From Candidatus Wallbacteria bacterium (GTDB taxonomy: Bacteria > Muiribacteriota > JAQTZZ01), in assembly GCA_028687545.1 (NCBI GenBank), contig JAQTZZ010000008.1, forward strand, positions 62,001 to 126,000: a DNA stretch of 64,000 nucleotides, in the 5' to 3' direction. The notes under the pieces are model-generated. The model did not search any database. It saw only the letters and a list, made by a program, of their open reading frames with translations, and was not told where the DNA came from. Below, piece after piece: positions 1 to 64,000 of this stretch (position 1 is the stretch's first letter; each line of letters opens with the position of its first letter). A program made the position numbers and the translations under genes.

Positions 1-579
1 TATACTTTGCTCTACAGCGGGCAGTATGAATCCATGACCCGCGTCCGCGAGCGGTTGAAATCTGTTTTGCCATTGACTCTCTTCATCGTATTCCTGCTGC
101 TTTATTTCAATACAGGCTCGCTCCTCAAAACCATGATCGTGATGCTGGCAGTGCCTTTTTCGGCTGTCGGCGCATTCTGGCTGATCTACCTGCTCCATTA
201 CAACCTGAGCATTGCGGTCTGGGTGGGCATCATCGCTTTGCTCGGGATTGACGCAGAAACAGGCGTGTTCATGCTGCTCTATCTTGATCTTGCACTTCAG
301 GAGATGAAGAAGAAAGGTGCGCTGAAAACCGCATCTGACCTCAAGCTGGCGATTGAGCATGGCGCAGTGCTCAGGCTGCGTCCCAAAGTGATGACTGTGG
401 GGGTGATGTTCCTGGCCCTCTTCCCCATCATGTGGTCTGACGGTGCAGGAGCCGACGTGATGAAGCGCATCGCTGCCCCAATGATCGGCGGAATCTTCAC
501 CTCATTCATCATGGAACTTCTTGTCTATCCGGCGATTTACCTGGTGTGGAAGCGGAAAACTGAAGTCCAAGGAGACTGA
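1..579 (+). CDS. HME-RND heavy-metal efflux pump, C-terminal part (CusA/CzcA-like), cut by window edge
   Basis: The reading frame is open from the first base, so only the last 190 or so residues are seen. The segment beginning SGQYESMTRVRERLK and running into several hydrophobic helices matches the start of the last transmembrane bundle of CusA/CzcA-type pumps. The sequence GIDAETGVFMLLYLDLAL corresponds to the conserved helix that in CusA reads GVAAEFGVVMLMYL. These inner-membrane trimers use proton flow to export copper, silver, zinc or similar metals through an adaptor and an outer-membrane channel. Metal specificity cannot be told from this fragment. The stop codon directly abuts the next ATG, so it is probably in one operon with the binding lipoprotein downstream. 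Confidence 0.85.
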   Translation, partial: YTLLYSGQYESMTRVRERLKSVLPLTLFIVFLLLYFNTGSLLKTMIVMLAVPFSAVGAFWLIYLLHYNLSIAVWVGIIALLGIDAETGVFMLLYLDLALQEMKKKGALKTASDLKLAIEHGAVLRLRPKVMTVGVMFLALFPIMWSDGAGADVMKRIAAPMIGGIFTSFIMELLVYPAIYLVWKRKTEVQGD

Positions 580-2238
580 ATGAAAACATTTGGAATTGAA
601 TTGTGCATGATCATTTCCAGCATCATTGTATTGTCCGGATGCGGCGGAACAGTGACTGAGAGGGTTGAAACAGAATTAAAACCAGGAACCTCTGAAGTTG
701 TATCCCCTTCTCCATCGTATGGCGATACTCTTATTGAATCCTACATCGGGGATCTCATAACTTTAAATCCCCTCATCAGCAATGAAGGAGTGTCTGAACT
801 TTTCTACAGCAGGATTTTCAACGGCCTGGTGCGCTATGATGAAAATTTCAGGATCGTTCCCGACCTGGCAGACACCTGGGAAATTTCTCCTGACGGCCTG
901 CTGCTCACCTTTGGACTGAAAAGGAATGTGCAGTGGCATGACGGGGTTTCATTCACTTCAGCTGACGTTAAATTTACTTTTGAAAAAATCATGGACCCTG
1001 CGACAGGATGTCCGGCACTGGAGTCTTTCGGTTCATTCGCAACAGTGGAAACCCCTGATGACTATACAGTACGGTTCAGGCTAAAAGAGCAGTTTGCTCC
1101 TGCTTTGATCTACTGCGGATTTTATGTGATCCCCAGACATATCTATCAGAATGAAGACATCAGAACATCAAAATACAACCGGAACCCGATCGGGACAGGC
1201 CAGTTCAGGTTTGTAGAATGGCGGTCCAACGAACAGATCGTGATGAAAGCCAATAACGGGAGCTTTGCCGGCCGGCCTTACATAAACCGCTATATCTGCA
1301 AGATCATCCCTGACAAAGGAATGGCATTTCTGGCTTTCAAACGGGGGGAAATTGACTGCTACTCCCTGACATGGGACCAGTATGCAAAACAGATGGATCC
1401 GCAGTTTCTGGAAAAGTACAACATTTACAAAGTCTCCATTTTTTTTTATTACATGCCTTACAACACACAGAAGCCCTTCCTTTCCGACAAAAATGTCCGT
1501 CGCGCACTCACCATGGCTATTGACCGTGAAAATCTGATCAAAGAAGTCCTGCGTGGTTTTGGAAAACCTGCCTCAGGTCCTTTTGTGCCCGGCTCATGGC
1601 CGTGCAATCAGGGCATTGTTCCTCTTCAGTATTCCCCGGAGAAAGCCCGGGAACTGCTGAGCGCGGCAGGCTTCTGCGACAGCAATGCAGACGGCTACCT
1701 GGACCGTGATGGAAAAACTCTCGAAATAGAAATCCTCAAGGTCGGTAAAAACCCTGAAGCCATGATCCTGCCTAAATTGATTGAGGAATACTGGCGGAAG
1801 ATCGGAGTCAAGGCAAAATTGAGCTTTGTGGACTGGAAAACCCAGATGAGCAGAGTGTCTGCCGGCGATTTTGATGCCGAGATTTCAGGGCGGGCTCTGG
1901 GTTCCTGGGATCCTGACATAGAATATTCGGCCTGGCACTCATCGCAGATTCCAGACTCATCCGGCAGGGCAGGATACAATTACCCCCGCTACAGCAACCC
2001 CGAGATGGACAGTCTGCTTGATCAGGGACGGAAAACATATGACTTCGAAGAGAGAAAGAAAATCTACAACCGCGTGCATGAGCTGATTTATGAAGACCAG
2101 CCCTGCACATTCTTCTACATTTCTGATAAGCTGCTTGCGGTTGATAAGAGGTTTTATGGAATTTCTGTTACTGATTCAGGAACATTGACACCCATCCAGT
2201 ACTGGTATGTCCCGGAAGGGCTGCAGAAGTATCAATGA
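580..2238 (+). CDS. Family-5 extracellular solute-binding lipoprotein (peptide/nickel ABC type)
   Basis: A 552-residue protein with a lipoprotein signal: a short hydrophobic stretch ends in the lipobox LSGC at about residues 18-21, so the mature protein should be anchored by Cys21. The body has the SBP_bac_5 pattern: an N-terminal LNPLISNEGVSELFYSRIFNGLVRYD segment, then DLADTWEISPDGLLLTFGLKRNVQWHDG, and later NVRRALTMAIDRENLI. These proteins capture oligopeptides, nickel or other solutes for an ABC importer. No DppBCDF-type permease or ATPase is next to it. The ATG follows the stop of the RND gene with no gap, an unusual pairing with an efflux pump. The ligand cannot be predicted. Confidence 0.88.
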   Translation: MKTFGIELCMIISSIIVLSGCGGTVTERVETELKPGTSEVVSPSPSYGDTLIESYIGDLITLNPLISNEGVSELFYSRIFNGLVRYDENFRIVPDLADTWEISPDGLLLTFGLKRNVQWHDGVSFTSADVKFTFEKIMDPATGCPALESFGSFATVETPDDYTVRFRLKEQFAPALIYCGFYVIPRHIYQNEDIRTSKYNRNPIGTGQFRFVEWRSNEQIVMKANNGSFAGRPYINRYICKIIPDKGMAFLAFKRGEIDCYSLTWDQYAKQMDPQFLEKYNIYKVSIFFYYMPYNTQKPFLSDKNVRRALTMAIDRENLIKEVLRGFGKPASGPFVPGSWPCNQGIVPLQYSPEKARELLSAAGFCDSNADGYLDRDGKTLEIEILKVGKNPEAMILPKLIEEYWRKIGVKAKLSFVDWKTQMSRVSAGDFDAEISGRALGSWDPDIEYSAWHSSQIPDSSGRAGYNYPRYSNPEMDSLLDQGRKTYDFEERKKIYNRVHELIYEDQPCTFFYISDKLLAVDKRFYGISVTDSGTLTPIQYWYVPEGLQKYQ

Positions 2239-2252
2239 AGGCAGAGTGATTT

Positions 2253-2281
2253 TTGACAGGTTCCCTTGATTCTGGAATAAT
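2253..2281 (+). promoter_or_regulatory. Predicted sigma-70 promoter of the AIM24-type gene
   Basis: TTGACA at 2253-2258 is followed after 17 bases by AATAAT at 2276-2281. It lies 30 bases before a strong AGGAGG ribosome-binding site and the ATG at 2314. It sits just past the stop of the solute-binding gene, so the next gene can be transcribed on its own. Confidence 0.65.
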
Positions 2282-2313
2282 AAACATAATTCAATATTTT
2301 TCCAGGAGGGATA

Positions 2314-3129
2314 ATGAAAGACTTTACTCCGAAGCCCGCAGGCCAAATCGCCGACGAGATTGAATTCAAGATATTCGGTGAGGATATACAGTATGTTGAA
2401 GTGTATCTGGATCCGGGAGAAACAGTAATTGCAGAAGCAGGTTCCATGCTCTACATGAACAGTGATGTGGAATTGAAAACATGCATGGGTACGCCTGAAG
2501 GCACTGACCTGATGGGCAAACTGTTCAAAGTGGGGAAACGCCTTCTGACAGGTGAGTCTATTTTTCTGACGACCTTCACAGCAACAGGCAGCAATAAAAC
2601 CACAGTCGCGTTTGCAGCCCCCTATCCTGGTACAATCCTTCCCATGAATCTGCGTGAACTCGGCGGAGATATAATCTGCCAGAAAGACTCATTCGTCTGC
2701 GCCGCAAAGGGAGTTGATCTGGATATCTTTCTCAACAAGAAAATCGGCACAGGATTATTCGGAGGAGAAGGTTTCATCCTGGAAAGAATCCGGGGCGACG
2801 GCCTGGCTTTTGTGCATGCCGGAGGCACTCTGTTCGGAAAGGATCTGGCTGCCGGAGAAACTCTCAGGATCGATACAGGCTGCATTGTGGCTTATGTACC
2901 TAGCGTAAATTACGATGTCCAATATGTCGGCAGCATCAAAACCGCCATCTTTGGCGGTGAAGGTCTTTTCTACGCCACACTCACCGGCCCGGGAAAAGTC
3001 TGGCTGCAGTCACTGCCTTTCAGCAGGCTGGCAGGCAGAATCTTTGCAGCAGCCTGGCAGGGCGGTGGCAAGCATAAGGACGAAGGGTCACTGCTGGGTG
3101 GAGTAGGCCGATTACTGGGCGGCGACTGA
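2314..3129 (+). CDS. AIM24 / TIGR00266 family protein
   Basis: The 271-residue product has the hallmarks of the TIGR00266 (AIM24-like) family: EVYLDPGETVIAEAGSMLYM near residues 30-50, GESIFLTTFTA, and two GLFGGEGF/IFGGEGLFYATLTGPG glycine motifs of the beta-prism fold. The founding eukaryotic member is a mitochondrial inner-membrane organising protein. The bacterial role is not established. There is no signal peptide, so it is probably cytoplasmic. It has its own promoter and a strong ribosome-binding site, and is the last plus-strand gene before the long minus-strand block. The C-terminus is glycine-rich (LLGGVGRLLGGD). Confidence 0.85.
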   Translation: MKDFTPKPAGQIADEIEFKIFGEDIQYVEVYLDPGETVIAEAGSMLYMNSDVELKTCMGTPEGTDLMGKLFKVGKRLLTGESIFLTTFTATGSNKTTVAFAAPYPGTILPMNLRELGGDIICQKDSFVCAAKGVDLDIFLNKKIGTGLFGGEGFILERIRGDGLAFVHAGGTLFGKDLAAGETLRIDTGCIVAYVPSVNYDVQYVGSIKTAIFGGEGLFYATLTGPGKVWLQSLPFSRLAGRIFAAAWQGGGKHKDEGSLLGGVGRLLGGD

Positions 3130-3177
3130 TAAGCGAGCCCTGCTTTAATCAGAAATTTGAGTCTGACAATAAGAAAT

Positions 3178-3342
3178 TCAGTTCAGTTCAGGTTTTTTGG
3201 CAAAAAACAGGTCTTCATCTGACTTGAGCCTGTCGATTCTGATGATTTCAGAAGTTTCATGTTCTGTAAGGGGATAAACTGCGTCATCCAGCAGCAGCCT
3301 GAGATAGATGCGGTCAAATTTTTCCACCCCCCTGCGTTTCAT
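3178..3342 (-). CDS. Small 54-residue ORF coupled to the upstream glycosyltransferase
   Basis: Reading the minus strand from 3342 gives a 54-residue peptide beginning MKRRGVEKFDRIYLRLLLDD and ending in AKKPELN, with a TGA at 3178-3180. Its ATG overlaps the TGA of the glycosyltransferase (ATGA at 3339-3342), the same coupling used elsewhere in this block. The composition is charged and ordinary, with no membrane segment or recognised motif. It would be the last gene of the minus-strand operon. I recognise no family. The coupling is the main reason to believe it is translated. Confidence 0.5.
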   Translation of the reverse strand: MKRRGVEKFDRIYLRLLLDDAVYPLTEHETSEIIRIDRLKSDEDLFFAKKPELN

Positions 3343-4472
3343 CGATTCCCAGCTACTTCCTCGAATATCTGCAGATATGCCTGAACCACGCTTCTGATAT
3401 GAAAAAGTTCTTCAAAGCGCTGCTTCGCGTTCGTGGAAAATTCTGAAGCCAGTTCCGGATTGGAGAGGATTTTTTTTACAGCTCCGCCGAAAGCCTTCGC
3501 ATCCATGCATGGAACTGTGAAACCTGTGATCCCGTCCTGATTGACCCAGGATACGCCTGAACCGGGAATCACAGTGGAAACAACCGGACGTCCAAAATAC
3601 ATGGCTTCCATCTGTACAATCCCGAAGGCTTCGTTGCGGGTAATGGAGGATAGGGCAAAAAGATCGCAGGCCCGATAATAAGCAGCCAATTCTTTCTGCA
3701 ACATGCCTCCCAGCAGGAATACCCTGTCTGACAGGTTAAGCTCTCTGATCTGCTGCTGCAGCTCATTCCGCAGCGGACCCTCTCCCCCGATCAGAACATA
3801 CGCGTCGAATTCGCGGGCAGCTTCAACCAGATAGGAGTAGCCCTTATATGGGATCAGCCTGCCCAGGGAGAAAACGATCGGCTTACCCGGGTATTTCCGC
3901 CTTATTTCAAGTTCCATGGCTGGATTTTCAGTGAATTTGCCGGGATTGATGCCCAGCGGGATCGTGCGGCACTTATCCTTGAATGGTGCGAGATACTGAG
4001 AACCGTCAATATAATTAGGGGTAGTAGTGACTATGCAGTTGGCACGTTTGAGCAGCATGGTCTGGAAAGGCTGGTAAAAAGGCATGAAATACCATTGCCT
4101 GACAATATCGCTGTGCCACTGGATCACTATCGGCAGATCAGGATTCAGAAGGCACCAGGCCAGATTGAAGATCGGATTCGGCAGGTGGAAATGGATCAGA
4201 TCAATCCCGGACAGAGCTTGTTTCAGATACCATAATGCTCCCGGAGCCACAGGCAGAGAAAAGAATTTTCCCAGGCTGGGTGCGCGGTATGCTTTAAATC
4301 CTTCGAACTGGTCGAGATGCTTCCTGCTGTCGTTGGATGCGCAGAGTACTTTCAAATTGGTAAATTTGGCGGCCTCGTGGGAAAATTCATTGACAAACAC
4401 TTCGATTCCACCCACTTCAGGGGGATAAAAAAGTTTGACGAGTTCAAGCACGTTCAGCTTTGCTCTGTTCAT
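3339..4472 (-). CDS. GT4-family glycosyltransferase
   Basis: A 377-residue GT-B fold glycosyltransferase. The N-terminal acceptor domain starts LNVLELVKLFYPPEVGGIEVFVNE, a typical GT4 glycine-rich loop. The C-terminal donor-binding domain carries IVFSLGRLIPYKGYSYLVEA, then a segment with SSITRNEAFGIVQMEAMYFGRPVV that holds the ExxxxxxxE-type nucleotide-sugar motif. The start at 4472 is chosen because its ATG overlaps the ispE stop (ATGA) and the protein then begins at the conserved domain; the longer frame to 4586 only overlaps ispE. It probably adds a sugar to an envelope polysaccharide or glycolipid. Donor and acceptor are unknown. Confidence 0.88.
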   Translation of the reverse strand: MNRAKLNVLELVKLFYPPEVGGIEVFVNEFSHEAAKFTNLKVLCASNDSRKHLDQFEGFKAYRAPSLGKFFSLPVAPGALWYLKQALSGIDLIHFHLPNPIFNLAWCLLNPDLPIVIQWHSDIVRQWYFMPFYQPFQTMLLKRANCIVTTTPNYIDGSQYLAPFKDKCRTIPLGINPGKFTENPAMELEIRRKYPGKPIVFSLGRLIPYKGYSYLVEAAREFDAYVLIGGEGPLRNELQQQIRELNLSDRVFLLGGMLQKELAAYYRACDLFALSSITRNEAFGIVQMEAMYFGRPVVSTVIPGSGVSWVNQDGITGFTVPCMDAKAFGGAVKKILSNPELASEFSTNAKQRFEELFHIRSVVQAYLQIFEEVAGNR

Positions 4473-5296
4473 AGGAAATTCACCCTGTATAGAGCATAAT
4501 CCTGGCAGGGAGAAAAGTATATCTCCTTCGGTCGAAAGCCGAAAAAAGCGCTGCCTGAGCCGCTCATCATCACTGGCCCCAGGCACATCCTGGAAACGAG
4601 AGCCCTGTATTTCCGGATCTCCGGTCTGACACTCTCAGCAGCCTGTTCCAGTTCATTATAAAGATTCAGGCTGATGCCGTTCCAGTCTTCCGAATTCAAG
4701 GCTTCCACCAGAGCGACCACCTGAGATTCCGGAACAGGTCCGCATGTCAGGGCATGATAGACTTCAGCCGTGGAGAGCGGGAAATAGGGTTTGAGTATCA
4801 GAAGCGGGAATCTGCCTGTAATTTCAACAGGCTCGATCTGATCACCGATTCCAGTTGCCCATGCGGAGGTGGCGGGTCCAGCGAAGAAAGAGACGTCTGC
4901 GCCGGTCTCACGGCAGATCCACTGCCTGGCTGGTCCCGGGATCCGGATACCGAGTTCTTTTTCCAAAGACATTAGAAATGTCCCCGCATCAGAGGATCCA
5001 CCACCCATTCCTGCTCCGATCGGGATATTCTTCCTAAGCCTTACCTTGAGACCCGGAAGTTTCACTCCGCATTCCAGAAGCAGGCGGTACATCCTGGTGA
5101 CAAGATTGCCGTCGGCTTCCCGATCAAGGTCAGGATCAGAGGAAGAGATCGAAAAAACAGGCGCTTCCTCGTATTCGAGCTCGTCGAACAGGCTGACTTT
5201 CTGCATGAGGGTGGCAAGCTCATGATATCCATCATCCCGGCGTCTGATCACATCCAGAAACAGATTTATTTTGGCGGGAGCCTTAAATTTCCACAT
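4469..5296 (-). CDS. ispE: 4-diphosphocytidyl-2-C-methyl-D-erythritol kinase
   Basis: IspE phosphorylates CDP-methylerythritol in the MEP route to isoprenoids. The 275-residue protein opens with the GHMP-kinase signature KAPAKINLFLDVIRRRDDGYHEL and has the ATP-binding loop PIGAGMGGGSSDAGTFL near residues 92-108, both intact. The C-terminal GHMP motif (MSGSGSAFFG) is also present. The gene overlaps the end of ispD by 14 bases and the glycosyltransferase start by four, so the three are surely co-transcribed. Having ispD immediately upstream fixes the pathway. Confidence 0.97.
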   Translation of the reverse strand: MWKFKAPAKINLFLDVIRRRDDGYHELATLMQKVSLFDELEYEEAPVFSISSSDPDLDREADGNLVTRMYRLLLECGVKLPGLKVRLRKNIPIGAGMGGGSSDAGTFLMSLEKELGIRIPGPARQWICRETGADVSFFAGPATSAWATGIGDQIEPVEITGRFPLLILKPYFPLSTAEVYHALTCGPVPESQVVALVEALNSEDWNGISLNLYNELEQAAESVRPEIRKYRALVSRMCLGPVMMSGSGSAFFGFRPKEIYFSPCQDYALYRVNFL

Positions 5297-5975
5297 GATT
5301 GATCATTTTCCTCGCGAGCATCATGTCTTCCAGAGTCGTAATCTTAAAATTGTATCTGCTGCCCTCCACGATGGCAGTAACTCTGCCCGAGAATTCAAAT
5401 GCCTGGACATCGTCAGTGATTTTCAAGCCCTGTTTTCTGATTTCTTCGTATGCAGACAGCAGTTCGCCAAATCTGAAAGCCTGCGGGGTCTGCATCTGAT
5501 AAATCTCATCCCGCAGAAGAGTTTTTCCAAAGACACCCTGGCGCCCCTGCCTGATTGTATCCACGGCCCTTAAACCGACGGCAGCTCCACCATGCTCCCT
5601 GGCAGCGCTGATGCAGGCAGTAACACACTTCAACTCAAAAAAAGGCCTTACACCGTCATGGATCAGCACGATTTCTGGCCGCGTTTCTCTCAGAGCGTTC
5701 AGAGCATTGAAAACGGAATCCTGCCTCTCTGGGCCGCCCGGAATCACACCCAGAATTTTCCCCACTGGGAATTGCAGAATCTTCCGCTCAAACAGCAGGA
5801 TCTCGTCAGGCCTGATCACAGGGAAAATACCATCGATTTCAGATATTTCCGAGAGTCTGCGCATCGTGAAAATGGAAACCGGCACTCCTTTAAGTTTGAG
5901 GAACTGCTTGTTGGTTTTGGTGCCAACACGCCTTCCGCAGCCTGCAGCTGGAACAATCGCCACAATCTTATTCAT
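5283..5975 (-). CDS. ispD: 2-C-methyl-D-erythritol 4-phosphate cytidylyltransferase
   Basis: IspD transfers CMP from CTP to methylerythritol phosphate. The 230-residue length is normal. The CTP-binding start IVPAAGCGRRVGTKTNKQFLKLKG is complete, including the Arg and Lys that bind the triphosphate. The LIHDGVRPF and TPQAFR motifs, and ITDDVQAFE with its conserved acidic residues, are also present. It overlaps the YggU-type gene by eight bases and ispE by 14, placing it inside a compact minus-strand operon. Confidence 0.97.
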   Translation of the reverse strand: MNKIVAIVPAAGCGRRVGTKTNKQFLKLKGVPVSIFTMRRLSEISEIDGIFPVIRPDEILLFERKILQFPVGKILGVIPGGPERQDSVFNALNALRETRPEIVLIHDGVRPFFELKCVTACISAAREHGGAAVGLRAVDTIRQGRQGVFGKTLLRDEIYQMQTPQAFRFGELLSAYEEIRKQGLKITDDVQAFEFSGRVTAIVEGSRYNFKITTLEDMMLARKMINHVEI

Positions 5976-6246
5976 CTGCCATCCCCAGTTTTTTTTTCAG
6001 ATCTGACATCGAAAGTCCTTTAACCCTGATCAGCTTGCGATATCCGGGCATGCTCTTTTCGATCTCCACCGGGACATCGAAAAATTCCGATAATAACCTG
6101 ATGATTTCCCTGTTGGCCTGGTTCTTCACCGGGGGATTGGTCACTGAGAGATGCACAATTCCTTTCTTCACCTTCAAGCTTACTCTGCCGGACCCGGGCT
6201 TGACAGTGAGTTCGAAAAGTGTGTCTCCGTCACGTTCGCGGAACAA
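5968..6246 (-). CDS. DUF167 / YggU family protein
   Basis: A 92-residue protein. It contains LTVKPGSGRVSLKVKKGIVHLSVTNPPVKNQANREIIRLLSEFFDV, the conserved core of the DUF167/YggU family, in which PPVKGKAN-like and E-L-L-S/A segments recur. The family has a small alpha/beta fold and is widespread, but its molecular role is not settled. It often lies next to YggT-type membrane-protein genes. Here a small membrane protein ends one base upstream, although I do not see clear YggT motifs in it. Confidence 0.8.
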   Translation of the reverse strand: MFRERDGDTLFELTVKPGSGRVSLKVKKGIVHLSVTNPPVKNQANREIIRLLSEFFDVPVEIEKSMPGYRKLIRVKGLSMSDLKKKLGMADE

Positions 6247-6247
6247 G

Positions 6248-6688
6248 TCATTTCCTCTTCTTCAAGCCGGGTAATAAGAGCAGAACAGCGATATGCAGTG
6301 CGTAAAAAAATAAAGTGAACTTAATCCCTGTGATCAGCAGTTCCGGAGTCAGGGAACCCTGAAAAGCCAGACGGAATTTATGGAAAGCATCCATTTCCGC
6401 CTGAAAAGCTCCCATAAAAAGGACTTTCAGGTCAATGAACTTGTCCGCTGTGTAGAAATGATGGACCAAAGTGCAGACAAATATTCCCAGAATCTCTATT
6501 GCAGCCTGCACCAGCAGAAGTTTTTCACTTAAAAATGCAAGCAAAGCCATGAAAGGAATGATGAAAAAATACGGGTTGATGCTGTACAGTCCGGAAATTG
6601 AGATGGCCAGATAGTAGCTGACTATGAAAACTATCATGGAGATGAGAAAATTCAGCAGGTAATTAAAAGGTTTAAAAATATCAACCAT
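6248..6688 (-). CDS. Small multi-pass membrane protein, unknown function
   Basis: A 146-residue hydrophobic protein with four likely membrane segments: around residues 10-35 and 40-62 (PYFFIIPFMALLAFLSEKLL), around 63-80, and near the C-terminus (ITGIKFTLFFYALHIAVLLLLPG), followed by a basic tail LKKRK. A charged segment containing MDAFHKFRLAFQ lies between the third and fourth helices. No family was recognised; position next to a DUF167 gene would suit a YggT-like protein, but its length and motifs do not fit well. It overlaps the upstream TPR gene by eight bases. Confidence 0.7.
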   Translation of the reverse strand: MVDIFKPFNYLLNFLISMIVFIVSYYLAISISGLYSINPYFFIIPFMALLAFLSEKLLLVQAAIEILGIFVCTLVHHFYTADKFIDLKVLFMGAFQAEMDAFHKFRLAFQGSLTPELLITGIKFTLFFYALHIAVLLLLPGLKKRK

Positions 6689-8279
6689 GTTTTTTCAATA
6701 AATTCGTGGCTTTTCTAGCCTCTCTGCTCTCAGGAGACAGTGACAGCAGTCTCTGCAGGAGGAGCAGTCCCTCATCCTTCTTTCCTTTTTTTATCAGCAG
6801 TTCTCCCAGCTTCAGATAGACCTCCGGGAATCCCTGATTCAGCATCAGCGATTTGCGGTATTCTTCTTCGGCCCGGACCTGGTCCCCCTGATATTCGTAG
6901 AGAAACCCGACTCGGAAATGTGCCAGAAAAGAGCGTGCATCAATCTCGAGACCTTTCAGGAAGGCATGCAGGGCTTCAGGGTATTTCTTTCTCCGGATGT
7001 ATACATCTCCCAGATTGAAATAAGGCAGGCTGAGGTTGAAATTCATTTTCTGATAGATGCTTTCCACTTCAGGATCAGGCCTGCAAATCACTGCCCGCTG
7101 GATCGCGTTCAAGGCTTTGTCGACTTTCTTCATTTCCAGGTAGATCAAACCCAGGGTATGCCAGACCAGGGAGTTTTCCTCGTAGAGTTCCAGCGAGTGC
7201 TGAAGTTGATCCACTGCATCGTCGAATTTGCCCAGTTGCGCGTAAAGGTTCCCCAGATTGTAATAAACCCAGGGGTTATTAGGATCTTCAGCGGCTTCTT
7301 TCTTCATCTGCTCTATGTTTTTCATAATCTGCAGGTAATATTCCTCTTCCTTGGCCAGTTGAGCAAATGAGAAGCCTCCTTTTTGCGGCTGAGGTTTCTC
7401 TACTTCCGGGTTTTTTAATCTGCTGTTCAAAAAATTGATCCGTTCCTCGAGCGATTTCCTGGTCTGCTCATTGCGCGATCTGCGGTAGATTTCTTTGTAA
7501 AGCTCCAGGGATTTCTTCCAGTTTTTGGCATCCATGTGCGCCTGGGCCAGGTTGAAGTCCAGGTAAGGTATCTCCACCTCGGAACTTTTCTTCGCTTGTT
7601 CGAATAAACCGATCGCCTCATCGTATCTTCTCATTGAAGCGAAAGAGATCCCCAGCTGGTTGGCGATCTCAGGAAATTCTATTATTTCGGGATTTTCCCG
7701 GTACAACTGGATATTCTTCTGATATTTACCCTGAAAATTATACAGATTCGAAAGATTGAGCCAGGCCTTCCGGTAGTCTTTTTTTAGTTGGACAGCCTTT
7801 TTCCAGAGCGTTTCGGCCTGCCTGACATTGCCGATGGCGGCCTTGATCACCCCGGCATAGGTAAGAATCATTGAAGAGCCGGGGTTGAGCTTCAAAGCAG
7901 TCACTATGTATTTCTGAGCTTCGCGGGGAAAACCGGCATCGAAATAATGCTGAGAGATCCGCAGGTTGATAAGGTCGGAACCTGTGTAAAAATTTTTCAA
8001 TTCCTTGAGAGTAAGGACTGCCTGCTCATGTTCTCCCTGTCCGCTGAGGTTTTCCGAGTAACTGAGGCAGATGTTGATGATGAAATCCTTGAATTCTTCA
8101 AGATATTTCAGATTCTCCCTCTTCTCCATCAGGTAGATGAAACCATCCACTATTGCAGGCATGGACAGATTTTCGCCTGATTTAACCCTGACAGGAACTT
8201 CCTCAGGTATTCTGAAGCCTGTTTCCTTGAAATAGGTCTGCCAGTTGTACTTCACATAAAAAACTTTCTTCCGCTTCAA
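6681..8279 (-). CDS. TPR-repeat protein
   Basis: A 532-residue cytoplasmic-looking protein with no signal peptide, built largely of tetratricopeptide repeats. Clear units include NPWVYYNLGNLYAQLGKFDDAVDQLQHSLEL, SLVWHTLGLIYLEMKKVDKALNAIQRAV and SFLAHFRVGFLYEYQGDQVRAEEEYRKSL. Two repeat blocks (about residues 85-290 and 335-520) are separated by a charged linker with PQPQKGG. TPR arrays act as protein-binding scaffolds; the partner is unknown. The next gene upstream, a DUF1015 protein, starts after an eight-base gap, so they share a transcript. Confidence 0.88.
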   Translation of the reverse strand: MKRKKVFYVKYNWQTYFKETGFRIPEEVPVRVKSGENLSMPAIVDGFIYLMEKRENLKYLEEFKDFIINICLSYSENLSGQGEHEQAVLTLKELKNFYTGSDLINLRISQHYFDAGFPREAQKYIVTALKLNPGSSMILTYAGVIKAAIGNVRQAETLWKKAVQLKKDYRKAWLNLSNLYNFQGKYQKNIQLYRENPEIIEFPEIANQLGISFASMRRYDEAIGLFEQAKKSSEVEIPYLDFNLAQAHMDAKNWKKSLELYKEIYRRSRNEQTRKSLEERINFLNSRLKNPEVEKPQPQKGGFSFAQLAKEEEYYLQIMKNIEQMKKEAAEDPNNPWVYYNLGNLYAQLGKFDDAVDQLQHSLELYEENSLVWHTLGLIYLEMKKVDKALNAIQRAVICRPDPEVESIYQKMNFNLSLPYFNLGDVYIRRKKYPEALHAFLKGLEIDARSFLAHFRVGFLYEYQGDQVRAEEEYRKSLMLNQGFPEVYLKLGELLIKKGKKDEGLLLLQRLLSLSPESREARKATNLLKKHG

Positions 8280-8287
8280 TGCATCTC

Positions 8288-9559
8288 CTAGTCCAGCAAG
8301 TGAATCACGACTCCACTGCGCAGTTTCGGCTCGAACCAGGTGGATTTCGGGGGCATCAGCTTGCCATTGTCGGCGATCCGCATCAGCTCGTCCAGAGTGG
8401 TGGGATGCATGGCAAAGGCAATCATGAACTTGCCGGAGTCCACAAGTTTCTCTAATTCCTGAAGGCCGCGGATGCCTCCGACAAAGTCAATCCGCTTGTC
8501 TACCCTGGGATCCTGTATCCCAAGAACAGGCTCCAGCAGATTCAGCTGCAGAATGGACACATCCAGGGCAAGAACCGGATCATCTTTCTGGTAGGTTCCC
8601 TCTTTGGCAGTGAGTTTGAACCATCTGTCTTTCAGGTACATCCCGAATTCATGACTTTTTCCCGGCTTAAATGGCTTGCGAGTTCCGCCCCTGGAATAGT
8701 CATTCACCAGATCCAGCTTGAACTTGTCAGCGACCGATTTGAAAAATTGCTCTTCGGTAACGCCGTTTAAATCCTTGACTACTCTGTTGTAATCAAGTAT
8801 CCGCAACTGGTTATGTGGAAAATAGACAGCCAGGAAAAAATTGAACTCTTCTTTCCCGCTGTACCCTGAATGCTCTTTGCGCTGTTCAGCCCCGACCCTG
8901 GCTGCCGAAGCAGAACGATGATGCCCGTCGGCAACATAGAGCCTGGGAATTTCATTTTCAAAGATGCTGCTGATTTTCTTGATCAATTTCTGGTCCCTGA
9001 TCACCCACAGTGTGTGCCGAATACCGTCTCCGGCCGTGAAATTATTTTCAGGTTTGTTCTGCTTGATGAAATCATCGATCAGTCTGTCGATTTTATCGTG
9101 GGCCCGGTATGTGAGAAATACCGGACCTGAATTGGCGTTGAGCTCCCTGGTATGACGGGTGCGGTCATCTTCCTTGTCCTTCCTGGTCAGCTCATGCTTC
9201 TTGATCACATTGTTGAGATAGTCGTCCACGCTTGCGCAGCCCAGAATACCGGTCTGCACATGTTCGCCCATCTGCTGCTGATATATATAGAGATATGCTT
9301 CAGGATCCTGTACCAGGATGCCCTCACTGATGAACCTGCGGAAATTCTCCCTGGCTTTCTGGTAGACGCGGTCGTCGTAAAGATTGATGGACGGGTCAAG
9401 GTCGATTTCCGGCTTGGATACGTGGAGTAAGCTGCATGGATTACCGGCAGCGAGTTTCCGGGCTTCCTCAGAATTAAGCACATCGTAAGGCAGGGATGCC
9501 ACTTTCTGAATCAGTTCAGGTTTAGGCCGCAAACCTCTGAAAGATTTAAGTACAGACAT
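8288..9559 (-). CDS. DUF1015 family protein
   Basis: At 423 residues it fits the DUF1015 family in length and content. The N-terminus FRGLRPKPELIQKVASLPYDVLNSEEARKLAAGNPCSLLHVSKPEIDL is the family signature. So are the central LYVADGHHRSASAARVGAEQR, with its DGHHR motif, and the C-terminal WFEPKLRSGVVIHLLD. These proteins occur widely, often near serine biosynthesis or kinase genes. Their activity has not been established; the conserved DGHHR suggests a catalytic or phosphate-binding site. It sits between the HEAT/TPR kinase gene and the TPR gene. Confidence 0.92.
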   Translation of the reverse strand: MSVLKSFRGLRPKPELIQKVASLPYDVLNSEEARKLAAGNPCSLLHVSKPEIDLDPSINLYDDRVYQKARENFRRFISEGILVQDPEAYLYIYQQQMGEHVQTGILGCASVDDYLNNVIKKHELTRKDKEDDRTRHTRELNANSGPVFLTYRAHDKIDRLIDDFIKQNKPENNFTAGDGIRHTLWVIRDQKLIKKISSIFENEIPRLYVADGHHRSASAARVGAEQRKEHSGYSGKEEFNFFLAVYFPHNQLRILDYNRVVKDLNGVTEEQFFKSVADKFKLDLVNDYSRGGTRKPFKPGKSHEFGMYLKDRWFKLTAKEGTYQKDDPVLALDVSILQLNLLEPVLGIQDPRVDKRIDFVGGIRGLQELEKLVDSGKFMIAFAMHPTTLDELMRIADNGKLMPPKSTWFEPKLRSGVVIHLLD

Positions 9560-9637
9560 TTAACCCCCAATTCCGTTGTTCTAGAAATATTTTACATTCA
9601 GACAGCTGATTTGTGAAGAATAATCTTGGATTCAGCT

Positions 9638-12600
9638 TCAATCAACCTTTTCAAAAGCAATCAGAAGCTCGCTCACCCCTTGGTAACGGTCTTCAGGCTT
9701 TTTTTCCAAAGCCTTCTGAATCAGCAGATTCCATTTTTCCAGCCTGGGGGCAGTTTCGGAAGGGGCTTTAGGCTGTTCCTTAAATATTTTGTACATCGTA
9801 GCTTCCGGATTTTCGCCGCAGAAGGGAAGCCCTCCGGTAAGCATCTCGTAAAGGATCACACCCAAAGCGTAAATATCGGCACGCTCGTCGACATCGATTC
9901 CCCGGATCTGCTCCGGAGGCATGTAATACAAAGTACCGAATGTTTCCCCGGCCTGAGTCAGTGTAGTGGCACCGGCTTCCTTGGCCAGCCCGAAGTCCAT
10001 CAGTTTGATGCAGTCCTGGAAATTTACCATGATATTGTCCGGTTTGAGGTCGCGATGAATAATTCCCTGAGAATGGGCAAAACTGATTGCATCCAGGATC
10101 CCCTTGAAAATCTTTTTCAGCTGTTCCTCTGTCAGGGGTCCGGATTTGATCAGATCATGCAGGTTGCTCCCCTCCAGATATTCCATCACAATATAGGGAG
10201 GTACCGAATCCTTGAAAACCTCATATATCTTTACGATTCCAGGATGATTCAGTTTCTGGGTCACCAGCCCGTCCCTGTAAATGAAGCGTCTGGCGATTTT
10301 CTGGTTGCCGAGATGCTCCCTGGAAAGGATCTTGACCGCAACGGATCTGTTGTTTTTCAGATCATGCGCCTTGTAAACTCTGCCCATTCCTCCGCTGCCA
10401 ATCTCTTCGATCTCGACGAAACGTTCCATGTCAAACGGGTAGCTTTTTTCGCTGACCACCTCGATTTTTTTTTGCAGACTGATCAACCGCTGGGACAGGT
10501 CCCTGTAACCCAGATCTACTTCCGCTATCTTCTTGAAAAAATGAAGTGCAGACCGCCATTCCCTTTTTTTCTCAAGTTCTTCACCGACTATATACAGATA
10601 TTCCTTGTGATCAGTTACATGAGTCAATTTATCCAACCTGTCGAGATATGGCATTCCGAGGCTCAAATGTCCAAGCCTGATATAGGAATATCCGATCTGG
10701 AAGAGAATTTTAGCATCCTTTATCTCCCCGTCCTGTAATCGCTGCAGAAAGGAGATGGTCTGCTGATAATCCCCCTCTGCAAAATACGTCTCCCCGATCA
10801 TGAGCAGTAATGCCTGCCGATTCGCAGGATAAGCTCTCGCAAATTCCTGCAGTTCTGAGGTTGGAGGAATTTCGAATTCCCAGCAGTACAATCTCCAGAA
10901 ATATGACTGTTTAATCCCTCCTTCAAGCAGATCCAGGACACCCCGGATGAGGATCTGCTTTTTTTCTGATTCGAGTTCATGCTTAATCTTGGCGAGAAAA
11001 TCTTCTGATACTCCCGGAGTTTCCCAGATTTTAAGAGCATCCAGGTCGATCCTGCTTTTGAAACAATAAATAATCAGACAGAAAAAAAAGGCTTCCGCAG
11101 GATTCCCGATCTCTCTGAAAAAAAGTTCGTCGTTGAACAGAGCCAGAAGCTCCGCCCAGTTTTTCTCATTCTGCCAGGCCAGCTTGAATTTTACGCTCAG
11201 CTGATCTGAAATGTCCTGAAGTTCGAATCCAACTAAAGAATAAAAGAAAAGAGGGAAATCAGAGAACAGCTCCAGAAGTGCAGTCGAAAAGAGTTTCAGG
11301 AGTTCCAGTTCCGGGATCACACAAAGTGCCTGCAGGATCCTGATTTTGAATTCTTCCTCGGTCCGGCCTTGGTAATGGTTGGCAGCAGCCAGCAGCAGTT
11401 CAGGGTTTCCGGATTTAAGCATTGGTTTCATGAATTCCCGCTCAAGATCGTCTGGTAGAAACATGAGAAGTTCCGCAGCCTTCAACCTCACTTCATGATG
11501 CTTGTCTTCAAGAGATAAGCGCAGCAGCGGAATCAGATCGTTTGTTTCCCTGGAAAACAGTTCCAGAGCAGCGATTTTGCTGCACGAGTCGAGCGAACTG
11601 AAATGGGAAATCAGGAATTTGCGGGTAACAGGGTCCAGATTACCTGTCATCATCCTGATGGCTGCCGGCCGCTCCTTTTCACGGTTCTCAATCAGATCGA
11701 ACATCAGCGCCAGGCCTTTTTTTTCATTTTTCCTGACTCCATAACAGATTATCTCCTGCCTGTTAGTGCATTCCGGGAGATCCACGAATGGACAGATCAG
11801 ATCAAACGGCAGAGCATCCCTGATCATCAGGAATGATAGCCAGAGATAAAAAAAAGGGGAGTCAGGATATTCCCGAAGATCATTGATGTAAGTGGATTTT
11901 TCCAGTTCGTGCAGCAGGTTGTCTGAGATCTGGCTGAAATGATTGTCCAGAAAATAGATCAGAAATTTCTGTTCTTCTGCTTTAAGCGGGCTGTCTGCGA
12001 TCTGCTGGTGGAGATTTTTCCGCTCTTTCTCGGATCTGGATCTGTAAAATCTGGTCAGGCTTTTCAAAATCAGGTCAGTATTGACTTTCCTGATCAAAGT
12101 GACGATTTTTCTGCGGATTTCATCGATCAGCCAGCGGGTGATGAAAACAACGAGACAGTTTTCTTCCCGTTCCGCGAGAATCGAAATCAACTTGCGGTGA
12201 AGAACATGATTCATGTTCTCGACTGCTTCCTTGATCTGCTGTGCTTCTATGTCCGTATCTACAGGAAGGGACTTTAAAAGAGCTATCCTGGGGATTTCCT
12301 CTTCCCGGCTGAATCTATCCCAGAGAAATTCCCTGGTCTTGAAATCTTTGATCTGGACCAGCGCAGAGCAGATCATGATCCGCACCACTACAGGCAGATC
12401 ACGCGGAAGCTGCATCAATGTCCTCCAGTCTTTACGCTGGCGCAGGACTTCCACGTATTCGAACCACTCCCGTTCATCGGAAAGTGACTGCCTGAGCATT
12501 TGAAAGAACTTGAACGTCTCCCTGTTGTCGAGAAAACGCGACAGTAATTTTATCATCAAAGAACGGATGCAGGGATCTTTCTCAATTTCGAGAAAATTAA

Positions 12601-12976
12601 TCACATACGGAACTTCCTGGTGAGTGAATGAGAACTGGAAATATTCCACAAAAGCGAGCTTGATTTCCGGCGGTTCCTCAGGGTAAGAAACAAGGAATTC
12701 TTCAGTATATCCAGGGATCTTCCTCTCAGCCAGATACAAGATGCTCTGCCTGCGTATTGCAGGGTGCTTGCTCTGCAGGCAGCGGGCTACCTGTTCACGG
12801 TAATCCAAGGCTGTGTGGGACAGGGAATCAATAAGCTTTGAAAGATTTGCCGGCTCTCCGGCGAAAATGACGAACAGTTTCTCAATCACCAGGTTCAGGC
12901 GGGGATTGGTCTCAGCCTGCCGCACCAGAAGATCGATGGCATTGAGCTTGATCCTGCTGAGATAATTACCTTCCAC
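9638..12976 (-). CDS. HEAT/TPR scaffold with C-terminal Ser/Thr protein kinase
   Basis: A 1112-residue protein. Roughly the first 640 residues form degenerate HEAT-like helical repeats. A TPR-like stretch follows (AKILFQIGYSYIRLGHLSLGMPYL), and the last 270 or so residues form an intact Hanks-type kinase. Its landmarks are the glycine loop IGSGGMGRVYKAHD, the ATP lysine in VAVKIL, the catalytic HRDLKPDNIM, the DFGLAK metal site and the GTLYYMPPEQ activation end. PknB-type kinases normally carry the kinase at the N-terminus followed by a membrane helix and sensor. Here the order is reversed and no membrane segment is evident, so it is probably a cytoplasmic kinase recruited through its repeats. 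Target unknown. Confidence 0.92.
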   Translation of the reverse strand: MEGNYLSRIKLNAIDLLVRQAETNPRLNLVIEKLFVIFAGEPANLSKLIDSLSHTALDYREQVARCLQSKHPAIRRQSILYLAERKIPGYTEEFLVSYPEEPPEIKLAFVEYFQFSFTHQEVPYVINFLEIEKDPCIRSLMIKLLSRFLDNRETFKFFQMLRQSLSDEREWFEYVEVLRQRKDWRTLMQLPRDLPVVVRIMICSALVQIKDFKTREFLWDRFSREEEIPRIALLKSLPVDTDIEAQQIKEAVENMNHVLHRKLISILAEREENCLVVFITRWLIDEIRRKIVTLIRKVNTDLILKSLTRFYRSRSEKERKNLHQQIADSPLKAEEQKFLIYFLDNHFSQISDNLLHELEKSTYINDLREYPDSPFFYLWLSFLMIRDALPFDLICPFVDLPECTNRQEIICYGVRKNEKKGLALMFDLIENREKERPAAIRMMTGNLDPVTRKFLISHFSSLDSCSKIAALELFSRETNDLIPLLRLSLEDKHHEVRLKAAELLMFLPDDLEREFMKPMLKSGNPELLLAAANHYQGRTEEEFKIRILQALCVIPELELLKLFSTALLELFSDFPLFFYSLVGFELQDISDQLSVKFKLAWQNEKNWAELLALFNDELFFREIGNPAEAFFFCLIIYCFKSRIDLDALKIWETPGVSEDFLAKIKHELESEKKQILIRGVLDLLEGGIKQSYFWRLYCWEFEIPPTSELQEFARAYPANRQALLLMIGETYFAEGDYQQTISFLQRLQDGEIKDAKILFQIGYSYIRLGHLSLGMPYLDRLDKLTHVTDHKEYLYIVGEELEKKREWRSALHFFKKIAEVDLGYRDLSQRLISLQKKIEVVSEKSYPFDMERFVEIEEIGSGGMGRVYKAHDLKNNRSVAVKILSREHLGNQKIARRFIYRDGLVTQKLNHPGIVKIYEVFKDSVPPYIVMEYLEGSNLHDLIKSGPLTEEQLKKIFKGILDAISFAHSQGIIHRDLKPDNIMVNFQDCIKLMDFGLAKEAGATTLTQAGETFGTLYYMPPEQIRGIDVDERADIYALGVILYEMLTGGLPFCGENPEATMYKIFKEQPKAPSETAPRLEKWNLLIQKALEKKPEDRYQGVSELLIAFEKVD

Positions 12977-13042
12977 TGAAAAACACCTGCTCCATTAAGA
13001 AATGTTCAGATCAGATTTTACCGATTTTTTCTTCCATAACAA

Positions 13043-14110
13043 TTACTCTGCCACGCCAAGAATCTCCCTGTAAGTCTCGGCGATCTGCACAGCCATTTTT
13101 TCCAGGTCATGCCGTTCTTCCACTTTTAGGCGGGCGGAGAGACCCATTCCTGCCAGTTTTCCCGGATTTTCCAGGACTTTTGCCAGTGCGCCTGCCAAGG
13201 ATTCGGGATTTTCAGGGGCTGCGAGTTATCCTTCCACACCTTCGGTTATGACACGTGGAATGTCTCCGACAGTGGTGGCTATGGCCGGCAGTCCGCATGC
13301 CATGGCTTCCAGGAGCACCAGGGGCAGACCTTCCCTTCTGGAAGAGATCACCAGGCAGTCCAGACTGCGATAGAATGGCCGCATATCTGTAAGATTTCCG
13401 AGCAGAGCCACTCTACTGGAAATTCCGAGCTCCCTGATCATTTTTTCCAGCCTGTCCCGCTCTTCGCCACTGCCGGCAAGTCTCAGGTTGAAATTTTTAA
13501 TCCCTTTCCCGACCAATACCGCCAGAGCCTTGAGCAGCATGTCGAATCCTTTGACAACTGAGAGTCTCCCTGCAGCTCCAAGTTCTACCAGATAAGGGTC
13601 TTTTCGCTTCTGCGGCCCGGGATAATATTTTCCGAGATCTACCCCGTAGGGTACCAGCTTGAATCTTGATTCAGGTACTGAAAACTGATCCCTGAAATAG
13701 TCCCGCAGAAATTCCGCACCTACGATCAGATGTGCTGGTTTTTTCACAATCGAGGAACCCCAGTGCGGGCGGTACTGCCCGTGAGGAGAATAAACAAACG
13801 GGCAGAGGCCGCTTGCAGCATAATAAAGCAGCCATCCAGGAACTCTGGAATGAGCATGCACCAGGTCGAATTTTTCACGCCTGATCAATCTTCTCAGCCT
13901 GGGTATCATCATGAAACTGAGAGGCGATTTGCTCGCCAGGTTCATCTCAATGTGCTCCACATCCATCCTCAACAGCTGATCCGCCAGGGGTCCGCCTGAA
14001 GAAACCACTGTAATCTGGATCCCAAGCCTGCAGAGGCGCGGAGCAAGCTGGAACACATACTGCTCCACACCTCCCTGGGATAATTCGGGCAATGCCATTA
14101 ATATTTTCAT
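13043..14110 (-). pseudogene. GT4-family glycosyltransferase interrupted by an in-frame TAA
   Basis: The frame runs 294 residues from 14110 and stops at TAA (13226-13228). It then continues in the same frame for another 60 codons to a second TAA at 13043-13045. The second part (LAAPENPESLAGALAKVLENP and onwards) is exactly the GT4 C-terminus that should follow EGVEG, where homologues read EGxxGxLVPPxDPxxLA. One base change, for example TAT or TAC to TAA, explains the break. The upstream part is a good GT4 protein: GGVEQYVFQLA, LGAAGRLSVVKGFDMLLKAL and SRREGLPLVLLEAMACGLPAIAT. The sugar-binding EX7E region is intact, so a truncated enzyme might be partly functional. It overlaps the radical SAM gene by four bases (ATGA). 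Sequencing error is the main alternative. Confidence 0.85.
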
Positions 14111-16743
14111 CTGCTTTTCCTCTTACCATCCATGAGATCCCGCCTGATGATCCTCCAGAGCATCTTCCAGACTCTGGGATTGAACTTATCTGATTTCCAC
14201 AGCCTAAGACAGACGCCAAAGGCTTCCAGAGGACGTTTAAGCTTGCGCAGCACTAAGATCATCTGCCATTTTGCATCCCGCGCTCTCTGCCCGTCTGAGC
14301 CTTTTTCCAGCGGCCTGAGAACTTCCAGGGCTTTTTCATATTGAGCGGCCTGGATCAGAAAAGGCCAGGCTGTCTGATTGTATTCCAGATCCCTCAAACC
14401 CTGAAAATCAGACAGGAATTCCGCTCCTTCCCTGTATCTTCCAAGTTTCCAGAATGAATCAAGCAGCGACTTGAAAAAATGCAGCTCGGTTCTTTCGGCA
14501 GGTGATTCATCATAGAGCCGGATGATCTTCTCAAAATCCCCGATTTTTTCCAGCAAGGAAACCCTGCGTGTAAAGTTATCGGAAGCTGGGGTTTCCTGAA
14601 GCTTCCTGAAAGCGGAACGATATTTTCCTGCATTCTCAAAAAGATCCGCAAAAGAGATCCGAAAAACCTCAGGACTGAACTTTGTCCGAAGCTTTCGTAA
14701 ATGCCGCGCAGCCATCAGAAATTGTCCGCTCTGGTGGTAGTAATGGAATAGAAATTCATGCTGGTCCGGATTGTCTTCCTCCCGTGCCAGTGCTTCAGCC
14801 ACCACTGCTGCCTCTGCTTTCAGACCTAGAGAAGTCAGACATCTGAATTGCAGTTCCAGGGTATTGCTGGAGATCCGCATGTTCCTGGCAAGTGAGAATG
14901 CCCAATTGTAAGCACAGTCGGAAAAAAGGGCAGTACCCAGTGCGATGGTTTCAGGCTCGGAAAAATTTCCCTGAAATTCAAACATGAATCTCTCCGCGAG
15001 GCTGTCCAGGCCGCGCCTGACTGCTTCCCGGATAATCTCTATGCAGATTTCAGCCCGTCCGCATTTTGGAGACATCGGCAGCACGGATTCCCAGGCCTGC
15101 TCCATTTTTCCCTCAGAGAGCAGTAACTGGGCGTATATACGGCGGTAATCTCCTGCATTGACATGATCCAGTTCAATCAGACGGGGAAGAAGTGAAATGG
15201 ACTTATCGCGCTGGTCATGGTAAAGGCCCATCAGCATTTTCAAAAGCGGCAGTTCATCCGAACCCAGGCAGAGTTGCTCCAGAATCCTGGCTGCATCCTC
15301 AACATTTCCTAAACTGATCAGGCTCTGGGCTTTCAATTTAAGGCAATCTCTGTTAAGTCCTTCTTCAGATTCAAACAGTCTCAGCACTTCCTGGTATTCT
15401 CCACGGGAATAACGAAGGCTGGCAAGGATTTCCCTGGCTTTCTGGTCGTTTTTCCGCTCCAGAAGATGCTGATAGAGCCACAGCAGTTTTTCCGGATTTT
15501 TCTGTTCGAAATATCCATGCAGCATCCCGGCCAGCGAGATATCCGGGCTATGGAAAAAAATCCTCTCCAGCTTCTGGTGAAACTGCACTTCATCCAGAGG
15601 CTCAGGTTGCGATTGATAGGGAAATTTCCGCTGGTACAGCCGCTCAGTCGTAGCCGGGGCGAGAAAATACTCAGTGTAGTTCCCGCAAAAGAAACAGAGC
15701 GGATATTCTTCCTGCTTCGATTCAAGATGGGCAAGACGGAGTCTGTCGGCAGCGGTTCCCCACCAGATTTCTTCAAAATTCCGATTTGCCAGATTCCCGA
15801 GCGACAATTCCAGGCCATTGTCCCTGCAGCAGACGGTCAGCCTGCCGTCAACGTGAACAGCAGGATAAATAAATGGTGAAATGCAGGGCGGGCGATTGGC
15901 ATAATGATGCAGTTCTCTCTTTACTCCCTCGTAAAAAGGCATCCTGACAAGACCTTCAGCGGAATACATCCGGTATCCGGATTCCCGGAACTGATTCCCG
16001 GAACTGAGTCCGGAAAATTTTTCTTTCACCCGTTCGAAACGCCTGCGTGAAGCGTTCTGTGGCCTGAGAAGGGCTTCTTTCAGGACGATCCCGTTGTCCA
16101 GTGCGAAATCCATCTCGAATTTCAACTCCCAGTTCAGTTTCTGGTTTTCAAAAAAATTCTTGAAATGATAATAGAATTCCAGGGATTCAGACTCGTTCTC
16201 AGGAAGTACCAGGAACTGTACAACCCCTTGCACTCTGCCTGTAATCCCCAGACTGGCTTTTTTTTCAAAGAAGTATCTGACATTGGATTCCACCCGTTCC
16301 CAGAAGTCCACTTTTTTGATGCTGCTGAAAGTACCGGCTTTGATTGCGTCCAGCGAAAAAACAACCGAGATCTTTTTTTCCCAGTCCCCGATTATCTCAA
16401 AAAATTCATCAATCTTCGCTCTGTCGAAACAGACTCCATTGGTGTTGAAGGAAAGGATGCGGAAAAAATTCCTCTGCCGGTCGAATTCCCGGAGAATGCG
16501 GAGCATCTGGAAAAAATCCTGGTGCAGCAGCGGTTCCCCAACCCAGCACAGCATGAGGTTGTCAAAATCGCTTCCTGAACAATTGCCGATCACATCCCGG
16601 AATACGGACAATGGCATATCGGAACCGAGTTCGACTGAGCCTTTTTTTCTACTCTGTTCAAGCGAAGGCCTGCACATATAGCAGGACAGATTGCAGCGGT
16701 CCGTGATCCCGAGCTGAAGATTCGGGGTCAATGGCAGTTTCAT
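14107..16743 (-). CDS. Radical SAM-SPASM protein fused to TPR-like repeats
   Basis: An 878-residue protein. Residues 8-24 (NLQLGITDRCNLSCYMC) carry the radical SAM CX3CX2C cluster at Cys17, Cys21 and Cys24. Around residues 290-360 a SPASM-type auxiliary-cluster domain has CISPFIYPAVHVDGRLTVCC, then GNLANRNFEEIWWG and CFFCGNY. The remaining 500 or so residues are helical TPR-like repeats. SPASM proteins modify peptides or sugars, or act as dehydrogenases, using auxiliary iron-sulfur clusters. The repeats could bind a protein substrate. It starts with a one-base overlap on the AAA+ gene (TAATG) and is coupled to the glycosyltransferase, so it belongs to the end of the Tad operon. Substrate unknown. 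Confidence 0.9.
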   Translation of the reverse strand: MKLPLTPNLQLGITDRCNLSCYMCRPSLEQSRKKGSVELGSDMPLSVFRDVIGNCSGSDFDNLMLCWVGEPLLHQDFFQMLRILREFDRQRNFFRILSFNTNGVCFDRAKIDEFFEIIGDWEKKISVVFSLDAIKAGTFSSIKKVDFWERVESNVRYFFEKKASLGITGRVQGVVQFLVLPENESESLEFYYHFKNFFENQKLNWELKFEMDFALDNGIVLKEALLRPQNASRRRFERVKEKFSGLSSGNQFRESGYRMYSAEGLVRMPFYEGVKRELHHYANRPPCISPFIYPAVHVDGRLTVCCRDNGLELSLGNLANRNFEEIWWGTAADRLRLAHLESKQEEYPLCFFCGNYTEYFLAPATTERLYQRKFPYQSQPEPLDEVQFHQKLERIFFHSPDISLAGMLHGYFEQKNPEKLLWLYQHLLERKNDQKAREILASLRYSRGEYQEVLRLFESEEGLNRDCLKLKAQSLISLGNVEDAARILEQLCLGSDELPLLKMLMGLYHDQRDKSISLLPRLIELDHVNAGDYRRIYAQLLLSEGKMEQAWESVLPMSPKCGRAEICIEIIREAVRRGLDSLAERFMFEFQGNFSEPETIALGTALFSDCAYNWAFSLARNMRISSNTLELQFRCLTSLGLKAEAAVVAEALAREEDNPDQHEFLFHYYHQSGQFLMAARHLRKLRTKFSPEVFRISFADLFENAGKYRSAFRKLQETPASDNFTRRVSLLEKIGDFEKIIRLYDESPAERTELHFFKSLLDSFWKLGRYREGAEFLSDFQGLRDLEYNQTAWPFLIQAAQYEKALEVLRPLEKGSDGQRARDAKWQMILVLRKLKRPLEAFGVCLRLWKSDKFNPRVWKMLWRIIRRDLMDGKRKSR

Positions 16744-17996
16744 TACTTGAGTTTCACGTAATACTGCTTGCAGGCGTATTTGAAGACGTCCTCGTTAAGC
16801 TGGAACTCTTTCCCGTCAAACAGGCATTTGGCGCGGATGATCTTCAGAATGTCGCGGGGCTGGCAGGAGCGGAAAGGTCTTCCCTCTGCCTTCATGTATT
16901 TTTCCATGAACAGGTCCACCATGGGTTCGTCAAAGGGAACTTTCATGTTGTTGCAGTTTAAACGGAAAATATCCTTGTATTGCTGCGGCGAAGGGTCTAC
17001 GACATTGATCTTGTTCTGCAGGCGCCGCAGGAAGGCTTCATCCACCAGTTCTGAAGGATCGAGGTTGGTGGAGAAGACAATCAGCTGAATGAAAGGCACC
17101 TCAATTTTCTTGCCCGTATGCAGTGTGAGATAGTCCGAATTCTTTTCCAGGGGGTAAATCCAGCGGTTCAGGAGATCCCTGGGCCTGACGATCTGCCGGC
17201 CGAAGTCGTCGATCAGGAACATGCCGCCATTGGCTTTGAGATGGATCGGAGCCTCGTAGAATTTGGATGTCGGGTTCCAGATCAGATCGAGCTCCTTCAG
17301 CGTCAGCTCTCCTCCCACCACCACCGCAGGGGGAACGCAGAGCAGCCAGCGGTTGTCGAAGGTCAGCGAAGGTTCGCCTGTTTCCAGGACTTTGTGATAT
17401 GCCGGATCAAAAAGCTTGATCACCTGATTGTCGATCTCAATGGCGTAAGGCAGCAGCACCTGATTGTTGATGATGCGGGAAATGCGTTCCGCAATTGAGG
17501 TTTTGCCGTTCCCAGGAGGGCCGAACAGGAACATGGAACCGCGGGAATTGATGGCAGGCCCGATTTCCTCTATGATGGACTCAGGTATCACGAGATCGGA
17601 AAAAGCCTTCCTCACTTCCTCTGGAGAAACCCTGGTGAATTCTTTGACATGCTTCTTCATGATGTCATTATATTGGGCAAGACAGACCGGCGCAGGTCCT
17701 ATGTATTCATCACGTTCGAAAATCTCGCGCACTTTTTCCCTTCCCCGGTCCAGGATTTCGAAAATACAGTGGATGGGATGGGAGGATCCTGCGGATTCGA
17801 CTAATTTCAGCTTCTTCAATCCTTCCAGCGCTTCCAGCGTGACGCAGGCAGGAAGCTTCAGCTCCAGGGATACATCTTTACCGGTAATCCTGCCTCTTGC
17901 ATAGATCAACTTCAGGGTCAGATCCATCAGGAAGGACGCTTTCAAGCCGGTTTCTTCCACAGTTTTCGGGGAAAGGGGTCTGAATTCCATCGCCAT
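16743..17996 (-). CDS. AAA+ ATPase with N-terminal helix-turn-helix-like domain, Tad-associated
   Basis: A 417-residue protein. Residues 1-110 resemble a winged-helix fold (LMDLTLKLIYARGRITGKDVSLEL, then LEGLKKLKLVES). The AAA+ core has Walker A GPPGNGKTS near residue 160, Walker B GMFLIDDFG, a sensor-1 segment QLIVFSTNLDPSELVDEAFLRRL with its arginine finger, and a helical lid. It resembles MoxR/bacterial chaperone-like ATPases. It begins 23 bases after tadC and is followed with a one-base overlap by the radical SAM gene. Its place suggests a role in pilus assembly or in modifying a Tad-exported protein, but this is inference from neighbours only. Confidence 0.87.
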   Translation of the reverse strand: MAMEFRPLSPKTVEETGLKASFLMDLTLKLIYARGRITGKDVSLELKLPACVTLEALEGLKKLKLVESAGSSHPIHCIFEILDRGREKVREIFERDEYIGPAPVCLAQYNDIMKKHVKEFTRVSPEEVRKAFSDLVIPESIIEEIGPAINSRGSMFLFGPPGNGKTSIAERISRIINNQVLLPYAIEIDNQVIKLFDPAYHKVLETGEPSLTFDNRWLLCVPPAVVVGGELTLKELDLIWNPTSKFYEAPIHLKANGGMFLIDDFGRQIVRPRDLLNRWIYPLEKNSDYLTLHTGKKIEVPFIQLIVFSTNLDPSELVDEAFLRRLQNKINVVDPSPQQYKDIFRLNCNNMKVPFDEPMVDLFMEKYMKAEGRPFRSCQPRDILKIIRAKCLFDGKEFQLNEDVFKYACKQYYVKLK

Positions 17997-18019
17997 TCTT
18001 GTATTCTCCTAACAATTTT

Positions 18020-18958
18020 TTAAGGTTTCATCTTGTTCTTGACTGCTGCTTCATAAACACCAATTACGATTGGTGTGCCGATGATCACGAAAATGCAGGG
18101 GAAAATACATCCGACCATCGGCAGCAGCATTTTGATGGGTGCTTTCATGGCAGCTTCCTCGGCGCGCTGCCTCCTGCGCTGGCGGGCCTGAGCAGACTGG
18201 ATCCTGAGTACATTTCCAAGGCTCACTCCGAGCGTTTCTGCCTGGATCAGGGAGGAAATGAAATTCGAAAGGTCATCCACCTCCATTTTATTGGCCATAT
18301 CTTTAAGTGCATCACGTCTTTTCTTGCCAAGTTTCACTTCATTCAGAACGACCTTGAATTCGTCGGCCAGCGGACCCTCGAACTTTTCCACCACTTTGTT
18401 CATGGCAGAGTCGAAACCCAGGCCTGCTTCGACGCTTACGGTAAGCAGGTCCAGCACATCAGGCAGCTTTCTCTGGATCATGCCTTTACGAAAAGTGATC
18501 TGCTTTTTAATGTAAAAATTCGGCATCAGCATGGCCAGAATCACGGAGATCATGCCTGCCATGACAAAATTAATCATTGGCTGCCGCAGCAGGAAGCAGA
18601 TCAGCAGGCCGATAAACATGAACAGCAGTGTCAGCACAGTCCGCAGAGCCATGAACTCTTCCGCGCTCAACCCGAAGGGGTTGCCGGCCTGGGCAAGTTC
18701 CATCCTGAGCTTTTCCTTTTTAGCGCGATTGGTCTTCTTCGCGGATTTTTTGGTGAAGGAATGCAGGATCGGCAGGATGACCCTTTCCTTGAAGCTCTTC
18801 TGCAGTTCCAGTTCCGCGGCAGTGGCGATCACTTTCTTGCCGTCCTGAGTGGCAAGCATATTAAGTCGCTTCTGCATTGCCCTCTTCTGCCCGCTTGGCC
18901 AGAACATGAAGACAGCCGCCACTACTATCCCAATTCCAATCAACCACAAAGGATTCAC
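18020..18958 (-). CDS. tadC: Tad pilus inner-membrane platform protein TadC
   Basis: A 312-residue T2SF-domain membrane protein. It has an N-terminal anchor (LWLIGIGIVVAAVFMFW) and a central pair of helices (LRTVLTLLFMFIGLLICFLLRQPMINFVMAGMISV). Next comes the T2SF segment with RKLPDVLDLLTVSVEAGLGFDSAMNKVVEKFEGPLADEF, then a C-terminal hydrophobic segment. TadC forms the platform with TadB that couples the TadA motor to pilin extraction. The gene order tadA-tadB-tadC and single-base spacing to tadB confirm the assignment. Confidence 0.93.
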   Translation of the reverse strand: MNPLWLIGIGIVVAAVFMFWPSGQKRAMQKRLNMLATQDGKKVIATAAELELQKSFKERVILPILHSFTKKSAKKTNRAKKEKLRMELAQAGNPFGLSAEEFMALRTVLTLLFMFIGLLICFLLRQPMINFVMAGMISVILAMLMPNFYIKKQITFRKGMIQRKLPDVLDLLTVSVEAGLGFDSAMNKVVEKFEGPLADEFKVVLNEVKLGKKRRDALKDMANKMEVDDLSNFISSLIQAETLGVSLGNVLRIQSAQARQRRRQRAEEAAMKAPIKMLLPMVGCIFPCIFVIIGTPIVIGVYEAAVKNKMKP

Positions 18959-18959
18959 T

Positions 18960-19952
18960 TTAAACCTCTATATCCCCTATTTTCTGCATGATCATGAAGC
19001 CAATGCCTTCCATCACTCCGCAAACGAGCAACATGTAATAGGCATGGAACCAGCCTTCATGATATGTGAAAAATAAACTCATCAGGTCTGGCCGGATCGC
19101 GTAAAAACCCAGGAAAATCGCTATCGGCATCCCGGCGACTATGATCCCTGAAAGGCGTACCTGAGCTGTCAGGGTCGAAATCTGCCCCTTGATCCTCATG
19201 CGTTCCCTGATTGTATTGGAAATCCCGTCCAGAATCTCTGAAAGGTTGCCTCCGATCTGCCTTTGAATCATGATTACAGTCACAACCAGGTCGAAATCTT
19301 CACTGGCCATCCGTTCGTTAAGGTCGCGCATTGATTTTTCCAGATCCATCCCTAATCCGGACTCCCTGACGATGCGAGTGTATTCTTCGCAGGAGGGTGG
19401 GGCGGCTTCTTTTGAAAGCAGATCCAGACCCTGAAGAAAGCTGTAGCCTGCTTTGAGGGAATTGCTGAGCATGACCAGGTTGTCCAGCATCTGGTCCTGG
19501 AACTGCCTGCGCCGTTTCGCGATCTTCCTGCTGAGAATAAAGTTCGGGGCGATAAACCCGACAACTGCGGATCCAAGCCCGATCACAAAGCTTTTAAAGA
19601 GCATCATAGCCAGCGACATCGGAAGTACAGTGGAGAGCAGGATGATGGCCACGAATTCATTGGATTTGAGAGGAATATTGGCAAATTCAAGCCTTTTCTG
19701 GATATTCTGTCCGATCTTGCCTGGAGTGACGATTTTCCCTACATTCTGCAAAATATCTGACAATCTGGCCTTACCTGATTTGCCCGCATCCAGGGTCTTT
19801 TTTTCGATCCTGGCTTCCTGGGGCTTGTCATCGGAAATGGTTTTCAGTCTCTCTTTCAGAGCATCGTTCTGATTTGCGAATCCCTGAAAAGAGAACAGAT
19901 AATATACGAATGCCCCCAGAGCAATGAAGAACAGGATCATCCAGAGATTCAT
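18960..19952 (-). CDS. tadB: Tad pilus inner-membrane platform protein TadB
   Basis: A 330-residue T2SF-domain protein with the TadB layout. It has an N-terminal membrane helix ([19 protein letters not shown]), a mid-protein helix pair ([41 protein letters not shown]) and the T2SF core. The core reads [40 protein letters not shown] and [30 protein letters not shown]-terminal pair of helices follows. The start overlaps tadA by four bases, so the ATPase and platform subunits are translationally coupled. Confidence 0.94.
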
Positions 19953-21364
19953 AATTTCTCCGTAAAGATGTCAGCCGGAAGGTTCTGCCCGTGTGAGATC
20001 AGTTTGTCCATGAATTTAGGCCTGATTCCGGTCGGCTTCAATTTGCCGATGATCTTCCCTTTTTCATCCAGTCCCTGGGCTTCAAAAATGAAGATGTCCT
20101 GCAATACGACTGTCTCGCCTTCCATGCCCTGCACTTCGGTGATGTGCGTGACTTTCCTGGAACCGTCCTGCAGACGGCTCTGCTGCACTATCAGATGAAT
20201 GGCTGAAGAAATGTTCTCGCGGATGGCTTTGACTGGCAGATCCATGCCTGACATCATCACCATCGTCTCAAGCCTGCGGATCATATCGCGCGGAGTATTG
20301 GCGTGGCCTGTGGTCAGGGAACCGTCGTGGCCTGTATTCATGGCCTGCAGCATGTCCAGCGCTTCGCCTCCGCGGCATTCTCCGACGACTACCCGTTCCG
20401 GTCTCATACGCAAAGTATTCTTGATCAGGTCGCGGATCGTGACTTCACCCTTGCCTTCGATGTTTGGCGGGCGGGTTTCCAGCGATACTACGTGCGGCTG
20501 ACGCAGCTGAAGTTCTGCGGCGTCTTCCACAGTAATGATGCGCTCGTCCTCAGGAATGAATCCGGACAGGATATTGAGCGTGGTGGTTTTTCCGGAGCCG
20601 GTACCACCGGAAATTACTATATTCAGCCTTCCGTGCACACAGGCTTTGACGAAGTCTGCCATTTCCTGGGTCAGTGTATTCCAGCGCACCAGATCCGACA
20701 CCTGGAGCGGATCTTTCTTGAATTTTCTGATCGTGATCGTGGGCCCGTTGAGCGCCAGAGGCGGGATGATCGCGTTTACACGGGAACCGTCCTTCAAGCG
20801 CGCGTCCACCATGGGAGAGCTTTCATCGCAACGCCTGCCTAAGGGCGCAATGATTTTCTCGATGATGTGCAGCACATGTTCATTATCACGGAAAGTTACG
20901 TCTGAGAGCACAAGTTTTCCCTTGCGCTCGATGTACACCTGCTTAGGCCCGTTTACCATGATTTCAGAAAGGCTGTCGTCACGCAGCAGTTTCTGGATCG
21001 GACCCAGGCCCAGCACGTCGTCAAGCACATCCTCGATGATCTTCTTCTGAACAGGGGGAGCGATCTTCAGCATCCGCTCAGCAGTAAGTTTTTTCAGAAT
21101 TTCATCCAGCTTTTTACCGAAGATGTCTCGTTTTTTTTCCTCGTCCTTCTCTTTGAGAAGATCCTGATCCATTTCTTCGATTAAAGTATTCTTGATTTCT
21201 TCCATCAGGTCCTGATGGGTATTCATTCCCGAGCCGGAGCCGGATTCTGATTCATGGGCAGAACCCCTCCTCGATTCTTCAGGCTTTCTGATACCTTCAG
21301 TAGCACCGCCCTGCGGGGTAGCAGGTTTTTTTTTGTCTTCTCCCAAACGTTCCAGTAAGCCCAT
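19949..21364 (-). CDS. tadA: Tad pilus secretion ATPase TadA/CpaF
   Basis: A 471-residue GSPII_E-type ATPase of the TadA/CpaF branch, which powers Flp pilus assembly and in many bacteria retraction. The core has [22 protein letters not shown], typical of CpaF. It also has Walker [14 protein letters not shown], the Asp box [11 protein letters not shown], Walker [30 protein letters not shown] and the His box TGHANTP. The first 80 residues are a charged, low-complexity extension rich in Ser, Gly and Glu. A four-base gap separates it from the tadZ stop. Confidence 0.96.
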
Positions 21365-21368
21365 AAGC

Positions 21369-22565
21369 TCACCTCACCATTTTCTTGATTTTATCCAGAA
21401 ATCCCTCTTCCTCTTCCCTCAGGGAAAGCTGGAAAAGCTTCTGGAGAGATTCATAAATCGACTTTGCAATTCGTGACCCACTATGAGAAATCATGAACGG
21501 CACCCCTCGATTCAAGGCCTGCACCGTTATCTCACCCTCAGAAGGAATGATGACGTCGATTCTGGTGGCCAGAGTTTTTTCGATGTCATCGATGGTCAGC
21601 ACCAGATTCTTATCTCCACGGTTGAGGATCACGCTGATCTTATCCAGTGGGTAGCCAAGATCTTCCAGAATCAGCATGGTTTCCCTGGTATCTTTGAGAG
21701 CAGTGACTTCGGGTGTCAATACCAGGATCAGATGCCCATCAGATGTTTCGTCGAGAATGCAGAGTTCGATTTCCCTGATAATGGACGAAGTATCAATAAA
21801 AATATAGTCATACTTTTCCTTACTCGTAGAAACGAGGTTGTGTATGAAATCAATGTCGATGCTGTCGGCGTGCTGAGGTTTTTCCGGACACGCCAGCACA
21901 GATACGCCTGACTCATGCTTGGAAAGGTATTCATCAATCTGCATGGGATCGAAATTCTCGGTGCTTACAAGATCGAACACAGTAGTCGGATTCTTCAGAT
22001 TCATCATCAGGGCTATGTCCCCGAACTGAAGCTTCAAATCAAATATCGCCACTCTCAAGGCAGGGAATTTCTGCTTCAGGGCAATCGCTATGTTGATCAG
22101 CAGAGTAGTCTTGCCGCATCCTCCTTTAGTGGAGAAAAATGTGACTACTTTGCCGGTCTTTCGAGCCTTGGAAGCCATCTGTCTGGTCTTTTTATGCTCG
22201 CGATTGTAAACTTTACGGATGTTGCTGACCAGTTCCAGGGGGTTGAAAGGCTTGATGATGTAATCCTTGGCCCCGGCATTCATGGATTTACGCAAATACT
22301 CAGGTTCATCCTGGACCGAGATCATGATCACTGAAACATTAGGGTAAAGTGAGGTAATCTCTTCGGTTGCTTCAACGCCGTTTTTCACCGGCATATTGAT
22401 ATCCATGAGCACAATGTCAGGGGAGTTTTTTCCGCTGAAGTCCACGGCTTCCTGCCCATTGGCAGCTTCCCCTGCAACGACAATGTCTTCAGTCGCTTCG
22501 AACAATTTTTTCAGATGCTCCCGGGTTTCGGGATTATCGTCTGCAATCAGTACTCTTATTGGCAT
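21369..22565 (-). CDS. tadZ: Receiver-domain TadZ/CpaE pilus localisation ATPase
   Basis: A 398-residue protein: residues 1-125 form a CheY-like receiver and about 135-380 a MinD/ParA-like ATPase. The receiver keeps the acidic pair Asp9-Asp10, the phosphoacceptor Asp55 in LMDINMP and the lysine in DYIIKPFNP, so it looks able to be phosphorylated. The ATPase has the deviant Walker [15 protein letters not shown]. TadZ/CpaE proteins position the Tad machine, and many have a degenerate receiver. No histidine kinase lies in the window. It follows the secretin gene after a 139-base gap. Confidence 0.92.
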
Positions 22566-22704
22566 TTTTTCTACCCGTATATTTAATATGAGTTATTCTA
22601 CCACATTGTACGGGGAATAGAAAATAAGAATCAGGTCAAATGTTGGCAATTGAAATTCAGATCTGGATTGGCTTCAGGATTAAGGGTTAAGCTTACTGAT
22701 CAGA
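22566..22704 (-). other. Gap between secretin and tadZ genes
   Basis: This 139-base stretch is the widest gap inside the Tad operon. It is AT-rich near 22560-22625 and shows no ORF. A secondary promoter for tadZ could be here, but I see no convincing -35/-10 pair on the minus strand. Confidence 0.4.
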
Positions 22705-24381
22705 TTATCTCAGCGTCATCCGGTCATCCTGACCGGACTGGGCATAACCTTTTTCCGGCCTGCAGGTTGAACCAAGTATCTTGCTCCGCCTGTCAGACCC
22801 GTAGTTTTTCATCTGGTTTGTCTGATGAATTCCCAGGGGGAAGGCCGGAGAGGACGATACTGTCAGCGAAGGGGCAGGCTGGGAAGCCTTGGCTTTTTCC
22901 TCATTCTGAACCGTCTTGGCTTTGGAGGATTTTGGAACTGTCTTGGTTTTCCCGGTGTTCATGTTCAGCACCGGAACTTCGACCTCAGCAGCTTTCTGAA
23001 CAGTTACCTTTTCCACAAACTCACCTGCCCTGATTACATGAGGAGTAAGCAGGATCAGGAGTTCCGACTCGGTCTTCTTGTTGATGTTGTTATGAAAGAG
23101 TTTGCCCAGGCCGGGGATTTTTGACAGCACAGGGATTTTATCGTTGTTCTGATCAACACGCTCCCTGATCAGACCTGAAATCACGATAGTTTCACTGTTG
23201 GCACAGGTGACTATGCTCCTGGCATTGCGGCTCAGGAATTCAGGTACCACGTTCTGGTTGTTGTCCTTGGTCTGCCCATACTGCAGATCCGTGATATCAA
23301 TGGAAAGATCCAGCATCACATTGTGATTAGCTTCAACTTCAGGGGTGATGTTTACAGTCAGGCCATACTGCTCGTAGGTGAAATTTTCGGTCACCGAGTT
23401 GTTGCTGACAGTAGTGCTTCTGACAGGCACGCGTCCGCCGACAGTAAGATTGGCTGAAATTCCTGACATGGTCATCATAGTCGGGGATGAGATGATCTTG
23501 GCTTTTCCTTCTTCGATCAAGGCTTTCAGAGTACCCATCACATTATAATATCTGGTGATGGACCCGATCTTGAGATTATCATCTGAAGTGATGTTAGCAT
23601 CCCTTTTTTCCGCGAACGGGAACAATCCCTTGGCGTTTCCAGTGGAAAGATGAGCTGCAGTGATGTCTGAGCCCCAGTCCACACCGAGAGATTCCGTGGA
23701 ATTTTTGCTGATGTCAATGACTTTAGCCTCAATCATGATCTGATAGGGCTGATTGACGCGCAACAGGTTGATTACTTTCTCGGAATAAACTGAAGCTACC
23801 TGCATGGCACGATTCACATCGTTCTGGTTGCTGACTTCTCCATCCAGGATCAGTTTTTTATCCCTGATTTTGACTTTGACACCTTTGATGCCGATCAGTT
23901 CCTCGACTTCCTGCTCCAGATTCATGAATCTCTTGCCAGTATTCCGATCAGCTATTCTCAAGGAGTTAGTCACTTTATCGGAATAAACTTTGGCGATCTC
24001 CTCGGCAGTTTTCTTTTCATCTTCGCTGTCCACCACGCCTTTTAAAATGATCGCTTCCTTTGCCACTATCACTTCGATATCCTTGCCGATGGCTTCTCTG
24101 ACTTTCTCATGAAGGCTTGAATTCGAGACTGAAAGCTGGTACTGCTGCATCTCGCTGCCCATCCAGACGTAAAGTGTGGTCAGCCCGACATTTTTGGCCA
24201 TCACGAGCAGTTCATGGTCCGAGACAGCCATTACATCGGCAATGGCCGGATCAACAATGGAAACTTTGGACAAATCCTTGAACTGAAGAACTTTTGATTC
24301 CCCGGCCCGCAGATTGATCAGATTCTCGGCGAATGCTGTCACAGTAAACACCATGACTAGCAGGATTATTTTCTTCAGCAT
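22705..24381 (-). CDS. rcpA: Tad/Flp pilus outer-membrane secretin RcpA/CpaC
   Basis: A 558-residue secretin subunit with a signal peptide (MLKKIILLVMVFTVTAFA). N-terminal BON/N-domain repeats follow (LINLRAGESKVLQFKDLSKVSIVDPAIADVMAVSDHELLVMAKNVGLTTLYVW). The secretin gate region has VDWGSDITAAHL, GTLKALIEEGKAKIISSPTMMTMSG and VPVLSKIPGLGKLFHNNINKKTESELLILLTPHVI. It forms the pore through which the Flp pilus leaves the outer membrane. About 100 C-terminal residues rich in Lys, Ser and Pro extend past the family core and may be disordered. It follows cpaB with a 33-base gap. Confidence 0.94.
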   Translation of the reverse strand: MLKKIILLVMVFTVTAFAENLINLRAGESKVLQFKDLSKVSIVDPAIADVMAVSDHELLVMAKNVGLTTLYVWMGSEMQQYQLSVSNSSLHEKVREAIGKDIEVIVAKEAIILKGVVDSEDEKKTAEEIAKVYSDKVTNSLRIADRNTGKRFMNLEQEVEELIGIKGVKVKIRDKKLILDGEVSNQNDVNRAMQVASVYSEKVINLLRVNQPYQIMIEAKVIDISKNSTESLGVDWGSDITAAHLSTGNAKGLFPFAEKRDANITSDDNLKIGSITRYYNVMGTLKALIEEGKAKIISSPTMMTMSGISANLTVGGRVPVRSTTVSNNSVTENFTYEQYGLTVNITPEVEANHNVMLDLSIDITDLQYGQTKDNNQNVVPEFLSRNARSIVTCANSETIVISGLIRERVDQNNDKIPVLSKIPGLGKLFHNNINKKTESELLILLTPHVIRAGEFVEKVTVQKAAEVEVPVLNMNTGKTKTVPKSSKAKTVQNEEKAKASQPAPSLTVSSSPAFPLGIHQTNQMKNYGSDRRSKILGSTCRPEKGYAQSGQDDRMTLR

Positions 24382-24414
24382 TCAAGCCTCCTCATATTCA
24401 AAAAAAGTTTTTTC

Positions 24415-25455
24415 TCAGTCACCAACATGGATCACAGTCTGGTTCTTGGACTTGTCGACACCGGTCGATCCCTTGAGAATCATCACCTTCTGCAGTTGTA
24501 GTTCTTTCAATTTAGCCTGATGTTCATAAATTTTGACAATCTCATCGCGTTTCTGAACTCCGAGCACTTCATGCTGAACTGTCCCTGTGGAACCGATTTT
24601 TTCATCATCGAAAGGATATCTAAGCGCCAGATAAAAGAAATCCGCCTTCTCAGTTATCATCGCCAGTGCTTCCGCGTCTTTCGGCAGAACAGCAAGCGTG
24701 ACATTCGACATTTTCTTCCCTTCCATCAGCCTGAGATTCTGGGCTGGATTTCCTCCGGCTGCCGGGGCTGGTGCAGGGGCTGGTTGCCCGGGGGCTGCAG
24801 TGGTCCCGGGGGCTCCTGGGGTCCCACTGAGGGGCGCTTTTGACCCGAATTCACTTTGGTCAGGATCATATGTTTCGCCAAGAGCCAGGAGAATCGCATC
24901 TTCAACGACGATCTTGGAATATCCGTCATCGACCTCACTGGGAGATTTGAAAACAGCGATTACATCCACCCGGTCGAGCTGAGTGATCAGTCCGGAAATG
25001 ACATAATACGGATTTCCTACTTTGAGTGAGATCGCTCTCATGCCTTTTGGAATCCGCAGAGACATTTTAGTAAGATTTCTCAAATCAACAAATTGCTCTT
25101 TTTTGAGCTGCTGTGAACTCTCGATATCAACAACAGCCACCATTCCGATCACTTCATCCAGAGTTTTGCAGGTATCTTTTTCGATATCTTTGACATCAAA
25201 CTCTTTTAATTCAACGAGATCTTTATCCAGTTTGTCGCCTCTTTTGACCGGCGTTTTAGTGCAAACCACTTTTTCCAGGATGATTTTCGGAACCACTTCT
25301 GCAGTGGAAAGCTGGACCACCTGAACTTCCTGAGTTGCTTTAGGTGGAAGTTTCTTAGGCTTAGGGGTACCCCCGGTCCAGCCCATCAAGCTTGCGAAAA
25401 CCCAGCAGAGAGCTCCCATGAATATCAAAACAATAATCCGTTTTTGGCGTCCCAT
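24415..25455 (-). CDS. cpaB: Flp pilus assembly protein CpaB/RcpC (SAF domain)
   Basis: A 346-residue protein with a single N-terminal membrane helix (RIIVLIFMGALCWVFASLMGW) and a periplasmic SAF domain, VPKIILEKVVCTKTPVKRGDKLDKDLVELKEF. A CpaB core follows with MRAISLKVGNPYYVISGLITQLDRVDVIAVF. Between about residues 215 and 245 a Pro/Ala/Gly-rich stretch (APGQPAPAPAPAAGG) interrupts the domain. The family helps assemble the Tad secretin and may bind peptidoglycan through the SAF domain. It is the first gene of the operon as seen here; pilin and prepilin peptidase genes are not in the window. Confidence 0.92.
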   Translation of the reverse strand: MGRQKRIIVLIFMGALCWVFASLMGWTGGTPKPKKLPPKATQEVQVVQLSTAEVVPKIILEKVVCTKTPVKRGDKLDKDLVELKEFDVKDIEKDTCKTLDEVIGMVAVVDIESSQQLKKEQFVDLRNLTKMSLRIPKGMRAISLKVGNPYYVISGLITQLDRVDVIAVFKSPSEVDDGYSKIVVEDAILLALGETYDPDQSEFGSKAPLSGTPGAPGTTAAPGQPAPAPAPAAGGNPAQNLRLMEGKKMSNVTLAVLPKDAEALAMITEKADFFYLALRYPFDDEKIGSTGTVQHEVLGVQKRDEIVKIYEHQAKLKELQLQKVMILKGSTGVDKSKNQTVIHVGD

Positions 25456-25534
25456 TCATTCCTCCTATGGAAGAAAGTTCACAAGTTCTATCGGATGGTT
25501 GATGGAAATAAATTAGGTATTCTGGTGTTTCCAG

Positions 25535-26323
25535 TTATTTCTGGCAGCTGTGGCAGAAGAAGGTACTGCGCTGGCCGATCACTTTGCGTCTTATGATTGC
25601 TCCGCATCTGGGACAGGGTGACCCGTTTTTCCGGAATACTGTCAGCTGTTCCTGGAAGCCGCCGCTCCTGCCTTCAGTATCCCGGTAATCACTGAAAGTT
25701 GTTCCCCGCAGCTCGCAGGCCAGGTTCAAAATCTGCACCACTGCCCTGTAAAGGTTAACCGTTTCCCTGGCATTCAAAGTCCCGGTTTTCCGTTCAGGAT
25801 CGATTTCTGCGGCAAAGGCAATTTCACTGGCATAGATATTTCCTATCCCTGCGATTCTTTTCTGATCCAGGAGAAACGACTTCAGATTCATTTTCGAGAG
25901 CTTCAATTCTGCGGCAAGATAGGCCAGCGTAAAATTATCGCTGAGCGGTTCAGGACCCAGTTTTTTTTCTATTGCTTCAGGCTGCATCAAGTCAGCGGTT
26001 GCGAACCTGCGTTTGTCTTCCAGAACCAGGAATTCCTGATTGAGGTGGAAAATCAATCTGAGATACTTAAGGCTTTCAACATCGTTCCGGACGAGAAGAG
26101 CTCCTGTCATGCGCAGATGGAACACAATTTTTTTTGGAAGTCCGACATCCATCAGTATGTATTTACCGCGGCGGGTTATCTGCTTGATGCATCTGCCTGT
26201 AATCATTCCGCTTGGAAAAGCATCGAGTTTCCGGTCTCTGATCTCGATTTTTTTTATCTGCCTTCCGATGATTCTTCTGCACAATCCTCTGACAATGGTT
26301 TCCACTTCGGGTAATTCCGGCAT
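25535..26323 (-). CDS. mutM: Formamidopyrimidine-DNA glycosylase
   Basis: A 262-residue MutM/Fpg. The mature protein starts PELPEVETIVRGL, which supplies the catalytic N-terminal proline and Glu. The H2TH region (LDQKRIAGIGNIYASEIAFAAEIDPER) is complete. The C-terminal zinc finger has four cysteines in CPRCG and FFCHSCQK, the usual CX2C-X16-CX2C form. It excises 8-oxoguanine and formamidopyrimidines and cleaves the resulting abasic site. It lies 80 bases upstream of cpaB and could be read with it, but no functional link is implied. Confidence 0.97.
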   Translation of the reverse strand: MPELPEVETIVRGLCRRIIGRQIKKIEIRDRKLDAFPSGMITGRCIKQITRRGKYILMDVGLPKKIVFHLRMTGALLVRNDVESLKYLRLIFHLNQEFLVLEDKRRFATADLMQPEAIEKKLGPEPLSDNFTLAYLAAELKLSKMNLKSFLLDQKRIAGIGNIYASEIAFAAEIDPERKTGTLNARETVNLYRAVVQILNLACELRGTTFSDYRDTEGRSGGFQEQLTVFRKNGSPCPRCGAIIRRKVIGQRSTFFCHSCQK

Positions 26324-26452
26324 AAATCCTCGTCCCTGAAATTCAATTCAATATACCATAAAATCCGTTTCAGGTGGAGATTCAGATCATCCTGTTTTAT
26401 GATTTTTTCAGACTTTCAATTCATTCCATCCCATTCCATCCTTGACTTTTCC

Positions 26453-26480
26453 TTGACAGATCCGATAGTTTTTATATAAT
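26453..26480 (+). promoter_or_regulatory. Consensus sigma-70 promoter of the YPNNP-repeat secreted protein
   Basis: TTGACA (26453-26458), 16 bases, then TATAAT (26475-26480): both hexamers match consensus exactly. A GGGGGAGAGG ribosome-binding site precedes the ATG at 26516. This is the strongest promoter I see in the window and suggests high, probably constitutive expression. Confidence 0.85.
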
Positions 26481-26515
26481 TATTAGAAGCAAGCAACATC
26501 CAAGGGGGAGAGGAA

Positions 26516-27562
26516 ATGAGAAAAGCAACGTATTTTCTGACTTTATGTCTCCTGCTGGCGTTTACAGCTGCAGCCTTTGCCGGGGATCGTGTCTACAAAA
26601 AAAATATCAGCCACAACCGTGGCAGATTCACTGACCCCAAAGCATATTTCGAGAAAATCGATATCCCCAACGACTGGAAAAACAGTGGCTGGATATTTTA
26701 CAGATTTGAAGTAGTTCCATCCGGCAGGGCACAGGTTCTGACACCCAGTCTGAGCCCTAATGCATTTGTTTTCAATTTCATGCTTAACAAATCCTTCGCC
26801 GAAGCTGTCTCTGGAACAGTGACTGTCCTGCTTTTCGCCCATCAGAACAGCCAGACTGTAAACTACCCTGTTGCTGTCGCCGGGCAGCCTACTGCCAACA
26901 ACTGGTATTATCCCGGCCAGACCTATACGATCACCGTAGACCGCACCAGAAAGATCAGAAAGATCAATGTCTACTGGACTGATGCAGGCGGGAATTCTCA
27001 CGGCACTCTTTATGTTGACGGCAGATCGTACGGGGCTAAAGATGTCGGCAACTATGACCGCGACGGATGGACACTGAACTGCTTTGCCACTCAGATTACG
27101 ATCATTCCTACTCACGACGCCTTCCAGATGCTCGACTGCCAGGTGGAATACGAAGGTTATCCTGTCAATCCCGGCTATCCCAATAACCCGTATTATCCAA
27201 ACAACCCTTCATATCCCAATAATCCTTACTACCCCAATAACCCATACTATCCCAATAATCCTAATTATCCCAATAATCCGAACTACCCGAACAATCCTTA
27301 TTATCCGAACAATCCCTCCTACCCCAACAACAATAACACTCCCTCAGCTCCACTCACACCTTATACTCCACCGAGCCCTTACAGCCCGGCTGTACCGATT
27401 CAGCCCAATAACCCCGGTAATCCTACTCCTTCAACTACTCCAACTACTCCTACCAACAATCCTGCTCCTACTGCTCCGACGAATCCGACATACAATCCCA
27501 ATGTCACACCTCATCCATCCGGTCCTACCCCGGGCTCTCATATCCCTGGAACTCCCCATTAG
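26516..27562 (+). CDS. Secreted protein with YPNNP tandem repeats
   Basis: A 348-residue exported protein. The signal peptide is MRKATYFLTLCLLLAFTAAAFA. Residues 23-215 form a folded domain of unknown family, rich in aromatic residues and beta-prone (WIFYRFEVVPSG, TGTVTVLLFAHQ-like segments, NNWYYPGQTYTITVDRTRKIRKINVYW). From about residue 218 to 275 there is a tandem YPNNP repeat with the fifth residues alternating between Tyr, Ser and Asn. A Pro/Thr/Ser/Asn-rich tail then runs to the end. Low-complexity proline-asparagine tails usually make extended, surface-exposed stalks or cell-wall-spanning linkers. It has its own consensus promoter and terminator, so it is a single-gene, strongly expressed unit. 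Function unknown. Confidence 0.85.
   Translation: MRKATYFLTLCLLLAFTAAAFAGDRVYKKNISHNRGRFTDPKAYFEKIDIPNDWKNSGWIFYRFEVVPSGRAQVLTPSLSPNAFVFNFMLNKSFAEAVSGTVTVLLFAHQNSQTVNYPVAVAGQPTANNWYYPGQTYTITVDRTRKIRKINVYWTDAGGNSHGTLYVDGRSYGAKDVGNYDRDGWTLNCFATQITIIPTHDAFQMLDCQVEYEGYPVNPGYPNNPYYPNNPSYPNNPYYPNNPYYPNNPNYPNNPNYPNNPYYPNNPSYPNNNNTPSAPLTPYTPPSPYSPAVPIQPNNPGNPTPSTTPTTPTNNPAPTAPTNPTYNPNVTPHPSGPTPGSHIPGTPH
27168..27335 (+). repeat. In-frame YPNNP-coding tandem repeat
   Basis: About a dozen repeats of 12-15 bases with the pattern TAY-CCN-AAY-AAY-CCN encode Tyr-Pro-Asn-Asn-Pro units. Third-codon positions vary between repeats, so selection at the protein level maintains the unit. Length variation by slippage would be expected. 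Confidence 0.85.
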
Positions 27563-27585
27563 ACCAGCTTGCTGGAACTGAAATA

Positions 27586-27609
27586 AACCCCGCTCAGGCG
27601 GGGTTTTTT
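27586..27609 (+). terminator. Intrinsic terminator of the YPNNP protein gene
   Basis: CCCCGC and GCGGGG (27588-27593 and 27598-27603) form a stem with a TCAG loop, preceded by A residues and followed by six T residues. It lies 24 bases past the stop codon. Confidence 0.9.
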
Positions 27610-27685
27610 ATTTTCAGGGAAATCTGTATCAGCTTGAAAATTCATTACACAATCTGTAAAATTAACTAACTTGAGTAAGTTGAGG

Positions 27686-27851
27686 TTGGCAAATTTCTGT
27701 GGTGTCCAGCCAGATGTTCTGCCGAAACCTTGATTTGTGGCGGGTCCTGTCCTGGTGCAACTTTTTCTCTCCTTCGGCAGGCTCAGTGCGCTAAAAAGTT
27801 GTACCTGGCCACCCCACAAGGGTTACAGGGTATACTCTGGAAATTTGCCAA
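27686..27851. repeat. Palindromic element C, left bracket of the BMC/radical SAM module
   Basis: A 166-bp element whose ends are perfect 12-bp inverted repeats (TTGGCAAATTTC at 27686-27697, its complement at 27840-27851). Inside, TTGTGG at about 27735 and CCACAA at about 27820 bound a nested palindrome containing AACTTTTT and AAAAAGTT and a CCTTCGGCAGG mini-hairpin. An inverted copy (element D) lies at 30336-30498, with over 85 percent identity across the 88-base core by eye. A perfect 11-bp direct repeat, TTGAGTAAGTT, flanks it at 27671-27681 and 27859-27869, with a few unmatched bases in between on each side. No ORF is encoded. It ends 18 bases before the acylphosphatase ATG. Confidence 0.8.
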
Positions 27852-27869
27852 AGTCGAGTTGAGTAAGTT

Positions 27870-28145
27870 ATGCCGATTATAACCAGAAAAATCATTGTCA
27901 GCGGCAGTGTGCAGGGCGTAGGATACAGAGCCTTTGTCAGAAGAAAAGCCCTTGGTTCCGGGATCAAGGGATATGTGACAAACTGCGAGGATGGAACAGT
28001 CGAAGTGATTTATCAGGGCGAGCTGGGCTTGTTCCAGGAGTTCATTTCACTGCTCCTGACAGGCCCTTCCATGAGCAGCGTCGAAGATCTCAATGTCGCT
28101 GAAATTGAAGGTCCTGAAATTTACTGGGATTTTACGGTGAAATAA
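27870..28145 (+). CDS. acyP: Acylphosphatase
   Basis: A 91-residue protein with the acylphosphatase signature: VSGSVQGVGYRAFVRRKALGSGIKGYVTNCEDGTVEV. The conserved Arg of VQGVGYR and the Asn of GYVTN, the two catalytic residues, are both present. Acylphosphatases hydrolyse carboxyl-phosphate bonds; the physiological substrate is rarely known. The normal length is about 90 residues. Its stop overlaps the next ATG by one base (TAATG), making it the first gene of a four-gene operon. No strong ribosome-binding site is visible. Confidence 0.94.
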   Translation: MPIITRKIIVSGSVQGVGYRAFVRRKALGSGIKGYVTNCEDGTVEVIYQGELGLFQEFISLLLTGPSMSSVEDLNVAEIEGPEIYWDFTVK

Positions 28146-28633
28146 TGGATGTTTCTCTCGGATTGCTTGAAAGTACCTGCCTCACCGGAGCTGTGGAGGT
28201 TCTGGATTTCATCCTGAAAAAAGTTTCGGTGACTGCGGGATTCAGAGAATACCCTGGCAATGGACTGGTGACTGTGGCCTTTACGGGAACCACCGCTGAT
28301 GTCAGGGAAGCAGTGGACAGCGGAAGCGAACACTTGAAGCGGTTCGGCTGTTATCACTCCTCCACTCAGATTCTGAACCCTGCGCCCGGGCTTCTTGCTG
28401 CTTTCGGGTTGAAAGAGAAAGTGCCCATGCAGCCTCCCAATAGAATCAATTCAAAGCCACGCGCTGAAAAGCAGCCTGAGAGTAAAATTTCAGAACAGAC
28501 AAAAAAAACGGAAATCCCTCAATCGATTCAAGAATCCCTTCCTCTTCCAGAGCCAAAAATACCTGTCAAACCGCATTGCAATTTCATCTGCTCGCTCTGC
28601 AATGACCTGACCTGCACGGAACGCTGGCAATGA
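28145..28633 (+). CDS. BMC-domain protein with C-terminal four-cysteine tail
   Basis: A 162-residue protein. Residues 1-85 match the bacterial-microcompartment shell fold: SLGLLESTCLTGAVEVLDFILKK, then VTAGFREYPGNGLVTVAFTGTTADVREAVDSGSEH and a VHVIPRPH-like strand (STQILNPAPG). Charged linker residues 95-140 are rich in Lys, Pro and Glu. The tail ends with Cys145, Cys149, Cys152 and Cys157 (CX3CX2CX4C), a spacing that could hold an iron-sulfur cluster or zinc. Ordinary BMC-H shell proteins form icosahedral organelle facets. Here no other shell or enzyme gene of a compartment is seen. It overlaps the radical SAM gene by four bases (ATGA), so the products are made together. Confidence 0.82.
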   Translation: MDVSLGLLESTCLTGAVEVLDFILKKVSVTAGFREYPGNGLVTVAFTGTTADVREAVDSGSEHLKRFGCYHSSTQILNPAPGLLAAFGLKEKVPMQPPNRINSKPRAEKQPESKISEQTKKTEIPQSIQESLPLPEPKIPVKPHCNFICSLCNDLTCTERWQ

Positions 28634-29388
28634 TCGTCTGCATTCCCCGTAAAACCTTCGTGGTCTCAGTGACTGGCGGGAACTGCGAATTATCCTGCGA
28701 TTTCTGTGCCAGGCATTATCTGCAGGCAATGAAAAAAATCAGCGATATCCCGTCAGATAATCTGAAATACACATCACTGCTCATCTCTGGAGGCTTTCTC
28801 AGAAACGGAACCCTGCCTCTTCCTGAAACTGATCTTTTCAATACGCTGTCGTCCAGATTCAGGATCAATCTTCATCTCGGGTTTTTCGACCGGAATCTGG
28901 AACGGATGATAAGGCTGAAAAATCAGGTTTCTGTAGTCTCATTCAATTTTCTGCCTGTCAGGTCGGCCATTGCACATATTTCCAGGGAATTCAAGGAGAA
29001 AGATTACCTTGACTCCTATCAAAAATACCAGGAAATCGGTTTCAGGGTCGTTCCCCACATCCTTCTCGGATTATGCCCTGGGGATGACGAGCTTTCCCTG
29101 ATCCGGAAACTGAAGCCGTTCGCTCCGGATAAAACAGTGCTGCTGGTAAAAATTCCCCTGGAGAAAAGTGCAGAAAGAATCGACTTTCAAAGGATCCGGA
29201 AATTCATCCTCACTCTCAAAGAAACCATCCCGCAGTCTGAAATCATCATCGGATGCATGAGGCCTGGCGGAGAATGGCGGAAAAGAAACGACCCTCGACT
29301 GGTTGAGCTCCCGGTTTCGACGATTGTCAATCCTGCTCCCGGGCTTTTCCCGGATCACGGGGTTTCAGAGGAGTGCTGCGTCTTATGA
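28630..29388 (+). CDS. Radical SAM protein, LipS2-like
   Basis: A 252-residue radical SAM protein with the cluster-binding CX3CX2C at Cys19, Cys23 and Cys26, followed by ARHYLQAM. The region TSLLISGGFLRNGTLPLPE, then VVPHILLGLCPG and IIIGCMRPGGEWRK, matches a family usually called biotin-synthase-like. Its relatives include LipS2, which with LipS1 inserts sulfur atoms into octanoyl groups to make lipoate in some archaea and bacteria. The next gene looks like LipS1, which supports that reading. No lipoate ligase, octanoyltransferase or glycine-cleavage gene is nearby, so the substrate is an inference. The start overlaps the BMC gene by four bases. Confidence 0.78.
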   Translation: MIVCIPRKTFVVSVTGGNCELSCDFCARHYLQAMKKISDIPSDNLKYTSLLISGGFLRNGTLPLPETDLFNTLSSRFRINLHLGFFDRNLERMIRLKNQVSVVSFNFLPVRSAIAHISREFKEKDYLDSYQKYQEIGFRVVPHILLGLCPGDDELSLIRKLKPFAPDKTVLLVKIPLEKSAERIDFQRIRKFILTLKETIPQSEIIIGCMRPGGEWRKRNDPRLVELPVSTIVNPAPGLFPDHGVSEECCVL

Positions 29389-30329
29389 GAGCTTCCCTGG
29401 CAGCTGGAAAAATCATCTTATCTTTCCCCGGCAGGCTGGAGTCCATCCCGCCTTGCACAACAGCTTATTTTATCGTCGGTGGCAGCTGCACTGGAAAATG
29501 TCTTTTCTGCAGCCAGTCCAGGCTGAGCGGCAAGCAGCCAGGTCACAGCAGGCTCTCACGGGTAAGCTGGCCTGAAATCGAGCTCCCGGTTCAGGAGATA
29601 ATCCGGAGAGTCAACCAGATCAGCGAATTCAGAAGGTCCTGTTTCCAGTGCACCAGAAAACTCAGCCTGCAGGACTTGCGGGAAATGACGGAATTCTGCA
29701 GAATTGCAATTAAACCTGTTTCCATCTCAGCTTCACCGGATTGCGACCCGGAAGCGTTGCTCGCTCTGCCTGCTGTCGACCATCTCAATCTCTCCCTTGA
29801 CTGTGCAACTGAACGGCATTTCAGCGAAATGAAAGGAGGCTCCTGGGATGAATTCTGGCAGCTGCTGGAGCGCCTGGCCAGGACTTATCCTGGTAAAATC
29901 AGGACACATCTGATCGCCGGACTGGGTGAAACTGATCAGGAATTTCTGGACACCATGCTCAGGCTGAAAAACATAGGCATCGGCTGGGGTTTGTTTTCTT
30001 TTTTTCCGCTTGCAGGTACGCCTCTTGCACAGCGAGGGAGAATCCCTCGAAAACGCTACCGTTTTCTGCAGATGGCCAGTTATTGTCTGCAGAACAACCT
30101 GCTCAATTCAGGTGATTTCAGTTTGAAGGATGACTTTATCTGTGGTTTTAAAATCGAAAATCAGGCAATCCGGGAAATCGCAGGTTCAGGAAAACCCTTT
30201 CTGACCAGCGGCTGTTCAGGATGCAACAGGCCGTTTTACAATGAAAGTGCCCGTGAAGAGCCTTATAATTTCCATCGCCCTCTGACTGAGGGCGAAATCG
30301 CCAGGATAATCAGTGAATTATTTGATTAA
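29385..30329 (+). CDS. Radical SAM protein, LipS1-like
   Basis: A 314-residue radical SAM protein with CX3CX2C at Cys35, Cys39 and Cys42 (GGSCTGKCLFCSQSR). The C-terminus has TSGCSGCNRPFYNESAREEPYNFHRPL, the strongly conserved end of the LipS1-type lipoyl synthase family, including a second cysteine pair that may bind an auxiliary cluster. Start 29385 is chosen over 29373 because its ATG overlaps the upstream stop (ATGA). Together with the preceding gene it should form a two-component sulfur-insertion enzyme. Another biotin-synthase-like activity remains possible. The stop lies only six bases before element D. Confidence 0.8.
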   Translation: MRASLAAGKIILSFPGRLESIPPCTTAYFIVGGSCTGKCLFCSQSRLSGKQPGHSRLSRVSWPEIELPVQEIIRRVNQISEFRRSCFQCTRKLSLQDLREMTEFCRIAIKPVSISASPDCDPEALLALPAVDHLNLSLDCATERHFSEMKGGSWDEFWQLLERLARTYPGKIRTHLIAGLGETDQEFLDTMLRLKNIGIGWGLFSFFPLAGTPLAQRGRIPRKRYRFLQMASYCLQNNLLNSGDFSLKDDFICGFKIENQAIREIAGSGKPFLTSGCSGCNRPFYNESAREEPYNFHRPLTEGEIARIISELFD

Positions 30330-30335
30330 AGGAAA

Positions 30336-30498
30336 TTGGCAAATTTTCCCTTAAATCAACTAAATCAATGTGGGGTGGCCAGGAATAACTTTTTAGCGCA
30401 CTAAGCCTGCCGAAGGAGATAAAAAGTTGTTCCAGGACAGGACCCGCCACAAATCATGATATTGCACTACATATGGCTGCACACCATAAAAATTTGCC
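30336..30498. repeat. Palindromic element D, inverted copy of element C
   Basis: A 163-bp element. Its reverse complement aligns with element C along the whole length, for example TGATTTGTGGCGGGTCCTG, CTCCTTCGGCAGGC and GCGCTAAAAAGTT. Its ends pair as GGCAAATTTT with AAAATTTGCC. The GCCACCCCACA side faces the radical SAM genes, as in element C, so the two copies point inward towards the gene module. It is immediately followed by element A with no spacer. Confidence 0.8.
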
Positions 30499-30770
30499 TA
30501 GAACCCATTTCATAAGTCTGCGTCACCGCGTTGCCTTGCACATGCAAGCATTTCGAGGCCATCCGGTCGAAGGTGATGCGGCGCATCATCAAGACCGGAT
30601 AACGAAGAAATGCGCAGCTTGTGCTGGCAACCCTCCGGGTTCGGGCTGCAAAATTCAAAAGCGTCGTTGCGGTTCGTCGGAAATGCACCACATTGCCTTC
30701 CTCACCGCGCCTAGCTTTTGAACTTCGGAGCTTCGAACGCGGCTGACGCAGACTTATGAAATGGGTTCTA
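30499..30770. repeat. Hairpin element A with perfect 27-bp terminal inverted repeats
   Basis: A 272-bp element bounded by TAGAACCCATTTCATAAG and onwards (30499-30525) and its exact complement (30744-30770). The repeat extends another eight or so bases with one bulge. It starts and ends with TA, as expected of a TA-duplicating IS630/Tc1-type insertion. Inside are nested hairpins (ATCCGGTC with GACCGGAT; GCATTTC with GAAATGC) and a TTCAAAAGC/GCTTTTGAA stem that encloses a 48-nt core (30665-30712) shared with element B. Small ORFs run through it on both strands but look incidental. It fills the 448-base gap between the LipS1-like gene and 30778 together with element D. Confidence 0.82.
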
Positions 30771-30777
30771 AACAGAG

Positions 30778-31785
30778 TTACTTCCCATCTACACCGAATC
30801 CGCTATAGTGTTTCTCCCCAGTATTCTCCATATTGAACTTTACCTTGGCGTCCACAGGCATCATTTTCAGAGCCTGTTCGAAGAATTCCCGGGCTTTCCT
30901 GAAATCACCCAGCTTGGAATAAATAATGCCGACTTTGTTCAGAATGTCGGGATCCACTTTTTCCTTCATCGCTGCCTCAAAATAACGCAGTGATTCCTTG
31001 TATTTCTGATCATAGAAATAGATGTTGCCCAGATTGTTGAAAACATCATAGATCGGATATTCGCCGATAAATTCAAACTCACCCGCTGTTTTCGTGAAAT
31101 ACGGCAGATCCCTGTCATAGTTCAACTCACTGGCATCGTAGAGAATCACGAAAGCCTTGTTCTGGGCGAAAGTGACCAGGTTTATCTGCTTGAAAAGCAA
31201 TTCGTTCCCGAACACCATTTTCTTTGTATATGTGGTCATCTGCTTGAAAAAAAGCACTTCGCTGGAGTTCTGGTACATTTCCTTGGTGATGCGGGCAGTG
31301 TCGTCAGGCAGAAGCCCTTTCAGGATCTTTTCAGAAGTCTGCACCATCTGTTTTTCATTTTTCGGGTACTGCCTCAGGTCAGGATACTCCTCGGGCAGCA
31401 TTTCGATCACATACATTTTGATCAAAGTGGCGTCTTCCCTGATATCTTTTTCCTTGGAAAGCGTGATCAGCAGGTTGTCTTTCAGATCTCCTTCCTTCAG
31501 GTACCAGAAATCCGCTGGCATCGGGAAAGCGATCTTGAACTTGAAATTCCTGTATGATCCTTCAAAAATGCCTGTTGAATGCTCCGAAAAAACCAGGCTT
31601 TCGATCTTGTCTTCCTTGATCTTCACCTGCTCACCTTCAGGGCTGGCCAGATAAACAGTGTTGTCAGAAAGCTCCTTGACCTTGCCGTGCAGAATCACGC
31701 CGTTCTTTAAAAAGAGCGTGTCCGCATAAGCTGCAGTCAGCATGATTAAAAAAGCCGCCAAAACCGCAATTCTAATTTTTCCCAT
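30778..31785 (-). CDS. Secreted TPR protein with N-terminal SH3/Lsm-like segment
   Basis: A 335-residue exported protein. The start at 31785 is chosen because AGGAG lies four bases before that ATG; an in-frame ATG at 31809 lacks a ribosome-binding site. The signal peptide is MGKIRIAVLAAFLIMLTAAYA. Next is DTLFLKNGVILHGKVKELSDNTVYLASPEGEQVKIKEDKIESLVF, a small beta-barrel type segment common in secreted bacterial proteins. A mid-region resembles a PsbP/lipoprotein-like fold, and the C-terminus has two TPR units (YDVFNNLGNIYFYDQKYKESLRYFEAAM). It overlaps the upstream gene by 14 bases. Function unknown. Confidence 0.82.
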   Translation of the reverse strand: MGKIRIAVLAAFLIMLTAAYADTLFLKNGVILHGKVKELSDNTVYLASPEGEQVKIKEDKIESLVFSEHSTGIFEGSYRNFKFKIAFPMPADFWYLKEGDLKDNLLITLSKEKDIREDATLIKMYVIEMLPEEYPDLRQYPKNEKQMVQTSEKILKGLLPDDTARITKEMYQNSSEVLFFKQMTTYTKKMVFGNELLFKQINLVTFAQNKAFVILYDASELNYDRDLPYFTKTAGEFEFIGEYPIYDVFNNLGNIYFYDQKYKESLRYFEAAMKEKVDPDILNKVGIIYSKLGDFRKAREFFEQALKMMPVDAKVKFNMENTGEKHYSGFGVDGK

Positions 31786-33013
31786 ACTTCTCCTGGTATT
31801 GTACCGCAATTTTCAACTCCTTGAGGTATTTTTTCGGATTCCCGGCCTGCCTCGCAGCCGCGGCTTCGGCAATGGCGGTCTTGGCGGCATAGAAATAGAA
31901 GCTTCTCAGATTGCGCTCAGTATAGCTGGAGGTTTTTTCCTCCCTGGAAAGCCACTCGCTGATCTCAAGCTCCTGCCTGCGGTTTTCCGAAAATTCCAGA
32001 TACAAACCCCTGTGCTTCAGCGCACGGTCGAGATACTGGATGGAAAGCCCCAGTTCAGTTGGGTTATAGGATCTCTTTTTATCTTTCAGATAGCGTTGAT
32101 AGTTCCCGTTGAAATCCTGATATTGCGAAGGATAGAGCTGGCGGAAGCATTCGTCGCCCGCCATGGCAGCAGCCATGGCTTCATTCTCGCGATTCGTATA
32201 CACAGGCTCGATATACTCGCTCCTCAGATTTCCGAGACTGGAACTTACCTTGCCCAGCCTGTTCCTGAGATCCCAGAGCTGAGCGGGTGTTACGTACCAG
32301 ATCGAGTCCCGGGCGGAAGCGAGCAGCTTGTTGAATTCCGGAGTGATTATTTCCAGACTGTCGCGGATCGCGCGGTAGTTCGGAGGACGCCTTGCAATGT
32401 CGCGGTTTTCATTATACTGGTTCAGGGTATCACGGATACGCTTCATCAGAGTATCGATTTCATAGAAACGCTGCAGCTTGTCGTGGTATTGTTTAATCAC
32501 CTCTTCGACATTGTAGTACATCTCACGGACCCGTTCCGGCCGTCTGTGACGCTCCACAACTCTGTAATGAAGATCCTTCAACGACTGACCTGTCTTCTCC
32601 AGATTCCGCTCAAATTCCTGGTAATTTTCATACATGAGCTGGCAGGCAACCGGAAAAAACCTGAAAAAATCCAGCTTTTCCATCTCCTCGACCTTGGGCT
32701 TGACTGTCTCGTAGAAAGACAGCATCTCTTCCCAGGGTGGATAGGCCTCCAGCACTTCATGAAAAAGGATGCATTTGAGCTTAACTTCATCAAACAGGCG
32801 GCGGGCTTCTTCTATGTCTCCCAGTTTGGATTTGAGAATCCCTTCCTCCAGTTCTTTCTGGATTTCCACCCTGAATGCGTCGAGCGAATCAGGGACTTTC
32901 ATTTTTCTGATGTTTTCAAAAGGGGCTTCAGCTTCAATCCTCTTCTGATAGGCTTGATCCAAGGCCAAAAGAGGCAGGCACAACATCAAAACAATCATGA
33001 CAGCAGTTTTCAT
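31772..33013 (-). CDS. Exported helical protein, unknown function
   Basis: A 413-residue protein with a signal peptide (MKTAVMIVLMLCLPLLA) and a mature part that is almost wholly charged helix with likely coiled coils (KELEEGILKSKLGDIEEARRLFDEVKLK, ERHRRPERVREMYYNVEEVIKQYHDKLQRFYE). Early segments resemble a TPR. The last 60 residues have many Ala, Arg and Glu. No family was recognised. It sits between fchA (seven bases upstream) and the TPR gene, with which it overlaps. It may act with that protein in the periplasm. Confidence 0.75.
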   Translation of the reverse strand: MKTAVMIVLMLCLPLLALDQAYQKRIEAEAPFENIRKMKVPDSLDAFRVEIQKELEEGILKSKLGDIEEARRLFDEVKLKCILFHEVLEAYPPWEEMLSFYETVKPKVEEMEKLDFFRFFPVACQLMYENYQEFERNLEKTGQSLKDLHYRVVERHRRPERVREMYYNVEEVIKQYHDKLQRFYEIDTLMKRIRDTLNQYNENRDIARRPPNYRAIRDSLEIITPEFNKLLASARDSIWYVTPAQLWDLRNRLGKVSSSLGNLRSEYIEPVYTNRENEAMAAAMAGDECFRQLYPSQYQDFNGNYQRYLKDKKRSYNPTELGLSIQYLDRALKHRGLYLEFSENRRQELEISEWLSREEKTSSYTERNLRSFYFYAAKTAIAEAAAARQAGNPKKYLKELKIAVQYQEKYGKN

Positions 33014-33020
33014 CTGTTCC

Positions 33021-33638
33021 TCACAATTTGATTTCTGAACGCGAATCCCTAAGATTATCCGTCAACACAGGTTTCAAAAGCTTGATTTTATCGGTAAAAT
33101 CCTGCCTGACCTGTTCGTCGACTATACCTGGGAGATTGATCATCACATTCAGTTCGGCTCCGGAAAAAGCAGTGTCCAGCAGGCATCCAGCCACTCCCAC
33201 ATCCGAGACGGCGTGCCTGATACCGAGCCTGGCCAGCACCGGAAGTTCCCGCGACAGGCTGACGGCAAGTTCGAGCGTATGGAGTGGGACCAGGGTGGCT
33301 TCGACGCTGGCGGTATTGATGGCTGATTTTCTGGCTGCCTTTTCCGCGTCATTGCTTGGCTTTTGCTGCATGGCACAAAGCAGAGAGTTGAAAGCGCAGG
33401 CATCCAGATCAGCGAGCCTTAGGAACTCTTCCCTTCCAGGCTGCGCAATTGACGCGATCCTGCGCATTTCACTATGACTTTTCACGTATTTTCCGTTCTT
33501 CAGGGTGAGGTTCGATACCATCAGCATCAGAGCTGCTCCGCAGGCCCCGGCAACTGCTGCTGCCGCCCCTCCGCCAGGTGTAGGGGCGTCTGATGAAAGC
33601 CCTCTCAGGAATTCATCTATCTTCATCTCTTTGAACAA
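33021..33638 (-). CDS. fchA: Formimidoyltetrahydrofolate cyclodeaminase / methenyl-THF cyclohydrolase family (FTCD_C)
   Basis: A 205-residue FTCD_C protein. The N-terminus FLRGLSSDAPTPGGGAAAAVAGACGAALMLMVSNLT is the family hallmark, with the TPGGGAAAA folate-site loop. The fold is all-helical and dimeric. Members either deaminate formimino-THF or act as methenyl-THF cyclohydrolases in one-carbon metabolism; the two cannot be told apart here. The frame opens with TTG at 33638, six bases after a GGAGG, and an ATG four codons further in is also possible. It starts 15 bases after glmU. Confidence 0.9.
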   Translation of the reverse strand: MFKEMKIDEFLRGLSSDAPTPGGGAAAAVAGACGAALMLMVSNLTLKNGKYVKSHSEMRRIASIAQPGREEFLRLADLDACAFNSLLCAMQQKPSNDAEKAARKSAINTASVEATLVPLHTLELAVSLSRELPVLARLGIRHAVSDVGVAGCLLDTAFSGAELNVMINLPGIVDEQVRQDFTDKIKLLKPVLTDNLRDSRSEIKL

Positions 33639-33653
33639 AATTCCTCCACCAGA

Positions 33654-35012
33654 TTAATCTTTAGCTTTTTCCTTTTTTCTCACCCAGTCTTCGATGTTGA
33701 CCTGTTTTTCACGTCCCAGGCCCAGGGCATATGGCGGCACATCCTTTGTGATCACAGAGCCGGCGCCGACATAAGCGTGTGCACCGATCGTCACCGGAGC
33801 TACCAGAGAGGAGTTGCTGCCTATGAATGCATGCTCCCCGATTTTAGTTTCATTCTTTCTGATTCCGTCATAATTACAGGTAATGGTGCCTGCGCCAATG
33901 TTGGTGTCCACTCCGACATCCGCATCGCCGATGTATGAAAGATGGGAGGCCTTCACTCCAGGGGAAAAACGGGTTTTCTTGAGTTCCACGAAATTGCCTA
34001 CCTTGCAAGTGTCTTCCAGCCGGCTTCCCGGACGGATATGGGCGAAAGGACCGACCTGGCAGTCCGATGAGACGACAGAACCATTGACAATGCTGAATTG
34101 TACCTGATTACGGTTTCCGATCCTTGAACTCTGGATCTGCGTATATGGCCCGATCTGATTATACTCACCGATTACAGTGTCTCCGCTGATTACGGTACCC
34201 GGCATGATCACGGTCCCTGTTCCGATCTGCACATCCCAGTCGACGTAAGTAGTGTCAGGATCGAGAACTATCACTCCGGATGCCGACAGTTGAAGATTTT
34301 TCCTGATTTTTAGCTCACGCAAGGCTTCGGCGAGTTCCAGCGGTGTGTTTACCCCGATGAAATCAGCCGAATCCGGCAGGTTGAAAGCACAAGCTTTTTT
34401 CCGTTCCTTCCTGCAAAGGTTCACGATATCTGTCAGATAAAATTCATGCTGCGCATTGTCGGTTCCGATCCGGTCGATGACCTGCAAAAGAAGTTCCAGA
34501 CTGATCAGATAAATCCCGGTATTGATTTCCCTGATTTTCTTCTGCCTGTCAGTAGCGTCCCGGGCCTCGACTATGGAATGAAATCCATTTTTATCACGAA
34601 TGATCCGCCCGTAACTTCCGGCATCAGGAAGTTCTGTCGACAGCACGGACAAGTCGGCCTGCTCACGCCTGTGGCAATCCACGAAAATTTTCAGGGAATC
34701 GGCAGTGATCAGAGGAATGTCACCTGGAAGTATCAGAATCTCTCCCTTTGACAGGCAACCGGACTGAAGCGCACAGAGGACGGCATGTCCGGTACCCAGA
34801 GGCTGTTCCTGCCTTGCCCTGAGCACCTGCGGCGGAAGCTCAAGCTCGAAATTATGGGGACCCAGAACAAATACTGTCTTCTCAGTGCCAAGCCCTGAAA
34901 CGGCCTGATATACATAATCGACAACCCTCTTTCCCAGAAGGTTGAAAGTGAGCTTGCTGAGTGCGCTCTTCATTCTCGTGGATTTTCCTGCTGCCAGAAC
35001 TATTGCTTGCAT
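33654..35012 (-). CDS. glmU: Bifunctional N-acetylglucosamine-1-phosphate uridyltransferase / acetyltransferase
   Basis: A 452-residue GlmU, close to the usual 455. The N-terminal uridyltransferase has LAAGKSTRMKSALSKLTFNLLGKRVVDY. The EQPLGTGHAVLCAL and LPGDIPLITADSL nucleotide and metal-binding segments are intact. The C-terminal half has left-handed beta-helix hexapeptides (IGTGTVIMPGTVISGDTVIGEYNQIGPYTQI) and the conserved NFVELKKTRFSPGVKASHLSYIGDADVG and GAGTITCNYDG acetyltransferase motifs. It makes UDP-GlcNAc for peptidoglycan and lipid A. Confidence 0.97.
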   Translation of the reverse strand: MQAIVLAAGKSTRMKSALSKLTFNLLGKRVVDYVYQAVSGLGTEKTVFVLGPHNFELELPPQVLRARQEQPLGTGHAVLCALQSGCLSKGEILILPGDIPLITADSLKIFVDCHRREQADLSVLSTELPDAGSYGRIIRDKNGFHSIVEARDATDRQKKIREINTGIYLISLELLLQVIDRIGTDNAQHEFYLTDIVNLCRKERKKACAFNLPDSADFIGVNTPLELAEALRELKIRKNLQLSASGVIVLDPDTTYVDWDVQIGTGTVIMPGTVISGDTVIGEYNQIGPYTQIQSSRIGNRNQVQFSIVNGSVVSSDCQVGPFAHIRPGSRLEDTCKVGNFVELKKTRFSPGVKASHLSYIGDADVGVDTNIGAGTITCNYDGIRKNETKIGEHAFIGSNSSLVAPVTIGAHAYVGAGSVITKDVPPYALGLGREKQVNIEDWVRKKEKAKD

Positions 35013-35107
35013 ATGATCCTCGCAGATTTAGTTTGGGGTACTATAGTTATTCTCGGAATAGATGTCAAAAATATAAGAGAATCGATGAAGATGGAGAGGA
35101 TGTAGTT

Positions 35108-35182
35108 TGGCTGGGGTGGTTGGATTTGAACCAACGAATGCAGGAGTCAAAGTCCTGTGCCTTGCCGCTTGGCTACACCCCA
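35108..35182 (-). tRNA. tRNA-Gln (TTG anticodon)
   Basis: The reverse complement folds as a complete cloverleaf. The acceptor stem pairs TGGGGTG with CACCCCA. The anticodon loop CTTTGAC carries TTG, the T-loop region has GGTTCAAATCC, and the discriminator base is G. CCA is encoded (35108-35110). It begins one base after the spoVG stop and may be processed from the same transcript. Confidence 0.95.
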
Positions 35183-35183
35183 A

Positions 35184-35462
35184 TCAGATTTCTTCGCCAC
35201 CGCCGTTTTTAAGGACTTCCTCGTACTTCTCCAGAACCATTTTCTGCAGTTCATCCCTGGTTTCAGTCAGGATGGGGTGGGCCATATCCTGAAACTTGCC
35301 GTTGCTCATCTTGCGTGAAGGCATGGCCAGAAACAGGCCTTTCTTGCCTTCGATGATTTTCAGATTATGCACTACAAATACATCATCGATAGTGATCGAA
35401 ACGACAGCCTTCAGTTTTCCTTCCCTCTTCACGGGCCTGATTCTAACTTCAGTAATGTTCAT
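35184..35462 (-). CDS. spoVG: SpoVG family RNA/DNA-binding regulator
   Basis: A 92-residue protein with the canonical SpoVG start MNITEVRIRPVKREGKLKAVVSITIDDVFVVHNLKIIEGKKGLFLAMPSRKM, including the conserved VHNLK and FLAMPSRK. SpoVG is an RNA-binding regulator that affects sporulation, cell division or virulence in different bacteria. No sporulation gene is visible here, so a wider regulatory role is likely. The tRNA-Gln lies one base past its stop. Confidence 0.96.
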   Translation of the reverse strand: MNITEVRIRPVKREGKLKAVVSITIDDVFVVHNLKIIEGKKGLFLAMPSRKMSNGKFQDMAHPILTETRDELQKMVLEKYEEVLKNGGGEEI

Positions 35463-35480
35463 TTAACTAAACTCCCACCT

Positions 35481-36023
35481 TTAAAAATTTATATCAACTG
35501 AAGTGATTAATTCAAATCCATTTTCTTTGTTATACTTGTTAACGAATAAATTGTTACCCTGCATTCTTCCACTCTGCTGAATCAGATCTGCTGCAACAAG
35601 TTTTCCCTCAGCGATGCGAGCAGAAGAAACCGGCTGATTGCTTTCCCCTGCTATACCAACAGACCAATTACAGGCATTCCCGAAAAAAATTACCGAAAAA
35701 TTGTATTGCCGCTTTAGAAGTTCAGTGTCGACAACCGTGATCCTGCTGTTTTCAGGAGCTCTGAAACCGCTGCCTGCGATTTTCCCCCTCTCGATCAGCA
35801 GGAATCGATCGTTGTTTTCAAAATAATTCCCGCGGAAACCTATTTTTTTAAGATGATTCTGGAACGAGTTCCGTTCAAGAAATTCAGGGGAATTCCGCTC
35901 AGGGACAGACAGTTCAGGCTGCACAGACAGGTCAAGATTAAGTGTGTAATCCAGAAAAACAGGTCTGGCAGTTGCTGAAGCAAGTCCTGCAATCACGATA
36001 AAAAACACTATAAAATTACACAT
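35481..36023 (-). CDS. Exported protein, unknown function
   Basis: A 180-residue protein with a likely signal peptide (MCNFIVFFIVIAGLASATA) and a mature part of mixed beta-rich sequence (FSVIFFGNACNWSVGIAGESNQP). A single Cys falls in that segment. The ending FELITSVDINF resembles the aromatic-terminated last strand of an outer-membrane beta-structure, but the protein is too short to call a barrel. It ends 18 bases before the spoVG start codon and may share its transcript. No family recognised. Confidence 0.6.
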   Translation of the reverse strand: MCNFIVFFIVIAGLASATARPVFLDYTLNLDLSVQPELSVPERNSPEFLERNSFQNHLKKIGFRGNYFENNDRFLLIERGKIAGSGFRAPENSRITVVDTELLKRQYNFSVIFFGNACNWSVGIAGESNQPVSSARIAEGKLVAADLIQQSGRMQGNNLFVNKYNKENGFELITSVDINF

Positions 36024-36114
36024 TATTCATAATTATGTTATAAGTTTCGGAAAGTATATCGACCTGAAGGAAAAAAACAAGATAATCGAGTACCGCGTAC
36101 CATTTAATGGCAAT

Positions 36115-37242
36115 CTACTTTTTGAAAAAATTCTTCAGCTTTTCGGCGAATCCCTGCTGCTGCGGAGAATTTCTCACGCTGCTCAAAGAATCCAGCTCTT
36201 TCAGAAGCTCCTTCTGCCTTGCGCTGAGATTTGTGGGGACTTCCACATTCACTTTGATGTAGAGGTCACCCTGACTGTAACTGTTAATTGAAGGCATGCC
36301 CTTGCCTTTCAGTTTAAAAAGTTTTCCGCTTTGTGTTCCGGTCGGGACCGTCATTTTAACCTGCCCATCCATAGTCGGAACCTGGATGTTGTCGCCGACG
36401 GCCGCAGTATAAAAAGAAATCGGAACCTCTGCGATGATGTCATCACTTTCTCTATGGAAAATCTGATGTTCCTTCTGGTGCATGACAAGATAAAGATCCC
36501 CGGACAACCCTCCTCCAACGGCTGCTTCTCCTTCATTGGCGAGTTTCAGCCTCATTCCGTCCTCTGCACCCTTGGGGATTTTGACTTTGATCTGTGAGGT
36601 CTTCTTCTCGCGTCCCTCACCTCTGCAGGCTGAGCATGGCTTATCCACGATGCTTCCTCTGCCGTGGCAGGCCGGGCAGGTCGTGCTGATGCTGAAGATC
36701 CCCTGGGCGTGAAGGACCTTGCCTTTTCCTTTGCACTGGGGGCATACCTTAGGGGCAGTTCCCGGTTCGGCTCCACTTCCGTGACAACGCTCACAGGCTG
36801 CAAACTTCGGCACCGAAATCACGATTTCCCTGCCGTAGTAAGCGTCCTCCAGCGAGAATTCCAGGTCATAGCGCAGATCGCGTCCTTTCTGGGCTCCGCG
36901 TCTTCCCTGTCTGCCTGCACCGAAGATGTCTCCAAAAATGTCGCCGATCCCCATCTCGCCGAAAATGTCTTCAAAGTTGAATCCTTGACCGTTGAAACCG
37001 CTCCCCCCGAAACCACCAGGGTTGACACCGGCGTGTCCGAAGCGGTCGTATTGCTCGCGCTTTTTTGGATCTGAAAGCACCTCGTAAGCTTCATTCACTT
37101 CCTTGAAGCGCTCTTCGGCTTCCTTATTGTTGGGATTGACATCAGGGTGATATTTCCGGGCCAGATTGCGATATGCCTTCTTGATCTCGTCGTCACCGGC
37201 GTTCTTCTGCACACCCAGCACTTCGTAAAAATCGCGATTCAT
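36115..37242 (-). CDS. dnaJ: Chaperone protein DnaJ (type I)
   Basis: A 375-residue full-length DnaJ. The J-domain includes [35 protein letters not shown] with the HPD motif. A Gly/Phe-rich linker ([16 protein letters not shown]) follows, then a zinc domain with four CxxCxGxG repeats starting CERCHGSG and ending CSACRGEG. The C-terminal substrate-binding domains complete it. It stimulates DnaK's ATPase and delivers unfolded proteins. It is the last gene of the grpE-dnaK-dnaJ operon, separated from dnaK by a 116-base gap holding a hairpin. Confidence 0.97.
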
Positions 37243-37307
37243 AGTATTCTCCAGATCAACTGCAATTCTAGCGGGATCATTGTATGCTTCGAAGTTCGAA
37301 GGGTCAA

Positions 37308-37333
37308 GGGTGAAAGAAGAAACTCTTTCACCC
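37308..37333 (-). promoter_or_regulatory. Hairpin in the dnaK-dnaJ intergenic region
   Basis: GGGTGAAAG (37308-37316) pairs perfectly with CTTTCACCC (37325-37333) around an eight-base loop. No T-run follows on the minus strand, so it is more likely an RNA-stability or processing element than a terminator. It could lower dnaJ output relative to dnaK. Confidence 0.5.
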
Positions 37334-37358
37334 TATTACCCAACGACTTATTTACTGT

Positions 37359-39221
37359 TTACTGTTTTTTATCATCCACAGACTCAAATTCAGCATCCAC
37401 CACTTTTTCGTCTTTTCCCTGACCATCTTCCTGGGCAGGCTGCTCAGGCTGAGGCCCGCCGGTCTGGGCTCCCGGCCCTCCTGCATTCACTTTGGAATAG
37501 ATAATTTCTGCCAGTTTATGGCTGGCCTGAGCCAGTTTCTCCATTTTCTTCTTGAGCAGATCCTTATCTGTGGAGTTGAGGGATTTCTTCAGGTCTTCAA
37601 TCGCTGCTTCGATCTTGGTTTTTTCCTCTGCAGGAAGCTTGTCGCCATATTCCCTGAGCGATTTTTCAGTGGTATAAATCAAGGTGTCAGCCTGATTCTT
37701 TGTTTCTATCGTTTCTCTGCGCTTTTTGTCGGCATCGGAATTGGCTTCAGCATCCTTCAGCATTCTCTGGATCTCGTCCTCAGCCAGGCCGTCGGAGACT
37801 TCAATCTTGATTTTCTGCTCTTTGCCTGTTCCCAGATCCTTGGCAGAAACATGGATGATGCCGTTAGCGTCAATGTCGAAAGTCACTTCGATCTGTGGCA
37901 TGCCTCGCGGTGCGCTCGGAATGCCGATCAGGTCGAACTTGGCGAGTGTCTTGTTGTCTGAAGCCATCTCGCGCTCGCCCTGCAGCACATGCACGGTGAC
38001 AGCGGACTGGTTGTCATCCGCAGTGGAGAAGATCTGGCTCTTCCTGCAGGGAACAGTTGTATTGCGCTGGATAATCTTGGTGAACACTCCGCCCAGGGTC
38101 TCGATGCCGAGGGAAAGAGGGGTCACGTCCAGGAGCAGAATATCCTTGACTTCACCGGCGAGCACTGCTCCCTGAATCGCAGCTCCCACAGCCACACATT
38201 CATCGGGGTTGATGTTCTTGTTGGGTTCTTTGCCGAAAAATTCCTTCACAAGCGCAACCACTGCCGGCATCCTGGTCTGGCCTCCCACAAGAATCACTTC
38301 GTGCAGGTCGGATGGATTGAGGCCGGCATCGGATAAAGCGCGCTTCATAGGTGCCTTGGTCCTCTCCAGCAGGTCTTCGGTCAGGCTTTCGAGTTTGGCG
38401 CGGGTCAGCTTCATTTCCAGATGCTTGGGGCCGTTGGCGTCTGCGGTGATATAAGGCAGATTGATCGTGGCTTCCATTACTGTGGACAGCTCTATCTTTG
38501 TTTTCTCCGCCTCGTCCTTCAGCCTCTGCAAGGCTTTGGCATCGCTTGTCAGGTCAATGCCCTGATCTTTTTTGAATTCAGTCACCATCCAGTCGATGAT
38601 CTTCTGGTCAAAATCGTCGCCGCCGAGATGCGTGTCTCCTGAAGTTGATTTCACTTCGAACACACCGTCCCCGACTTCCAGGATGGAAACATCGAACGTT
38701 CCGCCGCCCAGATCGTACACCAGAATCTTATGATCCTTCTTTTTGTCCAGTCCGTATGCCAGGGACGAAGCAGTGGGTTCATTGATGATTCTGAGGACTT
38801 CCAGGCCGGCGATCCTGCCTGCGTCGCGGGTGGCTTTGCGCTGAGCGTCGTTGAAGTAGGCGGGCACAGTGATCACGGCTTTGGTGACCTTTTCGCCCAG
38901 GAAGGATTCTGCGTCAGCCTTCAGTTTCTGCAGGATCATAGCCGAGATTTCCTGCGGCGTGTATTGCTTGTCGTCGATTTTTACAAAAAAGTCGGTATCA
39001 CCCATGTGACGCTTGATGGAGCGGACTGTACGCTCAGGATTGAGCACAGCCTGCTTCTTGGCGACCACACCGCACAGCCGCTCGCCTGTTTTGGAAAACG
39101 CCAAAATCGAAGGGGTCGTTCTGCCGCCTTCGACATTAGGGATGACGTGGGTTTCGCCGCCCTCCATGTAAGCCACGCAGGAGTTAGTAGTTCCGAGATC
39201 GATTCCAATGATTTTGCTCAT
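37359..39221 (-). CDS. dnaK: Chaperone protein DnaK (Hsp70)
   Basis: A 620-residue Hsp70. Key features are the N-terminal [18 protein letters not shown], the ATPase loops [34 protein letters not shown] and [12 protein letters not shown], and the interdomain linker [19 protein letters not shown]. The substrate domain follows (LDVTPL onwards, [10 protein letters not shown]). A Gly/Pro/Gln-rich tail ends in [10 protein letters not shown], matching the EEVKD-type end of bacterial DnaK. It works with DnaJ and GrpE, both in the same operon. It starts 13 bases after grpE. Confidence 0.98.
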
Positions 39222-39234
39222 GTCAGCCTCCTAT

Positions 39235-40203
39235 TTAATGATTTTCTGATTGGGTCTGCTCTATCTTTGGTTTGCCCGCAGCCACCCTTACCAGGGCTGA
39301 ACGGAGCACACTCTCCCGATAGAAATAACCTTTTTTAAAGATTTCAGTGATCGTGCCTTCATCCCTGCCTGACTCCAGATCCTGAGCCAGTGCTTCGTGA
39401 AAAACAGGGTCAAAAGGCTTGTCAATCACTTCCATCTCTTTCACCTGATTGTCTGAGAATATTTTTTTAAGCCTGTCCCAGACCAGACTTACTCCTTTGA
39501 AATGCATGCTTTTTTCGCAGTCCAGCTCCTTGCGCGACTGATTCAGCGCTTCTTCGAGGTTGTCAGCCACTTCCAGGAGATCGCAAAGCAGTTTTTTATT
39601 GGCTGTCTGCGCGATCTCATCCTTCTCCTTTGTCAGCCTCTCCCGCATCCTGGTGTAATCCTTCTTGAGGCTTCTGGACATTTCCAGGTATTCTTCTGAG
39701 AGTTTCCTGTACTTATCAAGCTCTGCCTTAAGGGCCTCGCGTTCCTTTTTATCGAATGAAGCCGTCCTGTATTGCTCCAGCATCAGGGAAAACATGCCTT
39801 CTGCCGACTGCCTGACAATCTTCTCGATCTCGGCGCAGGAATTGTATGTCTCTTCAAAGCATTTTTCCAGGTCAGGCAAGGCTTTGCATTCAGAAAGACG
39901 GGTCTTGAAATCTTCCACAAAGCCGTTCAAATCATTGCCTTTTTTCAGGTTGTCCAGGATGCTGGCAAGATATTTCCCGGCCTGTTCGCGGGAGAGGTCC
40001 GCAGGAAGCACTCCTGACTCCAGGATTTTCTTTTTCAGGTCATCCATTCCGTTCTGGTCCTGAAGAAAGGCATCAAAATTCCGCTTCAGTTCCTCGAGCC
40101 TGGGCTTGTTTTTTTCGATCAGTTCAGTCACTGCCCCGTTAAACTTTTCCATATCTGCAGGCGCTTCTGTTGTGTCTTCTTTTTTCAAAAGATTGTCGCT
40201 CAT
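39235..40203 (-). CDS. grpE: Nucleotide exchange factor GrpE with long N-terminal extension
   Basis: A 322-residue protein; typical GrpE has 170-210. The family core lies in the last 170 residues: a long coiled coil (YLEMSRSLKKDYTRMRERLTKEKDEIAQTANKKLLCDLLEVADNLEEAL), then FDPVFHEALAQDLESGRDEGTITEIFKKGYFYRESVLRSALVRVA, which forms the four-helix base and beta-wing. GrpE releases ADP from DnaK. The extra 150 N-terminal residues are helical and charged with no recognised domain. It overlaps no gene and has a strong AGGAGG site before the ATG. It is the first gene of the chaperone operon; no CIRCE or HrcA box is evident upstream. Confidence 0.92.
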   Translation of the reverse strand: MSDNLLKKEDTTEAPADMEKFNGAVTELIEKNKPRLEELKRNFDAFLQDQNGMDDLKKKILESGVLPADLSREQAGKYLASILDNLKKGNDLNGFVEDFKTRLSECKALPDLEKCFEETYNSCAEIEKIVRQSAEGMFSLMLEQYRTASFDKKEREALKAELDKYRKLSEEYLEMSRSLKKDYTRMRERLTKEKDEIAQTANKKLLCDLLEVADNLEEALNQSRKELDCEKSMHFKGVSLVWDRLKKIFSDNQVKEMEVIDKPFDPVFHEALAQDLESGRDEGTITEIFKKGYFYRESVLRSALVRVAAGKPKIEQTQSENH

Positions 40204-40359
40204 GCCAAAACCTCCTGACTGTCCGCATTAATTTTAGCAATCCCTGTGCCTGGAGGCTGGAAGACTTGAGCTTTCTGGAGAAATGATTTTCCGGAGGCTG
40301 CTGACTGGGGATTATTTCCCCAGAAAGGATGGAAAACAATCAGAATTTTTCTACAAATA

Positions 40360-40390
40360 AAAAAGCTGGAGGTCAATCCTCCAGCTTTTT
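40360..40390. terminator. Bidirectional intrinsic terminator
   Basis: AAAAAGCTGGAGG (40360-40372) and CCTCCAGCTTTTT (40378-40390) form a 13-bp stem around a five-base loop. A residues precede and T residues follow on both strands. On the minus strand it ends the exported-protein gene that stops at 40414, insulating grpE from it. Confidence 0.9.
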
Positions 40391-40413
40391 GAGATCGCAC
40401 TTTGATTATTTGA

Positions 40414-40911
40414 TCAGAGGTTGCCTTCGTACTGGATTTCTTTTGTTTCCCCTGCCTGGTTGACCATATCCAGGGCAAAAGCCACTTCATTGTTGATGTT
40501 GATAAAAAAACCAGTGGTGACTTTGAAATCCTTATACTGCTTCTTGTAGAGAATGTCCTTGATCTTGTCCTGGGCTGCCAGGATGTCGGAGATGATCTGC
40601 TGGTCCTGGGTGCTGAAGGCATAGGGCCAGGAGCTGCCGTCGGTTTTGGAGAAGAAAATGCAGGCGCTCCCGTCATTCAGAGTCCAGAGGAAACCGGTAC
40701 CGAGATCAGTCTGGATCGCGTTCAGGGATTCCTTCTGTCCGTCTGTGGCCGAAGGAAGCTGGGCTTTGAGGTAATCGGATACATTTGATCTCAGTTCTGC
40801 GGCGACTGTTCCGGCCTTTTCACCCCACGGCCAGGGAAAGTTGAAACGCGGATCAGCCATAAGCGGAAGCGAAACATACAGGATTGCCAGCGCTATGATC
40901 AGTCTCTTCAA
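40414..40911 (-). CDS. Small exported protein, unknown function
   Basis: A 165-residue exported protein. The start is TTG at 40911, two bases after GGAGGAG; the longer frame up to 41010 lacks a ribosome-binding site. From that TTG the sequence begins KRLIIALAILYVSLPLMA, a clear signal peptide. The mature part (ADPRFNFPWPWGEKAGTVAAELRSNVSDYL, then FFSKTDGSSWPYAFSTQDQQIISDILAAQD) has no recognised motif. It is a single gene with its own terminator. Confidence 0.75.
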   Translation of the reverse strand: MKRLIIALAILYVSLPLMADPRFNFPWPWGEKAGTVAAELRSNVSDYLKAQLPSATDGQKESLNAIQTDLGTGFLWTLNDGSACIFFSKTDGSSWPYAFSTQDQQIISDILAAQDKIKDILYKKQYKDFKVTTGFFININNEVAFALDMVNQAGETKEIQYEGNL

Positions 40912-41028
40912 GGCTCCTCCCCGATGTATTATTGAATGAATAATACCCGGGGATCGCGGAGAGTCAAGAGCTTTGAAGGATTTTTTTTGTATCTTTCCGT
41001 ATCTTATCATCCTGGAAAACGCCTCATC

Positions 41029-41139
41029 CTAGTGGAGTGTTAACAGAGTTTTGTCAGACAGCCAGTTGGCTTGATCCGGTCACTAACATGATTTATCAAG
41101 CGCTGGCCAAGCATTAAAACTATGTTTACAGTCCACTAG
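41029..41139. repeat. Short palindromic element E (TA-flanked hairpin)
   Basis: A 111-bp palindrome beginning CTAGTGGAGTGTTAACAGAG and ending in the near-complement of that sequence (17 of 20 positions). Inside, GCCAG...GCTTGAT pairs with ATCAAGC...CTGGC. The ends share CTAGTGG with element B. It lies just upstream of the argF promoter, at the start of an otherwise gene-free stretch of 288 bases (40912-41199). Confidence 0.65.
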
Positions 41140-41143
41140 TTCC

Positions 41144-41172
41144 TTGACAATCCCGTGGGCACAATGATAGAT
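41144..41172 (+). promoter_or_regulatory. Possible argF promoter
   Basis: TTGACA at 41144-41149 is followed 17 bases later by ATAGAT, with TG just before it. The -10 is weak, but the spacing and the extended TG fit. A ribosome-binding site (GGAGGA) precedes the argF ATG. It begins five bases past element E. Confidence 0.45.
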
Positions 41173-41199
41173 TAACCCAAATCATTAACAGGAGGACTC

Positions 41200-42144
41200 A
41201 TGCCCTTCAATCTCAAAGGACGCAGCCTTCTCTCTCTCATGGAGTACACACCAGCGGAAATCGAATACCTGCTAGACCTTTCCGCTACTTTAAAGCAAAA
41301 TAAGCGGATGGGAATTCTGGGTAATGCCTTGAACAGAAAAAACATTGCCCTGATTTTCGAAAAAGCTTCCACACGCACCCGTTGCGCATTTGTAGCAGCT
41401 GTCGTGGATGAAGGCGGACATGCCGAATATCTTTCCAAGAATGACATCCAGCTCGGCAAGAAAGAATCAGTTGAAGATACCGCAAGAGTGCTCGGCCGTT
41501 ATTTCGACGGCATCCAGTTCCGCGGCTTCTCCCAGGAAGTGGTGGAAAAGCTTGCTAAATACGCGGGCGTGCCGGTCTGGAACGGACTGACTGACATGTT
41601 CCACCCCACCCAGGTATTGGCCGACCTGCTGACTGTGAAGGAAAAATTCGGTACATTACGCGGGATCAAGTTCGTCTACTGCGGCGACGGCCGCAACAAC
41701 ATGGGCAACACACTGCTGATCGGCTGCGCCAAGATGGGCATGACCTTCGGCATGGCAGCTCCACGCGAACTCTGGCCTGAAGAGAAACTGATCCAGTATG
41801 CGAACAGCGTGGCCATGGAAACCGGTGCAGTGATCGAGTTCGGCGAGGACCCGAAAAAAGTGGCCAAGGGAGCTGACGTACTCTACACGGACGTCTGGGT
41901 CTCGATGGGCGAAGAAGACAAGCCAGGCATCAAGGAGCGCGTGGAAAAGCTGCGGCCCTATCAGGTGAACATGGCTCTGATCAAGGCTACAGGCAAGGAG
42001 CACCCGATCTTTTTGCACTGCCTGCCCGCAGTCCACGAGAACGAAGTCAGCCACGAGCTGTTCGAGAGCAAATATTCCTTTGTCTTCGACCAGGCCGAAA
42101 ACCGCCTGCACACGATCAAGGCTGTAATGGTGGCGACCGTATAG
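41200..42144 (+). CDS. argF: Ornithine carbamoyltransferase
   Basis: A 314-residue OTCase with the carbamoyl-phosphate motif STRTR in [16 protein letters not shown], plus [12 protein letters not shown] and [14 protein letters not shown], which supplies the catalytic Cys of HCLP. The Asp and Ser residues of [11 protein letters not shown] are also present. It converts ornithine and carbamoyl phosphate to citrulline for arginine synthesis, or the reverse in arginine catabolism. No other arg or arc gene is in the window, so the direction cannot be told. It has its own promoter and terminator. Confidence 0.97.
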
Positions 42145-42185
42145 AAGCTGTTAAGTCCGAACCTCGTGAGGACTTTACAGCTTCT
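42143..42185 (+). other. Stable hairpin after argF
   Basis: AGAAGCTGTTAAGTCC (42143-42158) pairs with its near-complement at 42170-42185 (15 of 16 bases) around an 11-base loop. It starts at the argF stop. No T-run follows, so alone it is not an intrinsic terminator. It might protect the 3' end. Confidence 0.55.
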
Positions 42186-42222
42186 TACCCCCGAAGCGTC
42201 CTAAAGGATGAGAACTTCAAGC

Positions 42223-42249
42223 AAAACCCGTCGTATGGCGGGTTTTTTA
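42223..42249 (+). terminator. Intrinsic terminator of argF
   Basis: AACCCG and CGGGTT form the stem around an eight-base loop, preceded by A residues and followed by six T residues. It lies about 80 bases past the argF stop and behind the hairpin. Confidence 0.85.
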
Positions 42250-42286
42250 TTGTAAGATAACGTAGCGCGCTGATCTGCAAACATAC

Positions 42287-42320
42287 TTGACAAATAGCCG
42301 TCTATTTGGTAAATATACTT
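42287..42320 (+). promoter_or_regulatory. Promoter with embedded palindromic operator of the DUF4143 ATPase gene
   Basis: TTGACA (42287-42292) is followed by TAAATA at 42310-42315. Two interleaved palindromes lie between and over them: AAATAGCCGTCTATTT, and GTCTATTT-GGT-AAATATAC with one mismatch. The ATG at 42323 lies only eight bases past the -10, so the mRNA may be leaderless; no ribosome-binding site is visible. The operator-like symmetry suggests a repressor or autoregulation. Confidence 0.6.
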
Positions 42321-42322
42321 GC

Positions 42323-43465
42323 ATGATTAAAAGACCTTACTGGCTTTCCCTCATCCATGCGGCCTGGAGCAAGAGACCGCTTGTCTGGCTTTCAGGAGTG
42401 CGCCGCGTCGGCAAAACAACTCTGACAAAAATGCTGGCCGGAGCCGTCTGCCTGAACTGCGACCTGCCATCCGACGAACGGCGACTGGAAGACCCTGAGC
42501 ATTTTCTGAGTTCATTGCCCCAGGATGGAATTCTGATACTTGATGAAATCCATCGTTTGAAAGATCCTTCCAGGGTCATGAAGATTGCAGCCGATGTTTT
42601 TCCCAGACTGCACGTTCTGGCAACAGGCTCATCCACTCTTGCGGCAACAGGAAAGTTCCGCGACAGCCTGACCGGACGAAAAACAGTTGTCAATCTGACT
42701 CCCGTGCTCTGGACGGAGTGCGCTGACGGCTTCTCCACCATGGATCTGGACCGCCGCCTGTTGAACGGGGGCCTTCCGGAGCAGCTGCTGGCGGAAAAAC
42801 CCGATCATGCTTTTTTCAGCGAATGGCTGGACGGTTTTTATGCCCGGGATATTCAGGAACTTTTCGGAATCAGGGAAAGAACCGGATTTCTGAATCTTCT
42901 GCGTCTCATGCTGCGGCAGAGCGGCGGCACAGTTGATTATTCAGCCCTTTCCCGGGAATGCGACCTCAGCAGGCCGACAGTGAAAGCTCATCTGGAAGCC
43001 ATGTCCGTAGCCTGCGCGCTGTTCGCGCTTCCTCCCTTTCATGGTGGAGGGCGTCGCGAGCAGCTCAAAAGGCCAAAAGTGTATGCCTTTGATACCGGGT
43101 TCGTTTCCTTTGTCCGCGGATCTTCAGAAATCCGCGACACAGACCGCGGTCTGCTCTGGGAGCACCTGGTTCTTGATGCATTGCGTACTTCGGCTGGTGA
43201 GCATGGACTCGGATACTGGCGCGACAAATCAGGCCGGGAAGTGGACTTTGTGCTCAGCCGCGGCCGAAAGGTCGAAGCCTTTGAGTGCAAGATCAACCCT
43301 GATCGTCTTGAGACTGAGTCCCTGAGAGTTTTCCGGGGTTTCTACCCGGATGGAGACAATTTCGTCGTATCTCCCGGGACAGTCAAGCCATATGTCCGCA
43401 CTCTAGATGGGATGACCGTCCATTTTGTCGGCTGCCGCGAACTGCTGGAAAAATCCTGGAATTGA
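42323..43465 (+). CDS. DUF4143-type ATPase (AAA_14 / DUF4143)
   Basis: A 380-residue protein. The N-terminal P-loop domain has WLSGVRRVGKTTLTKML (Walker A) and ILILDEIHRLKDPSRVMKIAADVFPRLHVLATGSST (Walker B and sensor). The C-terminal half has a winged-helix segment (LSRECDLSRPTVKAHLEAM) and a PD-(D/E)XK-like DUF4143 domain, with GYWRDKSGREVDFVLSRGRKVEAFECKINP carrying Asp and Glu-x-Lys residues. These proteins are common accessory genes of unsettled function, possibly selfish or toxin-related. The start is ATG 42323; a longer frame from 42287 would run through the promoter. Confidence 0.88.
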   Translation: MIKRPYWLSLIHAAWSKRPLVWLSGVRRVGKTTLTKMLAGAVCLNCDLPSDERRLEDPEHFLSSLPQDGILILDEIHRLKDPSRVMKIAADVFPRLHVLATGSSTLAATGKFRDSLTGRKTVVNLTPVLWTECADGFSTMDLDRRLLNGGLPEQLLAEKPDHAFFSEWLDGFYARDIQELFGIRERTGFLNLLRLMLRQSGGTVDYSALSRECDLSRPTVKAHLEAMSVACALFALPPFHGGGRREQLKRPKVYAFDTGFVSFVRGSSEIRDTDRGLLWEHLVLDALRTSAGEHGLGYWRDKSGREVDFVLSRGRKVEAFECKINPDRLETESLRVFRGFYPDGDNFVVSPGTVKPYVRTLDGMTVHFVGCRELLEKSWN

Positions 43466-43761
43466 AGTGCACTATGGTAATGCTCTCCGATTTTTCCACG
43501 ATTTTCGGCAAAAAAGCCCTGTAGCTCAATTGTAGGACATCTGAAGGACACTGCAGGTCGATTTTTAGCAGCTAACTCATGATTTACCCGGGCGGTTGTA
43601 ATCCAATAATCAGTTGAGTGGAGAAAAAATACTGGCTCGAAACCGTCAAAATTCATCAGAAAACCTCAAATTGACAGAATTATCCTGATTTCAATAAACT
43701 GTTAACAATATCGGCAGGTTTCATAAGATATTATTTAACAACCTTCAACCCAGGAGGCGCA
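43466..43761. other. Gene-free interval
   Basis: A 296-base AT-rich stretch before the small membrane protein. I see no convincing ORF, tRNA or repeat. TTGACA at 43674-43679 followed 16 bases later by AATAAA is a weak promoter candidate for the next gene. Confidence 0.5.
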
Positions 43762-44115
43762 ATGCATGAAAAGATAATTCAAACCATTTATCATCACTAC
43801 TTCTATCTTCCCATTATTTCCGCTTTCTTCGCATATCTTTTCGCTATCTGGCTGAGAATCTGTCCAAACCGAACTGCCTTTTTCATATTGTTAACTCCCA
43901 GCGACGATAAATTCGAGAAATTGCACAAGTACAATTACGCTGTCTTTATCGTATTCTACATCTTGAAGCGTATTTCCCAGTCAATTTTCGAGTGGAATGG
44001 GCTGCTGATGCTGTCTCCTGCATCAATTGAACTAACTGTGAGAGCAATCAGGAATCCCAAGTCCTCTCAGTATAAAATAATGGCAAAACAAATTAGGAAC
44101 CTTGAGAAGAGCTGA
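43762..44115 (+). CDS. Small membrane protein, unknown
   Basis: A 117-residue protein with one or two hydrophobic segments (FYLPIISAFFAYLFAIWLRI near residues 14-33 and a possible one near 60-75), then a basic C-terminal helix (KYKIMAKQIRNLEKS-like). A good ribosome-binding site (AGGAGG) precedes the ATG. I recognise no family. It is 21 bases upstream of the PIN-toxin gene, so it may be part of the same accessory unit. Confidence 0.65.
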   Translation: MHEKIIQTIYHHYFYLPIISAFFAYLFAIWLRICPNRTAFFILLTPSDDKFEKLHKYNYAVFIVFYILKRISQSIFEWNGLLMLSPASIELTVRAIRNPKSSQYKIMAKQIRNLEKS

Positions 44116-44136
44116 AATTTTTTGTAAAATGATAAG

Positions 44137-44592
44137 ATGTCAAAATTAAAACGACTTTATATTGATACTTCCGTGTTCGGAGGAGTATTTGACGTTGAAT
44201 TTCAAAAGATCAGCAGAGCCTTTTTTGACCAGGCTGCAAAAAATACGTTTATTCTGACAACCTCCGAACTGGTGCGACAGGAAATCCAAGCAGCTCCGAA
44301 AGAAGTGATTGCTTTTTTCGATAACATGCTTGGAGCTTGTGAACTTGTTGATGTCACCCGTGAGGCTTATGAACTGCAGCAGGCCTATTTCAAAGCAGGA
44401 ATCCTTTCCAGAAGACACTTTGACGATGCTCTCCATGTGGCAATCTGCACTTCTTCGGGATGTAACGGGATTATCAGCTGGAATCTCAAGCACATTGTTC
44501 ATTACCAGAAGATTCCGAAATACAATGCCGTCAATGTTCTCAAAGGATACCAGGCTATTTTTATTCATTCTCCGCAGGAGGTATGTGGATGA
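44137..44592 (+). CDS. PIN-domain toxin (VapC-like)
   Basis: A 151-residue PIN-domain protein. The first Asp of the active site is in LYIDTSVFGGVFD, and the later acidic residues lie in FDDALHVAICTSSGCNGIISWNLKHI, the typical C-terminal PIN motif. PIN nucleases cleave RNA, often tRNA or rRNA, and act as toxins of type II toxin-antitoxin pairs. The toxin comes first here, followed by a small protein that overlaps it by four bases, opposite to the usual order but common in this subfamily. Confidence 0.88.
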   Translation: MSKLKRLYIDTSVFGGVFDVEFQKISRAFFDQAAKNTFILTTSELVRQEIQAAPKEVIAFFDNMLGACELVDVTREAYELQQAYFKAGILSRRHFDDALHVAICTSSGCNGIISWNLKHIVHYQKIPKYNAVNVLKGYQAIFIHSPQEVCG

Positions 44593-44795
44593 AAAAGGAT
44601 TTTGATTGCGTACAGTTAAAGAGGCGGGGAGCTGAAATGGTCTGGAAAAAGATCAAGGATATGAGCATTGATGAGCAATTGCTGTTCTGGAAAAAAGGAA
44701 CCGATGAGCTGAGAATGCTGCAGAAAAAAAGCAAGGCAAAAGTTACTCGCGCCAGACTGGCTGAGACAAAACCGCCTTGTCGTAAAGCATCATAA
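44589..44795 (+). CDS. Probable PIN-toxin antitoxin
   Basis: A 68-residue protein starting MKKDFDCVQLKRRGAEMVWKKIKDMSIDEQLLFWKKGTDELRMLQKK. This pattern is found in small proteins encoded next to PIN toxins, which suggests an antitoxin. The ATG at 44589 is preferred over 44583 because it is seven bases past GGAGG. It overlaps the toxin by four bases. The C-terminus is rich in Lys and Arg. No DNA-binding motif is obvious. Confidence 0.72.
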   Translation: MKKDFDCVQLKRRGAEMVWKKIKDMSIDEQLLFWKKGTDELRMLQKKSKAKVTRARLAETKPPCRKAS

Positions 44796-44805
44796 CTTCC
44801 TCATG

Positions 44806-45162
44806 TCAAGAGAAAGATCCCAGCTCCAGCAGCAGCCCGAGCTTTTCCAGGACTTCTGCCGTGATCTCTTCCGGAAGCCTGCAGATGAATAGAGCCTTGC
44901 GTACTCGCCAGTCCAGACTGTGGACCTGATCTGAGAGAATTGCCCCCTCAATTTCAGAAAGATCCCCCGGAATCAGGACTTCGAAAGGATAGCTTTTGAT
45001 TCTGGAGGTTATCGGGCAGAATATCGCCAGTCCGGTTTTTTCATTATATAAAAATGGTGACAGCACCAGGGCAGGTCTGCGGCCTGAATACTCATGCCCG
45101 GCCTGGGGATCGAAACTGAGCCAGACAATGTCGCCACGCTCAGGTACGTATTTTATACCCAT
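44806..45162 (-). CDS. mazF: MazF/PemK-type endoribonuclease toxin
   Basis: A 118-residue PemK-like toxin beginning MGIKYVPERGDIVWLSFDPQAGHEYSGRRPALVLSPFLYN, the conserved MazF start with its GDIVWLxFDP and Gly-His residues. The mid-section FCPITSRIKSYPFEVLIP and GAILSDQVHSLDWRVRK completes the fold. It cleaves mRNA at short sites. The start ATG overlaps the mazE stop by one base (TGATG), so the cognate antitoxin is made first. The gene converges with the PIN pair. Confidence 0.93.
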   Translation of the reverse strand: MGIKYVPERGDIVWLSFDPQAGHEYSGRRPALVLSPFLYNEKTGLAIFCPITSRIKSYPFEVLIPGDLSEIEGAILSDQVHSLDWRVRKALFICRLPEEITAEVLEKLGLLLELGSFS

Positions 45163-45401
45163 CAGATAGCTTCCCTGCCGCGGGATTTTACTTCCCATTC
45201 TTCGGCATGCAGATTGTGCTTGTCGATTTTGCTCAACATTTCGTTGAGATCCATTTTTTTCTTCAGGGGAAGAATCATGATCCTTCCATCCTCAACCTGT
45301 ACGTCAACAGCAGTCTCGCAGCCCACGCCCAATAGTTGCAGCAATGCCTTGGGCAACCGCAGAGCCAGGCTGTTCCCCCATTTCTGAATTTTAAGCACCA
45401 T
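45162..45401 (-). CDS. mazE: MazE-type antitoxin (AbrB-fold)
   Basis: A 79-residue protein starting MVLKIQKWGNSLALRLPKALLQLLGVGCETAVDVQVEDGRIMILPL, a typical SpoVT/AbrB swapped-hairpin DNA-binding domain, followed by a charged tail likely to bind MazF. The ATG at 45401 follows GGAGG after four bases; the longer frame to 45452 runs through the promoter. Such antitoxins usually repress their own promoter, seen at 45424-45452. Confidence 0.93.
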   Translation of the reverse strand: MVLKIQKWGNSLALRLPKALLQLLGVGCETAVDVQVEDGRIMILPLKKKMDLNEMLSKIDKHNLHAEEWEVKSRGREAI

Positions 45402-45423
45402 ATCCCCTCCTGTATCTACAATG

Positions 45424-45452
45424 ATTATACATTTTAACCTGTAGGATGACAA
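45424..45452 (-). promoter_or_regulatory. mazEF promoter
   Basis: On the minus strand TTGTCA (45452-45447), 17 bases, then TATAAT (45429-45424), 23 bases upstream of the mazE ATG. This is a good sigma-70 promoter and the likely site of MazE autoregulation. Confidence 0.75.
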
Positions 45453-45540
45453 TCAATTTATTACTTAGTACTGGAATGTATACAATTTAGGAATCAATTC
45501 CTATCTTGCAAGAAATTAAATTTGAGGGGTAATTTAAAAG

Positions 45541-46164
45541 TTATTTTTTTCCGGTAAACGGCATCTGGATCTGTCCCGGACTCAGTGAAGCAGGGGTCTG
45601 GGAGACGCTGAGATGGGATTTGGCATTCCACATCCCCTTGGAGAGGCGGGCGTATTCCTGGGCCAGTGTCTCCAGCCTGCTGTTCATGGGGAAACCCTCG
45701 ATCTTCCAGAGATAGGCATAACGCGGAGTGATGATCTGATTGGAAAGCTCAGGAATGAAAAGCGCGATATTCTCTGCCCAGGAAATCACGCATTCCTCGT
45801 TTTCCAAGATGTTCTGCATGATCAGCTTGAGTTCATCCTCGGTCAGCTTCTCCAGGAAATTCACAGCCCAGTAATAGGCGAAGAGCGGCCTGTCCTTGGT
45901 GAGCGCCAGCCCGTCCTTGAAATCCAGCCTCTTCAAGAATTTTACGTAATTCCCGAGCAGCACGTGATGCTTGGTCTCCACTACATCGATGTCCACGAGC
46001 CACAGTTCTTCCCAGTGGCCGTATAGGAAAACCACATAAGGATCCGAGCAGGTGTGGATGCCCTTCTTGTTCAGCTCCACGTCGCGCTCGGCGCGGTATT
46101 CGTCAGGATACTGGAAGCCGGTTTTGGCGATCCGGTTGGTTAAAGTTCCTTTATAGGCTAACAT
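45541..46164 (-). CDS. Unknown soluble protein downstream of rpoD
   Basis: A 207-residue protein beginning LAYKGTLTNRIAKTGFQYPDEYRAERDVELNKKGIHTCSDPYVVFLYGHWEELWLVDIDVVET. It has no signal peptide or membrane segment. Aromatic and acidic residues are frequent in the first half (the fragment reads GHWEELWLVDIDV). It starts ten bases after rpoD and is thus at the end of the macromolecular synthesis operon. I recognise no family. Its position suggests co-expression with primase and sigma factor, but not its role. Confidence 0.6.
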   Translation of the reverse strand: MLAYKGTLTNRIAKTGFQYPDEYRAERDVELNKKGIHTCSDPYVVFLYGHWEELWLVDIDVVETKHHVLLGNYVKFLKRLDFKDGLALTKDRPLFAYYWAVNFLEKLTEDELKLIMQNILENEECVISWAENIALFIPELSNQIITPRYAYLWKIEGFPMNSRLETLAQEYARLSKGMWNAKSHLSVSQTPASLSPGQIQMPFTGKK

Positions 46165-46174
46165 GAATTCCTTC

Positions 46175-47329
46175 TCAATCCACGTAAAATTCGCGCAGCT
46201 TCTTGCTCCTGCTGGGATGCCTAAGCTTGCGCAGAGCCTTGGCTTCGATCTGCCTGATGCGTTCGCGGGTCACGCCGAAGATCTGTCCCACTTCTTCCAG
46301 TGTGCGCGGGCAGCCGTCGCAGAGCCCGAATCTGTATTTGAGCACTTTGCCTTCACGGGTAGTCAGAGTGGAGAGCACATCATTGATCTGCTCGCGCAGC
46401 ATGGTATGAAAAGCGCTTTCTGCAGGGGATTTGGCACGTTTATCTTCCACGAAATCGCCCAGATGAGTGTCTTCCTCTTCGCCCACAGGAGTTTCCAGGG
46501 AAATCGGTTCCTGGGAAATCTTGAGTATTTCTTTGACTTTCTCAACAGTCATCTTGGCTTTGCCTGAGATTTCCTCCACCAGCGGCTCTCTGCCCAGTTC
46601 CTGCAGGAGCTGTCTGGAGATCTTGCTCAGCTTGTTGATTATTTCCACCATGTGTACAGGGATACGAACAGTCCTCGCCTGGTCTGCAATGGCTCTGGTG
46701 ATGGCCTGCCTGATCCACCAGATGGCATAGGTGGAAAACTTGAAACCCTTCCTGTATTTGAATTTTTTGACTGCCTTGATCAGGCCCTGATTGCCCTCCT
46801 GGATCAGGTCCAGGAAAAACAGGCCTCGCCTGGTGTATTTCTTGGCAACTGATACCACAAGCCTGAGATTGGCTTCGATCAGCTTCCGCTCTGAATTCTT
46901 GTCGCCTTTCTCGATCTTCTTGGCCAGTTCCACCTCTTCCAGACCTGTGAGGAGCTTGACACGGCCGATGTTGCGCAGATAAAGCTTGACAGCGTCGAGC
47001 ACTTTCTCGTCAGGCAGGAACTTCTGGCGGAACTTGTCGTCTGTCAGAATGATATGTTCAATCTCTTCTTCGAATTTCTGATCTTCAGTGTCTACAATCT
47101 CTACACCGCGGTCCATCAATCTGGTCACTACTTCATCCAGTATTTCCGGATCCAGTCCCTCAGGGATGATTTCGTTGATTTCCTTATAAGTATAGACTTT
47201 TTTCTTCCCGTTCTCAGAGGAAATCTGCTCCACGACTTTGATGGCCAGTGTCCCTGGGTCCTCTGCTGCAACCACAGTCTGAGTCTTAGCCTTGGTCTTT
47301 TCTTTGCTGGTCTTTTTCATGTTTTTCAT
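46175..47329 (-). CDS. rpoD: RNA polymerase primary sigma factor (sigma-70)
   Basis: A 384-residue sigma factor with regions 1.2-4.2. Region 2 is [78 protein letters not shown]. Region 3 is followed by region 4 ([49 protein letters not shown]). All parts are intact, and it recognises the TTGACA/TATAAT promoters seen in this window. The ATG at 47329 overlaps the dnaG stop (ATGA), so I start there rather than at the upstream ORF start at 47377. Confidence 0.97.
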
Positions 47330-49068
47330 CCATTGGGTTGTAGGTTTTTCGAAAGCTTCAGATAAAGCTCCTGCCATTTCTGCACCGCCTCATAGTCACC
47401 AGCCTCTTCGGCCTGGCTGATTTTTTGTCTAATATTTTTCAGCTGCTCATTTTTCAAGCGCTGCTCAAGCTTTGAGATATGCCCCATCCAGTAATCGCTG
47501 GATTCCAGCCCGGTCGGAGGAGAAAAAGTGAGCTCCGTAAAGGTCTGGACCGCTTTTTCTGAAAGCTCCCTCATCCAGCCGGCTCGATTGTCTGAACTGA
47601 TAATCTGTCTGGTAATCTCCTTGAGACTCTCGTCCTTGAAAAAATCCTCGCTCTGCGACCCCAGGGACTTAAGCTTTTCCCTGTATTCTTCAAAATTCAA
47701 GGCCATGCGCAGAACTTCTCTCTCAATTTTATCCATAGGTTTCGGTTCGTCAAGGATTTTTTTCAGTTTTTTTTCAGACTGGATTGAGATGCTTTCAATC
47801 CTCAGCAGCTCTTTCCTGACCCGGTATTCTGAAGACCAGAGCGTGAGCAGGTCTTCGTACAGCAATTCCGAAAACTCCAGGACTTCTGTCAACACTTGCT
47901 TCAGATTAGTATAAAGCCGCTTGCGGTCAATGATATTTTCCAGGTCGATTCCACGATTCAGGAACTCAAGCTTCACCTCAAAATAGGAAACCTTCTTTCT
48001 GAGAACTTCCTCCAGCTTCTCAGGCCCGAACTTCCTGATGAACTCATCTGGGTCTTTAGCCCCGGGGATTCTGACGATCGATACCAGCACCCCCTCTTTG
48101 GCGAAAATTTCCCCGCAGCGCAGCGAAGCTTTGATGCCTGCCTCGTCATTGTCATAGAGAATAAAGATGTCACGGCACATCCGCTTCAGAGTTCTGGCCT
48201 GATGAGGAGTAAGAGCTGTCCCCAGCGTGGCGAGGACATTGTCGACACCTGCCTGAACCAGTGTAATCAGGTCCAGATATCCCTCGACCAGGAGGGCAGC
48301 GTTCTTCTGCCGGATGCCTTGCGCGCACTGCAGCATGCCATAAAAATTCTCACCCTTCTTGAAAAGCAGAGAATCAGGAGAGTTGAGATATTTAGCGGCA
48401 TTCTTCTCCACAATGATCCTGCCTCCGAAACCGATCACCTCTCCCTGCTTGTTCTGCAGAGGAAAAATCACCCTGCCGGAAAATTTTTCATAACAGTCGG
48501 CAGCCTCTCCTTGCAGAACTCCGGCTTCAGCCAGCAGATCCCTCTGTTCAGGTGTGAACTCGCTGCTTCTCGCAACCGCTCCGCTGGGTGGAGCATATCC
48601 CAGGCTGAATCTGTCGAGAGTCTCTGGGGTGAGTCCCCTGGCTAGAAAATAATTCATGCCGTCATGATGCTGGCTGAGCTGAGAGCGGTAAATCTGGGTT
48701 ACCCTGGCCAGGAGCTTTTTCATCCGCTCCTTTTTCTCGGCATTGCGGGTTTCCTCGTCCATCAGTTTCTCATCGAATTTGAGGCTGATGCCCGTGACCT
48801 GGGCCAGTCTCTTGATCGCTTCGTAAAAACTCAGGTTTTCGATCTGCATCAGGAATTTAAGCACATTCCCGCCTGCGCCGCACCCGAAGCAGTGATAGAT
48901 CTGCTTCTCCGGGCTGATCATGAATGAGGGAGTCTTTTCAGAATGGAACGGGCAAAGCCCCTTGAAATTAGATCCGCTTTTTTCAAGACTCAGGTATTTT
49001 TCAGCCAGTTCGAGCAGATCGACCCGGCTGACAATTTCGTCAATAACGTGCCTCGGAACTAATCCCAT
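47326..49068 (-). CDS. dnaG: DNA primase
   Basis: A 580-residue DnaG. The N-terminal CHC2 zinc domain has [35 protein letters not shown] with Cys-His and Cys-Cys pairs. The TOPRIM catalytic core has [29 protein letters not shown] and the Asp residues of [14 protein letters not shown]-terminal DnaB-binding helical domain ends [10 protein letters not shown]. It makes RNA primers for replication. It lies between the 34-residue ORF and rpoD; an intrinsic terminator-like hairpin between it and rpsU may tune its output. Confidence 0.97.
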
Positions 49069-49096
49069 AGAGCCTCATGCAGATGACTCGATAAAA

Positions 49097-49128
49097 AAAG
49101 AGAGGGGTCGGATCCCTCCCTTTTTTTT
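49097..49128 (-). terminator. Terminator or attenuator between rpsU and dnaG
   Basis: On the minus strand GAGGG pairs with CCCTC around a seven-base loop, extended by A-T pairs and followed by a run of seven T residues. It lies after rpsU and the small ORF and before dnaG. A partial terminator at this place is known in the Escherichia coli rpsU-dnaG-rpoD operon and lowers primase relative to S21. Confidence 0.8.
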
Positions 49129-49147
49129 AGTCAGAACTGATTCAAAT

Positions 49148-49252
49148 CTAGATTATCTCCTTATAAAGATAATTCATGTACATTTTGTAAATCCCGAATG
49201 TCACACAGAAAACGCCGCCTGCAGTCAAAAGTGCAACCAATATTTTCTTCAT
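49148..49252 (-). CDS. 34-residue hydrophobic ORF between rpsU and dnaG
   Basis: Minus-strand reading from 49252 gives MKKILVALLTAGGVFCVTFG, then IYKMYMNYLYKEII and TAG at 49148-49150. It looks like a single membrane helix with a positively charged start, or a short signal-like peptide. It begins 13 bases after the rpsU stop. No strong ribosome-binding site is seen, but its position between two strongly expressed genes makes it interesting. The family is not recognised, and it could be a chance ORF. Confidence 0.45.
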   Translation of the reverse strand: MKKILVALLTAGGVFCVTFGIYKMYMNYLYKEII

Positions 49253-49264
49253 CGGATTTACCGC

Positions 49265-49468
49265 TCAGGAATACTTTCTTTCTTTCATCATCTTTTTCCG
49301 CATCTTGCGACGGGCTTCCTGGATCTTTCTCTTCTTCTTCTCAGAAGGCTTTTCATAATGCGCCCTCTTCTTGATTTCAGACAGGATCCCGGAAAGCTCG
49401 CACTTCTTGCGGAAGCGCTTCAAAGCCTTCTCCAAAGGTTCGTCTTTTTCGACCCTGACTTCTGCCAT
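49265..49468 (-). CDS. rpsU: 30S ribosomal protein S21
   Basis: A 67-residue S21: MAEVRVEKDEPLEKALKRFRKKCELSGILSEIKKRAHYEKPSEKKKRKIQEARRK, close to the family's usual 65-71 residues. S21 binds the small subunit platform and helps translation initiation. The ATG at 49468 is chosen because it follows a GAGGGGTGAG site; an in-frame TTG two codons upstream is less likely. It is the first gene of the rpsU-dnaG-rpoD operon. Confidence 0.97.
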   Translation of the reverse strand: MAEVRVEKDEPLEKALKRFRKKCELSGILSEIKKRAHYEKPSEKKKRKIQEARRKMRKKMMKERKYS

Positions 49469-49532
49469 TCCCAACTCACCCCTCTCTATCCCATCTAAAT
49501 GCGAAGATCGTCTTCACATTTTGTAGAGTTGT

Positions 49533-49561
49533 ATTGTAGTGAGATGCAGGACAGTTGTCAA
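49533..49561 (-). promoter_or_regulatory. Promoter of the rpsU-dnaG-rpoD operon
   Basis: Minus strand: TTGACA (49561-49556), 17 bases, then TACAAT (49538-49533). It is about 65 bases upstream of the rpsU ATG. A small hairpin (GAAGA-TCG-TCTTC, near 49503-49515) lies in the leader. Confidence 0.85.
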
Positions 49562-49656
49562 GGTAATTTCAATACCGCTAACCTTCCACTGCAGTGGCAT
49601 TCAGAGTGTTCCGGAATTCGACTGCTGTCCCGGTCAACTGGTTTCCTGACTGGAAG

Positions 49657-50355
49657 TTATGGCTTTCCCTGCATTTTTTCGGCGATGGAAATTATTTCCG
49701 CCAGATTATCGATGATAAACATTCTGGGTGTTTCAACCAGTTCCTCTGCTTCCAGATGCCAGAGCAGCCGGCGCTGATAAAAGATGGCCCACCAGCCTGC
49801 GTTGAGTGCGGGGTTGATATCGGACTTCGGACTGTTTCCGACCATCACAGTGCTGGCTGGATCCAGGGCATACTGGCGGGCCAGCTTTCTGTAGGTGTCC
49901 ACATCCTTCCGGCTGGTAACGATGAACCCATTGAAATGGTGCTCCAGTCCGCTCTGCTCGATCTTTCTGCGTTGCGTGGACAGTTCGCCTTTGGTAAGAA
50001 GATAGAGATTCGCCTTCTTTTTCAAAGTTTCGAGCACCCCTGGAATTTCAGAGAATACTTTGGGAGGCGAGAGAAAGATGCCGTCATGCAGTTCGCGGAC
50101 TTTCCGGATCGCCTGTTCAGGTGAAGTAAGAAATTCCGTGAAAACCTTTTCCATGCTGGAGAGAAAAAAAACATTCCCGAATTTTCCCAGCTGATAACAT
50201 TCTGCATCAAGCTGATGAAGCCTGGGCCTGGCTTTTTCGATCTCCAGGCCGAATTCCTTTACCAGTATAGCCCACTTTTCCTCAAAATGATCGAACAGCT
50301 CCTGATTTTCCCAGAGTGTGTCATCAGCGTCAAAAATGAAAGTCCATTTAGTCAT
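49657..50355 (-). CDS. HAD-superfamily hydrolase
   Basis: A 232-residue HAD protein. Motif I is FIFDADDTLW (Asp nucleophile and Asp+2). Motif II is LLTKGE. Motif IV is MVGNSPKSDINPALNAGW with its Asp metal ligand. A helical cap domain (FEEKWAILVKEFGLEIEKARPRLHQLDAECYQLG) separates them, so it is a soluble C1-cap phosphatase of the phosphoglycolate/nucleotidase type. Substrate unknown. It is the first minus-strand gene upstream of the MMS operon and appears to be separate from it. Confidence 0.9.
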   Translation of the reverse strand: MTKWTFIFDADDTLWENQELFDHFEEKWAILVKEFGLEIEKARPRLHQLDAECYQLGKFGNVFFLSSMEKVFTEFLTSPEQAIRKVRELHDGIFLSPPKVFSEIPGVLETLKKKANLYLLTKGELSTQRRKIEQSGLEHHFNGFIVTSRKDVDTYRKLARQYALDPASTVMVGNSPKSDINPALNAGWWAIFYQRRLLWHLEAEELVETPRMFIIDNLAEIISIAEKMQGKP

Positions 50356-50470
50356 TGGAGCACCTTAAGCTAAGTTCAGATTTCAGTATGACTTTATCCT
50401 ATCAGGCATGTTCAATGCAAGAATTTTGCCGAAAGTGCCCCACGTTCTCCAATCTTTAGATAAGAGGCTG

Positions 50471-50751
50471 CTAGTGGTCCGCCACACTTAAATTTGTGCT
50501 TTCAGAAACATGAGATCGAGACAGATTCGCGAAGCGGCGACAAGGCAACCTGGGCTGGTTGCCGCGACAGCCGCGACAAAGAAGCTGACCGATATCATGT
50601 TTCATCCCTCGTTGATTGCCGGGTGGCGGCGATCCGTCTGCTGCGTTGCGGTTCGTCGAAAATGCACCACATTTTCTTCCTCACCGCGCCTTGCATCCGA
50701 ATCCCCGGCACTCCGGCTGAAATCACAAATTTAAGTGTGGCGGACCACTAG
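50471..50751. repeat. Hairpin element B with perfect 28-bp terminal inverted repeats
   Basis: A 281-bp element. CTAGTGGTCCGCCACACTTA and onwards (50471-50498) is complemented exactly at 50724-50751, and the match extends to 35 bases with one mismatch. A TA sits one base inside each end. Inner stems include GAAACATGAGATCG with CGATATCATGTTTC, and GGCAACC with GGTTGCC. The 48-nt core at 50644-50691 matches element A at 45 of 48 positions, while the arms are unrelated. It fills the gap between the HAD gene and the DPBB-type lipoprotein gene, whose stop codon lies in its right arm. Small ORFs inside are considered incidental. Confidence 0.82.
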
Positions 50752-51404
50752 TTGCAGACACTGAACTGAACTTTGCTCTTGTAATGAGGGGCTGTGGTGC
50801 TGATCTTCTGGCTCCATGGTCCGAACGGTACGCTATCCTGATCGACCAGCCGCCAGTGGACCAGCCCTTTGCCGCTGATCCCGAGATATTCGGCTGTGGC
50901 TGGAGAAAGATCGATGCCCGCCTTGTTCAGGACAGTCCTGACAGTCTGATTCTGACTGTGCAGGAAGATTCCTGCAGTTTTACCGAACAGGCTTTCAGTG
51001 GCCGGCCTGATCTTGCCGTCAGTTGAAAATACATAGTTGCAGTCGTCGACAAACCATGGCCCGACATCTTCCCACTGGGCGTAACAGCTCCTCTGATTAA
51101 CAGTGTTCACGATCTGCACCCAGAGATTCTTTACATCCGCGGGATAAGCGCCTGAGGGTCCGGAATATGCGGAAGGGTTGAAAGGCAAAGCCAGGTAATA
51201 TGGATTTTCCGAAGCGGCATCAACATCGTTGAATGCGGTCCTGCCTTGTGGAACAACGGCAGTGATGTTGAAAATAGTGGCTTCAATGCTGAAATGCCAT
51301 GGCGTATCAGCAGCAGGAAAAATGATATCCCCGCTCCTCTTGAAGATGCAGCCGGTGAATGCCAGTGAAACGAATAGAAATAACAGCAATGATTTCAGTT
51401 TCAT
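50748..51404 (-). CDS. DPBB/RlpA-like secreted lipoprotein
   Basis: A 218-residue exported lipoprotein with lipobox FTGC near residue 18. The mature part has YLALPFN, CYAQWEDVGPWFVDDCNYVF and LNKAGIDLSPATAEYLGISGKGLVHWRLVD, the layout of double-psi beta-barrel proteins related to RlpA/EG45-like glycan-binding folds. It may bind or cleave peptidoglycan or other glycans; the acidic residues of such enzymes are present in part (EDVGP, GIDLSP). The TAG stop is formed by the first bases of element B, so the C-terminus may have been trimmed by insertion. It is divergent from the export operon. Confidence 0.7.
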   Translation of the reverse strand: MKLKSLLLFLFVSLAFTGCIFKRSGDIIFPAADTPWHFSIEATIFNITAVVPQGRTAFNDVDAASENPYYLALPFNPSAYSGPSGAYPADVKNLWVQIVNTVNQRSCYAQWEDVGPWFVDDCNYVFSTDGKIRPATESLFGKTAGIFLHSQNQTVRTVLNKAGIDLSPATAEYLGISGKGLVHWRLVDQDSVPFGPWSQKISTTAPHYKSKVQFSVCN

Positions 51405-51488
51405 CTATCTTTCTTATCGGTCGGTTTGCAGCCTGACCTTTAAAAATCATTATACTTTTCCCTGGCGCTGCCCGATAGGTAATATCTA

Positions 51489-54032
51489 ATGCAAAGCAAT
51501 AAATCTCTCCTGCTTTTTTTTGTGTTCCTGCTGCTTGTATTTGGCTGCGGGCGGAGTGTGTTCAAAAGTGCGGAAATAAAACAGGAAAAATCCCTGATCT
51601 TCGCCGGAGAACTGAAACCGCTCGTCTCGCACAGCCTCTGCAGTCCCAGCGAATCGATCCTTGTAGACATCAGGGACGAAGGCAGTTTTATCAAGACCGG
51701 TGAGATTATCGCCCGGTTTTCCACGGAAGAAATCAAAAATGAGCTGGACGGAGTCACTACAGAAATCGAGACCTTGAATCTGAATCGTCAGATAGAGCTT
51801 CTGGATAAGGAAATCGAGCGGATTCAGCTGTTAAATGAAATCAAATTCGCATCCTATGAAGTCGCTGTCGTGGAAGAGGAACTGAAAAACCTGAAACCTG
51901 AAGAGAAAACCCTGATCCCCATGCGCAGGGAAATAGCTCAGTCTGAAAAAAAGTTTGCAGATCTGTCTATTCAACTGAAAGATACGCTGGGTTTTGCGGA
52001 AAAAGGCTATATTTCCAGCGAGGAAGTATCCCAGAAAAGTAAAGAAGTGCAGGTGGCTAAGATCGAGCTTGAAAAATTAAGGCAGGATTTCGCGCTTAAA
52101 AATGATCAGCCGGAACTTACCAATAAATCGAAAGCCGCTGAGCTCTCCGCTCAAAAACAGCAGCTCGAGCAGTGTAAAGTAGAGCTGCAGTCCTTTGACA
52201 AAAATCAGGAGATCGACAGGATAAATTATGAGATCACACTTTCCCTGAAGCAGAAAAGTCTTCTGCGCCTTGAGAAGCTTTTGCAGGAATCCAGCATCAC
52301 TTCGCCTTCATCCGGATTCCTGGTGCTGGAAAAAACCTGGATCGGTGGTGAATCACGGAAAGTCATGAAAGGCACTACGCTCTGGGAAGGACTAATCTAT
52401 GCCAAAGTGCAGGGCGCCTCAAAGTACAGGGTGGAATTCCAGATTCCGCAATTTTACAGCAGGGAGTTCAAAGTCGGGAGTCAGGTTGAATTTCATCTGC
52501 TGCCTTATCCGGATAAATTGCTGACCGCTGAAATCAGCTATCTGAGCCCTGTGGCATCCTATGACAGGAACGACAGGAAAGGAGTCCGGAAAATCAAGGG
52601 TCATGCTGTTTTCGAAGCTTCCGGAATTGACCTGCTGCCTGGAATGACGGTTTACGGGAACATCAGCGGAAGCGCGATTGCCCGATCCGACCGCTCAGGA
52701 ACGATTACCAAGTTCAAAAAAATAACGGTTGCTAAAAAGAAGTTCGTGAAAAAGCTGGAGGGCATGGCAGAGTTTTATTCGCTGAAAAGCGTCTTCCTGT
52801 CCAATGTTTCAAGGGGAAAGGCAGATACACTCGCCCAGGATGGCAGTGAAGTGAAAACAGATGAAGTGATGGCTGTGTTTTCCAATGAGGATCTGGATAA
52901 AAGGTTGAAAGACAGGGAAGATGCCCTTTCCCAGAAAAGTTCAGAAGTAGAGCTGCTTGCAGACGAAGAGGATAAACTACGGCAGTCGGTGGATATTTCC
53001 CTGGACAACCTGAAAAAAAAGCTTGAAATTGCGGAGACTGAATACGAGCTGGCATGCTCAGCCAACCCGACCAGTCTGAAAAAACTGGCCCTGAAAAAGG
53101 AAAAACTCTCTGCTTTGAATCAGCTGCTCATGGAAAAAGAGAAAAGCAACCGGGAACTCTTTGATAAGGGTTTCATCTCCAGGAACGAACTTCAGGATTC
53201 CGAGGACGCTCTGCAGCAAAACGAAACGGAATTGATTCTCCTGAAAATTGAAGAAGATAAGGAGCTTGAAGGCTCTCCTAAACTGGAACGGCTTCAAAAG
53301 GAACTCGCCTATCAAAAAGCCAGCTGCGAGTATGAAAAAGCCCTGAAGAATCAGAAAAACAGCCTGGAATCGTTTGCTCTTAAAAAAAAGCGCACTATGC
53401 TCGAATTCGAGAACGCCAAATTCAACTATGATTCCCAGGTCCGGACCATCGACAAAATGACTTTCAAAGCCCCGATTTCCGGCTATGCCTTGCGCCTCAA
53501 ACGCTGGACCAACAATGGTTCCGCCAAGATCAAGGAAGGCGACGAACTCTGGCCCTATGAATCATTCATGGCAATCACTGACGTGAATAATCTGGCCTTG
53601 AAAGGTTACCTGGAGGAACGCTACCTGAACCTGGTAAAAATCGGGCAGCCGGTGCTGTTCTATTTCTCGAAAAACCCGGATGAGAAATTCAGCGGCAAAG
53701 TATTGAAGATCGACCCTTATATCCAGAAAGGAAGCCCTTTAGGTAATTCAAATACCAATTCGTTTCAGATCCAGATTTCAGTGGACCAGACATCTCCGAA
53801 ATTTCAGCCTGAAGCACAGGTGGATTTCCAGATAATTGCCGTAGAAATTCCTGATGCTGTAGCGATTCCCAGCGAGGCGGTTTTCAAGGATGAGAAAGGT
53901 TACTATGTTCTGACCTCCCGGAAAAATAAAAAAAGAGTTGAGATCGCAGACAGGAATGAGGAAGAGTTCCTGATCGGCAAAGGAATAGGAGCTGGTGAAG
54001 CAATCCAGCTCCCGGAGAGCGAAACCGAATGA
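51489..54032 (+). CDS. Double-length HlyD-type periplasmic adaptor lipoprotein
   Basis: An 847-residue lipoprotein (lipobox FGCG near residue 20). It contains two consecutive membrane-fusion-protein cores. Residues 30-400 have ILVDIRDEGSFIKTGEIIARFSTEEI, a long coiled coil and ASSITSPSSGFLVLEKTWIGG. Residues 420-840 repeat the plan: VFLSNVSRGKADTLAQDGSEVKTDEVMAVFSNEDLDKRL, a coiled coil, then MTFKAPISGYALRLKRWTNNG and VAIPSEAVFKDEKGYYVLT. Normal adaptors have one core of about 400 residues. It overlaps the permease gene by four bases. It should bridge the permease to the TolC-like protein, possibly as a pseudo-dimer. Confidence 0.85.
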   Translation: MQSNKSLLLFFVFLLLVFGCGRSVFKSAEIKQEKSLIFAGELKPLVSHSLCSPSESILVDIRDEGSFIKTGEIIARFSTEEIKNELDGVTTEIETLNLNRQIELLDKEIERIQLLNEIKFASYEVAVVEEELKNLKPEEKTLIPMRREIAQSEKKFADLSIQLKDTLGFAEKGYISSEEVSQKSKEVQVAKIELEKLRQDFALKNDQPELTNKSKAAELSAQKQQLEQCKVELQSFDKNQEIDRINYEITLSLKQKSLLRLEKLLQESSITSPSSGFLVLEKTWIGGESRKVMKGTTLWEGLIYAKVQGASKYRVEFQIPQFYSREFKVGSQVEFHLLPYPDKLLTAEISYLSPVASYDRNDRKGVRKIKGHAVFEASGIDLLPGMTVYGNISGSAIARSDRSGTITKFKKITVAKKKFVKKLEGMAEFYSLKSVFLSNVSRGKADTLAQDGSEVKTDEVMAVFSNEDLDKRLKDREDALSQKSSEVELLADEEDKLRQSVDISLDNLKKKLEIAETEYELACSANPTSLKKLALKKEKLSALNQLLMEKEKSNRELFDKGFISRNELQDSEDALQQNETELILLKIEEDKELEGSPKLERLQKELAYQKASCEYEKALKNQKNSLESFALKKKRTMLEFENAKFNYDSQVRTIDKMTFKAPISGYALRLKRWTNNGSAKIKEGDELWPYESFMAITDVNNLALKGYLEERYLNLVKIGQPVLFYFSKNPDEKFSGKVLKIDPYIQKGSPLGNSNTNSFQIQISVDQTSPKFQPEAQVDFQIIAVEIPDAVAIPSEAVFKDEKGYYVLTSRKNKKRVEIADRNEEEFLIGKGIGAGEAIQLPESETE

Positions 54033-55273
54033 GAGAAAGACTTTACGAAGCTTTCAGAAATCTTCTTTCCTACAGACTGCGAGCGCTGCTCACGATGCTC
54101 GGCATAATTTTCGGTCTGGTGGCTTTCATCACGATGCTGGCCATCGGTTCGGGAGCCAAGGAAGAGATCCTGAATCAAATCTCCACCCTCGGGCTGAAAA
54201 ACATCATGGTCAAGGCCAAAAAAGAAATTCCGGAACAGGACCTCCTGAAAGCGAAGAGCGTCAGTTCATTCGGATTGTGCCATGAGGATCTGGATTTTCT
54301 GACAGCATCATACCCGTTCATCGAGTCCTATTCCGGCTACCTTGAAGTGGAAAAAAGCCTCACCCTGAATGGCAGGAAGGTTACAGACGAGTTCAAGCTC
54401 AAAGCAGTGGATCAGAATTTCTTCAAGCTGATCAGCAAGAATTTCTGTGAAGGGTCGGACTTCTCGGAATTCAGTGAATTCACCAGGGGAGTCATTTTAC
54501 CCGAAAAATTGAAAAGGAAATATTATGGGAACCTGCCCTGCAAAGGTGAATATGTCTGGATTGAGGACGAGATCTTCCAGATCACCGGAGTCACTGCAGA
54601 AAACCCAGCCCAGAAGAAAGTCAAGGATGAGAGCACTGAACTGATGGGTTCGGAAAATGAAGTTTATTTCCCGCTCGAACTGGTGAACCACATGTTCCCG
54701 TTTTACGGAGAAAGCCCGCCTTATCACCGTTTGAGCGGAGCTGTGATCAGGCTCACCTCTTCCGACAATCTGGCAGCACGCAAAGACCTTGTCTCCAAGA
54801 CCCTCAAAAGAAGACATGGCGGGATTCTGGACGTGGAAACGACCGCACCGCTGGAACTATTAAAAAAGTCCCAGAAAACGCAGGAAATCTTCAATCTGGT
54901 AATGCTTCTGATCGCGTCCCTTTCCCTCCTGATCGGAGGCATCGGAATCATGAACATCATGCTCGCCAATGTGATGGAGCGGACAAAGGAAATCGGAATT
55001 CACAGAGCCGTGGGGGCAACCAGGCGGGACATTGTGCTGAATTTTCTGTTCGAATCGCTGGTCCTGTCGTCCACCGGCGGAGTGATCGGGATCGTGCTGG
55101 GAATCATCACAAGCAGACTGGTGATGCTCTATACAGGCTGGAAAGTGATTATCAGCTTCAGCGGGATCTTCAGTGGAGTACTGGTTTCAGTGTGTGTCGG
55201 GGTTTTTTTCGGCATCTATCCTGCATACAGGGCTTCCAGAGTGGAACCGATAGAAGCATTGAGATATGAGTAA
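54029..55273 (+). CDS. MacB-type ABC transporter permease (FtsX domain)
   Basis: A 414-residue permease of the MacB/FtsX type. It has an N-terminal membrane helix (LLTMLGIIFGLVAFITMLAIGSGAKEEILNQI), a 200-residue periplasmic domain, then three C-terminal helices. The first is VMLLIASLSLLIGGIGIMNIMLANVMERTKEIGIHRAVGATRRDIVLNFLFE, the characteristic FtsX motif. It lacks its own nucleotide-binding domain, whereas MacB has one at the N-terminus, and no ABC ATPase gene is in the operon. An ATPase elsewhere must be recruited. The start overlaps the adaptor stop (ATGA). Confidence 0.93.
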   Translation: MRERLYEAFRNLLSYRLRALLTMLGIIFGLVAFITMLAIGSGAKEEILNQISTLGLKNIMVKAKKEIPEQDLLKAKSVSSFGLCHEDLDFLTASYPFIESYSGYLEVEKSLTLNGRKVTDEFKLKAVDQNFFKLISKNFCEGSDFSEFSEFTRGVILPEKLKRKYYGNLPCKGEYVWIEDEIFQITGVTAENPAQKKVKDESTELMGSENEVYFPLELVNHMFPFYGESPPYHRLSGAVIRLTSSDNLAARKDLVSKTLKRRHGGILDVETTAPLELLKKSQKTQEIFNLVMLLIASLSLLIGGIGIMNIMLANVMERTKEIGIHRAVGATRRDIVLNFLFESLVLSSTGGVIGIVLGIITSRLVMLYTGWKVIISFSGIFSGVLVSVCVGVFFGIYPAYRASRVEPIEALRYE

Positions 55274-55283
55274 CGGAGGAAAT

Positions 55284-56552
55284 ATGGATAGAATCCATTT
55301 CATAAGTCTGTTCCTGCCGGCAATGCTGGCACTCGTTCCGGCTTACTGCGAAACTCCCGCAAAAATCTCCTCTATTCTGGATTACGCACTTTCCCACAGC
55401 CCGGAATACAGGCAGCAAGAGATCGGGCACAGAGTCAGCCAGTTTCAGATTGATCTGTCTTACTATGCATACAAACCGCGACTCACAATTTCGGGTGACG
55501 ACTCCCTAAACCGCAGCCTGTCCATTGCAGAGACGCTCACAGACGGCCTGAGCCTCAGCTACGAAAAGAGCGAACAGCTGAACACTATAAACTCGAAAAG
55601 CAACACTCTGACCCTTTCTTCCGACATCCTGTCCAGCCTGACGGATTATAAGAAACGGATCCTGGACCTGCAGCGGGAGGAAGAAATGATTTCGTTCACC
55701 AAGTCGAGAGAATCTTTCAAGCTCAAGGTCATCAACTCCGCATTCGGTCTGGTGCAGGAGAAAAAAAATCTGGCAGTTCAGATGGAATCGCAGGACCAAT
55801 GGAAAAACAACTATGAATATTACAAAGCCAAGTTCGAGCTGGGATCCATCAACAAAATCTCCCTCCTGAATGCTGAGGTCAATTACCTCGACCAGGAGAA
55901 CAGCGTCGATCAAAGTAAAAAATCATTGGACGATGCTATTGACCAGTTTAAAATCCTGATCGGCTATCCCCTTTCCGACACACTGGAGATAAACCAGGAG
56001 CTGACCGCAGAAGCGTATGACTGGGTAAACATTCCCATGAATCCATCCTTTGACGTAAGGCTTTCCGACCTCTCTCTTGATCAGAAAAAGCTTCAGTTGA
56101 AATCCGCCCGAAACGACCTGCCCGGGGATTTATCCATGACCTCGACTTTCCAGAGCGGAAATTCCAGGACTTTTTCCGGCAGTCTCTCGTATTCATTCTA
56201 TCTTGGTGAGCAGAAAAACGCGGTCTCATATAAGGATGCAGATCTTTCTGTGGAACGGGAAGAACTTTCAAATCAGGAGAAAAAACAGAATTCAGAATCT
56301 GAGAGGAGGGAAATCGTACGGCGCTATGAGACTCTCAAACGCTCGCTGGAAGTTTCGAAGAAAAGGCTGGAGAGTGCCAGCGAGAACCAGGAATATGCCC
56401 GCATCGCCATTCAGAAAGGTCTGATTTCTTCCCTGGATCTGCAGGACGCACAGCAGAAGCTCACCAGCGCTCAGGTGGAACTCCTGAACGCAATCATCAG
56501 CTATAACAAGCTGAAATACGAGATCATCAATACATTCGGAGGCATCATCTGA
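55284..56552 (+). CDS. TolC-like outer-membrane efflux protein
   Basis: A 422-residue protein with signal peptide MDRIHFISLFLPAMLALVPAYC, then OEP-type helices. Internal features are LDYALSHSPEYRQQEIGHRVSQFQIDLSYYAYKPRLTISG, the coiled-coil segment NYEYYKAKFELGSINKISLLNAEVNYLDQENSVDQSKKSLDDA, and its repeat near the C-terminus (YARIAIQKGLISSLDLQDAQQKLTSAQVELLNAIISYNKLKYEI). The 55284 ATG follows GGAGG by four bases and replaces the 55266 ORF start. Bases 55289-55310, in the signal-peptide codons, match the end of element A at 21 of 22 positions. Confidence 0.9.
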   Translation: MDRIHFISLFLPAMLALVPAYCETPAKISSILDYALSHSPEYRQQEIGHRVSQFQIDLSYYAYKPRLTISGDDSLNRSLSIAETLTDGLSLSYEKSEQLNTINSKSNTLTLSSDILSSLTDYKKRILDLQREEEMISFTKSRESFKLKVINSAFGLVQEKKNLAVQMESQDQWKNNYEYYKAKFELGSINKISLLNAEVNYLDQENSVDQSKKSLDDAIDQFKILIGYPLSDTLEINQELTAEAYDWVNIPMNPSFDVRLSDLSLDQKKLQLKSARNDLPGDLSMTSTFQSGNSRTFSGSLSYSFYLGEQKNAVSYKDADLSVEREELSNQEKKQNSESERREIVRRYETLKRSLEVSKKRLESASENQEYARIAIQKGLISSLDLQDAQQKLTSAQVELLNAIISYNKLKYEIINTFGGII

Positions 56553-57892
56553 GACTGTTCCTGTTCTTTTTATTATCGCCGTTGATAGTTTTTGCAGCTG
56601 AGACCATTACGCTGGAACGCAAAGCCCTGCTTCCGATTTTTCTGAACCTGGAAGGGGATCTGATCGCCAGCAGGGAACTTGAAATTCAGGTGCCTCCACA
56701 AATCTGGGCCAAGATAGATACAATGGTCGAGGAAGGCAAAGAGGTTAAAACAGATGAAATTGTGGTGACCTTGAATGCGGCAGACATGATGCAGCGGCTG
56801 GACGGGATGAGTGTCGAGGTAGTGAATTTCCAGCTCGATACAGAAAAAACAAGAGCAGACAAAGATGTGGAACTCTGCAAAAGTAAGGGGATGCTGGAGG
56901 CCGGCCAATACGGACTCGAGGTGCAGCAGCTGAGTTTCGATCTCACCAGGGCCGGTGCCGATACCAGGGAGATTAGGAAAAATGAGCTGGATGTGAGTTC
57001 GCTCGACCTGCAGATCAGGTACACCAAAGACAAAAACAGCCTTGAGAACATTCTAAGAGAAAGGGGATTCTTTTCAGTTCTTGAATACAAGAACGACCTC
57101 ATCACTCTGGACGGTCTGGAAATCGATCAGGAAATCCAGCAGATCGACCTGAAACTGCTGCGCTCAACTCCGTCTAAATTCGGCCTTTTCAAAGCCAGAT
57201 GCCAGCTTGAAGAACAGGAGTCGAACCTGGAGCAATTGAAAAGAGAACAATCCTTCAAGGAAAAACAGAAGACTGTCGAGGAAAATTCCCAGAATGTTCA
57301 ACTGGACAGGCTGTCCAGGCGCAGGGACCAGATGGCGGAGAGGCTGCAAAAGTGCCAGCTGAAAGCGCCCTGTTCCGGCATATTTCTGCACCCGGAAACA
57401 GGATGGAACGGAGATCTGGTTCCCGGAGCCCAGGTCTGGTCTTCTGAAAGCGTGGGATCGGTGATTGATCCGGCAGACCTTTTGATCCGCTGCCAGGTTC
57501 TGGAGCGGGACATCGAGAAAGTGGCTCTGGATCAGACCGCAGAAATAAACATAAACAAGCAGCATTTTTCCGGGAAAATCATCTATATCAGCAAACTGGC
57601 CATGCCGCTGATTCCAGGAATTAAAGCCTATGAGCTCAAGATCATGCCGGATAGCAGAATCAATGCCCTGCCCAATCAGAAAGTAGATCTCAGAATTTCG
57701 GTGAAAACCCTCTCAAATGTATTTGAAATCCCGGTGGATCTCACCTGCAGGCAGGAAGAAAACGAGGGGCTGAAGCTGGATGGCGGAAAATTCTCCAGAC
57801 TGATCAAGGAAAAAATCGTTTTCAGGGATTTTGACTATATTTATTATCAGGACGGATCTCTGCCGAAAAAGCTTTCAATCATAGCCGATTAA
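56549..57892 (+). CDS. HlyD-type adaptor protein, probable CTG start
   Basis: A 447-residue adaptor. Read from CTG at 56549 (GGAGG six bases upstream; the codon overlaps the TolC TGA) it opens RLFLFFLLSPLIVFA, a good signal peptide. The next start in frame, a TTG at 56582, would cut that off. The core has the MFP pattern: LEIQVPPQIWAKIDTMVEEGKEVKTDEIVVTLNAADM, a long coiled coil, CQLKAPCSGIFLHPETGWNGDLVPGAQVW and LKIMPDSRINALPNQKVDLRISVKTLSNVFEIPVDL. It is the second adaptor of the operon and may act as a partner or alternative to the double-length adaptor. Confidence 0.82.
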   Translation: MRLFLFFLLSPLIVFAAETITLERKALLPIFLNLEGDLIASRELEIQVPPQIWAKIDTMVEEGKEVKTDEIVVTLNAADMMQRLDGMSVEVVNFQLDTEKTRADKDVELCKSKGMLEAGQYGLEVQQLSFDLTRAGADTREIRKNELDVSSLDLQIRYTKDKNSLENILRERGFFSVLEYKNDLITLDGLEIDQEIQQIDLKLLRSTPSKFGLFKARCQLEEQESNLEQLKREQSFKEKQKTVEENSQNVQLDRLSRRRDQMAERLQKCQLKAPCSGIFLHPETGWNGDLVPGAQVWSSESVGSVIDPADLLIRCQVLERDIEKVALDQTAEININKQHFSGKIIYISKLAMPLIPGIKAYELKIMPDSRINALPNQKVDLRISVKTLSNVFEIPVDLTCRQEENEGLKLDGGKFSRLIKEKIVFRDFDYIYYQDGSLPKKLSIIAD

Positions 57893-57956
57893 GCGACAAT
57901 CTGCAAATCAATTGCATATTTTCCTCTCCTGGATTATACTTGAATTGCAGGTATTT

Positions 57957-58298
57957 ATGAAAATCAGCAAAGAATCTATTTCAGGTGTCACGATTCTGAA
58001 GATTGCAGGGGAATTCGACTTTCACAGTGAAATTGAATTCAACACCATCATCTCAGGCCTGACTTTTGAAGAACTGAAAAAAGTGATGCTGAGTATGGCT
58101 GAAATAGACTGGATTGACAGTTCAGCCCTCAATTCCATCATAGATCTTTACTGGAAAGTCAAGAAAATCAATGGAAGTCTCCTGCTTGCCGGCGTCAACC
58201 CCAGAATCGCTAAACTTCTGGCGATCACCAAGATCTGCACTCTGCTGGAAACTATCCCCACTGAAGAAGACGCCCTGAAAAAACTGCAAAACATGTAA
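57957..58298 (+). CDS. STAS-domain protein (anti-anti-sigma-like)
   Basis: A 113-residue STAS protein: LKIAGEFDFHSEIEFNTIISGLTFEELKKVMLSMAEIDWIDSSALNSIIDLYWKVKKINGSLLLAGVNP. The DSSAL motif holds the Ser normally phosphorylated in SpoIIAA-type proteins. The start at 57957 fits the domain; an upstream frame start at 57912 adds a hydrophobic stretch with no ribosome-binding site. No serine-kinase or sigma partner is adjacent, so whether it acts on a sigma factor is unknown. Confidence 0.88.
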   Translation: MKISKESISGVTILKIAGEFDFHSEIEFNTIISGLTFEELKKVMLSMAEIDWIDSSALNSIIDLYWKVKKINGSLLLAGVNPRIAKLLAITKICTLLETIPTEEDALKKLQNM

Positions 58299-58397
58299 TT
58301 TGCGATGGCGATGTTTCAGATAATCGCTCTTTCACTGAATGAAGTTTGTAAGTTAGTATAGTTTACTCGATTCAGGATTCAATACTCAGGGAACAAC

Positions 58398-59897
58398 ATG
58401 GAACTACTGGAACTTACTAAAACCCTGATCAGGGACGGCATTTCCTGTCCCAAGTATCTCTATCTTTACAAGCACTGCCATAATTACTGGCACACTGTTC
58501 CTTCCAGGGCGCAGAGGCTGCAGGAAGGACTGGAGGCTAAAACTTTCGCCAGAAAAATGTTCAAAGGCGGTGTGGAAGTTCCTCTCGATGTACCAATGGA
58601 CGTAAGACTCCGCCTCACCACTGCCCTTGTCAATCGCGGAGCCACTGTTTTCGGCGGTGCTTTCGAGTCCGACGGGATTACTGTGGTCACCGATATATTG
58701 AAGCGGCAAAGAGGCAAAACCGAATTATATGAAGTAAAGTCAGCCGGCGAAATCAAAGGTTCTTATTACAATGATCTTGCGATCCAGCTCCATGTCATGT
58801 CCGGCTGCGGAATCAGGATCGATTCCGCATATCTCGTGCACATGAACAAAGAGTATGTCAGGCACGGAAATCTGGATTGCCGTGAACTTTTCACTCTAGT
58901 CAATCTGACCGGAGAGGCCAGACGGAAAACCCGCTATATCAGCAACAGGATACGGGAATTAAGACTCATATTGCAGGGGGGCATGCCTGAGATCGGGATC
59001 GGAGAGCACTGCGGCGAACTGGATGAATGCGAATTTTACAGATATTGCTGGGCTGATGTCCCGGAGGATTCGGTTTTCACCCTCAGGGACAAGGGCGCCA
59101 ACAAATATGAACTGTATCGGAGCGGAATCCGGAAACTTTCACAGATTCCGGTTGAACTGCTCGGCGACAGGCAGAAAATGCAGGTCAGCCTGCATGCTTC
59201 CAGAGGCGAATACATCCAGGTGGAAAACCTGCGAAAATTTATCCGCTCGCTCTGGTATCCGCTGTATTTTCTGGATTTCGAAACCATGAGCGGCCCGATC
59301 CCGCTGTTTGACGGGACCAGCCCCCATCAGCGGATTCCATTCCAGTATTCACTTCACGGGATTGTCAGGGAAGGAGCAGAGCCTTCCCATCATGAATATC
59401 TGGCTGAACCGGATCAGGATCCCAGAGCCGGACTGCTGGAATCACTGCTTTCCGCGCTTCCGGACGGAGCCTGCGTGCTTTCCTACAACAAGTCCAGCGA
59501 AATTCAGGTGCTGAAAGGGCTGGGCTTTGATTTCCCAAAGCACAAAAAAAGGGTTGCACGGATCAACGCCAGTATGCGGGACCTGATGGATCCCTTCAAA
59601 AACCGCGACTATTATCACTGGAAAATGATGGGCGGACTCTCGCTGAAATCGATTCTGCCGGCACTGGTGGATGATCTGAGCTACTCAGGCCTGAAAATCG
59701 CGGACGGCATGGCTGCGGCAGACGCCTATCAGCGGATGCGCAGGGCAGGACCTGAGGAACTTTCGCAGATCAGGCGCGACCTTCTGGATTACTGCAAGAT
59801 CGACTCCCTGGCTCTCCTCAGGATCTGGGAAAAGCTGAAAAAAATAGCGGATAGCGGGACGAATAGACCTATTGACATGAAAAATGATGTCGGTTAA
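58398..59897 (+). CDS. DUF2779 / Cas4-type PD-(D/E)XK nuclease-like protein
   Basis: A 499-residue protein. The N-terminal half is a Cas4/RecB-like nuclease domain with a Cys at residue 17 (ISCPKYLYLYKHC) and a cluster HCGELDECEFYRYCW near residues 205-220, which together should hold a [4Fe-4S] cluster; VVTDILKRQRGKTELYEVKSA supplies nuclease-fold acidic and Lys residues. The C-terminal half is DUF2779: YFLDFETMSGPIPLFDGTSPHQRIPFQYSLHG, an exonuclease-like start with DFE residues, and later LLDYCKIDSLALLRIWEKL with a conserved Asp. It probably acts on DNA. It is not next to any CRISPR feature. It is followed by tRNA-Val 12 bases later. Confidence 0.85.
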   Translation: MELLELTKTLIRDGISCPKYLYLYKHCHNYWHTVPSRAQRLQEGLEAKTFARKMFKGGVEVPLDVPMDVRLRLTTALVNRGATVFGGAFESDGITVVTDILKRQRGKTELYEVKSAGEIKGSYYNDLAIQLHVMSGCGIRIDSAYLVHMNKEYVRHGNLDCRELFTLVNLTGEARRKTRYISNRIRELRLILQGGMPEIGIGEHCGELDECEFYRYCWADVPEDSVFTLRDKGANKYELYRSGIRKLSQIPVELLGDRQKMQVSLHASRGEYIQVENLRKFIRSLWYPLYFLDFETMSGPIPLFDGTSPHQRIPFQYSLHGIVREGAEPSHHEYLAEPDQDPRAGLLESLLSALPDGACVLSYNKSSEIQVLKGLGFDFPKHKKRVARINASMRDLMDPFKNRDYYHWKMMGGLSLKSILPALVDDLSYSGLKIADGMAAADAYQRMRRAGPEELSQIRRDLLDYCKIDSLALLRIWEKLKKIADSGTNRPIDMKNDVG

Positions 59898-59909
59898 GAT
59901 ATGGAACAT

Positions 59910-59984
59910 GGGCGCTTAGTTCAGTGGGAGAACGCTTGCTTGACAGGCAAGAGGTCACAGGTTCAAGTCCTGTAGCGCCCACCA
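59910..59984 (+). tRNA. tRNA-Val (GAC anticodon)
   Basis: A complete cloverleaf: acceptor GGGCGCT pairs with AGCGCCC; D-arm with GTTCAGTGGGAGAAC; anticodon arm TTGCTTGACAGGCAA with the GAC anticodon; T-loop GGTTCAAGTCC; discriminator A; encoded CCA (59982-59984). It is a single tRNA with no repeat of its 3' end found in the window that would suggest an attachment site. Confidence 0.96.
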
Positions 59985-60012
59985 ACTCTTGAAAAATCTC
60001 TTTCACTTCGTT

Positions 60013-60071
60013 GCGCTCAATCTCAGTCCTGCGCCGTACCTTAAGTACGTCTTAGTCCTTCGATTTCGCGC
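60013..60071. repeat. Quasi-palindromic sequence after tRNA-Val
   Basis: Bases from GCGCTCAATC to CGATTTCGCGC form an imperfect palindrome around GTACCTTAAGTAC, with frequent mismatches. Its length and location resemble intergenic repeats seen in many genomes. It is single-copy in the window and has no ORF. Confidence 0.4.
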
Positions 60072-60135
60072 GCCTCGCATCTTAGTGGTTAAAATGAGTT
60101 TAGCTTCTTAGATGTTTCAGGTTTCAATCATGCTG

Positions 60136-61161
60136 CTAATTCTCCTGCGTCAGCCTCTTCACAATCTCGCTGATCAGCTGGTCTTTTTCTTCGGAAACCG
60201 TGCGCAGCGGGCTCCAGGACAGGAAAGCCTGCAGATCGGTCCCACCCCAGAGCGGGAACACCAGGCCCTCAAACACCATTTCCGAGATGCTCTTGCGGAT
60301 CTTTTTGTTCTGCACTTCCCTGGATAGCAGGACTCCTGTTTTCCTGCCGCTGCTCACTGCTTCAGAAATCATTGAGAAGGAATCCTCAGTGACCAGCACG
60401 GAATCAGCTAAAGAGAACAGCCCTGGCAGAGGGTTGTAATAATTCTCGTCTACAAATACCGAAAGTTCAGTCAGCGGATAATCAGAGGTGAATTTCTTGA
60501 GCTCCCTGGATACTTCCAGCGGAGTCCGCCTGGAAGTGGTAAGCAGGAGATGCAGCTTCAGCGCAGCCAGTTCCTGCAATATCGGCTGCAGGTCCGGCCA
60601 GTTCAGCTCATAATCCCTGCTGTCCCCTCCCACCAGAAGCGAAACCGCTTGTTCGCGGGGAAATTTTCTCAGCATGAACATTTTTTCCAGTTCCAGTCCG
60701 TGCTTCTCAGCCTTGACCGGCGAAACGACATTGAATCCAACCAGAAATCTCAACAGATTCAGCCGCTCGAAAAACAGGGTGTCGTGCTTGGGCAGCAGGA
60801 TCAGGTCGAATGAATTGAAAAACAGCGGTTTAAGTATGTGAATCAGCTTGAGTTTAGGCAGCAGCCTGTGCAGGATCACAGCCAGAGTCGCTGTGGTGCT
60901 GCCTGTTTCAATCAGAAGTGAGAAGTTCTGGGCTTCAGAGAGAATCGTATCCGGGTCCTTAAAGAAAGCAGCCAGAGCTTTGTCAGGTTCCCAGAAAAAG
61001 TTTCTGATCTGATGCCAGCGGATCCTGTCAGGAATCATGTCGATCTTCCTCACCTCGTATCCGCTGAGATAACCGCAACTGACAAGGTCGTCCGCCAGAC
61101 CGATGCTCTGGTAGAAATGTCCCGGTTTCCCGTCGCTCAGGATCAGAGCTTTGTTCGCCAT
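60136..61161 (-). CDS. ELM1-like (mitochondrial fission ELM1 family) protein
   Basis: A 341-residue protein starting MANKALILSDGKPGHFYQSIGLADDLVSCGYLSG, the conserved DGKPGH start of the bacterial ELM1 family, followed by SLLVGGDSRDYELNWPDLQPIL and LFSLADSVLVTEDSFSMISEAVSSGRKTGVL. The family resembles glycosyltransferase GT-B folds and may act in envelope sugar transfer; its role in bacteria is not established. I start at the M of MANKALIL (61161), overlapping the acyltransferase by 19 bases; 61182 is possible. It sits in a minus-strand envelope cluster with a lipid-A-type acyltransferase. Confidence 0.8.
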   Translation of the reverse strand: MANKALILSDGKPGHFYQSIGLADDLVSCGYLSGYEVRKIDMIPDRIRWHQIRNFFWEPDKALAAFFKDPDTILSEAQNFSLLIETGSTTATLAVILHRLLPKLKLIHILKPLFFNSFDLILLPKHDTLFFERLNLLRFLVGFNVVSPVKAEKHGLELEKMFMLRKFPREQAVSLLVGGDSRDYELNWPDLQPILQELAALKLHLLLTTSRRTPLEVSRELKKFTSDYPLTELSVFVDENYYNPLPGLFSLADSVLVTEDSFSMISEAVSSGRKTGVLLSREVQNKKIRKSISEMVFEGLVFPLWGGTDLQAFLSWSPLRTVSEEKDQLISEIVKRLTQEN

Positions 61162-61997
61162 CTGTTGTGCAGCCACAGCCATTGCTCAGGATACTCCCTG
61201 ACGATTCCGGAAATCTCGTCATTACATGTCCGCAATATCGTTTCCTGATCCATGCCTTCGGTTCTCAAAGGCTCTCCTATCATCACCCTGAACTTGAAAT
61301 AGCCTTCGCGGATTATAAAGGTGGGGATGATAGGAGATCCGTATCTCTGATGAAGAGCTGAAATCGAGGCAGGAGTCGAAGCCGGCAATCCCAGAAAAGG
61401 TACCATCAACCCCTGGTCTTTGGCGTCCTGATCCAGCAGTATCCCAAGGATACGGTTCCGCTTCAGCGCAAGTACCGCTTCCCTGAGACCGAAGCCCTTG
61501 GTGATCACTTCCATGCCGTGACAAGCCCTGAATTGATTTATCCGGTTGTCCAGCCTGCCGTGCTTCTGGGTCTTGACGATCGAGCTCAGCGGAAAACCGA
61601 GCAGCACCAAAGCCTGCCCCAGGATTTCCCAGTTCCCGAAGTGTGCGGTCAGAAGCAGAACTCCTCTGCCGCCAGAAAGCGCGTTCCGAAAGTTTTCCAG
61701 TCCCTTGAATGCGAATCTCTTTTTGATGGTTCCCTTGTCCAGCGCAGGGATCTGTAAAAATTCCAGCAGGACAAATGAAAGGTTGAGGTAACTCTTCCAG
61801 GCTGTTCTGAAATTTGCCAGCCTGGAGTTCGCAGAAAAAATCAGTTTCAGATTCCGCTGCGCGAGCATGAATCTCTTGAGGTTGGCAATAATCACGAACC
61901 CCGCAACTACCCGGGCGATAAAATGATGCAGCCAGAGCGGGGTTCTTCTGAGCAGAATTCCCAGTCCTGTCAAGAGTCTGGTAAAAAATAAATCCAT
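61143..61997 (-). CDS. LpxL/HtrB-family lipid A biosynthesis acyltransferase
   Basis: A 284-residue membrane-associated acyltransferase. An N-terminal hydrophobic segment is followed by GGRGVLLLTAHFGNWEILGQALVLLGFPLSSIVKTQKH, with the catalytic HFGNWE (HX4E) motif. Next come GILLDQDAKDQGLMVPFLGLPASTPASISALHQRYGSPIIPTFI and EYPEQWLWLHNRWR, all typical of LpxL/LpxM. It would add a secondary acyl chain to lipid A, which implies that the host makes lipopolysaccharide. It overlaps the ELM1-like gene and lies seven bases after the M23 gene. Confidence 0.92.
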   Translation of the reverse strand: MDLFFTRLLTGLGILLRRTPLWLHHFIARVVAGFVIIANLKRFMLAQRNLKLIFSANSRLANFRTAWKSYLNLSFVLLEFLQIPALDKGTIKKRFAFKGLENFRNALSGGRGVLLLTAHFGNWEILGQALVLLGFPLSSIVKTQKHGRLDNRINQFRACHGMEVITKGFGLREAVLALKRNRILGILLDQDAKDQGLMVPFLGLPASTPASISALHQRYGSPIIPTFIIREGYFKFRVMIGEPLRTEGMDQETILRTCNDEISGIVREYPEQWLWLHNRWRTKL

Positions 61998-62004
61998 TCG
62001 CAGA

Positions 62005-62733
62005 TCAGCCTTTTTTGGGAAGGTAGAAGGTAGGGTTCACTGCCTTGTCGCGCTTGCGGAATTCGAAATGCAGGATACCGTTCTGGTCCTGAGCCGACCT
62101 CTTGCCAACCACTCCGATCACCTGCCCCCTGGAAACACGGTCTCCCTTTTTTACAGTCTGTTTGTTGCTGTATGAATAAAAAAGCGTGTAAAAATCTTCG
62201 GCGTTCTTGATGATTGTGACAAGGCCGTAGTTTTCCATCTGCGAAGTAAAGATCACTTCTCCATCCATGCAGGATTTGAAAGCAGCATTGAGGGGCGCGG
62301 AAATCTCCAGCCCGTGGCACTCTGTTCCGCCCGCTTTTTCTCCGAATCCTGTCACAACCGGACCCTCAATCGGCCAGCTGAACCCTGTGAGAACGGCCGG
62401 ATGATCTTCGGATGCGGAAGTGTCAGCTCTTGCTGCATTCTTCCCGTCAGCGGAAATCTTTTTCTCAGCTGGAGGAAAATAGATCTTCTGTCCGACTGTG
62501 ATCGCTCTGGTGATTCCGTTGTATTCCTTGAGTTCCTTGAGGGTGTAACCATTATCTGCAGCAATCTGCCAGAGGGAATCCCCTTTGACTACGATGTGGT
62601 AATTGTTTGTGGAGGTTAAAGTGCGCTTGCTGCTGGGCGTCACTTTGATCAGATCTCTCGGGTTTCTGCGTGGGGATCGCTGGCAGCCCGGCAGAAGGAG
62701 CGAAACAATCAGAATCAGTATGAATTTCTTCAT
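62005..62733 (-). CDS. LysM / M23-domain lipoprotein (NlpD-EnvC-like, degenerate active site)
   Basis: A 242-residue lipoprotein (lipobox LLPGCQ at about residue 17). A LysM domain, YHIVVKGDSLWQIAADNGYTLKELKEYNGITRAITVGQKIYFPP, binds peptidoglycan. The C-terminal M23 fold runs from FSWPIEGPVVTGFGEKAGGTECHGLEISAP to GVVGKRSAQDQNGILHFEFRKRDKAVNPTFYLP. The zinc site is incomplete: the first His is in CHGLEI, the expected Asp is Glu, the HxH motif has become ILHFE, and the expected YSHL is YSYS. It is likely an activator of cell-wall amidases rather than an enzyme. It overlaps the HEAT gene by four bases. Confidence 0.88.
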   Translation of the reverse strand: MKKFILILIVSLLLPGCQRSPRRNPRDLIKVTPSSKRTLTSTNNYHIVVKGDSLWQIAADNGYTLKELKEYNGITRAITVGQKIYFPPAEKKISADGKNAARADTSASEDHPAVLTGFSWPIEGPVVTGFGEKAGGTECHGLEISAPLNAAFKSCMDGEVIFTSQMENYGLVTIIKNAEDFYTLFYSYSNKQTVKKGDRVSRGQVIGVVGKRSAQDQNGILHFEFRKRDKAVNPTFYLPKKG

Positions 62734-64000
62734 ACCCGGATGAACCTCTGCTCTTTCTTCATGGCTTCGATGGCTTTCTGCGCTCTGAGTTTCATTTCGT
62801 GGCCGGCGGTTTCCCTGAAATCAAACAGGAGCTGTTCGGCTTCGCTCGTTCCCAGCCCGGCCAGCAGGTCGATAGTGGCGAGCACAATCTTTTCATTTGG
62901 ATGCTTGAGGAATCCGAGCAGGGTTTCTGACGTGATGTATCTCTGGAATCTGCCCATCTGTTCAAAAGCGGGCAAGGCGAACGCCTCATCGTCGGATGCG
63001 ATTGAGGAAAGGGCTTCAAAGGCTTTCCTGCTGCCGATCTGACCAAGGGCGGCGATAATGCTTTTTTTCACATCAGGGTATTCGGCGGAAAAAATGTCTC
63101 TCAGGCGGTCCACTGCTTCGGAGTCACCGATTTTGCCCAGCGCCACCACTGCGTTGCGCCTGACTTCAAATTCCCGGTCCGACAGTGCCATCCGCAGGTA
63201 GTCCAGACCCTGCATGCTCTTGATTTCTCCCAGGGCGTAAGCCGCTGAGGCCCGCTGCCATTTCTCTGAGCTCTCCTTCAGGATTCCGCCCATATATGTG
63301 ATCATCCTCAGGCCTCCGAATTTCCAGAGAGCCATGGCGGCATTAGCTTTAACCCTGTTGTTTTCGTCGTCCAGGCATTTGAAAATCATTTCCAGATCCG
63401 GATCCTTGAGTTGAAATTTTTCCAGGCTTTCAATGGAGTTGGCTCTGACCCTGGGATCCTTGTCTGATAATGCCTGCGTAAGCCAGGGCACTACTTTCGC
63501 ATCTCCGAATTCTCCGAATGTGCCTACAGTCATGGCTCTGATTTTCTCGTTTGATTCGGACTTGAAAGACTGATACAGCGCATCCAGGATTTCCAGCCGT
63601 TTGTATTTTCTGGCGAGGAACACAGCTTCCTTTCTTACCTGGCCGGAGGGATCGGAAAGCAGGCCTGTCAGGTGGTCGAAGCGACCCTCGCAATCGCAAA
63701 TATATCCTGCAATCAGTGTCCGGATTTCTTCGGATCCTGACTTCAGAAATTCAGCTGTTCTGGAGGAAATATATGGGGATTTGTACCGGAATTTGGAAAA
63801 AACCTTCAGGGCCAGCAGCTGAAAGATATCGGTCGACTCGCCTTCCAGCCCCAGCTCGATATACTCAATCAGGCTCTCCGGGATATTGTCGGCCAGAGCG
63901 ATATACACCGCTGCTCTCATCTCAGGAGGCTCTTTTCTGAGTTTTTCCAGCAGAAAAGTCATGTCATCCCCGCCTGAGAGGAATTTTCCAAGTACTGTCA
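62730..64000 (-). CDS. HEAT-repeat protein, probably continuing past window edge
   Basis: At least 410 residues of HEAT repeats. Examples are DPSGQVRKEAVFLARKYKRLEILDALYQSFKSE, ALSDKDPRVRANSIESLEKFQ, DDENNRVKANAAMALWKFGGL and ALSDREFEVRRNAVVALGKIGDSEAVDRL. An ATG exists at 63962, but the frame stays open to the window edge (VLGKFLSGGDD precedes it) with plausible coding sequence, so the true start is probably outside. HEAT arrays are scaffolds; no catalytic domain is seen. It overlaps the LysM/M23 gene by four bases (ATGA), so the cluster is one transcript. Confidence 0.85.
   Translation of the reverse strand, partial: TVLGKFLSGGDDMTFLLEKLRKEPPEMRAAVYIALADNIPESLIEYIELGLEGESTDIFQLLALKVFSKFRYKSPYISSRTAEFLKSGSEEIRTLIAGYICDCEGRFDHLTGLLSDPSGQVRKEAVFLARKYKRLEILDALYQSFKSESNEKIRAMTVGTFGEFGDAKVVPWLTQALSDKDPRVRANSIESLEKFQLKDPDLEMIFKCLDDENNRVKANAAMALWKFGGLRMITYMGGILKESSEKWQRASAAYALGEIKSMQGLDYLRMALSDREFEVRRNAVVALGKIGDSEAVDRLRDIFSAEYPDVKKSIIAALGQIGSRKAFEALSSIASDDEAFALPAFEQMGRFQRYITSETLLGFLKHPNEKIVLATIDLLAGLGTSEAEQLLFDFRETAGHEMKLRAQKAIEAMKKEQRFIRV

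Follow-up and report, generated by a model that had tools for sequence, protein, structure and literature searches.

Sulfur insertion at C8 and C6 of the octanoyl chain by the radical SAM proteins LipS2 and LipS1, in which each enzyme spends an auxiliary [4Fe-4S] cluster, is established for the Thermococcus pair. The cluster ligands of the Thermococcus kodakarensis proteins are the CX3CX2C motif, C230, C276, C277 and probably H159 in LipS1 (TK2109), and the CX3CX2C motif, C85, C276, C279 and H178 in LipS2 (TK2248) (PMC9585515). Catalysis uses up the auxiliary cluster of each enzyme, and when electrons come from ferredoxin and ferredoxin reductase, LipS1 completes 1.5 turnovers and LipS2 completes 1 (PMC9585515); so low a yield with the physiological reductant means that a cluster supplier is needed. 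For the lipoyl synthase LipA, NfuA rebuilds the cluster as fast as catalysis proceeds (PMC9585516). For LipS1 and LipS2, the only loading of clusters shown so far is in vitro, by the scaffold SmsB2C2 of Thermococcus, which can charge both enzymes directly, with no carrier (PMC12442378). The partners named in the lipoate literature are ligases, LipM, LipT, GcvH and Hdr-like proteins (PMC10332631, PMC9585515).

Bacterial microcompartment (BMC) shells include PduK, a poorly characterised BMC-H protein of the propanediol microcompartment with a tetracysteine extension that is described as a possible Fe-S cluster ligand (PMC6325248). Satellite shell genes, lying away from the main BMC locus, are common (PMC8217296). 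Text searches of two BMC locus catalogues found no mention of lipoate genes, and a literature search found no paper joining microcompartment, lipoyl and radical SAM.

The DNA stretch analysed here (the window, 64,000 nucleotides of a Candidatus Wallbacteria contig) contains a plus-strand operon encoding, in this order, an acylphosphatase, a BMC-domain protein, LipS1 and LipS2 (Table 1). Successive genes overlap by 1, 4 and 4 bases, in agreement with the 1-4 bases of the original prediction: the acyP/bmc junction is TAATG, the bmc/lipS1 junction is ATGA, and the last overlap is counted from an ATG at 29385, which would give a LipS2 of 314 aa; the alternative in-frame start, GTG at 29373, gives 318 aa. 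The predicted acylphosphatase and BMC domain were both recovered by Pfam, and the BMC-domain gene is, as had been noted, single: no other shell gene occurs within the window.

Table 1. Features of the operon (window plus strand, 27870-30329) and of one gene outside it.
Feature	Position	Strand	Evidence
acyP, acylphosphatase, 91 aa, operon gene 1	27870..28145	+	PF00708 E 6.1e-22; VQGVGYR and GYVTN motifs visible
bmc, single-domain BMC-H protein (predicted), 162 aa	28145..28633	+	PF00936 E 2.9e-13
C-terminal tail of the BMC protein, PVKPHCNFICSLCNDLTCTERWQ, C-X3-C-X2-C-X4-C	28562..28630	+	tail model A1
lipS1, 252 aa; homology points to sulfur insertion at octanoyl C6	28630..29388	+	NF053742 E 9.8e-49
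lipS2, octanoyl C8 sulfur insertion by homology	29373..30329	+	NF053743 E 5.5e-73
FTCD_C/FchA-like protein (methenyl-THF cyclohydrolase), outside operon	33024..33638	-	PF04961 E 4.2e-50; NF045657 132/275 bits

The radical SAM pair belongs to the LipS1/LipS2 families, without a serious NCBIfam competitor. The pair had been recognised correctly but with its labels exchanged: the third gene, which carries the ARHYLQAM motif, encodes LipS1 and the fourth, with TSGCSGCNRPFYNE, encodes LipS2. The third protein matched the LipS1 model NF053742 over its full length with 166 bits, below the cut-off of 230, and no other NCBIfam family exceeded 13 bits; this LipS1 is thus diverged. The fourth matched the LipS2 model NF053743, also over its full length, with 246 bits, below the cut-off of 270. 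The corresponding LipS1 of Muiribacterium, described below, scored 218 bits, and the LipS2 proteins of Muiribacterium and of a second relative exceeded the cut-off (270.4 and 271.7 bits).

In the alignments, C19, C23, C26, H143 and C209 of the window LipS1 are common to 99-100% of 67 LipS1 rows, and C39, C43, C46, C90, H179, C281 and C284 of the window LipS2 to 99-100% of 102 LipS2 rows. The C-terminal C249-C250 of LipS1 (EECCVL) was read directly from the sequences, and the CC pair occurs also in the two relatives. Judged from these residues, every ligand mapped experimentally in Thermococcus LipS1 and LipS2 is kept in the window pair.

No second LipS1 or LipS2 was found in the window genome. 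LipA was not found in this genome (a 32-bit match lies far below the cut-off of 310) nor in the two other genomes in which the operon or part of it recurs, and all three genomes encode GcvH. The idea that these lipS genes form a specialised paralogue set was discarded, the genome having neither a second pair nor LipA. The window genome's GcvH gene adjoins genes resembling glycine decarboxylase subunits (by inspection), and an LplA-type ligase (PF21948, 2.7e-27) is encoded 3' of a glyA-like gene on contig C23, so that, of the proteins that were to be looked up, an LplA-like ligase and GcvH are present; the other PF03099 protein is BirA. A lipoyl E2 was considered as lipoylation target and rejected: from neighbouring sequences, the PF00364 matches look like biotin-carrier or efflux-type proteins, which leaves GcvH as the likely target. 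With no LipA, a sole LipS pair and GcvH present, the operon very likely encodes the housekeeping lipoyl synthase for glycine cleavage.

The locus resembles the sLpl(AB)-LipS1/S2 pathway of T. kodakarensis in its two co-encoded radical SAM proteins with the mapped ligands, in the presence of GcvH and in the absence of LipA. It differs in its partners: where the Thermococcus pathway has a ligase and LipT, this operon has genes for a BMC protein and an acylphosphatase, and the window genome's ligase is encoded elsewhere. A tree of LipS1 places the three proteins linked to BMC genes in one group with that of locus L096 (support 98/96), which is arranged gcvPB-lipS1-lipS2-lplA; long branches make the exact placement of the group unsure. 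The BMC-linked LipS2 proteins grouped weakly (62/47).

The second gene product matches the Pfam BMC model at residues 4-79, above the curated cut-off; this is its sole Pfam match, and no NifU C-terminal domain (PF01106) was found in it. The protein consists of a BMC domain (residues 1-88), a disordered linker (89-141) and a tail, HCNFICSLCNDLTC, with four cysteines at residues 145-157, a feature absent from the original description. AlphaFold2, run with an alignment of only two sequences, gave pLDDT values of 79-93 for residues 1-90 and below 50 for most of 93-162. In Foldseek searches the predicted domain matched EutM and PduA (E 3e-6 to 7e-6), with target TM values of about 0.8 for EutM, PduA and CcmK. 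The BMC fold, which had been put forward for checking, is thus confidently predicted to be a single, non-permuted BMC-H domain, and from its family the protein would be expected to form a hexamer. It keeps D21 and the edge lysine K25 of shell proteins (D-x3-K); the canonical IPRPH edge motif and the GSG pore motif are changed. In a BMC-domain tree whose long branches leave the placement of the two tail proteins unsettled, branch lengths were 4.71 for the window protein and 0.97 for the Muiribacterium copy, and 0-0.2 for most BMC-H proteins of main loci.

The closest described architecture is that of PduK, which shares the BMC-H domain (30% identity over the domain), the linker and a C-terminal cysteine motif. 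In Escherichia coli PduK (NC_009801), SCNLCLDPACQRQKGEPRSLC is followed by only a few residues before the C-terminus, and the core C-x-L-C-X4-C is common to it and the window tail. The fourth cysteine precedes this core in the window protein (C-X3-C), whereas in PduK it follows at some distance (C-X2-C-X4-C...C). Gene context also differs: PduK-type genes lie in a catabolic microcompartment locus, the window gene in a lipoate operon.

The recurrence that the original prediction proposed to look for was found in a search of 57 relatives. Candidatus Muiribacterium halophilum (G002; PKTG01000043.1, L078) has all four genes in the window's arrangement, acyP-bmc-lipS1-lipS2, with identities to the window proteins of 38% (acyP, over 84 aa), 34% (BMC), 37% (LipS1) and 38% (LipS2). 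Its BMC protein has 308 residues, the linker being a long charged stretch. A second genus of the window genome's family (G001; the window genome is G000) has the last three genes, with the same ATGA bmc/lipS1 junction and the same TPR-protein neighbour as the window; its contig ends inside bmc, and the comparison covers tail-lipS1-lipS2. This bmc gene (L106:2370-3004) has an in-frame TAA within the last 60 bases of the contig, either an assembly error or a broken gene. Across the three genomes the operon proteins are 29-45% identical. All three are metagenome-assembled genomes of uncultured bacteria, and two belong to one family. The combination of BMC protein, LipS1/LipS2 and acylphosphatase is therefore real and recurrent. 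None of the outcomes that the original prediction named as grounds for its rejection was observed: the BMC match is significant, the gene set recurs, and the radical SAM pair does not fall into an unrelated family.

The cysteine tail is linked exclusively to lipS1. Among 40 genomes of the phylum, tail model A1 matched these three at 58-63 bits, always directly before lipS1, and nothing in the other 37 above about 17 bits. The four tail cysteine codons are all TGC in the window and all TGT in Muiribacterium, four synonymous changes that indicate selection on the protein. About nineteen other genomes of the phylum carry LipS2 without the tail. In 80 LipS2 loci from GTDB genomes, reaching beyond the phylum, no BMC or acylphosphatase gene stands beside LipS except in Muiribacterium; at one archaeal locus (L082) an unlinked acylphosphatase gene lies on the opposite strand.

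Given that LipS1 and LipS2 consume their clusters and that NfuA replenishes LipA, we predicted before searching that carriers of the tail protein might lack Nfu. PF01106 gave no match in any of the three genomes, against matches in eight of the nine further phylum genomes tested; the exception, G016, has no tail and no GcvH match either. With four absences in 12, the chance that three given genomes all lack Nfu is 4/220 (0.018). Among control genomes PF01106 was matched in only 5 of 14 and absent from 9, Nfu being missing from many anaerobes and archaea. Since two of the three genomes come from one family and the absence of Nfu is common elsewhere, this pattern is taken as support and not as proof.

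A BMC protein with a cysteine-rich tail in the sole lipoate operon of the genome suggests that the fold was taken over to supply or organise Fe-S chemistry. Our preferred explanation, held tentatively and at somewhat less than even confidence, is that the operon makes the lipoyl cofactor and that a BMC hexamer with Fe-S- or metal-binding cysteine tails serves LipS1 and LipS2 as a dedicated scaffold or carrier and not as a shell tile. LipS2 and then LipS1 would insert sulfur at C8 and then C6 of octanoyl-lysine, as their conserved ligands suggest, most likely on the glycine cleavage H protein. The co-translated hexamer would carry six flexible extensions with a four-cysteine knuckle at every tip; the tails would take up an Fe-S cluster or metal and, with the protein in contact with LipS1 and LipS2, would hold or reload the two enzymes. 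The BMC protein would then take for LipS1/LipS2 the part that Nfu has for LipA: like NfuA and NFU1, it would rebuild a sacrificed auxiliary lipoyl synthase cluster, with a different fold and without an Nfu domain. The acylphosphatase may be an accessory that, speculatively, frees octanoate from octanoyl-phosphate for an LplA-like ligase. The more specific proposal, that the shell fold was co-opted away from any organelle and now acts in place of Nfu, as a hexameric Fe-S carrier by which LipS1/LipS2 are reloaded, we consider doubtful.

The exclusive tail-lipS1 linkage, the very long BMC branch and the absence of Nfu favour the carrier, as does an operon order kept at 29-45% protein identity between differing flanks. 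Several observations weigh against it: G016 lacks Nfu without having the tail; Nfu is missing from many anaerobes and archaea; SmsB2C2 can load the Thermococcus pair with no carrier; about nineteen other phylum members have LipS2 and no tail; and the sample consists of three assembled genomes, two of one family. The scaffold or carrier of the original prediction, in place of a true shell, is thus tentatively favoured; a second, separate locus leaves room for a satellite shell protein.

On contig C16 of the window genome (L107:8618-17872), BMC-H, BMC-T and BMC-P genes occur with DeoC, RpiB, PduL, AldDH and RnfC-like genes (PF01791, PF02502 and PF06130 confirmed, the remaining genes by inspection). 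This arrangement fits the sugar phosphate utilisation (SPU) type of PMC8217296, and complete or near-complete SPU loci are present in all three genomes. The DeoC of the C16 locus has an N-terminal Cys-rich stretch (CSFCDPGNCTGCGYC), and a GAF/HD-GYP-like protein is embedded in the locus. As the main SPU locus is on another contig, the lipoate operon would count as a satellite BMC locus under the definition in the literature. Like described satellites it places a bmc gene at a distance from a main locus, but those hold shell genes or pathway enzymes, and here there are lipoate genes.

The main rival to the carrier is accordingly that the tail protein enters the shell. It would be a minor BMC-H of PduK type in the SPU microcompartment, its tail would have a redox or metal-binding function, and regulation would explain why its gene is expressed together with lipS1/lipS2. 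This is a real possibility: SPU loci accompany the operon in all three genomes, the BMC-H fold retains D21 and K25, PduK itself joins a BMC domain to a related tetracysteine tail, and distant satellite shell genes are common. Against it stands the distribution, the tail being in no other searched genome of the phylum although many carry BMC genes, and its gene always overlapping lipS1. The window's BMC domain is also far more diverged than the main-locus BMC-H of the same genome, and it has lost the canonical motifs of the edge (PRPH) and of the pore (GSG).

That the genes have no functional link, being unrelated small genes co-transcribed in an operon kept by descent, we regard as improbable. 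The operon is confined to three genomes in two families, and it is not evident what an acylphosphatase would do in lipoylation; yet the overlapping order persisted between changing flanks while the proteins fell to 29-45% identity, the tail was conserved through synonymous change, and lipS loci elsewhere in the phylum moved freely, with PilB/T-like and DnaK/DnaJ-like neighbours (by inspection). Very improbable is a hexamer tethering LipS1/LipS2 to the SPU compartment, for instance to pass the by-product 5'-deoxyadenosine to its aldolase route: the SPU locus co-occurs, its DeoC/RpiB pair handles sugar phosphates and 5-deoxyribose salvage ends in DHAP and acetaldehyde (PMC6079011), but the salvage described so far runs through a class II aldolase and an isomerase of MTR-like type instead of DeoC/RpiB (PMC6079011), lipoyl synthase turnover is probably too low to need an organelle, and in many genomes with SPU and LipS genes the two are not linked.

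What is new here is a LipS1/LipS2 operon with a PduK-like BMC partner. To our knowledge, its BMC protein would be the first of this fold to be connected with the making of a cofactor and not with an organelle. The operon supplies a concrete, expressible candidate partner for LipS1/LipS2, and the poorly understood PduK-type cysteine tail gains a testable role.

The flanks of the Muiribacterium operon differ from those of the window, the one exception being an FTCD_C gene of weak similarity. In Muiribacterium this gene lies directly 3' of lipS2 (E 7e-4, below cut-off), and its pairwise similarity to the window's FTCD_C/FchA-like gene is weak (E 4e-5). A shared neighbour was for this reason not accepted and is retained as a hint; the window gene is a possible functional neighbour of the operon.

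Two inverted repeats of 88 bases, 93% complementary, flank the operon (window 27731-27818 and 30369-30456), and a third related copy adjoins the SPU locus (L107:8436-8620). The repeat is thus dispersed, and mobilisation of the operon as a cassette by these flanking copies is unsupported. A second dispersed repeat family (window 30490-30779 and 50644-50694), with terminal inverted repeats of about 35 bases, resembles a small non-coding mobile element. Upstream of the operon, positions 26516-27559 encode a protein that looks secreted, contains a degenerate NPYYPN repeat and is matched by no Pfam family, preceded on the minus strand (16746-25455) by a gene run that by eye resembles a Tad/Cpa-type pilus cluster, with secretin-like, CpaB-like and CpaF-like genes.
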